A stretch of 30,270 nucleotides of DNA, taken from a virus. Below the pieces are notes generated by a model. That model was not told the DNA's origin and did no database searches. It worked only from the letters and a program-made list of their open reading frames with translations. Made by a program: the position numbers and the translations under genes. Of this stretch, positions 1 to 30,270 are shown piece by piece (position 1 is the stretch's first letter; the number at the start of each line of letters is the position of its first letter). The stretch covers positions 1 to 30,270 of the IMG/VR virus record IMGVR_UViG_3300043446_000461. One strand, 5' to 3'.

Positions 1-1104
1 GCCGTACAGGTGCGGGTTCAGAGCCGCGTGACGGCTCCGCCAATACGCCAGATCATGCGCCGCAAGCGGCAACTGCTCCAGCACCGCCACACATCCGCCG
101 GGCTTTGGTTTCGTCCTCAGAGCCGCCAGCAACTCCAGCAGACGCACCCACGCCAGAATTTTGGTGTAGTCTGTCGTTCCGGAGTGGAGCCGCACCTCCA
201 GCGTCTGGTGCGCTGAGAACGCGCACAGATTAACCGCCCGGTAGCGATCCTTCCACGAGGTGCCAAAGCGGCAGTAGCTGTTCTCCCGGCGAGACGCTGG
301 CACGAGCTCCTGAAGCGCACAGAGCCAAGCATCCATGATCTTTGCCCGCTTCTCCACCTGCGCCTCTGTCTGGCCGCGCTGGTCCAAGTGGACGTGGAGC
401 CCGCAGGAGCGGTTCACCTTCAGCCCCAGAGCCTCCAGCCGCTTGCACAGCCGGAAGAGTCGCGGCTCCAGTTCACGCCGCACGAGCAGCACCCGGACCT
501 CGTGTGCGCTGCCTTCCGTTGGGCTGATCGAGCCGTCACCCGTCACGCCTGCCCAGAGCGGCAGAGCCTCAGAGAGAGCCTTCCGGGACACCTCACCAAA
601 GCATTCGATTTCCACACCCACCGCCCGGTCATAACGGAACGTCGCCGGGCAGAGCGGCTTCGCCCTGATCCTCTGGAGAAACGTCCGCTCCTCCTGCTCC
701 GGCACCGGGAACTGTTGCCGCCACATTCTCGCCGCCTGCCGCACCACGGTCGAGTGACCCATCGCCCACATCGCCCGCCGGAGCTCCCGGTCCAGCCCGG
801 ACACGAGCACAGCCGCCCACAGCCGCCGGTCTCCCGGGACCCTGAACCGCAGAAGCGGCAGATATATGACACCGGCGTCGTCCCAGCCCTCCGGGCAACA
901 GAAAAAGAGATCACAAGCCCAGCCCGCGCAATTCGCCAAATCCTGATCCTCCGGGAAGCCCCTCTGGATCAGGAGCCGCCGGACCACAGCCCGCGCCGTG
1001 GTGGAGTTTGCTGGCATCCCGCTGTGAACGCTGAAGCGTCCATCTTCACAAGCGGCCACAGCCTGAGCCCAGCCGCGAACGTATTTTTCGAACGTGTTTT
1101 TCAT
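1..1104 (-). CDS. Amidoligase-family protein (Amidoligase_2-like), C-terminus cut by window edge
   Basis: The minus frame from the ATG at 1104 is open for 368 codons to the left edge. Residues 160-325 carry the signature of the glutamine-synthetase-fold amidoligase family: GVEIEC (163-168), DGS (190-192), HEVRV (201-205), CGLHVH (234-239), YCRFG (277-281), VNL (291-293) and LEVRLHSGT (302-310). Known members are predicted ATP-dependent ligases forming amide bonds between a carboxylate and an amine, for peptide or cell-wall modification; the substrate here is unknown. Residues 1-155 form an unrecognised N-terminal domain. An in-frame stop lies upstream at 1150-1152, so 1104 is the only ATG start. 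No SD is seen. Codon use is much more GC-rich than in the phage genes from 1835 onward, suggesting separate origin. The antisense frame gives a long proline/histidine/arginine-rich shadow ORF. Family assignment rests on motif spacing read by eye. Confidence 0.85.
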   Translation of the reverse strand, partial: MKNTFEKYVRGWAQAVAACEDGRFSVHSGMPANSTTARAVVRRLLIQRGFPEDQDLANCAGWACDLFFCCPEGWDDAGVIYLPLLRFRVPGDRRLWAAVLVSGLDRELRRAMWAMGHSTVVRQAARMWRQQFPVPEQEERTFLQRIRAKPLCPATFRYDRAVGVEIECFGEVSRKALSEALPLWAGVTGDGSISPTEGSAHEVRVLLVRRELEPRLFRLCKRLEALGLKVNRSCGLHVHLDQRGQTEAQVEKRAKIMDAWLCALQELVPASRRENSYCRFGTSWKDRYRAVNLCAFSAHQTLEVRLHSGTTDYTKILAWVRLLELLAALRTKPKPGGCVAVLEQLPLAAHDLAYWRSRHAALNPHLYG

Positions 1105-1466
1105 CTGTTGTGTTATGTTGTTGTTGTGGGGCTGTTGCCCCGGCCCAGATCAGGAGCAGAGAGCCGCCATGCTGGCAAGCCGCATCTATACCTCTCCACA
1201 CCGCGCCCAGATCGCCCAGCCGCCGGACCTGCGGAGTCCTCTTCACACCGCCGCCCACCTGAGCCCCTCCAGCCGCTCCAGATCGCCCCCGGCCCACCTT
1301 CTCCCGGGCTCACCTCCAGCCGCGCCCCAGAGCTCCAGATGCACAGGAGAACAGGAGCAGAAAGAATAGAGCCTCCACAGCCTATGGCAATTTCACCCGC
1401 TTTCCATATCTGCTTTGCATAGGCTCTGGCAACCCATTCACCCCCTTTAGCAAATAGTCTCTCGCG

Positions 1467-1488
1467 TATAGCAATTCCGCTATAGCAA
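1467..1488. repeat. TATAGCAA direct repeat pair
   Basis: TATAGCAA occurs at 1467-1474 and again at 1481-1488, 14 bases apart start to start, separated by TTCCGC. A related TAGCAAATAG lies just upstream. The pair immediately precedes the palindromic cluster and could be part of the same protein-binding region. Confidence 0.5.
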
Positions 1489-1490
1489 CT

Positions 1491-1568
1491 GGGGAATTTC
1501 CCCCAGGGTGTTTACCCTAGTCCATTTCTGGGGTATTTCCCACCCATTTCCTAGGGTGTTTCCCCTAG
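1491..1568. repeat. Cluster of four short near-palindromes
   Basis: Four related units share the form GGG-T/A-rich core-CCC: GGGGAATTTCCCC (1491-1503, perfect arms), AGGGTGTTTACCCT (1505-1518), GGGGTATTTCCC (1530-1541) and AGGGTGTTTCCCCT (1553-1566). The second and fourth share AGGGTGTTT and CCCTAG. Start-to-start spacing is 14, 25 and 23 bases. Such clustered palindromes are typical of operators or replication-initiator sites; which applies here is not known. Confidence 0.6.
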
Positions 1569-1595
1569 GGGAGGAGGGGGTTTTACCTAGGGGGG

Positions 1596-1655
1596 GGTGG
1601 GTTAAATTGGGATTGGTCCATCCGCCTTTTTAAAAAAATTCTAAAAGGACCCACC
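1596..1655. other. Nested hairpin in the divergent intergenic region
   Basis: An outer stem GGTGGGT (1596-1602) pairs with ACCCACC (1649-1655). Directly inside its right arm a second stem CCTTTTTA (1625-1632) pairs with TAAAAGG (1642-1648), with an A-rich loop. An alternative pairing GGTCC (1615-1619)/GGACC (1647-1651) exists. It could be an RNA structure in a leader, or a DNA element; function unknown. Confidence 0.4.
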
Positions 1656-1834
1656 TCATGCGACAAGTAAACCCAGTTCTATAAACCTGTATTAGATGAC
1701 GGAAGAAACAGGTGAAAAGTTACACTAGTTCTTAAAGGGAGTTTGTAAGTTGTTGGTAGATAGGCTTATTAGACTTGCTTTTTGTTTACAGAAAAAATGC
1801 TTGTCTCGCGGGTGTAACAGAGTCACAAGGAGAT

Positions 1835-2374
1835 ATGGGAAGGAAGAAGATAAGTGACTTGGCTAAGTCTGTTGCTGACAATGGCAACGGGAAGGGCAAC
1901 TATCTGGAGAGGCGTGACCCTGCTACGGCTGTTAAGGCTCTGGATATGCTGGCTAATGGGGACAGCTTCCATACGGTGAGTAAGGCTACGGGGTTGACAT
2001 GGGAGACGGTTAGTCGGCTAAAGGCTAGGCACAAGATGGTGTTGGATGAGCGTAGGGCTATGCTGGCGGAGGATGCTCTGGAGATTGCGGAGGGTTTAAG
2101 GCTTCTTCAGAAGGAGAAGATGCGGATGTTGGCGGAGGACCCTGAGCAGTTGGCGCGGACTAACATCAGGGACCTAACCCTTCCTTGGGGGATAGCTCAG
2201 GACAAGTTCCTGTCGGCTATGGGGGAGAACAAAGTGACCATTGAGCACAAGACGGCGGCTCCTAGCCTAGAGGACGCCATGAAAGCGATTGAGGAGGCTA
2301 GGGCCAAGCTCAAGGCTGGTTCTATGGAAGTTATTACGAAGGACGTAACAAATGAACCTACCCAACAAGAATAA
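1835..2374 (+). CDS. terS: Terminase small subunit (probable)
   Basis: A 179-residue protein directly before the large terminase, so probably the DNA-recognition subunit of the packaging motor. Residues 43-66 look like a helix-turn-helix (GDSFHTVSKATGLTWETVSR and following basic residues). The middle is strongly helical and charged, as expected for the oligomerisation region, and the C-terminus is acidic/polar. The ATG at 1835 is preceded by AAGGAG (1827-1832) with unusually short spacing of two bases. A longer in-frame version from TTG 1775 exists but lacks an SD. The stop overlaps the next gene by 23 bases. Position and HTH support the call; small terminases diverge greatly, so sequence alone is not proof. 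Confidence 0.7.
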   Translation: MGRKKISDLAKSVADNGNGKGNYLERRDPATAVKALDMLANGDSFHTVSKATGLTWETVSRLKARHKMVLDERRAMLAEDALEIAEGLRLLQKEKMRMLAEDPEQLARTNIRDLTLPWGIAQDKFLSAMGENKVTIEHKTAAPSLEDAMKAIEEARAKLKAGSMEVITKDVTNEPTQQE

Positions 2375-2525
2375 GAGGCTGGCTTTTGAGTTTCAGAAGA
2401 TTCTGCTGAGCCGTGCCATCAACGCTCTCTGCAAGGCTACGGACTTAAGCCGTGAGGAGATTTTCGAGTGGTTGATTGATGGTGAGAAGTGGGACGGGGT
2501 TAAATACAAGGACGGCCCTAAGTGA
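2352..2525 (+). CDS. Small protein between terminase genes (57 aa), unknown function
   Basis: A 57-codon frame starting MNLPNKNKR and ending KYKDGPK. It begins inside the end of the small terminase gene and its TGA overlaps the GTG start of the large terminase (GTGA), so the three genes look translationally coupled. AAGGA lies 7-8 bases before its ATG. The sequence is mostly helical, with a segment resembling a small helix-turn-helix (LCKATDLSREEIFEWLIDGE). No family recognised; it might be an accessory packaging or DNA-binding factor, which is inference from position only. Confidence 0.7.
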   Translation: MNLPNKNKRLAFEFQKILLSRAINALCKATDLSREEIFEWLIDGEKWDGVKYKDGPK

Positions 2526-4135
2526 GTTTGGTTTGGGAAAGGCATGAGGTGCTGAGTCCGCCGACCGATGCGGAGTTGGCGGCTATGTCCCCAGAGGACG
2601 TTCTCAAGCTCCATGAGGTTTACCATTCGGCCATCGCGAATAGCAAACGCGATCCGTACAGGTATGGGTGGAAGCTCCCCCATTGGAAGGACGCGGAGGA
2701 GTTGCTGTCTACGCATTCCGAGCTTCTGGTGAGCGGAGGCAATCGTAGTGGAAAGACAAGCTGGGCGGCTCACGCCGTCGTAAGGGCTGCGGTGGAGAAT
2801 CCACAGTCCACCATCATGTGCTTTGCCCAGAATGCGGATGTGTCCATCCGTCAGCAGCAGAGTGCCGTATACGATGCGTTGCCAGAGGAGTACAGGGTGA
2901 AGGTGTTAGGAACTGAGGAGAACGTGTCCTATACGAGAAAGAATGGCTTTAGTAAGTCCTCGCTCATCCTTCCCGGCAGTAAGAGCTCCATCATCTTCAA
3001 AACCTATGCACAATTCCTCAACAATGACACTATTCTTGAAGGTGCTGAGCTTGGGTGCCGCGATCCTAAGTGGCTTAACATTGGGGCTTGGTGTGACGAA
3101 TATCTCGTCGGGCCTGAGCTTCTTGCTACTCTTCGTTTTCGCCTTGCCACTCGGAATAGCAAGCTGGTGGTCACTTTCACTCCTATCGACGGCTACACAG
3201 AGGTCGTTAGAGACTACGTCCAATCCGCCGAAACTATCAGAAGCAAACAAGCAGAGCTCTTGGGAGGGCGTTCGGTTCCTTACCTGCAACGATCCAAGAA
3301 CAGGGATGCAGGGATCATCTACTTCCACAGTAGGGACAATCCCTTCGGTGGTTATGACCGCATCTCCAAAGACCTAGCTGGTAGGCCAGAGCCTGAGATT
3401 CTTACCCGAGCTTATGGCATCGCCACCAAGTCGATGTCCACCAAGTTCCCCAACTTCTCGCGGGAGATTAATGTAGTTCCCCATGAGAAGATTGATCTGA
3501 AGGGGAAGACCAAGTACATGATCTTGGACCCTGCTGGCAGGAAGAACTGGTTCATGTGCTGGGTGGCTATTGATGAGACGGACACTTGGTATGTCTATCG
3601 GGAATGGCCCGACACGAACGTAGGGGATTGGGCCAAGTGGTCTGGAGGTAAGTGGTCCAGCGGAGAAGGAGCCAAGGGGCTGGGCTACGGAATAAAAGAC
3701 TACGTTGAACTAATTACCAGCATGGAGTCCGAAACCAAGGACACCATCTTTGAGCGACTCATCGACCCTCGTCTAGGTGCAGCCAAATATCAGACACAAG
3801 ACGGCGCATCGTCCATTATAGAAGACCTTGCGGATGCGGGGCTGGTATTCATCCCTGCTCCCGGCATTGACATTGAGGATGGCATTCAGGCTTTGCAAAC
3901 AAAGTTTGCCTACAACAAGAAGAATCCGATAGACTCCATCAATAGACCCCACTTCTACATTTCTGAACGCTGCCAGAACATCATCTCAGCCCTACAGGAG
4001 TACACGGCTGAGGGTGGACAGGATGAGGCATGGAAGGACCCGATTGATGTGATCCGCTACCTAGCAGTAAGCGGAGTTGGGTATGTTTCCCCAGAATCAA
4101 TGCAAACCAAGGTTGGAACGCGAGGAGGCTACTAA
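2522..4135 (+). CDS. terL: Terminase large subunit
   Basis: A 537-residue packaging motor with ATPase and nuclease domains. Walker A is GGNRSGKT (72-79); Walker B is the hydrophobic run ending CDEY with D192/E193; the coupling motif is VVTFTP (216-221). The RNase H-like nuclease shows a first acid in MILDPAG (D336), a second in LIDPRLG (D415) and a third in DPIDVIRYL (probably D509), matching the family layout. Length is normal. The start is GTG at 2522 overlapping the stop of the preceding small gene, with AAGGA about nine bases upstream; an ATG start is not available nearby. It cuts concatemeric DNA and drives it through the portal encoded at 4626. Nothing appears truncated. Confidence 0.97.
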   Translation: MSLVWERHEVLSPPTDAELAAMSPEDVLKLHEVYHSAIANSKRDPYRYGWKLPHWKDAEELLSTHSELLVSGGNRSGKTSWAAHAVVRAAVENPQSTIMCFAQNADVSIRQQQSAVYDALPEEYRVKVLGTEENVSYTRKNGFSKSSLILPGSKSSIIFKTYAQFLNNDTILEGAELGCRDPKWLNIGAWCDEYLVGPELLATLRFRLATRNSKLVVTFTPIDGYTEVVRDYVQSAETIRSKQAELLGGRSVPYLQRSKNRDAGIIYFHSRDNPFGGYDRISKDLAGRPEPEILTRAYGIATKSMSTKFPNFSREINVVPHEKIDLKGKTKYMILDPAGRKNWFMCWVAIDETDTWYVYREWPDTNVGDWAKWSGGKWSSGEGAKGLGYGIKDYVELITSMESETKDTIFERLIDPRLGAAKYQTQDGASSIIEDLADAGLVFIPAPGIDIEDGIQALQTKFAYNKKNPIDSINRPHFYISERCQNIISALQEYTAEGGQDEAWKDPIDVIRYLAVSGVGYVSPESMQTKVGTRGGY

Positions 4136-4419
4136 TGAAGAAGAAAATCAAACCCACCGTTAAGGCTCCGATTGAAGACATTCCCGAGCCTGTCATGGAA
4201 GACCCGCAGAAGACTGACATCTTTCTGGCTAAAGTGGTTCAGCAAGCCAAGAACCCTCAATGGGTGTTCTGTGTGGCTCCGGGCAAGGACCTAGGCAAGA
4301 TTGCGGTGGCTATTCCCCGTCGCCTCTCTGGCAAACTTGAAGGCAAATTCATCCAAGTTGAGGCTATATCCGACTCCACGGGTGTCTCCTATCGCTATGT
4401 CGAAGGCCAACCCCATTGA
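4135..4419 (+). CDS. Hypothetical protein, 94 aa
   Basis: A small protein starting MKKKIKPTV, with a lysine/proline-rich acidic N-terminal 30 residues and a compact C-terminal half containing VFCVAPGKDLGKIAVAIPRR, which looks like a small beta-rich fold. The ATG shares its A with the terminase stop (TAATG) and has a good SD, GAGGAGG, about six bases upstream. It is conserved in context between terminase and portal, where phages often carry small head or packaging accessory proteins. I do not recognise a family. Confidence 0.75.
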   Translation: MKKKIKPTVKAPIEDIPEPVMEDPQKTDIFLAKVVQQAKNPQWVFCVAPGKDLGKIAVAIPRRLSGKLEGKFIQVEAISDSTGVSYRYVEGQPH

Positions 4420-4666
4420 TCTAACAACCGATAAGAAGTGGTTGTTGGCTCATTCAGACAGGCTAATAGCCTATGAGTATGTGAGGATGGCGCAAACTGG
4501 AAGCCATGTGGAGATGTTTCCAGACGAGTTGGCGGACAGGATTGGCCGACCCAAAGAGTACGTCACTAACATCATAAAGAACGCCCTCTCACACGCTAAG
4601 GAATGCTATCATTCCCAGCAAGCCTATGCAAGAAACCAAGTCGCAACACGCCCTGACATTCGTTGA
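4397..4666 (+). CDS. Hypothetical protein, 89 aa, possible helix-turn-helix
   Basis: The frame begins MSKANPIDL at 4397, inside the end of the upstream gene (23-base overlap), and extends 41 bases into the portal gene. A longer in-frame ORF from 4301 overlaps the neighbour too much to be credible. Residues from about 44 on, DELADRIGRPKEYVTNIIKN, resemble a helix-turn-helix, followed by a histidine/glutamine-rich tail. No SD precedes the start. It may be a small DNA-binding protein; function not known. Confidence 0.6.
   Translation: MSKANPIDLTTDKKWLLAHSDRLIAYEYVRMAQTGSHVEMFPDELADRIGRPKEYVTNIIKNALSHAKECYHSQQAYARNQVATRPDIR
4604..4612 (+). promoter_or_regulatory. Weak extended -10-like element before portal gene
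   Basis: TGCTATCAT lies 13 bases before the portal ATG and resembles the TGnTAnAAT elements at 7093, 9240, 10355 and 15220, with one mismatch. No -35 is evident. It sits inside the upstream coding sequence, so confidence is low. Confidence 0.25.
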
Positions 4667-6716
4667 CCAAGAAGGTCCAGACGTGGTTGCGCTGCGCGGT
4701 GCGTATGATCGTACCCTAAGCGAGCTTTCCACCTACTTCAACCAATGTATCAGTAGCTCAGACAACCGCCGTTGCTATTGGCCGGGTAAGTCCACCGATA
4801 TGCGTAAGCATGGGGCGGACGCCTTCCCGTGGGAAGGGGCTTCTGATACGGAGGCCCGCATCATTGACGAGCGAATCAACAACTACGTTTCGCTCTTCAT
4901 GTCGTCTCTGGCTAGGGCGAACATCCGTGCCTATCCGACCGAGCATTCGGACACGGGACGGGCTCGCGTTGTTTCTGCCTTCCTTAAGTGGATGGTGGCT
5001 TCCTACATCCCCCGCTTCCGTCAGGAGATGGAACTGGGAGCCAACTACTTCCTTGAGCGTGGGCTGATGATTACCTACATCGGCTGGGAGCGCATGGAGA
5101 AGAAGTATCTCCAGAAGATTGATTTGAACCAGATTGCGGTGAGTTCGCCAGACTTGGCTCGGCTCATCATCGAAGGAAAGAACGACGACGACATCATCAA
5201 GATGTTCAAGTCCGTCTACCCCGATCTGGTGGACAAGCGGGCTAAGAAGGCTCTGAAGGAACTTCGTGAGAAGGGTGTCGGAGAAATCCCTGTAAGCCGT
5301 CTGTCTGTTGATCGTCCGTTCTTGCAGACCTGCGCTCCTGACGGGGATGTGTTCTTCCCGTCCTACTGCATCGACCCGCAGCGTGCTCCGTTCGTCTTCT
5401 ATCGCACCTTCCTGTCCGTGCAGGAGGTCTTGTCCCGCGTTACGTCTGATGGATGGGATGAGTCTTGGGCGGAACACGTCTGCTCCAAGTATCGCGGCGT
5501 AAACACCTACAATCTGGAGAGCGTCTACGGCACCCGTGGGTTGTCGTATGGGCGTTATCGCCAGCAGTACAACGCCAACGAGCTCATTGAGGTGGTTTAC
5601 GGCTTCCAGCGTCTCATCGACTCTGAGGATGGCTCTGAGGGCATCTACTGCACCATCTTCCATCCCAAGTGGTCTGGGTCGAACGAAGTTAAAGGCTACG
5701 CCAAGTTTGAGCTTCTGAACGGCTACAACGACTATCCGTTCGTTGTCACCCGTCTAAGCAACGACTCCAAGCGGATGTACGAGCTTCAGACGTTCTCCGA
5801 CCTTCTGCGTGGTCCGCAGGATCAGGTGAAGGCAGAGCGTGATAGCCGCACCGACCGTAACAGTCTGGCGACCCTCCCTCCCATCCTCCATCCTCCGGGC
5901 AACGCTCCCTCGGACTATGGTCCGGGTCGTTATATCCCGATCCGTCGTGCGGGAGAAATCAGCTTTGGACCCACCCCTCCGTACAATCCGGGCTCCGTAG
6001 AGATGGAGCGGACGATGATTGGGGCTGCGGACAAGATTGTCGGCCTAGCCGTTGACGATCCTCTTTCTCCGATTCGTCAGCAGTACTTCGTCAACAAGTT
6101 CCTCTCCCACGCACAGGATGTCATTAAGATGGCGTTCAAGTGCTACCAGAGGTTCGGCCCCGATCAGGTGTTCTTCCGCGTCACGGGAGTGGCTGATCCC
6201 ATGCGTTTCGACAAGGGCAACCCTGATGAGGACTTCGACATCAAAATAAGCTTTGATGTGCTGAACAACGATCCTGATACGCAGGAGGCTCGCCTTGGTC
6301 AGTTTGTCAATCTGTTGCAACTGGACAAGAATGGCCGCATCAATGCGGATAGCCTATTGGAGTCTATGGCCGCTGCCATTGACCCCATCATGGCCGACGC
6401 CATCCTCCAGCCCGCAGAACAGGCTTCCCAGCAGGTTGTAAAGATGGTCACGGACGACCTCTCCAAGATTTTTGCTGGCATTGAAATGCCCGCTCGTCCC
6501 AACGGTGCTCAGATTGCCCTACAGGTCATCCAGCAGTATGTGGCCCAGCCTGATGTGGCTCAGCGTCTCCAGCAGGATGAAGCCTTCCGTGGTCGTCTGG
6601 AGAAGTATGCCCAGCAGTACCAGTTTGCGCTCACTCAGATGCAAAATGCTCAGATTGGGCGTATTGGAACCGCTCCTGCACAGATGGGTGGGATGACCAC
6701 TCAGAATATGCAGTAG
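4626..6716 (+). CDS. Portal (head-tail connector) protein, P22-like
   Basis: A 696-residue protein, close to the size of P22-type portals. The early PWEGASD motif (68-74) followed by a helix with DERINNY is characteristic of this portal family. The C-terminal 120 residues are glutamine-rich and helical (QQYVAQPDVAQRL), as expected for the barrel or crown. Twelve copies would form the ring through which the terminase loads DNA and to which the adaptor attaches. It overlaps the preceding gene by 41 bases; ATG 4626 is the first plausible start and has no SD. The next ATG would remove conserved sequence. It is followed by a 109-base gap containing a hairpin. Confidence 0.92.
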   Translation: MQETKSQHALTFVDQEGPDVVALRGAYDRTLSELSTYFNQCISSSDNRRCYWPGKSTDMRKHGADAFPWEGASDTEARIIDERINNYVSLFMSSLARANIRAYPTEHSDTGRARVVSAFLKWMVASYIPRFRQEMELGANYFLERGLMITYIGWERMEKKYLQKIDLNQIAVSSPDLARLIIEGKNDDDIIKMFKSVYPDLVDKRAKKALKELREKGVGEIPVSRLSVDRPFLQTCAPDGDVFFPSYCIDPQRAPFVFYRTFLSVQEVLSRVTSDGWDESWAEHVCSKYRGVNTYNLESVYGTRGLSYGRYRQQYNANELIEVVYGFQRLIDSEDGSEGIYCTIFHPKWSGSNEVKGYAKFELLNGYNDYPFVVTRLSNDSKRMYELQTFSDLLRGPQDQVKAERDSRTDRNSLATLPPILHPPGNAPSDYGPGRYIPIRRAGEISFGPTPPYNPGSVEMERTMIGAADKIVGLAVDDPLSPIRQQYFVNKFLSHAQDVIKMAFKCYQRFGPDQVFFRVTGVADPMRFDKGNPDEDFDIKISFDVLNNDPDTQEARLGQFVNLLQLDKNGRINADSLLESMAAAIDPIMADAILQPAEQASQQVVKMVTDDLSKIFAGIEMPARPNGAQIALQVIQQYVAQPDVAQRLQQDEAFRGRLEKYAQQYQFALTQMQNAQIGRIGTAPAQMGGMTTQNMQ

Positions 6717-6747
6717 GTCCGCAAGGTAACTACTGAATTTTAAAAGA

Positions 6748-6770
6748 AACCCCCAAAAGAAAGGGGGGTT
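6748..6770. terminator. GC hairpin after portal, weak terminator candidate
   Basis: AACCCCC (6748-6754) pairs with GGGGGTT (6764-6770) around a nine-base purine loop. On the plus strand no U-tract follows; read on the minus strand the hairpin is followed by TTTCTTTTAAAA. The rest of the 6717-6825 gap contains GACAA/TTGTC (6781-6795) and nothing else clear. Partial or bidirectional termination is possible. Confidence 0.35.
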
Positions 6771-6825
6771 GTAGGGGGGTGACAAAAGTCTTGTCAAGCA
6801 CAAACTTCTGTTGCCTACTTTCCGT

Positions 6826-7083
6826 ATGAACATCTTCAATCGTAAACACCCTCTTGAGCAGCAGATTGCCTTTCTGTCTGATCGTGAGCAGTTCCTCGAC
6901 CTCCTAGACTGGATTGCGGCTGGACGTGAGAACGCCATTGGACAGCTACAAAGGGCTCCAGAAGGCCGTTTGCGTGAGATTAGCGGCAAAATACAGGTGT
7001 ATGACGAGCTACTGTCCCTGTGTGGCTATCATCAGCTTCTAATGAAGCGGGCGGTGCGTCAGGCGCAAGGTCTGCCGGTTTAG
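6826..7083 (+). CDS. Hypothetical protein, 85 aa
   Basis: The frame starts MNIFNRKHP at ATG 6826; an upstream in-frame TTG at 6811 is less likely. The protein is helical throughout (IAFLSDREQFLDLLDWI, then KIQVYDELLSLCGYH) with a basic C-terminus. It lies between portal and scaffold, where small head-assembly proteins are common. There is no SD. No family recognised; the clean frame and position make it a real gene. Confidence 0.7.
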   Translation: MNIFNRKHPLEQQIAFLSDREQFLDLLDWIAAGRENAIGQLQRAPEGRLREISGKIQVYDELLSLCGYHQLLMKRAVRQAQGLPV

Positions 7084-7092
7084 ACTGAAGGG

Positions 7093-7101
7093 TGCTACAA
7101 T
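7093..7101 (+). promoter_or_regulatory. Extended -10 promoter candidate upstream of scaffold gene
   Basis: TGCTACAAT is a full match to an extended -10 (TGnTAnAAT), beginning ten bases after the previous stop codon and 41 bases before the scaffold ATG. A small hairpin CGGGC/GCCCG (7103-7107 with 7116-7120) follows immediately. No -35 box is recognisable, as usual for extended -10 promoters. Confidence 0.5.
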
Positions 7102-7142
7102 GCGGGCTTCGCAATGCCCGTGGCGTAAAGACGGCACCCATA

Positions 7143-8231
7143 ATGTCAAACGAAGTCCAATCGGCTAACGCAGGAGCCGACCAAAAACCTGTGGTCAAAA
7201 ACATATCAAATAGCGAGCTCATCGCTATGCGGTATCGGGCTATGTCGGAGGCTCAAAAGGTGTCAAAATCGCCTGAAAAGCCGAAGGAGGAGCCCAAAGA
7301 GGTGGTTCCCAACGAGCCAGAGGAACCGAAGGAGGAGGCGCGGCAAGAAGAGCCCCAGCCAAATTCTGAGGAACCCAAGCCCGAAGAGGAACAGAAGGTT
7401 CTTTCAAAGGACGTTGATCTGGAAAACATGAGTGAGGCAGAGCTTAAGGAGCTTGCCCAGAAACTCGGTAGCAAGGCTGTCGCCCGATTTGGCGAACTCA
7501 CAGCCAAGCGCAAAGCCGCCGAGGAACAACTGGCCGCTCTTCAAGCCGAGCTTGCGAAACGTGGTTCAAACCAGCTAGAAGCCAAGGTGAAGGACAACCC
7601 TTACGCCAACATCGACAATCCTGACGAACTGAAGTCGAAGTATCAGGAGGTCGCTGAGGTTATAGACTGGGCCGACGACTTGCTCGAAAAGGGCGAGGAC
7701 CTAGGTGCTGATGATGTTCTGACAAACGTCAACGGCAAGGACTACACCAAGCGCGAAATCAAGGAAGCGTTGAGGAAGGCGCGTAAAGCGAAGGATGTCT
7801 TCTTGCCCGATCAGGACAAGCAGATTAAACTGAGCAACGAGCGGAAAGCCTTCAAGGAAGCCCTTGTTGAAAGGGCCAAGACAGAGCTTCCTTGGCTCCA
7901 AGGAGAGGACAATGATGTCCGCAAGCAGTACGAGGCGATGATTAGTGATGAGCGGCTGAAGAACATCGAAAAGATGCTTCCTGATGTCGCTCCGCAGTTG
8001 CCTTACCTGCTGGCCCATGCAGCGAATAGCCTGTATGCCCGTCGTCCCGTTGAGACAAAGCCAACGGCCCGACTCTCCCCGCCGTCTCCCGTGGTAAGCC
8101 AGTCAGCGGACTCCAATAAGCCTGAGACCCGTCAGTCCAAGGCCCTGAAAGACCTTTCCGACCGCTTTGGAAAAAGCGGGAGTTACAAGGACTTCAAAGC
8201 AATCCGTGCTCTTCAACTATCTAAATCCTAA
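7143..8231 (+). CDS. Scaffold protein (probable)
   Basis: A 362-residue, highly charged protein located directly before the major capsid gene, the usual place of a scaffold. Residues 40-95 are a low-complexity Glu/Pro/Lys segment, residues 110-150 form a coiled coil (ELTAKRKAAEEQLAALQAEL), and the C-terminus is basic and helical (KDLSDRFGKSGSYKDFKAIR), resembling the helix-turn-helix end by which scaffolds touch the capsid. The ATG at 7143 (MSNEVQ) is preferred to an in-frame TTG 51 bases upstream, which lies inside the hairpin/promoter segment. No SD. A head protease domain was looked for and not seen. The function is inferred from composition and order. Confidence 0.8.
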   Translation: MSNEVQSANAGADQKPVVKNISNSELIAMRYRAMSEAQKVSKSPEKPKEEPKEVVPNEPEEPKEEARQEEPQPNSEEPKPEEEQKVLSKDVDLENMSEAELKELAQKLGSKAVARFGELTAKRKAAEEQLAALQAELAKRGSNQLEAKVKDNPYANIDNPDELKSKYQEVAEVIDWADDLLEKGEDLGADDVLTNVNGKDYTKREIKEALRKARKAKDVFLPDQDKQIKLSNERKAFKEALVERAKTELPWLQGEDNDVRKQYEAMISDERLKNIEKMLPDVAPQLPYLLAHAANSLYARRPVETKPTARLSPPSPVVSQSADSNKPETRQSKALKDLSDRFGKSGSYKDFKAIRALQLSKS

Positions 8232-8236
8232 CTAAC

Positions 8237-9211
8237 ATGGCTTTTTCAAATACCTACAATGTCACGAACCCCGGTTCTGGCGTTTCCAACCGTGAAGACC
8301 TCACGGACGTTCTGACCATTCTGGCTCCCGAGGAGACTCCGGTCCTCTCGCTCGCCAACAAGAGCAAGGCTACCGCCACCTTCAATGAGTGGACTGTGGA
8401 TGTGCTGGCTACCCCGTCCTCGACGGGCATTCAGGAGGGTGCGGACATTTCCAGCTATACGGACAAGTTTGCTGGCCGCGCTCGTCTGGGCAACTACATC
8501 CAACTGTTCCGCCGTGACTTCATGGTGAGCCAGCTTCAACAGGCTGTTGAGTCGGTTGGTCCGGCTCGTATTGCCGAGGCTGAGGCGAAGGCTGTCCGCG
8601 AAATCAAGCGTGACATGGAAAAGACGCTCTGCGGCGATCAGGACCGTTCCGTTGAGGATGGTGCTTCGACCCGCTACGTCACCCGTGGTCTGGGCGACTG
8701 GCTTGATTCGGCTGGTCCTGCGGATGTTCCGTCGAACTTCCGTACCCCTGCTGCCTCCATCCATGCTTCCAGCACGCTGACGGAGAACGCCTTCAACGGC
8801 CTCATCGCCTCCATCTTCACCCAGACGGGTACTGTGGATGCGCTGTCGCTGGTTGCGGGTACGACCCTCCGCCGCACCGTGTCGGGCTACGCTCGTTCGG
8901 ACAACAACACCAACGAGAACGTCTATCACGTTAACCAGATGGCGACGGACAAGGAGATCACCCTCTCGGTGAACACCTATGATTCCGACTTCGGCATCAT
9001 CACCGTCATCAACGGCAATCCGGCGTGCTTGCCCGATTCGTCCCGTGGTTACATCCTCAACCCGAATTATGTCGGCGTTGCGGAACTGATGAGCCTTGGT
9101 TCGACCCGCGTTCCCGATCAGGGCGGCGGTCAGCGTGGGTTCGTGGACGGAGCTATCGCCCTTCAGGTGTTTAGCCCGCTGGCCCACGGCAAGATTACGG
9201 TGGTTTCCTAA
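8237..9211 (+). CDS. Major capsid protein, SU10/DUF5309-like HK97 fold
   Basis: A 324-residue protein right after the scaffold. Its N-terminal half, with DLTDVLTILAPEETPVLSL followed by FNEWTVDVL, matches the DUF5309 capsid family seen in phage SU10 and many environmental podoviruses, which adopt the HK97 fold. The long helical spine is around residues 100-130 (AEAEAKAVREIKRDMEKTL). It assembles the icosahedral shell. The codon pattern is more GC-biased than its neighbours, consistent with strong expression. No SD precedes the ATG (context CTAACTAACATGG), notable for the most abundant virion protein. A strong terminator begins 17 bases after the stop. Confidence 0.92.
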   Translation: MAFSNTYNVTNPGSGVSNREDLTDVLTILAPEETPVLSLANKSKATATFNEWTVDVLATPSSTGIQEGADISSYTDKFAGRARLGNYIQLFRRDFMVSQLQQAVESVGPARIAEAEAKAVREIKRDMEKTLCGDQDRSVEDGASTRYVTRGLGDWLDSAGPADVPSNFRTPAASIHASSTLTENAFNGLIASIFTQTGTVDALSLVAGTTLRRTVSGYARSDNNTNENVYHVNQMATDKEITLSVNTYDSDFGIITVINGNPACLPDSSRGYILNPNYVGVAELMSLGSTRVPDQGGGQRGFVDGAIALQVFSPLAHGKITVVS

Positions 9212-9228
9212 TACTACCTAGTCCTCTC

Positions 9229-9265
9229 AAAAGCCCGTGTGGTACAATGCCGCACGGGCTTTTTT
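9229..9265 (+). terminator. Intrinsic terminator after capsid gene
   Basis: AAAAGCCCGTG (9229-9239) pairs perfectly over 11 bases with CACGGGCTTTT (9253-9263), leaving a 13-base loop and a run of six T (9260-9265). This is a textbook rho-independent terminator. The next start codon, ATG at 9266, follows the T-run without a gap, and the loop holds an extended -10 sequence. Confidence 0.85.
9240..9248 (+). promoter_or_regulatory. Extended -10 promoter candidate inside terminator loop
   Basis: TGGTACAAT fills most of the loop of the post-capsid terminator and matches the extended -10 form seen at 7093, sharing TACAATGC with it. Transcription from it would start about ten bases before the ATG at 9266, beyond much of the stem, so the downstream genes could be restarted independently of capsid-gene termination. 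Confidence 0.5.
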
Positions 9266-9577
9266 ATGCACATTATCACCTCTCTTCCCAAGTATTCGGA
9301 TGGTGAGATTAACCGCGCTTTGATGCGTGAGATTACCACCGGAATCGCCTTAAAACAGGCTTGGGAGGGCGAGCGGGAGAAGATTTGTGCGAAAGAGGCG
9401 GAGAAGATTAAAGACCACCAGAAGTTTGGATTTAAGAATATGCGGTGTCTGGCTGTCACTCCGGCTTGGGAGTGGTTCAATATGCGCCGCAAGTTCGGCC
9501 ATGAGGCCATGCACGATAAGGGCTTCATTAAGGACTACCAGAAGCGTTTCCCCCATCTGGCTCCTAACAAAATCTGA
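9266..9577 (+). CDS. Hypothetical protein, 103 aa
   Basis: Starts MHIITSLPK at ATG 9266, directly after the terminator T-run; an earlier in-frame start at 9239 lies inside the hairpin. The protein is helical and charged (ALMREITTGIALKQAWEGER), with a tryptophan-containing middle (TPAWEWFNMRRKFGHE) and an end rich in Lys/His. Its stop shares a base with the next start (TGATG), so it is coupled to the adaptor gene. No SD. Family not recognised; likely a small virion or assembly protein by position. Confidence 0.75.
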   Translation: MHIITSLPKYSDGEINRALMREITTGIALKQAWEGEREKICAKEAEKIKDHQKFGFKNMRCLAVTPAWEWFNMRRKFGHEAMHDKGFIKDYQKRFPHLAPNKI

Positions 9578-10353
9578 TGCAAGAGGTAACTTACACTTCC
9601 ATCTACGATCAGGTTAAGGCTCTGGCGGGAGTCACGGACTTTACGTCGCAGGAACAGACGCTTATCACCACCCTAGTCAATCGTCGGGCTAGGCTGGCGT
9701 ATGAGGCTTCGGACTTCTGGCCTAGGTGGTTGGTGGTGGGGGAGTCGCGCAATTACAAGACTACGACGGTTAGCGCGGGCAACTTTGTCATTGGCTACAC
9801 CTACACGATTCTGACAGTTGGAAACACCAGTTGGACGAGCATCGGAGCTCAGTCCAATACGGTGGGGGTTGTCTTTGTGGCTACGGGGGTCGGGTCTGGT
9901 ACTGGCACCGCTACGCTTAACAGCAACATCATCCCGTACTCACAAGCGGGTTTGTCCACCATCGACACCTATCTCCGTATCCACAAGAGCTATCAGCCGT
10001 TCTACCAGTATTCCTCTGTTGAGGTGGAGTACTATGTGGACAGTCAGGGAGCCCATGTGGTGGGGGATACGGCTCCTACCACCTCCACCTTCGTAACCTA
10101 CAAAAAGGACTGGGATGGACCCTATACGACGGCTTCGACGAACATCCCTGAAGAGTGGAAGGAGTACTTGGGGCATGGAACCTATGCCGACTTCCTCCGC
10201 CTTGACGCCCAAAACGAGAAGGCTCTCGTTGAGGAAAAGGTCGCGGAGCAAATCCTCCAAGACCAGTTGATGAAGGTGGATGTAACCCGTTCCGTAGGCA
10301 TCCTAGCCCATCGCATTTCCACTCACATGAGCCGAGCCTATCGGCGCAACTAA
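9577..10353 (+). CDS. Head-tail adaptor / tail tubular A-like protein with inserted domain
   Basis: A 258-residue protein following the capsid gene. The N-terminal helix region (SIYDQVKALAG, then LVNRRARLAYEASDFWPRW) and the C-terminal helices (EEWKEYLGHGTYADFLRLD and onward) fit adaptor proteins such as T7 gp11 and P22 gp4, which dock a ring under the portal. Residues about 66-114 (GYTYTILTVGNTSWTSIGAQ and a VATGVGSGTGTAT tail) are a small beta module that I recognise as frequent in phage fibres, here inserted between the adaptor halves. No SD; start overlaps the upstream stop. Confidence in the adaptor role comes mainly from order and helix pattern. Confidence 0.7.
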   Translation: MQEVTYTSIYDQVKALAGVTDFTSQEQTLITTLVNRRARLAYEASDFWPRWLVVGESRNYKTTTVSAGNFVIGYTYTILTVGNTSWTSIGAQSNTVGVVFVATGVGSGTGTATLNSNIIPYSQAGLSTIDTYLRIHKSYQPFYQYSSVEVEYYVDSQGAHVVGDTAPTTSTFVTYKKDWDGPYTTASTNIPEEWKEYLGHGTYADFLRLDAQNEKALVEEKVAEQILQDQLMKVDVTRSVGILAHRISTHMSRAYRRN

Positions 10354-10354
10354 C

Positions 10355-10363
10355 TGCTAGAAT
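10355..10363 (+). promoter_or_regulatory. Extended -10 element six bases before a start codon
   Basis: TGCTAGAAT ends six bases before the ATG at 10370, beginning just after the adaptor stop. If used, transcription would begin at or next to the A of the ATG, giving a leaderless message. The same geometry recurs at 15220. Confidence 0.45.
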
Positions 10364-10369
10364 AAACAC

Positions 10370-10696
10370 ATGGCTAACGCTAAGATTGTCAACACTCCCT
10401 CTCAGGCCATTGCTCAGAGTGGGACCACCCATACGCAGCGCACGATTGGCTCTACGGCTGCGGCTGTCATCAACTGGACGCTCAACGCCAACACCACCCA
10501 TGTGTTTGTGCAGTTTACGGGAGCCAACGCCCGAGTGACGTTGGACGGCTCAACCAACCCGACGACTTCTCTTGGCTTCCAGTATCCTGATGGCTCTACG
10601 GCTTACTGGCCGCGCCAGCTTGCCCTGAATGCCAAAGCCATCCGTGATGACTCGACGGATGTGGTTTGCGAGATTCAGGAGCTCAATTTCCTGTAA
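10370..10696 (+). CDS. Small virion structural protein candidate, 108 aa
   Basis: Starts MANAKIVNTP. The sequence is rich in Thr/Ala/Asn with alternating beta segments (HVFVQFTGANARVTLDGST, AYWPRQLALNAKAIRDD) and looks like a compact beta-sandwich. The family is unrecognised, but the style is that of capsid decoration or tail-associated proteins and it lies in the structural operon. There is no SD; an extended -10-like element sits six bases before the ATG. Its stop shares a base with the next start (TAATG). Confidence 0.75.
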   Translation: MANAKIVNTPSQAIAQSGTTHTQRTIGSTAAAVINWTLNANTTHVFVQFTGANARVTLDGSTNPTTSLGFQYPDGSTAYWPRQLALNAKAIRDDSTDVVCEIQELNFL

Positions 10697-10899
10697 TGCA
10701 GTTTGAAACTCCAATACTTTCCCGTCAGTACACTTCCTCTAGGGGAGTGACGCCAGAGCTTGCCGACAGGGAGTTTTGGAGTGATGTGCTGATGAGCAGG
10801 AAGTATTTCGTCCAGCCTGATGTGGTTTACGGACTCATCACTTCTGCTGGCGATAGGTATGTCGATAATAGTTCCAATCAATTTATAGCTATTTCCTAA
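10696..10899 (+). CDS. Hypothetical protein, 67 aa
   Basis: Starts MQFETPILS at 10696, overlapping the upstream stop by one base. It contains LADREFWSDVLMSRKYFVQP and a polar C-terminus. It ends one base before the fibre gene start. No SD and no recognised family. The tight packing with both neighbours is the main support for it being translated. Confidence 0.6.
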   Translation: MQFETPILSRQYTSSRGVTPELADREFWSDVLMSRKYFVQPDVVYGLITSAGDRYVDNSSNQFIAIS

Positions 10900-10900
10900 C

Positions 10901-13075
10901 ATGGCCGATATTCGCATCAACGCCCTTCCGACGACGGCTACCGACTTTGCGTCGGACGACTACATTGCCATCGACGGAACGACCAATGGCACCCGCAAGC
11001 TAAATGCCAAGACGGCCAATCTGACGTTCTCTGACGTCACTCTTGGCTCCTCCGGTCCGAGCGTGAAGTCGTCGCTGTCTGCGCGTGCGCCGCGTCAGGG
11101 ACTGGTGTTTGATGGGACGGCGGGTGCTACGGTGAGCATTCCGGCGTTTGGAACTGGAAACTGGTCTTTTGTTTTTTGGTCAAATCCTAGCTCATTCCCA
11201 AGTGCCATTAATCACGTTACTGGCGGATCATCTGCGCTTGCTATCTATTTCGACGCATCTGGAACGATTGGAGTGGGACAAGACGATGTTTCCGCTGGAT
11301 CTACTAGTTTCAACGCAAGTGGAACCATTGGGAAAACAGATGCTTGGGCAGTTGTAACTTCTAGCGGTGTTACAACTGTTTACAAAAACGGAGTTGCTAC
11401 GGGTTCACAAACCCTAGGGCTGAATTTCTCAAGTGCTATTAGCAAGATTGGGTCAGCACCGGATGGAACCTCCTTAACATACTTTGGTGGCCTGTCTGGT
11501 GTTTTGGCCTACAACCGCGCCCTCTCGGCGTCGGAGGTGGTGAGCTTGTATGAGGCGGGTGCGCCGGCGGGTGCGGATTACAACAGCGCGAGCAATACGA
11601 GCCTGATTACTGGCGACAATTCTACGTTTGCCAGCGATACAGGGTACTGGACGAAATCAATCGCCACTATTTCAGGCGGTAACCTAAATCTATCGTCAGA
11701 CGCCTCCTACATTTTTAGAGCTAATCTTTTAGTTATTGGTAAAAAGTATCGCTACGTTACAAGCATCTCGGCTAACACTACATCGGTACTTATTGGCTCC
11801 GGTTCTGGCGCTGGTTATGGAACAGTTACAACTACTGGAACTATTACCGGCGAATTTACAGCCACTTCGACGACATTTGTAATTTATCAATCAGGAGCCG
11901 GTGCTGCGACCGTTGGTGATATCACTTTGTTTTCACTCGGCCTCCTGCTCGCCCCCGACGCGGCCCAAGCAGGCGGCGGGCTGGTGTGGTACGACACGAG
12001 CGGCAACGCGGCCAACATCACGCTGCCTGCGTCTGGGGTGACGTGGAATGTGCCGAGCAGCCGTTATCTGGGCGGAAATTGGACGACGAGCGGCAACCTC
12101 ACCGTCAGCGGGACGGGGACGAGCACGTTTTCGTCAATCGTAGACATCAACAACGATCTCTACATCGGCGCAGGAAACATCCTCGCGCTGGCCCGCAATA
12201 ACCCGACGTACAACACGATCAAGCGGGACACCACTAATGGCGGCATCTTGCTGACCGCGAACAGCAATCAGCTTTTCTTCAAGGATAACGGCAACCTCCT
12301 CCTCGGCACGGTCATCGACGGCGGGCAGAAGTTGCAGGTGAACGGGACGGCGTATGTCAGCGGCAACGCGACGTTTGCGGGGACGGTCCGATCTAACACG
12401 CAAGAGGGCTTCAAAATCGCTGCTGCTTCCGGCTATTTCGCTGGCTACGAAGCTGACGGCACGACCCTCAACGGCTACCTCCAATTCATCAATTCAGTCG
12501 GCACGTTACTGAATCAGTCGATTGCTGGGAAAAACATAGCGTTGGCAATTGCAGGTACTCCGCAGCTCACGCTCACCACCGGCGACGCGACGTTTGCGGG
12601 GAACATTCAAGGCACCACCGGTAACACTCGTTTGAAAAACATCGGAGCAGATGCTTCGAGCACTCCGGTTGTTGTATTTGATGATTCATCTGGTGGTAGT
12701 GCGACCCACACCCTAGTCAGTCTACAGCGCTCTGAAACCGAGGTCGGAACGATTACGGTTTCAAACACCACAACTGGTTTTAATTCCACATCTGACGTTC
12801 GTCTCAAAACCAACATCCGCGATTTCACCAACAGCGGTGCAATCATTGATTCCATCAAGCCGCGTATCTTTGATTGGAAGACAGGCGAAAAGGACACCGT
12901 TGGGTTTGTCGCTCAAGAGTTGAATGCGGTGTTTCCGCAAGCGGTGGCGGTTGGCGATTCCGACCCCGACACGATCACTAATCGTTGGGCATTGGATGCT
13001 TCAAAGCTCGTTCCAGTTCTTGTTGCCGAAATCAAAGCTCTACGCGTCCGTGTGGCTGCACTCGAAAACAACTAA
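10901..13075 (+). CDS. Tail fibre with LamG-like domain and S74 self-cleaving chaperone
   Basis: A 724-residue modular fibre. Residues 1-45 (MADIRINALP...) look like a virion-attachment segment. Residues about 64-225 form a LamG/concanavalin-like domain ending LSASEVVSLYEAG. Residues about 235-345 resemble a carbohydrate-binding jelly roll (STFASDTGYWTKS, GKKYRYVTSIS). A shaft of short beta repeats follows (KLQVNGTAYVSGNATFAGTV). The C-terminus is a Peptidase_S74 intramolecular chaperone: SDVRLKTNI places the catalytic pair at S631 and K636, and cleavage before S631 would release the chaperone after trimerisation. It ends in a coiled coil. Base composition alternates sharply between GC-rich and AT-rich blocks that match domain borders. 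No SD. It probably binds host surface glycans. Confidence 0.9.
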   Translation: MADIRINALPTTATDFASDDYIAIDGTTNGTRKLNAKTANLTFSDVTLGSSGPSVKSSLSARAPRQGLVFDGTAGATVSIPAFGTGNWSFVFWSNPSSFPSAINHVTGGSSALAIYFDASGTIGVGQDDVSAGSTSFNASGTIGKTDAWAVVTSSGVTTVYKNGVATGSQTLGLNFSSAISKIGSAPDGTSLTYFGGLSGVLAYNRALSASEVVSLYEAGAPAGADYNSASNTSLITGDNSTFASDTGYWTKSIATISGGNLNLSSDASYIFRANLLVIGKKYRYVTSISANTTSVLIGSGSGAGYGTVTTTGTITGEFTATSTTFVIYQSGAGAATVGDITLFSLGLLLAPDAAQAGGGLVWYDTSGNAANITLPASGVTWNVPSSRYLGGNWTTSGNLTVSGTGTSTFSSIVDINNDLYIGAGNILALARNNPTYNTIKRDTTNGGILLTANSNQLFFKDNGNLLLGTVIDGGQKLQVNGTAYVSGNATFAGTVRSNTQEGFKIAAASGYFAGYEADGTTLNGYLQFINSVGTLLNQSIAGKNIALAIAGTPQLTLTTGDATFAGNIQGTTGNTRLKNIGADASSTPVVVFDDSSGGSATHTLVSLQRSETEVGTITVSNTTTGFNSTSDVRLKTNIRDFTNSGAIIDSIKPRIFDWKTGEKDTVGFVAQELNAVFPQAVAVGDSDPDTITNRWALDASKLVPVLVAEIKALRVRVAALENN

Positions 13076-13084
13076 TCTTCACCC

Positions 13085-13408
13085 ATGCAAACCTCGATCT
13101 CGCCCGTCGCCGTCTATCCGGCCACCGCCAACACGCTCTACATCCGCTCCATCGGTCTCGGCCCGCCGCCGTCGTACTACTACGAGTTGCAGGAGGTCAC
13201 GGTGGTCCCTCCGATTCCCGAGCAGCTTGATCCCACGGACGGCTCGGTGATTGTCGCGGCTGTTCCCGAGCAGACCACGGTGGTGGTGCTCAAGAACGGC
13301 AATGTGTCGATGACGCAGGAGCAATGGGATGGCTGGTCTGAAACCGTCAATGATGACGAGTACCAGCTTGATTCCATCTCGGCCAATCTTGGGCTAACCC
13401 GTGCGTGA
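13085..13408 (+). CDS. Hypothetical protein downstream of fibre, 107 aa
   Basis: Starts MQTSISPVAV. It has a beta-rich first half (TANTLYIRSIGLG, SYYYELQEVTVV) and a helical end (MTQEQWDGWSETVNDDEYQLDSI). GC-rich like the GC blocks of the preceding fibre gene, suggesting it moved with the fibre as a unit. It might be a fibre assembly or capping factor, which is inference from position. No SD; its stop overlaps the GTG start of the next gene by eight bases. Confidence 0.75.
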   Translation: MQTSISPVAVYPATANTLYIRSIGLGPPPSYYYELQEVTVVPPIPEQLDPTDGSVIVAAVPEQTTVVVLKNGNVSMTQEQWDGWSETVNDDEYQLDSISANLGLTRA

Positions 13409-13850
13409 GCAGCTAAAAGCTGCCTTCACCAAGTTCCCATTCTGCCTAGCCACCTACGTTTGCCTGATAGGCGCGGGGTGGCTTTTGTTTGTAGGATGGG
13501 AGCCTGTTAAGGACAATCCTCCCGTCTATGTCAGGGAGGTGGAGGTAAGGGCTGGGGAGAGGGCTTGGCAGGTAAGCCATACGGGAAGCATGAAACCCTT
13601 CCTTCAGGGAGGGGAGTATGTCGTTACGGTGGCTAATTACGACGCCATTAGGCTAGGCCAAATCTTGGTTTATCACGCTCCCTACAACAAGAGCCCCATA
13701 GTGCATAGAGCTGTCCAGAAGGACAAAGATGGATGGATAATGTCAGGCGACGCCAATAGGCATACAGAATCCTTCTATCGCGTAACTAAGGAAAACTACT
13801 TAGGAACTGTGGTGGCCGTCTACAGGCTTGACAAAACCAAAGCTAATTAA
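13401..13850 (+). CDS. Signal peptidase I-like membrane protease (S26 family)
   Basis: A 149-residue protein with one N-terminal membrane segment (about 13-32, ending GAGWLLFVGW) and an S26 catalytic domain. The nucleophile is S63 in GSMKP; IVHRAV places H102 where the archaeal/ER/SipW-type enzymes have the general-base histidine instead of the bacterial lysine; SGDAN (115-119) is the conserved third box. The short form lacks the large cap domain of bacterial LepB. The usual extra Asp after GDAN is not obvious (RHTES follows). Start is GTG overlapping the upstream stop. It sits just ahead of the holin gene, so it may process an exported phage or host protein during lysis or envelope remodelling. 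There is no DNA-binding domain, so it is not a LexA-type repressor. Confidence 0.82.
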   Translation: MREQLKAAFTKFPFCLATYVCLIGAGWLLFVGWEPVKDNPPVYVREVEVRAGERAWQVSHTGSMKPFLQGGEYVVTVANYDAIRLGQILVYHAPYNKSPIVHRAVQKDKDGWIMSGDANRHTESFYRVTKENYLGTVVAVYRLDKTKAN

Positions 13851-13862
13851 CTCAATAAGGCG

Positions 13863-14024
13863 ATGACTACTGAACAAGCCCTCAATAACCTATATGCCGC
13901 GAGCCGCCGTGCTCCTCTAACTGCTGAAGAGCACGAAATCCTCAGAAAGTCGGCAGAACTCCTATTAGAAGCGATTAAGCCCAAAGAGGAGGGGAAGGTA
14001 GCGGAATTCCCCAAATCGCCTTAA
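13863..14024 (+). CDS. Small acidic protein, 53 aa, unknown
   Basis: The frame reads MTTEQALNNLYAASRRAPLT then a helix AEEHEILRKSAELLLEAIKP and a short polar tail. It resembles small two-helix phage proteins that often occur next to lysis genes, but I cannot name a function. A weak AAGG lies close to the ATG. It lies between the signal-peptidase-like and holin genes, in the same direction, with 12- and 33-base gaps. Confidence 0.7.
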   Translation: MTTEQALNNLYAASRRAPLTAEEHEILRKSAELLLEAIKPKEEGKVAEFPKSP

Positions 14025-14057
14025 AACGCAAGCAATGGCCGTTTAAAGGCCTATTTC

Positions 14058-14519
14058 ATGGACCTATCCACTCTACTCGCAGGACCGATAGGGTCCATTT
14101 TAGGACTAGGGGGAGCCATCTTCCAAAAGTGGCTCTCCATGAAGGAGGCTAGGGAGAAGCATCAGATGAAGCTGGAGGAGCTAAAGCTGGCCTCCCAGAT
14201 TGACCTCCAGAAGGCAGACATAGCCCTCAGATCGACGATTGAGGAGGGCAACGCTCAAACCTTCGGGAAAGCCATAGACGCCCAAGCTGGGCTGAAGGCC
14301 AATTCGGGGTGGGCTTCCGACGTTCTAGCCCTGTTCCGTCCCGGCCTCACTTTGGCCCTTTGGGTGAGCTCAATGATTCTCGCGGTGTGGTATCGTGATA
14401 GCAATCCAGAGCTTATGAGTTTCATCATCACCTCCACCTTTGGGATGTTCTCCATCTCAGTTGGCTATTGGTTCGGGGTGCGTACTGAGCAGAAGATGGC
14501 AATTAGGAGCGTCAAATGA
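14058..14519 (+). CDS. Holin, three-transmembrane type
   Basis: A 153-residue protein matching the Holin_3TMs pattern: a hydrophobic N-terminus (PIGSILGLGGAIF), a long charged helix (KEAREKHQMKLEELKLASQI), then two membrane segments at about 95-111 (LTLALWVSSMILAVWY) and 118-140 (FIITSTFGMFSISVGYWFG), ending in the family-typical YWFGVRT plus basic tail. Holins assemble in the inner membrane and trigger release or activation of the endolysin. AAAGG lies about eight bases upstream of the ATG. The stop overlaps the next start (ATGA). Confidence 0.83.
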   Translation: MDLSTLLAGPIGSILGLGGAIFQKWLSMKEAREKHQMKLEELKLASQIDLQKADIALRSTIEEGNAQTFGKAIDAQAGLKANSGWASDVLALFRPGLTLALWVSSMILAVWYRDSNPELMSFIITSTFGMFSISVGYWFGVRTEQKMAIRSVK

Positions 14520-14689
14520 ACGTCCCACGCCAAGTAGGTAGTGATGTCCTAGCAATGGTGAGTGCCACCAGTAGCATTGCCGCTTGGCAGGAGCAGATTG
14601 ACTGGGGCCTCCGCATCCTAGCCTCCCTTCTAGCCATTGCGGCTGGTGTCTACTCCATTGTGGTACGCTATCGGAGAGCTAAGCGATGA
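14516..14689 (+). CDS. Small single-pass membrane protein, 57 aa, lysis cassette
   Basis: MNVPRQVGS start, an amphipathic stretch, then one membrane segment at about 31-50 (LRILASLLAIAAGVYSIVV) and a basic end (RYRRAKR). It is linked by ATGA overlaps to the holin before it and the basic protein after it, and has AGGAG six bases before the ATG. It may be a second holin, an antiholin or another lysis regulator; it is not a recognisable spanin since it lacks a lipobox. Confidence 0.78.
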   Translation: MNVPRQVGSDVLAMVSATSSIAAWQEQIDWGLRILASLLAIAAGVYSIVVRYRRAKR

Positions 14690-14928
14690 ATCCGCGAGAC
14701 CTTCCGTGCAACAAGCCCCGCCGAGATGTGCAGGGTGGGAAGAAGTTTGTGGTGCGGGCCTGTCAGAACGGACAGTCCAAGGTGGTTAGGTTTGGCGACG
14801 CCAACATGACCATCAAGAAGTCCAATCCTGAGCGTAAGAAGTCCTATTGCGCCCGTTCAGGTGGTATCAAAGGCAAAACTAACAAGCTGTCTGCCAACTA
14901 TTGGAGCAGACGGGCATGGGAGTGTTAA
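14686..14928 (+). CDS. Small basic cysteine-containing phage protein, 80 aa
   Basis: Starts MNPRDLPCNKPRR, continues FVVRACQNGQSKVVRFGDANM and CARSGGIKG, and ends SRRAWEC. This belongs to a widespread family of small basic proteins in environmental phages, with the RFGD and S-x-x-x-W motifs, whose function is not established. It has four cysteines (C8, C26, C55, C80), possible metal ligands. It overlaps the upstream gene by ATGA and has GGAG about nine bases upstream. A virion or nucleic-acid-binding role is plausible from the charge. Confidence 0.8.
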   Translation: MNPRDLPCNKPRRDVQGGKKFVVRACQNGQSKVVRFGDANMTIKKSNPERKKSYCARSGGIKGKTNKLSANYWSRRAWEC

Positions 14929-14932
14929 TTCT

Positions 14933-15073
14933 ATGAGCAAAACCGGCGAGAAGTACAAGTCCAAGAAGCAGATGATGCGCCATGAGCGTTCCGAAGGCAA
15001 GAAGGAGCGCATGATGGAGTATGGCGAGAAGATGAAGGGCAATGGCTGCTGCCAGCGAAAGGGCTGCAAATAA
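14933..15073 (+). CDS. Very basic small protein, 46 aa
   Basis: Reads MSKTGEKYKSKKQMMRHERS and ends NGCCQRKGCK, with about one third Lys/Arg and a cysteine cluster. It resembles small lysine/methionine-rich proteins found in the same place in other environmental phages. No membrane segment. It is sandwiched between two small basic genes (4-base gap before, TAATG overlap after). Function unknown; nucleic-acid or virion association is inference. Confidence 0.72.
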   Translation: MSKTGEKYKSKKQMMRHERSEGKKERMMEYGEKMKGNGCCQRKGCK

Positions 15074-15216
15074 TGCCTCTCACAAAGAAAGGTAAGAAGA
15101 TTATGGCCGCCATGAAGGCGGAATACGGCCCTAAAAAGGGCAAGGAAGTCTTCTACGCTAGCCAGAACAAGGGAACGATCAAAGGAACGCATTTTGCCCG
15201 TAAGGGCGTGAAGTAG
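15073..15216 (+). CDS. Small basic protein of the MPLTKKGKKI family, 47 aa
   Basis: MPLTKKGKKIMAAMKAEYGP followed by KKGKEVFYASQNKGTIKG is a pattern I recognise as a very common small conserved protein in environmental phage genomes, of unknown function. The start shares a base with the preceding stop and AAAGGG lies upstream. The third of three basic mini-proteins in a row. Confidence 0.82.
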   Translation: MPLTKKGKKIMAAMKAEYGPKKGKEVFYASQNKGTIKGTHFARKGVK

Positions 15217-15219
15217 TTC

Positions 15220-15228
15220 TGATAGAAT
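15220..15228 (+). promoter_or_regulatory. Extended -10 element six bases before nozzle gene start
   Basis: TGATAGAAT ends six bases before the ATG at 15235, exactly the geometry seen at 10355-10370, and lies in the 18-base gap after the small basic gene. No SD precedes the ATG. A transcript from here would be leaderless or nearly so. Confidence 0.45.
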
Positions 15229-15234
15229 GGGCGT

Positions 15235-17424
15235 ATGCCTCGCTACGCCTCATTTGGTCGGCTGGATAGTCAGTTGGTAGATGACGGGGACACGGCTTTC
15301 GTCCGTGTCAATCAACGTCTGCGTCCAGACCAGCTTAAGTCTGGAGAGGTCGCCGTAAGCCAGAATGGGCGCATGGATGTGGATGGTGCTTGGCAGACTC
15401 GTAAGGGCTACAGGAACGTCTTTGGCAATATTGCCAACTCTGGGTCTGCCCTAGTCCTTCCGTTCAATCTTAACGATGCTTCACCTCCTGTCATCAATGA
15501 TGCGGCGGTAGCTGCCATCTATGGAACTTGTCTGTACTCTGACCCTACGACATCCAATACGGAGTACATTGCGCTGGCTACCACAAGCTCGGTTAGGTTA
15601 ATCAATACCTCAACGCTAGCTCCTACAACGATTAACTACCCAACGGGACAGACCGTTGAGTCTGATTGCACGCTTATTCAGGCTTTTGAGAACCTCTTTG
15701 TGTTCCGAGATGGGAAGGTAGCTTTTGAATGGCATGGATTTGTTCCTACTATTGTCTCAGCCCTAAGGCAAGGGAACGAAGTTCGCATTACCGTTGCCAG
15801 CCATCATCATGTTCAGAAAGGCGACATCATTGTCGTTGCTGGCATTACGTCCTATGGAGCGACCAACCCCAATGGCACGTTCACGGTGAAAAACGTGACG
15901 GCTACCGAAATCCACTACGACAACTCTGGATCGAACTCAAGTGGATGGAATGTTTCTGCGGCTACGGTAACTACAGCCTTTGAACTTGTTCCTAACGGCA
16001 ATTACACCCAGCCAGTAGTTTACGATACCGCCCTAAACACGGATATTGTTGATGGAGTGGTCACGGTTACCGCTACTGGTCACGTCATTGAAGTTGGTGA
16101 CCTAGTGATGGTGAGTGATCGCGGAAACACCGATCTGAACCCTCTTACGGAGTATCGGGTGTTTGCGGTTACTTCCACCACTTTCTCCTTCCGTGCGGAT
16201 GCTGCCGACATCACGGATGCTACGATTGCCGTAGGTAAACGTCAGTCCATTGGGCTAGGGTTCACCCATATGCCCGCGCCACCTTGGGCCATCTACCACC
16301 AGCGTAGATTGTGGATGCCGTTCAACTACACGATGGCTGGAACGTCAGGCAATCCTACGATTACTTCTAGGAATACCAAGGATGAACTCATTGCTTCAGA
16401 CATCCTAGATCAGGACACCTACGATCAGATCGAGAATCAGTTCCGCATAGCTTCTGGTAGCGCGGACTACATCGTTGGCCTCCAGCCTTTTGCTGAGGAT
16501 AACCTCGTAGTCTTTGCTCGTAACTCCATCCATTTAATTCGTGGGGTTGGGGCAGACCTAGGCAATAGCTCCGTTCAGGAGATTACCCGTGAGGTTGGAT
16601 GTGTTGCTAGGAAGTCTATTGTTCAGATTGGAAATCAGATTCTTTTCCTGTCTGACAATGGGGTCTATGCCGTAGACTTTGACCAGCTTTACAACCTGCG
16701 CGGGTCTACTCTTCCATTATCAGAGCCTATCAATCCTCTGATGGCTAGGATTAATAAGTCTTATGCGTCTAGTGCCATTGGCATTTATCACGACAATCGT
16801 TACTACCTAGCCGTTGCGTTGGACGATTCTACGGTAAACAATGCCATCCTGATCTATAACTTCCTCAATCAGGGATGGGAGTCCATTGATCTAATTAATA
16901 GCCCCAATTGGAACATCATTGGATTTGTCCGTTCTGGTGCAGGTACGACCAATCGTTTGCACACGATCAGCAAGGAAGGAGGGATTCACATGATTGACGA
17001 AACTGGCGTTAGGGATAACGACTACAACGATACGGTTTGCTTGTCTTTGTCTTCGCCAGCTACGGTCACTACCCTTGCCATCAATTCCATACTTACCACT
17101 CGTCAATACACCTACTCCACGATGGACAGGAAGAGGTTTAACTCCTACGAGCTTCACTTGGAAAGCGCAAGTAATGTGGAGTCTGATGCTAGCATTTCCT
17201 CAGAGATTGAGAATCCAGATTCAACCGTAAGCATTGGAAGTGTTTTCTCTATCTTTGGTAACTATGTACCATCGTCCGAGGACATCTCCCTTCGAGGACG
17301 CATTGGAAACAAACGTGGGTATGGAGCGCAGCTTACTGTGACGCCTACCCGTGGACGGCCCAAGGTGAGGGCTATCAAGATTACTGGTGCGTTGCAAAAC
17401 GGCGGTACAACGAGTGCTGAATAA
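15235..17424 (+). CDS. Tail nozzle / stabilisation-type protein (T7 gp12 / P22 gp10-like)
   Basis: A 729-residue beta-rich protein. The N-terminus (about 25-65, RPDQLKSGEVAVSQNGRMDV) and the repeated beta-propeller-like strands (ENLFVFRDGKVAFEW, DNLVVFARNSIHLIRG, NQILFLSDNGVYAVD, HDNRYYLAVALDD) fit the nozzle/stabilisation proteins that close short tails below the adaptor. The C-terminal 90 residues form a beta domain ending KVRAIKITG. Two inserted FCCH-like beta modules lie at about 173-230 (with SYGATNPNGTFTVKNV) and 270-325. The next gene starts inside its stop (TAATG). No SD. The nozzle role is inferred from architecture and order. Confidence 0.68.
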   Translation: MPRYASFGRLDSQLVDDGDTAFVRVNQRLRPDQLKSGEVAVSQNGRMDVDGAWQTRKGYRNVFGNIANSGSALVLPFNLNDASPPVINDAAVAAIYGTCLYSDPTTSNTEYIALATTSSVRLINTSTLAPTTINYPTGQTVESDCTLIQAFENLFVFRDGKVAFEWHGFVPTIVSALRQGNEVRITVASHHHVQKGDIIVVAGITSYGATNPNGTFTVKNVTATEIHYDNSGSNSSGWNVSAATVTTAFELVPNGNYTQPVVYDTALNTDIVDGVVTVTATGHVIEVGDLVMVSDRGNTDLNPLTEYRVFAVTSTTFSFRADAADITDATIAVGKRQSIGLGFTHMPAPPWAIYHQRRLWMPFNYTMAGTSGNPTITSRNTKDELIASDILDQDTYDQIENQFRIASGSADYIVGLQPFAEDNLVVFARNSIHLIRGVGADLGNSSVQEITREVGCVARKSIVQIGNQILFLSDNGVYAVDFDQLYNLRGSTLPLSEPINPLMARINKSYASSAIGIYHDNRYYLAVALDDSTVNNAILIYNFLNQGWESIDLINSPNWNIIGFVRSGAGTTNRLHTISKEGGIHMIDETGVRDNDYNDTVCLSLSSPATVTTLAINSILTTRQYTYSTMDRKRFNSYELHLESASNVESDASISSEIENPDSTVSIGSVFSIFGNYVPSSEDISLRGRIGNKRGYGAQLTVTPTRGRPKVRAIKITGALQNGGTTSAE

Positions 17425-19661
17425 TGGGCATCATCAAGTCAGGCTATACCTTCTCTAATCGGAAGGAAGACTGGGTTAATCATCAAGCAACTGCTGATCG
17501 GCTTAACAAGCTGGTAGAGAACGCCATTTGGAATGGCGCGACCAACTCTGATGGGTATGCCCCAGATGATGGGATTACGCCTAACGATCCTACAGGGTTG
17601 ACCTATTCTTCTGGGGTTGAATCCATCCAGCTTAGTTGGTCTTGGACGCAGAACACCCAACCCCTAAAGACGTGGATTTACGAGAGCAGCACCAGCACGC
17701 TTCCAGCCTCTCCGTCTTACTTCGTAGGTCAGGATCAAAGGACGTTCTTCCGCGAGAATCTTGTGGCTGGTACAGCCAAGTACTACTGGATCAAGGTTGA
17801 GGCTAGGAATGGTAGGTTTTCCAACGTAGTTGGACCTGTGTTTGCGACTGTAGCTTCTTGGCCCGTCACGGATACAATTACGACCAATCTAGCTAAGAAG
17901 ATCACTCGGTCTGCTACCCAACCGGCACTTCCTAATGAGGGAGATGTATGGATCAACACGTCAGAGAACAATATCCTTTATCGTTACGAGTCTGGGGTGT
18001 GGAATCGCTATCAGGACACTAGGGTAGACAGCATTGCGGATGAGTACGTCTTGATGGTGACTCCTACGGCGTCTGGCCCTAGCCAGCGCATTGTAGGGTT
18101 CAGGGCTACAAATCAGGACGGCGGGAAGCTCATCTCTTCAGCAACTAGGTCTGGAAGTGTCGTTACCATCGTTACTGCTACGGCTCATGGATTCTCTAAC
18201 GGAAATCTAGTGAGCATGATGGGACTTGGGTATTCCACGACTAATCCCAATGGAACCTACACGGTTACCGTAAGCAATACGACTACGTTCACATACGGAC
18301 TGCCTTCTGGTGCTGGAAGTGAGACGTACACGGTGAGTGGTGCATACACCGCCAAAGGCACTCAATTCATAATTGAAGCCGACTACTTCTCCATCATCAA
18401 CTCAGATGGAACAGCGCAGGAGTCGCCATTCACCGTGATCGGTAGTACGGTTTACATTAAGAACGCCCTTATTCAGGAAGTATCGGCTAGTAAGATTACA
18501 TCTGGAGTAATAACCAGCAGATCAATAACAATTAGCGATGGAACAACACCGGGCTCTGGAATTATTGAGTCATCTGGGTTTGTTAGCGGATCATCTGGCT
18601 GGAGAATCAAAGGAACTGGTGATGCTGAGTTCAACTCGCTAACTGTTCGCAATGGAATCCTAAACATTCCTAGGGTTACTGGAGGATGGTTGAAGCTGGA
18701 TGGCGCGTGCCTTCTGTCATCCACTACCACAGATGGTTTCGATACCTCAATTATCCGTGTAAACGGAGGTGGCTCTGACGGAGATACTCGCGGTGGTCAG
18801 GTTGACGTTCTAGGCAACGAGTACACCACGGTAGCTGGCTACAACGGGTCTGTTCTTCTTACTCCCGGCAATGTAACGAATGGTACGGTAAGACTTCGCA
18901 GCAAAGGCGGTTCTGATCGTTTGGTAGTCCGAGATGATGGCGACGTAAAAATAACCCCGTCCACAGGGCTTTACGTTGAAGGAACAAACGGCGGCGGACT
19001 AATCCGTAACTACCATTACGCAGGAACCCCCAACTTTGAAGGGTGGAGTGCTGATGGAAGTCCCTCGGCTCCTACTGCAATTCCTTCTGGACGCATCAGC
19101 GCATTTAAATTGGTTGGCTACGATGGTAGTAGTTGGACTGGAAACGCTCAGATTAGGTTAAAAACATCTGAAGCGTGGACTACTACTGCACACGGTACGG
19201 AAATGGAGTTTCGCGTAACTCCCGTTGGAACCACTAGTGAGATTTCAGCAGTAGCTATTGATGATAGTGGTCAGTTGCAGCCTAACTATGGATTAAGCGT
19301 AACGGGAACTACCTTTTCAAGCGGAACTATCTCATCCAACGGTCAGATCAATGCTGGTGGTCAGATTAGTGGGTATCTCGTAAAGGCCACCAACAACGGA
19401 ACCGCATCAGCCCCTGCGTTCACGTTTGCCGATACCGATACTGGGATGTACTACGATAGTACGAATAAGATCGGTTTCTCGGGTGGCGGCACGGCTAGGT
19501 TGTACGTCTCGTCTGATCGCGTAACCGTAGACAATATCTTGAAGTTATCCAGTACTGGAGGAACTACCCCATCAGGAGCCCAAGATGGGTGCATCTGGTA
19601 TGATGGTACTGATTTCAAAGCCCAAACCGGAGGCACCGTTTACACCATCAATCTCGTTTAA
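17424..19661 (+). CDS. Tail tip / fibre protein with FN3-like and J-type central modules
   Basis: A 745-residue modular protein. The first 50 residues are helical (KEDWVNHQATADRLNKLVEN). A fibronectin-III-like domain spans about 53-140 (PTGLTYSSGVESIQLSWSW, YYWIKVEARNGRFSN). An FCCH-like module sits at about 235-308 (TTNPNGTYTVTVSNTTTFTY), followed near 325-360 by a segment resembling the central tip region of lambda-J-like proteins (SPFTVIGSTVYIKNALIQEV). The rest is a repetitive beta shaft with GGQ and SSNGQINAGG motifs, ending in a small head domain. It probably works with the S74 fibre in host recognition. No S74 domain here. The start shares a base with the nozzle stop. Confidence 0.78.
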   Translation: MGIIKSGYTFSNRKEDWVNHQATADRLNKLVENAIWNGATNSDGYAPDDGITPNDPTGLTYSSGVESIQLSWSWTQNTQPLKTWIYESSTSTLPASPSYFVGQDQRTFFRENLVAGTAKYYWIKVEARNGRFSNVVGPVFATVASWPVTDTITTNLAKKITRSATQPALPNEGDVWINTSENNILYRYESGVWNRYQDTRVDSIADEYVLMVTPTASGPSQRIVGFRATNQDGGKLISSATRSGSVVTIVTATAHGFSNGNLVSMMGLGYSTTNPNGTYTVTVSNTTTFTYGLPSGAGSETYTVSGAYTAKGTQFIIEADYFSIINSDGTAQESPFTVIGSTVYIKNALIQEVSASKITSGVITSRSITISDGTTPGSGIIESSGFVSGSSGWRIKGTGDAEFNSLTVRNGILNIPRVTGGWLKLDGACLLSSTTTDGFDTSIIRVNGGGSDGDTRGGQVDVLGNEYTTVAGYNGSVLLTPGNVTNGTVRLRSKGGSDRLVVRDDGDVKITPSTGLYVEGTNGGGLIRNYHYAGTPNFEGWSADGSPSAPTAIPSGRISAFKLVGYDGSSWTGNAQIRLKTSEAWTTTAHGTEMEFRVTPVGTTSEISAVAIDDSGQLQPNYGLSVTGTTFSSGTISSNGQINAGGQISGYLVKATNNGTASAPAFTFADTDTGMYYDSTNKIGFSGGGTARLYVSSDRVTVDNILKLSSTGGTTPSGAQDGCIWYDGTDFKAQTGGTVYTINLV

Positions 19662-19663
19662 TC

Positions 19664-20098
19664 ATGCCAATCGCTGTTCTATCCAAGGGAACTACCTTTA
19701 CGTCTCCAGACACGATTACTTCAACCAAGTTGAATAACCTTGTTGATGCAGCTACCTTCGTATCTGGGTCAAGTGGAGCTTGTGCTAGTGGTGGCGGGCT
19801 TGAGGTGTCTAGCGGACAGCTTCAGATAGCCAATGGAGGTGTTACTCCTACTAAGCTTTCCACGGGTGCGCCGACGTGGGATAGCTCCAATAATCTTACT
19901 GTTAATGGCACCCTGACGACTGGTGGAACCATCAGCACATCGAATGATCTTTCCGTGAATGGAATTGCCATGATTACTGGTGCGATTTCCATTGGAAATA
20001 CGGTGAATACGGTTAGTCCTACTTCTCCAGACCGCACCATTACGATTGTAGTTGGTGGAACGACGTATTACCTCCACGCAAAAACTACCAACGACTAG
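19664..20098 (+). CDS. Short fibre-like protein, 144 aa
   Basis: Starts MPIAVLSKGTTF, with TKLNNLVDAATFVSGSSGA near the N-terminus and then Thr/Ser/Gly-rich repeats (NNLTVNGTLTTGGTISTSND) like the shaft of the preceding proteins; it ends in a beta hairpin (RTITIVVGGTTYYLH). Two bases separate it from the tip/fibre gene. It may be a fibre accessory or separate short fibre. No SD. Confidence 0.75.
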   Translation: MPIAVLSKGTTFTSPDTITSTKLNNLVDAATFVSGSSGACASGGGLEVSSGQLQIANGGVTPTKLSTGAPTWDSSNNLTVNGTLTTGGTISTSNDLSVNGIAMITGAISIGNTVNTVSPTSPDRTITIVVGGTTYYLHAKTTND

Positions 20099-20105
20099 TC
20101 AGGTT

Positions 20106-20462
20106 TTGAGTCCGATAGAACAAGCCAAGTCCTACTACCAGTCCAAGGGTTGGAGTTTTGAGCAGGATTTGGGGTTCTATCTGTGTCATGGGTATGTGTT
20201 CTCCACTCCTGATAGGCTGCTTCTAGCCAAGCCTGTCAGGAAGGAGATAGGGGAGGTAGACTGGCATCCAGAGTCGCCCGATTGCTGGTATGTCCATTAC
20301 GCGGGAGGAAAGGGCTGTTTGGAGTGGTTCATCTCCCAAGCTCCCTACTTCCTGCCATTCATCGGTTGGACTCGTAACAAGGGCAAAAACAGCAGCTTCA
20401 GAGCCTATGATACGAGTCTTCTCTGTGCTAAACTAGGCGTCAAAGACTATGGCCTCCGTTAA
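20106..20462 (+). CDS. Hypothetical protein, about 118 aa, start uncertain
   Basis: From TTG 20106 the frame reads MSPIEQAKSYYQSKGW, then DLGFYLCHGYVFSTPDRLLL, CWYVHYAGGK and YFLPFIGWTRN. This is a recognisable type of conserved small protein in environmental phage structural operons, without assigned function. A second in-frame TTG at 20052 would overlap the previous gene by 47 bases. Its end overlaps the next gene by 14 bases. The aromatic, His/Trp-rich composition suggests a folded soluble protein. Confidence 0.7.
   Translation: MSPIEQAKSYYQSKGWSFEQDLGFYLCHGYVFSTPDRLLLAKPVRKEIGEVDWHPESPDCWYVHYAGGKGCLEWFISQAPYFLPFIGWTRNKGKNSSFRAYDTSLLCAKLGVKDYGLR
20426..20434 (+). promoter_or_regulatory. 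Weak extended -10-like element before internal protein gene
   Basis: TGCTAAACT precedes the ATG at 20449 by 14 bases and resembles the TGnTAnAAT series with one mismatch. It lies within the preceding coding sequence, so it may be chance. Confidence 0.25.
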
Positions 20463-21342
20463 AACTCCAGCCGCTCCCCCTCCTCCGACTCCCGTTAGCA
20501 TGGCTGATGAATACCGCCGCACGGCTGAGGTCATGTCCGACCCCGAGCTTCAGAAGCGGATGCTGGATGTGGAGCGGGTTATGCGCCCTGAGTACGCCAA
20601 GCTCAATCTGGCTGACTTGGAGACGTATATGGGCGGGGTTCTGGGCCTACAGTCGCGGGCGGCTCGTCAGGCTGGGGAGCTTGAGCGTGAACAGCTTGCC
20701 AAGCAGCGGGAGGCTGACATTGCGGCTGTGGAGGGCATGGGAGCGCGGGCTACGGCGGCTGCTAGGGCTGCTGACCCCTATTCGGCCCGTTTGGCTGAGT
20801 TGAGCCTTCAGGCTGCGGAGAAAGCCTTCTCTAGGGCCGAGCGTCTTAGCCCTGAAGACCTACGTCTGTCTCAGCAGGCTGCGCGGACGGCTGGGTTGGC
20901 CCGTGGGCGTATTGGCGATCAGTCTTCCGTAGCGGCTGAGATTCTCAATCGTGAGGATGCTATGGCGCGGCGTCGGGCTGAGGCTGGGCAGTATGGTCAG
21001 TTGGCCTTTGGGATGAACAAGGCTATGGCGGCTGACCCGCTCCAGTACATCCTTGGCCGTTCTACGGGAGCTTTGGGATATGGGGCTCAACAGCAGGGCT
21101 TCACCCAGCAGTTGGGAGCTCAGCCGATTGGCCCCCGTGCTGTGGACTACAACGCTGCTCTCAATCTGGCTATGCAGAATCAGGCCAATCTTGGCCGCTA
21201 TCAGACCGCCATCTATGGCTCTCAGGCTCAGGCTGCGGGAGCTCAGGCTGCGGCTACGGGTCAAATTTTTGGTAGCCTCCTTGGAGCAGCTGGTACGGCT
21301 GCGGGTGGTGGATTCTTTGGCAAGCCCTTTGGTGGTGGTTAA
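20449..21342 (+). CDS. Alanine-rich internal virion / DNA-ejection protein candidate, 297 aa
   Basis: The N-terminus is proline-rich (MASVKTPAAPPPPTP) and the body is one long Ala/Arg/Glu helix-rich region (QAGELEREQLAKQREADIAA), ending in a hydrophobic Gly/Ala tail (GQIFGSLLGAAGTAAGG). This composition and its place before two larger helical proteins fit the ejection proteins of short-tailed phages (compare P22 gp7/gp20/gp16 or T7 gp14-16), which leave the virion with the DNA. No catalytic motif is visible. It overlaps the preceding gene by 14 bases; no strong SD. Confidence 0.65.
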   Translation: MASVKTPAAPPPPTPVSMADEYRRTAEVMSDPELQKRMLDVERVMRPEYAKLNLADLETYMGGVLGLQSRAARQAGELEREQLAKQREADIAAVEGMGARATAAARAADPYSARLAELSLQAAEKAFSRAERLSPEDLRLSQQAARTAGLARGRIGDQSSVAAEILNREDAMARRRAEAGQYGQLAFGMNKAMAADPLQYILGRSTGALGYGAQQQGFTQQLGAQPIGPRAVDYNAALNLAMQNQANLGRYQTAIYGSQAQAAGAQAAATGQIFGSLLGAAGTAAGGGFFGKPFGGG

Positions 21343-21353
21343 TCTCTAAAACT

Positions 21354-22823
21354 ATGGCCGTCGCAACTGGAAGTCAGATTAGACCCGAGCTTTCGGCGGT
21401 TGACTACACGCCGTTCCTACAGGCTGCTGGACAGTCTGCTCAGATGCAGGCGCAGGGGATTGGCGCGGCTGTTGGCGGAGCTCTGAAAGGCTTTGAGTCT
21501 TACGTCCAACAGCAGAAGGAGAACAAGCAACTTGAGGCTGAGGTAAAGAGCGCGGAGAAACTTGGACAGGCTCTTCAGCCGTTCTTGGCTCAGGTCAATC
21601 CCGAGGCTGGTGCTCAGGTAAACACCTTGCTGGCTTCTGTGGCGGACCCGAATGTATCGCTGCGTGAGCGTTCTGCTGTGGCGAAGAATATTGGCTCTGC
21701 GCTGAACAATATTCTCAATCTTGCCCAGCTTGGCAAGCAAACTCAGGATCAGAAAGCAGCTTCAGAATACGCAGAGTTGCTTCGCGCTGGCGGAGGAAAG
21801 GTTCCCGCTCCTATCTCTAGTGCTGCGCTGTCTCGCTTTACCGACGAACAAAAGCTGGCTGGAGAAGCCTTCTATCTTAAGCGTGCTCAGCAAGAAGCAG
21901 AAATTGGTAAGCTGCGTGCTGAAACCACAAAACTTGGTTTGCCTACTCCTACCAAACGGCTTCCAATGGTTGATGTGCTTTATGGAAGCTTGGTTGATGC
22001 AAGGATGGCTCAACTTGGACGTGAATTAACTCCCAAAGAACAATCTGAGCTTGCAATCGAAGCTCTTCGTAGCGGTCAGCCTATTCCTACGCCTGAGGAA
22101 AAAGAAAAGGAAGCCCGTTTAGTCGCTAGGGCTACTGCTGAAGAAAAGTCTTATGCTGATCTTCGTGGATCAATTTTCTCAAGTGTACCAAAGTACACAG
22201 AGATCATGGACCAAAACCGCATTGCCCGTGAACTGATTCAAAGCGGTGAAGCTCTTCAGGGTCCGGCAGCGGGCATTAAGCTGGCAATGATGAAGGGTGT
22301 TAATGCTGTGTTCCCCGGCACATTTGACACGGCTCCTACTGAGGTTTTGAAGAAAACCTACAAGAGCATGGCTTTGACCGCTGCTGCAAAGATGAAAGGT
22401 CAGGGTCAAATCACCAATCAAGAGCGTCAACTTCTTGAGGATACGATTACGTCGCTTGGGGATAGCCCAGAAGCCGCCATGTACTTCATGGCTTTCTCTG
22501 ATGCTGTTGCCGCACGCGAGCTTGCTAGGGCTGAGTTCCTAAGCTCATCCGAAAAGGGTGGCGTTCGTCCTTCTGAAGGTGCTCTCACCAGCGACTTCTA
22601 CAAAAACAATCCTTTGCAGAACTTTATGTCTGAGTCTGCAAGGTCAACGTCGTCTGGCAAGAAGTCAGAAGGAATGAGTCGTGTTTTTGGACGTTTGACT
22701 GGCAAGCCAGAGCAAGGAACAAGTCCGCTGCGTTTGCCGCCTAAGCCCAACATTGACGCAGCAAATAGCGTTTTGAAAAAGTACGGACTATCACCGATTG
22801 AGTTTGGCGGTCAGCCCGAGTAA
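21354..22823 (+). CDS. Internal virion protein candidate, 489 aa
   Basis: Starts MAVATGSQIRPEL. The N-terminal 60 residues are Gln/Ala-rich with a glycine hinge (GIGAAVGGALKGFESYV), followed by coiled coils (ENKQLEAEVKSAEKLGQAL). The middle section contains AAKMKGQGQITNQERQLLED, a pattern common in phage ejection or internal proteins. No lysozyme or transglycosylase motif was found. It is 11 bases after the previous gene and seven before the next, with no SD. It is likely packaged in the capsid and ejected with the DNA. Confidence 0.65.
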   Translation: MAVATGSQIRPELSAVDYTPFLQAAGQSAQMQAQGIGAAVGGALKGFESYVQQQKENKQLEAEVKSAEKLGQALQPFLAQVNPEAGAQVNTLLASVADPNVSLRERSAVAKNIGSALNNILNLAQLGKQTQDQKAASEYAELLRAGGGKVPAPISSAALSRFTDEQKLAGEAFYLKRAQQEAEIGKLRAETTKLGLPTPTKRLPMVDVLYGSLVDARMAQLGRELTPKEQSELAIEALRSGQPIPTPEEKEKEARLVARATAEEKSYADLRGSIFSSVPKYTEIMDQNRIARELIQSGEALQGPAAGIKLAMMKGVNAVFPGTFDTAPTEVLKKTYKSMALTAAAKMKGQGQITNQERQLLEDTITSLGDSPEAAMYFMAFSDAVAARELARAEFLSSSEKGGVRPSEGALTSDFYKNNPLQNFMSESARSTSSGKKSEGMSRVFGRLTGKPEQGTSPLRLPPKPNIDAANSVLKKYGLSPIEFGGQPE

Positions 22824-22830
22824 CACTTAC

Positions 22831-25800
22831 ATGGCAACTTTTGAAGACCAGATCAAGCAGAAGGTTCTGGAACTAGCCTCTGCTGGGGCTACGGAGAAGG
22901 AGATTGATGCCTTCGTATCTGATGCTATGTCTGGACGTTCAGCCTTAAAAGCTGAGCAACCTGAAACTGTTTCCACTATTACTGGAATGACTCCAGCCCA
23001 AGCTCAGGCTAGGGCTGAGGCTGGAATGCAAGCACTTGAGGCTGGCACTAGGGAATTTGCCGAGGCTGTTCCTCCAGCCGTTGCACGCTATGGAGTTCCT
23101 GTGGCCGCAGGTTTGGCTACTGCTCCGCTTTCGTTTCCCGCTGCCGCTGCAACGATGACAGGAGCTCTCGGTTTGAGCGAGCTTGGAGCTCAGGCCCTTG
23201 AGTCAATGATTTCTGGACAGGAGTATAGGCCGGGTCAGGTAGGTGCCGCAATGGCGTTTGGTCCTGCCGTTCCACTTCGCATAGCTCAGACAAACAAGAT
23301 TTTTGGACTTGCTGCTGACAATCTAAAGGCTGGTCAGGGTGTTGTTAATTTTCTAGCAAACGCTGGATTGCAGACTGCTGCATCCGAAACTGCTAGGGCT
23401 ATCGAAAGCGACAAGAGCTTCCTTGAAGCTGCGTTTCAAGCTCCGTCTTCATTCACCGAGGCTGGATTGCGGTTTGTCATTCCAGCGGTTGTTTCAGGCA
23501 TTGGCACTCGCGTTTCCTATCGTGCAACAGCAGCAGAGCAAGCCGCACAGCGTGCTGAGCAGCTTACGAAAGAGCGTTTTGGACCTAGGTATATGCTTGG
23601 AGAGCTTCTTGAAGGCTATCAGCCTATTGAGAAGAAATCAATTTCTGACGGACTACCATTTGTCGTTGAACGCCTTAATAATCTAGGTGCCGATATTGGC
23701 TCTGAGGTTATAAGCCATTTTGCTGGAGCTAAAAATACTGAAGATGTTGCCAAGCGTCTTATAGCTACTGGAGCTATCGGAAAGCTTGAGGTTCTTCAGA
23801 AGAACGCAAGGGATGCGTATGCTGCAAAACAGGCGGCTGACGCTGCACTTGACAAAGCGGCTAAAAAGAGCGCTGCTGACCTTCCTATATTTGAGGCTCA
23901 GGCTAGGGCCGCTGGAGTAGAAGCGGCAAAGCAATACTCTCTTTACACATCGGGGATAGACGATGTATTTGGCATTTCACGCGGAAGCATTCTTGTTGGA
24001 GCTTCCAAGCGTAAAGAAGATGTAATGCGGAATGCTGAGGCCGCAAAACTTTCCGTTGATGAAGGGCTTGATGCTCTTTATGCCGCTTCTGGAATCAAGA
24101 TTAACGAACGAGTCCTAACGAAGGACTTGATGTTTTCATATCTTGATAGGCGAATTAAAGACAAGAATGCTCGTCAGGAAATTAAGGACAGTATTGAAAG
24201 TGCCGCAAAGCGTCTTTCTACGTTGATTGACGACAACGGAAATATTAGTCGAAGCAGTTTCCTTCGCATCAGAAATGACATCGCTTCTGAGCTTGTTGCT
24301 GCTGGCAAGGAGCCTAGGTATGCCAATCGTGTAGCTGCTCAGGCTTATGGTGCGATTGTAGACGCATCAGAGGCGTACATGAAGGCTGCTGATCCCACTA
24401 AGCTTGCTGCCCTGAAGAAAGCCAACAAATCAGCTAGGGCAGTAGCACAGGCAACTACTGGATTTGAGGAAGATCAACGCGAGTCTGTGATTCCGCTTTT
24501 GCAGCGCGGTTTGATTGGAGATGTGGTGAAGATCATGGAGTCTCCTAGCGCGAAGTCCGCGATAGATGAGATTAACGCCTATGCTGCTGCTCTTCGCGGG
24601 ATGGGAGACAATGCTTCCAAGGCGGCTGCCAATGTGTTTAGGGCTCAGACGTTTAATGCCATCCGCGATGAACTTGTCGAAAGCAGCTTGCTCAACCTGT
24701 CTGGCGTAGATCAGTTGGCGCGTGTAGTTGACGTAGAAAAGCTCTCCAAGAGACTTGATGCTCTTCGTCGTAATAAGTTTCCTGTTGAGCGTCTCAATCT
24801 TGGAACGTCAGATGAGATTGCTACGCTTTCCAGACTTTCCAACGAAGTCGGAATGTCTGTCGATCAGGTCAATAATTTCCTAAACGATGCTGTTTCCATT
24901 GGAACAAATGGAGCAGAGGCGCGTGTTCGCTATCAGCGTGCCTATGTGGACTACCTGACTAGCGGAACTCCAGCAGATCAGAAGAGGAATTTGACGAAGC
25001 TGAAAGATTTAGCCCGAAAGGGTAAGATTGATTACAATGAGTCCGAGCGGCTTCTTGCCGAGGCTAGGCGTGATCCCTTGGTTGAGCTTTTTAATTCGAC
25101 TGACTTAAATCTCAATCCAGATACGTCTAAAAACAGTCGTTATTCGTTTGCATTGCTTGACGCTGGAGAAAACAACGTAAAGAGGTTGGTTGATTCCCTT
25201 GAAGGTCCGTCCGTCCGTAAGGCTGGTTTGCCAGCCAATGAGGTTATTAGGCGAGCCAAACTTGCTGATGACCTGCGTAAGTCTGTTGCTAGGGATGTAT
25301 TCTTCAATGCGATTGAGAAGTCTTCTGGCCCCGGTGATAAGACTCTGGCATTACAGCAGGTGACAAATCTGTTTTACGGAGAAAGCGATGCCGCTATTCG
25401 CCAAAGAAAGTCGTTGATGGCTTTGATTGGCAAGGACTCATTCAATGATCTGAAGGACAAGTTTGCCAAACCTTCTGCCGACATCCTGAAACAGGCTGAG
25501 CAGTATGGAGCAAAAGTCTATGACTTTAGACCGGAAACCACGCTTGCTGCGTCAGGTGTTTCTATGGGGGTTGGTGCGGGTCAAGGAGGAGCCGGAAGCA
25601 TTGGTGCTCAGCGCGGTAAGATTCTAGGCGGATGGTTCTCAGACATTTCTCGTTCCATCCGAAACTATCGGATCAACGAAGCCTATCTGCTTTTTGTTGA
25701 TCCAGAAGGTTCTAAGGCTTACAGAAACGCAGCTTACAATCTTGACAGGTTCTTGAACTCAAGCCAGCGCAACATGATGGCTTACAGGCTTGCCCAGCAG

Positions 25801-25839
25801 CAGGATGATGAGGCTACGCAGGGTCAGCCCACTCGCTGA
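22831..25839 (+). CDS. Large internal virion / ejection protein candidate, 1002 aa
   Basis: From ATG 22831 (MATFEDQIKQ) the frame gives a 1002-residue helical protein, last of the late operon. An Ala-rich, fairly hydrophobic stretch around 85-120 (PVAAGLATAPLSFPAAAATM) could be membrane-active. Long coiled coils follow (AAKQAADAALDKAAKKSAAD and others). The size and terminal position fit T7 gp16-type ejection proteins, but no lytic transglycosylase motif is visible at the N-terminus, so cell-wall cutting is not supported. Its last 26 bases overlap the convergent minus-strand gene. An in-frame start at 22798 overlaps the upstream gene and is less likely. Confidence 0.7.
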   Translation: MATFEDQIKQKVLELASAGATEKEIDAFVSDAMSGRSALKAEQPETVSTITGMTPAQAQARAEAGMQALEAGTREFAEAVPPAVARYGVPVAAGLATAPLSFPAAAATMTGALGLSELGAQALESMISGQEYRPGQVGAAMAFGPAVPLRIAQTNKIFGLAADNLKAGQGVVNFLANAGLQTAASETARAIESDKSFLEAAFQAPSSFTEAGLRFVIPAVVSGIGTRVSYRATAAEQAAQRAEQLTKERFGPRYMLGELLEGYQPIEKKSISDGLPFVVERLNNLGADIGSEVISHFAGAKNTEDVAKRLIATGAIGKLEVLQKNARDAYAAKQAADAALDKAAKKSAADLPIFEAQARAAGVEAAKQYSLYTSGIDDVFGISRGSILVGASKRKEDVMRNAEAAKLSVDEGLDALYAASGIKINERVLTKDLMFSYLDRRIKDKNARQEIKDSIESAAKRLSTLIDDNGNISRSSFLRIRNDIASELVAAGKEPRYANRVAAQAYGAIVDASEAYMKAADPTKLAALKKANKSARAVAQATTGFEEDQRESVIPLLQRGLIGDVVKIMESPSAKSAIDEINAYAAALRGMGDNASKAAANVFRAQTFNAIRDELVESSLLNLSGVDQLARVVDVEKLSKRLDALRRNKFPVERLNLGTSDEIATLSRLSNEVGMSVDQVNNFLNDAVSIGTNGAEARVRYQRAYVDYLTSGTPADQKRNLTKLKDLARKGKIDYNESERLLAEARRDPLVELFNSTDLNLNPDTSKNSRYSFALLDAGENNVKRLVDSLEGPSVRKAGLPANEVIRRAKLADDLRKSVARDVFFNAIEKSSGPGDKTLALQQVTNLFYGESDAAIRQRKSLMALIGKDSFNDLKDKFAKPSADILKQAEQYGAKVYDFRPETTLAASGVSMGVGAGQGGAGSIGAQRGKILGGWFSDISRSIRNYRINEAYLLFVDPEGSKAYRNAAYNLDRFLNSSQRNMMAYRLAQQQDDEATQGQPTR

Positions 25840-26068
25840 TTCGTTCGTACCACCCCGGTTCTAGCCAGAACTTCAGGCCGTCGTTGACGCCTGACCAAAT
25901 CTCTCCCAGATAGGTGGGTTGCCCACCGTCTGGATGGGGTGAAACCCCTACTAGCGTAAACCGCTGCCTATTGGCTTCTAGGACCGTTAGTGTTCCTGAC
26001 CGTTCCGTCAGGACACATTCCACCTCTGGCTTAAACCTGTAGATGGGCGGGCCTGCGTCTGAGGTCAT
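25814..26068 (-). CDS. Hypothetical protein, 84 aa, end of minus-strand module
   Basis: Starts MTSDAGPPIYRFKPE and has regular beta-like alternation (VECVLTERSGTLTVLEANRQ, RFTLVGVSPHPDGG) ending EPGWYERISEWAD. The gene converges on and overlaps by 26 bases the end of the large internal protein gene. Upstream lies a 101-base gap with a 19-base inverted repeat. No SD and no family recognised; the coding pattern is convincing. Confidence 0.7.
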   Translation of the reverse strand: MTSDAGPPIYRFKPEVECVLTERSGTLTVLEANRQRFTLVGVSPHPDGGQPTYLGEIWSGVNDGLKFWLEPGWYERISEWADPA

Positions 26069-26076
26069 TTCCGTCT

Positions 26077-26143
26077 ATTTTAAGCCATTTTGACCACTTA
26101 GCCTATACCCACATAGCCATTTTAGGTCAAATCGTCTTAAAAT
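26077..26143. repeat. Interrupted inverted repeat with 19-base arms
   Basis: Arms 26077-26095 and 26125-26143 match at 16 of 19 positions when one is reverse-complemented: ATTTTAAG and TTTGACC are perfect, with a four-base mismatch zone between. The 29-base loop holds TAGCCATTTT, a direct repeat of AGCCATTTT in the left arm. It lies in the 101-base gap between the metallophosphoesterase stop and the 84-residue gene start, both minus strand, so it may be an operator or an RNA hairpin regulating the last gene. Confidence 0.55.
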
Positions 26144-26169
26144 TGATTCTAGGGCCTATTCTGAGGCTT

Positions 26170-27027
26170 TTAGGACGTACCCCTAATCCGCAGTTCTATG
26201 AGGTCTTGGTTGTCCTTACGGACTCTTACAGGGGTAATTTCAAACTCTATCCAGCCTAGGGCGCAAGCCGACCTACCCGCATCCACGTTGTAGGAGGCCC
26301 TCCCAGACTCATAAGCCTTCAAATAGGAGCCTGTGCGGCCTAGCCAAGGGGTACGTTCGCGGACCTCCACCCCGTTCTTGGTGCTTACCAGCTTGATGCG
26401 CGGACTGGAGGGTAGGCATCCCTTGCCGTGGGTGTGGCCCATGAGGTAGATGTCGGCGTCTGCCGTGCTAGCCATCTTCTCAATGGACCCAAACTGACCC
26501 GCTGGGGTGGCTCCTCCCCCCTTCCCATGATGGGCGAAGATGTCCAGAGCTACCCTTTTCCCCGTTCCTTTGAGGCCGACCGAGAGACGGATGAATCCGC
26601 ACACCCCCAGATATTTCCCGCCCAAAGCCGACGCAAGAACGTGATCGGTAGTCTGATCGCCAAAGTCAAAGTAGTGATTGCCGCCAAGAAGGCCAATAAC
26701 CCTACCGCGCATCCATCCAAGCTCATTGACCAGAGTCTTCGTAACGCCTTTGTAAACATCTTTGAGTGTGTTTTTGGTTGTGTCGTGTAAATTTACATCC
26801 GACAGGACGATACGTTCAGACGTGCTCACCCCATCGGTGTAATCCCCCATGCCTAGGAAAATAGCATTCTTCTGAGCTTTGGCGTAAGCCAAGAACTCCT
26901 GCCAATGGCTGTGGGCGAACATATCCGAATCCCTGTGGATGTCGCCAAACGGAATCAGCTTAAAAGGCTTCCCAATCTCAGCCTCCACCTTTACATTGTG
27001 GGCTGTGAATATGCCATCGGTCTTCAT
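26170..27027 (-). CDS. Calcineurin-like metallophosphoesterase
   Basis: A 285-residue protein with all five metallophosphoesterase blocks: GDIHRD (D29, H31), GMGDYTD (D62), GGNHYF (N117, H118), AHHGKG (H166/H167) and GHTHG (H198, H200). These bind two metal ions and hydrolyse phosphate esters. Phage members include DNA-repair-type nucleases and nucleotide or RNA phosphatases; the substrate here cannot be told. Its location in a module with ERF, PD-(D/E)XK and HNH proteins favours a DNA-end or repair role. The start overlaps the upstream HNH gene stop (ATGA). The fold looks complete. Confidence 0.9.
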   Translation of the reverse strand: MKTDGIFTAHNVKVEAEIGKPFKLIPFGDIHRDSDMFAHSHWQEFLAYAKAQKNAIFLGMGDYTDGVSTSERIVLSDVNLHDTTKNTLKDVYKGVTKTLVNELGWMRGRVIGLLGGNHYFDFGDQTTDHVLASALGGKYLGVCGFIRLSVGLKGTGKRVALDIFAHHGKGGGATPAGQFGSIEKMASTADADIYLMGHTHGKGCLPSSPRIKLVSTKNGVEVRERTPWLGRTGSYLKAYESGRASYNVDAGRSACALGWIEFEITPVRVRKDNQDLIELRIRGTS

Positions 27028-27380
27028 TTCTTGTTAGCCTTTCTCACTTCTCTCTGCTTTTGCGTGACTTCGGCATGGCAGGTTTTGCAAAGCAACCTGT
27101 AGCCGTCTCGTTCGACGAAAAGACGTTCCACATAAACATCCCAACCTTGGAATCCGAGAACTGGGTCCACAACGGGATTGATGTGGTCAACGTGACATTC
27201 TGAGTTCCCGACAACTTGGGAACATGAGGCACATCGGTACTGGTTCCGCGCAACGCGGGCTGCTTTCTTACAGGCATACTTTGGAGCCCATCGTCCTGAA
27301 GCTCGCCTGAGTGCAGATATAACGAACGAACGGAATCTAGCTTTGGACCAAGTTCCATTGCAGTAGGGTGTATCTGTCAT
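27024..27380 (-). CDS. HNH endonuclease-like protein, 118 aa
   Basis: Zinc-binding C50-x2-C53 and C98-x2-C101-H102 pairs flank the catalytic block HVDHINPVVDP (H63, D65, H66). This is the common compact phage HNH layout, able to nick or cut DNA using a bound metal. The N-terminus is basic (WSKARFRSFVISALRRAS), suited to DNA contact. Its ATG abuts the TAA of the upstream gene and its stop overlaps the metallophosphoesterase start. It may take part in packaging or recombination, or be a homing-derived enzyme; the operon placement favours a phage function. Confidence 0.85.
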   Translation of the reverse strand: MTDTPYCNGTWSKARFRSFVISALRRASGRWAPKYACKKAARVARNQYRCASCSQVVGNSECHVDHINPVVDPVLGFQGWDVYVERLFVERDGYRLLCKTCHAEVTQKQREVRKANKK

Positions 27381-27692
27381 TTAGCTACGGCGTACAACTT
27401 CATGCCCCAACCATAGCAGACAGGCGTGGATGTGCTTGCAATTAACACGCTCCACATGGGGGTAGTCAATCGGGGTTGCTCCAGCCCTTATGCGCGGACC
27501 ACATCTAGCCATCCAGTCGCGGCATGAGCATTCACCCATGCCGTGATGGAGGGATAGGTCACAGACATAAAACTCCTCTTCCTTGGATTCTGATGTGACA
27601 TGGAAGAGAAGCTGTCCGCGATGCTCAACCCTTAGCGGTTTTTCTAATGGCTTCGCTTTCCAAGCGTTTGGCTCTAGCTGTGACAAATGCAT
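27381..27692 (-). CDS. SWIM-type zinc-finger protein, 103 aa
   Basis: From ATG 27692 (MHLSQLEPN) the protein has a short beta region (HRGQLLFHVTSES, EEFYVCDLSL) then CSC (C55, C57) and, after a long insert, CKH (C85, H87), the CxC...CxH pattern of SWIM zinc fingers, which bind DNA or protein partners and occur in recombination cofactors. A longer start at TTG 27704 is possible. It overlaps the preceding small gene by 68 bases in another frame and directly abuts the HNH gene. A DNA-binding accessory in this recombination module is inferred. Confidence 0.75.
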   Translation of the reverse strand: MHLSQLEPNAWKAKPLEKPLRVEHRGQLLFHVTSESKEEEFYVCDLSLHHGMGECSCRDWMARCGPRIRAGATPIDYPHVERVNCKHIHACLLWLGHEVVRRS

Positions 27693-27804
27693 TGTAGCGT
27701 TCAATTAGCTTGAATTGATCGACAGGGTCTTGGCAGTCGCGGATGTCCAACACCAGCGCAGCCATTACTTGTTCTTCGTGATGTTCGAGTTCTCGTTTGT
27801 CCAT
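27625..27804 (-). CDS. Small helical hypothetical protein, 59 aa
   Basis: From ATG 27804 the frame reads MDKRELEHHEEQVMAALVLD, then DPVDQFKLIERYNAFVTARA and a basic end. An in-frame extension to 27873 is antisense-like in style and lies wholly inside the HNH gene, so the shorter start is preferred. It overlaps the HNH gene end by 40 bases and the SWIM gene start by 68. The helix pattern supports coding; no family recognised. Confidence 0.55.
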   Translation of the reverse strand: MDKRELEHHEEQVMAALVLDIRDCQDPVDQFKLIERYNAFVTARAKRLESEAIRKTAKG

Positions 27805-28070
27805 TTGAGTAGGTAGCCTTGTTGTTCTGCCCATTTTGGGTCGTGATGAATTCTGTCGTGACAAGCTCGGCAAACAGCTAGGAAGATAGATGCGTCATTC
27901 AGCTTCCCACCTCTGCCGAGCGGTAGTTTGTGGTGGATGTCGGTGGCATCTGACTCGGAGCACACCTCACAGGTCGGATGGACTGATAGGTAGTCGGATT
28001 TACTTACGCGATAAATCTTCAGGGCTTGCGCCCGCTTTCGACTCACCCGCCTGAGAGGTGTACGCCTCAT
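27765..28070 (-). CDS. HNH endonuclease-like protein, 101 aa
   Basis: Starts MRRTPLRRVSRKRAQAL at ATG 28070, overlapping the nuclease stop (TGATG); an earlier in-frame start at 28100 is not needed. Residues show C34-x2-C37, the DIHHKLPLGRGG block (H46/H47), N58, and C67-x2-C70-H71 with H75, a complete HNH zinc site and catalytic core. The strongly basic N-terminus likely touches DNA. This type is common in phage early regions as a recombination or nicking nuclease. It differs clearly from the HNH proteins at 27024 and 28863. Confidence 0.88.
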   Translation of the reverse strand: MRRTPLRRVSRKRAQALKIYRVSKSDYLSVHPTCEVCSESDATDIHHKLPLGRGGKLNDASIFLAVCRACHDRIHHDPKWAEQQGYLLKWTNENSNITKNK

Positions 28071-28873
28071 CAAGATCGTGGATCGTAATTGTTCTTGCAC
28101 CGCCAGATGCCACAGGCGTTCTCAAACATCTCAAACTCCTTAGCCAGTTGATCACCGTCGTACTTGACTACGTCGATGCGCCCCGGCTCGGTCGTTGAGA
28201 TGTAGATGTTGTAGCCTATGGCCTTCTTGAAGTAGCCGTCCTCCCACTTGTCCTTCCAGTAGGAGGCGTAGTAGGCCGCAAGTTGAGCAGCGTGACCAAA
28301 CGACGGGATGACCGGCTCGCCCTCATGGGTACGCTTGGACTTGAAGTCCAGAATGCCACAAAGGTCGCTATCCTTCGCTTTAAAGGCTATGTCGGTGGTT
28401 CCGGCATACCCATACTCTGGATTAACCGTTACGAACTCAGAAGCCACCACATTGATGCCAAGGGTCTCCATCTTGTTGATGGCGTCCTCAGCATAGTTGA
28501 TGATGTCCTGAGGATATGCCAAATTATCGCCTTTTACCAAGGTTTCGATACAGTTGTGAATCCTAGTCCCCAACTGCGCGGCATCATCAGCCTCATCAAA
28601 CGCTTTGGCTAAGATGAAGTCGATGTACTCCTCAAGACTCTCGTCCCCAATAACGGGACGGTTGAAGCAAGCTTCGACCACCTTCCTGTACTTCCACCGC
28701 TGAAGCATCTCATTGTGGATGAGCTTCAGGATGGAGGTGACTGACGGCAGAAGCTTTAGCTTCCTAGCATCCTTGATTGTTGTGGCTCGGTTGGGATTCT
28801 TCGCCGTCTTGGACAGCGTCGGCTGCGTGTGAGCCGCAATCCCTTCCTTCGTGTACCAATGGTTAGTTGTCAT
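28070..28873 (-). CDS. PD-(D/E)XK nuclease, RecB/Cas4-like exonuclease
   Basis: A 267-residue protein with GTRIHNCIE (H106), SEF (E146), GTTDIAF (D161), GILDFKSK (D176, K178) and AAQLAAYYAS (Q197), the ordered motifs of RecB/Cas4-type nucleases. In phages such proteins act as exonucleases partnered with a single-strand annealing protein, here probably the ERF protein encoded upstream on the same strand. The Cas4 cysteine cluster is not evident. GAGAGAGA lies before the ATG as a weak SD; the start overlaps the end of the HNH/AP2 gene by 11 bases. No adaptation genes or CRISPR repeats are nearby, so a CRISPR role is unsupported. Confidence 0.88.
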   Translation of the reverse strand: MTTNHWYTKEGIAAHTQPTLSKTAKNPNRATTIKDARKLKLLPSVTSILKLIHNEMLQRWKYRKVVEACFNRPVIGDESLEEYIDFILAKAFDEADDAAQLGTRIHNCIETLVKGDNLAYPQDIINYAEDAINKMETLGINVVASEFVTVNPEYGYAGTTDIAFKAKDSDLCGILDFKSKRTHEGEPVIPSFGHAAQLAAYYASYWKDKWEDGYFKKAIGYNIYISTTEPGRIDVVKYDGDQLAKEFEMFENACGIWRCKNNYDPRS

Positions 28874-29270
28874 ATTTCTCTCTCATGCTTTTTACATATT
28901 CTTGAGCCTCATGCTCTGTGCGAAAAAACTTACAGAGCCTTGATCCATCGCGCATGATATTTGCATACCATCCATACGCAACTTTTGTGTAGCCCTTTGC
29001 CTTATCGCACTTAACGCTATTTACAATATTTTTAGACCTAGAAACAACTCGTAGGTTATCCCTACGGTTGTCTAACTTGTTTCGATTTATGTGGTCTATG
29101 ACTTGAGTTTTCTTATTCCAAGATAAACCCATGCGTTCGGCCACAACGTGGTGAATGTACTTTTGTGGACGAGTTGTAGTTCTGGCATATCCGCTTGAAG
29201 GACCAATTTTCAATCCAAGAAGATCAAGATCGTCCTTGTCAACGGACACACTAAGAACTTGGTGTTCCAT
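28863..29270 (-). CDS. HNH homing-type endonuclease with AP2-like C-terminus
   Basis: A 135-residue protein with the HNH_3 layout: YIHHVVAERMG (38-48), VIDHINRNKLDNRRDNLR (D59, H60, N62, DN 71-72) and SKNIVN (79-84), then an AP2-like DNA-binding piece GWYANIMRDGSRLCKFF. Such enzymes are selfish mobile genes in phages. The gene is AT-richer than its neighbours and has its own good SD (AGAGGA, eight bases before ATG), both fitting a recent insertion into the early operon. It overlaps genes on both sides by 11 to 20 bases, so it does not obviously interrupt a host gene. Confidence 0.9.
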   Translation of the reverse strand: MEHQVLSVSVDKDDLDLLGLKIGPSSGYARTTTRPQKYIHHVVAERMGLSWNKKTQVIDHINRNKLDNRRDNLRVVSRSKNIVNSVKCDKAKGYTKVAYGWYANIMRDGSRLCKFFRTEHEAQEYVKSMREKYDN

Positions 29271-29403
29271 TTAATTTGTCCTCTATTCGTTTGTTTATCG
29301 TTTCTGAGGCTTGCTCCCAAGTTCTGAACCCAATCTTCACCAGACTGAGTTCATGCTGGATGTCGATAAGCAGCAACTTGAGCGACCAGTTGGCGTCACT
29401 CAA
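29251..29403 (-). CDS. Small hypothetical protein, about 50 aa, TTG start
   Basis: The convincing coding part is LKLLLIDIQHELSLVKIGFR followed by TWEQASETINKRIEDKLNG. A longer frame from ATG 29502 would run through almost all of the membrane-peptide gene in another frame. A TTG at 29403 has AAGGAAG eight bases upstream and begins just past that gene's stop, so I prefer it. Helical, soluble; no family recognised. Confidence 0.5.
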   Translation of the reverse strand: MSDANWSLKLLLIDIQHELSLVKIGFRTWEQASETINKRIEDKLNGTPSS

Positions 29404-29404
29404 G

Positions 29405-29515
29405 TCACAGACTTCCTTGAATGCACCAATAAATGATGGCGCATAAACCGACTGTAAGGGCGAAGGCAATGACTGCGAGCTTGCAGAGCTCATTGTCGTC
29501 ATTCTTAAAGTTCAT
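29405..29515 (-). CDS. Small membrane peptide, 36 aa
   Basis: From ATG 29515 the frame reads MNFKNDDNELCK then a single membrane segment LAVIAFALTVGLCAIIYWCI and a short tail. The clear charged-hydrophobic split supports a real product. It overlaps the start side of nothing except the DUF736-like gene end (11 bases). Function unknown; early phage membrane peptides can act in host takeover or superinfection exclusion, but nothing here decides that. Confidence 0.55.
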   Translation of the reverse strand: MNFKNDDNELCKLAVIAFALTVGLCAIIYWCIQGSL

Positions 29516-29714
29516 CGGAAGACCCCTTCGCTTTGGGCTCGGAGAGAGACAGGGACAGGAACTTGGTTCCCGTCTTGGACTCCTTGAGCCAGCCAGCAAG
29601 GCGGAACTCCTTGCCAGCTACGTTGAGCTTGCCGGTGTAGTCGGGCTTCTTGTCGCCCTCACCCTTTTCCTGATTGCGGAACAGAACACCCTTATTCGTA
29701 TTGTCGTATTGCAT
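29505..29714 (-). CDS. DUF736-like protein, 69 aa
   Basis: Starts MQYDNTNKGVLFRN at ATG 29714 (an in-frame start at 29738 is less likely), followed by DYTGKLNVAGKEFRLAGWLK and GTKFLSLSLSE. This dntG-lF ... pdytG ... G-e-r-agW pattern matches the DUF736 family, small beta proteins found in phages and mobile elements and thought to accompany DNA metabolism, with no proven role. It follows the ERF gene by 27 bases, suggesting a part in recombination or single-strand DNA handling. No SD. Confidence 0.78.
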   Translation of the reverse strand: MQYDNTNKGVLFRNQEKGEGDKKPDYTGKLNVAGKEFRLAGWLKESKTGTKFLSLSLSEPKAKGSSDEL

Positions 29715-29741
29715 GGTTGTATTTGGTTGGTCTAACAAAGA

Positions 29742-30194
29742 TCAGAAAGGATTGTTGTTTTGCTTAACTGGCTTGCTTTCAACTTTTGGTGCGCTTGGCG
29801 CAACTCTTCCGCTAGCCGCATTCCCGTCGTCGTCCTCCTGAGTGATGCACATAAGTGCAGCGAGTGAGTATCGGCGCAGGTATGTAGTAGCACTTCCAAC
29901 TCCTTGCGGGTCAGCTTTGGGCAAGGGGCTGAAGGCGGTGTCTTCGATCCATTGGCCTGAAGAGTGGATGGCGCGAGTTGACAAATGAAGTCCCGTCTCT
30001 CCCTCAGCGAGCGTTTGGAGGATGACAATCCCGTGCTTGTTGCACGGCTCCTTGATTGCTTCGATGACCGATCCGAGACTTGCGTAGGAGCTACGGAAGT
30101 GCGGGTTCTTGGCGTCTTTCGAGGCATTGTTGATTTCCTTCTGAGCAGCCAGCAACGCTGGCGCAATGAGGTCAATTTTTTCCGAGGTCTTCAT
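29742..30194 (-). CDS. erf: ERF-family single-strand annealing protein
   Basis: A 150-residue recombinase mediator with the ERF core: KNPHFRSSYASLGSVIEAIK (29-48), ADPQGVGSATTYLRRYSLAA (94-113) and the acidic TQEDDDGN (118-125). The C-terminus is a disordered Lys/Pro/Asn tail ending NNPF, like the tail tips by which such proteins contact SSB or partners. It anneals complementary single strands during phage recombination and replication, probably with the PD-(D/E)XK exonuclease encoded downstream. No SD; its ATG overlaps the end of a partial upstream gene by 23 bases. Confidence 0.93.
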   Translation of the reverse strand: MKTSEKIDLIAPALLAAQKEINNASKDAKNPHFRSSYASLGSVIEAIKEPCNKHGIVILQTLAEGETGLHLSTRAIHSSGQWIEDTAFSPLPKADPQGVGSATTYLRRYSLAALMCITQEDDDGNAASGRVAPSAPKVESKPVKQNNNPF

Positions 30195-30270
30195 CTTGCA
30201 TCAAGGTTTGAGTGTTTTGCAGCCATTCAATGGTTGCCGCGACGACAACCTCTTGCTCATGGCAACTTGG
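30172..30270 (-). CDS. C-terminal end of an unidentified gene, cut by right edge
   Basis: An open minus frame enters from the right edge and gives 32 residues, including EQEVVVAATIEWLQNTQTLM and ending DEDLGKN before a TGA at 30172-30174. It overlaps the ERF start by 23 bases, the usual packing in this operon. Too short to name. Confidence 0.5.
   Translation of the reverse strand, partial: PSCHEQEVVVAATIEWLQNTQTLMQDEDLGKN

Follow-up and report, generated by a model that had tools for sequence, protein, structure and literature searches.

An amidoligase gene cut by the end of a viral contig

Phage amidoligases are widespread, without a proven target. The DNA analysed here, a virus record of 30,270 bases and possibly a fragment (hereafter the window), carries at its left end a minus-strand frame that starts at ATG and stays open for 368 codons (1104..1). 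The gene is severed at base 1; relative to its 376-aa homologue in the related contig L003, eight codons and the stop are missing (Table 1). The original prediction placed the gene at the left edge of a phage genome; the sequence establishes the left edge of a contig, possibly a fragment, and not the genome start.

The encoded protein matched the Pfam family Amidoligase_2 (PF12224; 55.2 bits at E 1.3e-14, the Pfam gathering score being 22) and PHROG 2443 'amidoligase enzyme' (E 2.1e-21). The family had originally been proposed from the motifs GVEIEC, DGS, CGLHVH, VNL and LEVRLHSGT, all five of which were found in that order in the minus frame, and both the family match and the fold described below bore the proposal out. 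As homologues at 36–93% identity are present in dozens of viral contigs, the frame lies far beyond chance, and on sequence evidence it is a genuine, functional Amidoligase_2 gene. Bacterial and archaeal genomes scanned with a narrow ligase alignment (a pattern scan that reaches close relatives only) yielded no homologues.

Across 27 aligned ligases (35–93% identity), E165, E167, D190-G191-S192, E202, R215, N231, S233, H237, H239 and D241 were invariant, as were S271-R272-R273, R287, E303, R305, S308, T310 and K315. The ExE, DGS, HxH and ExR motifs of Amidoligase_2 are thus all kept, and their residues may be given individual roles by analogy. Comparison with the L003 ligase (93% identical) revealed 76 synonymous codon differences and 26 residue-changing ones; of these 26, 20 fall within residues 1–156 and just six in the 212-residue catalytic part. 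The catalytic core is under purifying selection. At the nucleotide level, bases 1–150 of the window are 100% identical to L003, the remaining ligase gene is ~79–92% identical in bins of 150 bases, and the terminase genes reach ~94–99%, placing a mosaic boundary inside the ligase gene.

Table 1. Coordinates of the ligase gene, its parts and motifs, and the adjoining terminase genes in the window
Feature	Position	Strand	Basis
Amidoligase_2 gene, 368 of ~376 codons, 3′ end lost at contig end	1..1104	-	Complete homologue L003:1811-2941
Catalytic part, residues 157-368, predicted to be glutamine synthetase-like	1..636	-	Conserved columns; model region 157-373 matching glutamine synthetases
N-terminal part, residues 1-156, fast-evolving	637..1104	-	Alignment; low-confidence model when folded alone
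GVEIEC motif (ExE; E165/E167 invariant)	601..618	-	Sequence and alignment
DGS motif (D190-S192 invariant)	529..537	-	Sequence and alignment
CGLHVH motif (H237, H239 invariant)	388..405	-	Sequence and alignment
VNL motif	226..234	-	Sequence and alignment
LEVRLHSGT motif (E303, R305, S308, T310 invariant)	175..201	-	Sequence and alignment
Presumed small terminase subunit (TerS; by position and synteny), divergent neighbour of the ligase	1835..2374	+	100% identical in L003
Terminase large subunit (TerL)	2522..4135	+	PHROG 2 terminase large subunit, E 3.8e-15

The catalytic part is predicted to adopt a glutamine synthetase fold

An AlphaFold2 model was built on the full-length L003 ligase from a 27-row alignment and reached a pLDDT of 84.6 overall and ~90 or more over residues 161–360. 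The top four solved structures returned by Foldseek for this model were glutamine synthetases (E 2.3e-4 to 9e-4), and VIA-align superposed the model on a glutamine synthetase with Z 13.0 (rmsd 3.5 Å, 201 residues) and on YbdK with Z 12.3, all structural matches being confined to ligase residues 157–373. Searching solved structures by ligase sequence gave no match. The catalytic part is thus predicted to adopt the glutamine synthetase fold, as the original proposal required.

The 155-residue N-terminal part that could originally not be placed proved real, with a start methionine nearly invariant across the family. It diverges fast; the relatives have a 'GLPxxxxTA' motif in common and little else in the alignment. 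Folded alone, residues 1–156 gave a pLDDT of 54.8, too low for a fold search.

In relatives, a class-II glutamine amidotransferase follows the ligase gene

L003 matches the layout of the window up to the window end and then continues. Two bp past the ligase stop lies a gene for a 256-residue protein beginning MCKIIIL (P0003, L003:2944-3714), which matched GATase_6 (E 1.5e-13, 51.3 bits, cut-off 27). Invariant among 22 homologues are C2 (right after the start methionine), R87, N113-G114 and D129, and the profile of the protein aligns to the GlmS glutaminase over the HTRWATHG...HP...HNG stretch (HxRxAT, HP, HNG). Judged from these features, the product is a class-II (Ntn-type) glutamine amidotransferase. 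Plain tblastn of the phage collection with the amidotransferase identified no close relatives at E 1e-5, and a bacterial and archaeal genome scan with the amidotransferase pattern, which reaches close relatives only, gave one weak match.

The expectation that an amidotransferase or cyclotransferase gene would sit just left of the window holds in its relatives, with an amidotransferase gene at that place in L003, L005, L006 and every other untruncated close relative. A Pfam scan of L003 proteins, which took in part of the small ORFs on this contig fragment, detected neither a cyclotransferase nor an ATP-grasp protein. An amidotransferase linked to QueC (7-deazaguanine) was also considered and found no support: the PP-loop-like gene of L003 (4261–5184) matches PAPS_reduct below the cut-off only, and no such gene adjoins the pair in L005 or L006. 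In L018, L021, L028 and L036, no Shine-Dalgarno-like sequence directly precedes the amidotransferase start; their A-rich leaders (such as aaacaaacat-ATG) hint at hosts with weak use of this signal.

The pair is constant in content and order

Relatives were gathered by amidoligase alone and by amidotransferase alone, and all frames were scored with both profiles. In the close set (34 distinct amidoligases at E < 1e-70, the window included), an amidotransferase gene lies directly downstream on the same strand, 1–77 nt off, in 31 cases; the other three ligase genes, including that of the window itself, end at a contig edge, so that all 31 untruncated ones have the partner. Most members of this set have TerS and TerL in common too, so the loci do not count as independent and the set is largely one phage lineage. 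In the wider set, an amidotransferase gene was found within 400 nt in 54 of 66 loci, and the loci gathered by amidoligase alone gave the same pairing. Of the 66 loci, 29 have the presumed TerS cluster beside the pair and 30 that of TerL. The pair has the same orientation as the terminase in 21 loci and the opposite one in nine (TerL + and -, respectively), and the order of ligase, then amidotransferase, is constant in either case.

Nine distant relatives lacked a partner recognisable by the amidotransferase profile, and the Porphyromonas and Bacillus phage amidoligases examined had no annotated amidotransferase within 4 kb. Some ligases may thus use another amine. Two Arthrobacter phages, Ottawa and Salgado, have the same gene order, and the profiles show the Ottawa proteins to be homologues of the ligase and the amidotransferase, so the pairing reaches beyond the lineage.

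A probable two-protein amidating enzyme

The constancy of the pair speaks for a joint action of ligase and amidotransferase as a single enzyme. In their established chemistry, amidotransferases of this kind free ammonia from glutamine, and glutamine synthetase-like ligases make an acyl phosphate. We consider it probable that the ligase acts as the synthetase component of a glutamine-dependent amidating enzyme made of two proteins, with the partner freeing the ammonia. In the phage of the window, the amidotransferase would be encoded immediately downstream, just outside the contig, its presence there being presumed from the relatives. Its N-terminal Cys would hydrolyse glutamine to yield ammonia, the amidoligase, with ATP and metal ions, would convert a carboxylate into an activated acyl phosphate in the manner of glutamine synthetase, and attack of the ammonia on this intermediate would produce a carboxamide. 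Whereas the family, the fold prediction, the invariant active-site residues, the selection on the gene and the constancy of the pair in relatives are direct results, we infer for the pair the formation of a complex, the transfer of ammonia and the chemistry of the reaction.

As to the acceptor, our leading guess, held with low confidence, is that the enzyme would amidate an acidic residue in a peptide of the cell surface or the peptidoglycan and so change the envelope of the infected cell; a protein of phage or host comes second. The original proposal had named a peptide, a virion protein or a cell-wall component. We rank the envelope first, since acidic peptides there would be fitting substrates for an amidating enzyme. 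An envelope modification that blocks superinfection has been proposed for phiEco32, a proposal credited to Iyer et al. 2009 in two later papers (PMC10580990, PMC11318856). The literature surveyed contained only two ideas on the target, envelope modification and host nitrogen metabolism, neither proven for the ligase itself, and no biochemical test of a phage Amidoligase_2 protein was found in it.

Alternatively, the ligase might join the amine of an amino acid or peptide to a carboxylate, a tagging reaction like that of PafA or glutamate-cysteine ligase, with the amidotransferase acting in a linked step instead of feeding ammonia. Enzymes that use amines or proteins as acceptors do belong to the glutamine synthetase-like superfamily, and YbdK scored nearly as well as glutamine synthetase in the fold comparison. 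The ligase tail, too, recalls carboxylate donors such as Pup. It ends in Glu in 29 of 33 distinct close relatives, as do 17 of 297 (5.7%) other ORFs on the same contigs, a contrast between related sequences that overstates the number of independent events; the tail of the window's own ligase lies past the contig end, and all these counts come from relatives. Nonetheless, a class-II amidotransferase gene constantly adjacent on the same strand fits an ammonia supply best, and neither a peptide-tag gene nor a protease was recognised among the conserved neighbours (most of them unannotated), making amine joining unlikely, if conceivable.

More doubtful still is a role as auxiliary metabolic genes, in which the pair would make a small nitrogen metabolite or a glutathione-like peptide and thereby aid host nitrogen metabolism during infection. 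Such a role has been proposed for a planctomycete phage with amidoligase, amidotransferase, glutathione synthase and cyclotransferase genes (PMC10945688). The L003 proteins scanned, however, included neither of the ATP-grasp and cyclotransferase types, and the pair adjoins the terminase and no recognisable metabolic cluster.

The Glu-ended tail, if flexible, could also mark Pup-like self-tagging, with the C-terminal Glu providing the carboxylate that is amidated or conjugated by the ligase's own or a neighbouring active site, which we regard as very unlikely. The four exceptions among 33 mean that a terminal Glu is not obligatory, and more distant relatives and the Arthrobacter ligases end in other residues. 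The tail before the terminal Glu varies in length and sequence (L003:2915-2941; homologues, e.g. L021, L028 and L038), and three of 31 partner amidotransferases end in Glu. Overlap with a Shine-Dalgarno sequence was rejected as the cause of the terminal Glu, as the partner starts 1–77 nt on and the stop contexts differ (GAA-TAA, GAG-TGA, GAG-TAA).

Base composition and neighbouring genes

In the window, the G+C content of the ligase gene is 64.9% compared to 52.0% right of base 1774. Despite this step, it is extremely improbable that this end belongs to bacterial DNA joined to the phage at a prophage or assembly junction: in L003, DNA of lower G+C content (50.9%) lies on either side of the pair (65.8%), the contig runs on into phage genes, with those for DnaB and ThyX on the far side, and the pair is kept beside the terminase in ~30 viral contigs. 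The step thus marks the pair and not a host junction. In L005 and L006, pair and flanks are alike at ~48%. The step would fit an exchange that brought the pair from a G+C-rich relative into the sub-lineage of the window.

Further observations concern the surrounding DNA. Between the ligase and TerS genes lies a cluster of imperfect, CTAGGGTGTTTCCCCTAGGGG-like repeats (1489–1596), with similar repeats at the same place in L003; as single-stranded DNA, the cluster folds no better than shuffled sequences, and it could be a regulatory or packaging site. The protein in portal position (4626–6716, +) is 93% identical to that of L017, the terminase of which is only 66% identical, a contrast that by sequence comparison is module exchange within the lineage. 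Near the right end, the window encodes an ERF-family recombination protein (29742–30194, -; E 2.3e-27), which, together with DnaB and ThyX in L003, points to a missing genome portion that would link the two ends of the contig.

Comparison with known systems

Amidoligase and amidotransferase genes have been reported earlier in LUZ24-like, OM43 and other phages (PMC3890496, PMC3517423, PMC10580990). The present pair is a new lineage of this already published phage kit, minimal in content and with the Glu-ended tail as an unusual feature. The LUZ24-like phages UFV-P2 and tf and the OM43 phages MEP401 and MEP402 likewise combine a PF12224 amidoligase and a PF13522 glutamine amidotransferase in one genome. 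In UFV-P2, the two (ORF23 and ORF25) are near each other on the same strand, but an HNH gene lies between them and the phage also has COOH-NH2 ligase, ATP-grasp and AIG2/GGCT-like genes, whereas in the L003 lineage the pair stands alone beside the terminase, 2 bp apart in L003. The lineage represents the kit in a clean form reduced to two genes, which stays constant among divergent viruses from the environment.

At the level of the proteins, glutamine synthetase and YbdK-type glutamate-cysteine ligases resemble the phage ligase in the predicted fold of residues 157–373 (Z 12–13) and in conserved acidic, His and Arg positions, but are only ~10–14% identical to it, and the N-terminal part of the phage ligase is different. 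Similarly, the partner has the N-terminal Cys and the HxRxAT, HP and HNG motifs of the GlmS and AsnB glutaminase domains, yet stands alone without a fused synthetase, the amidoligase presumably taking that place. In the Arthrobacter phages Ottawa (gp65–gp66) and Salgado (gp98–gp99), an amidoligase is followed on the same strand by a 'glutamine amidotransferase domain protein'; their ligases differ in having ~26–30% identity, a shorter, different N-terminal region and no Glu-ended tail. As these phages are cultured, they offer a way to approach the target experimentally.
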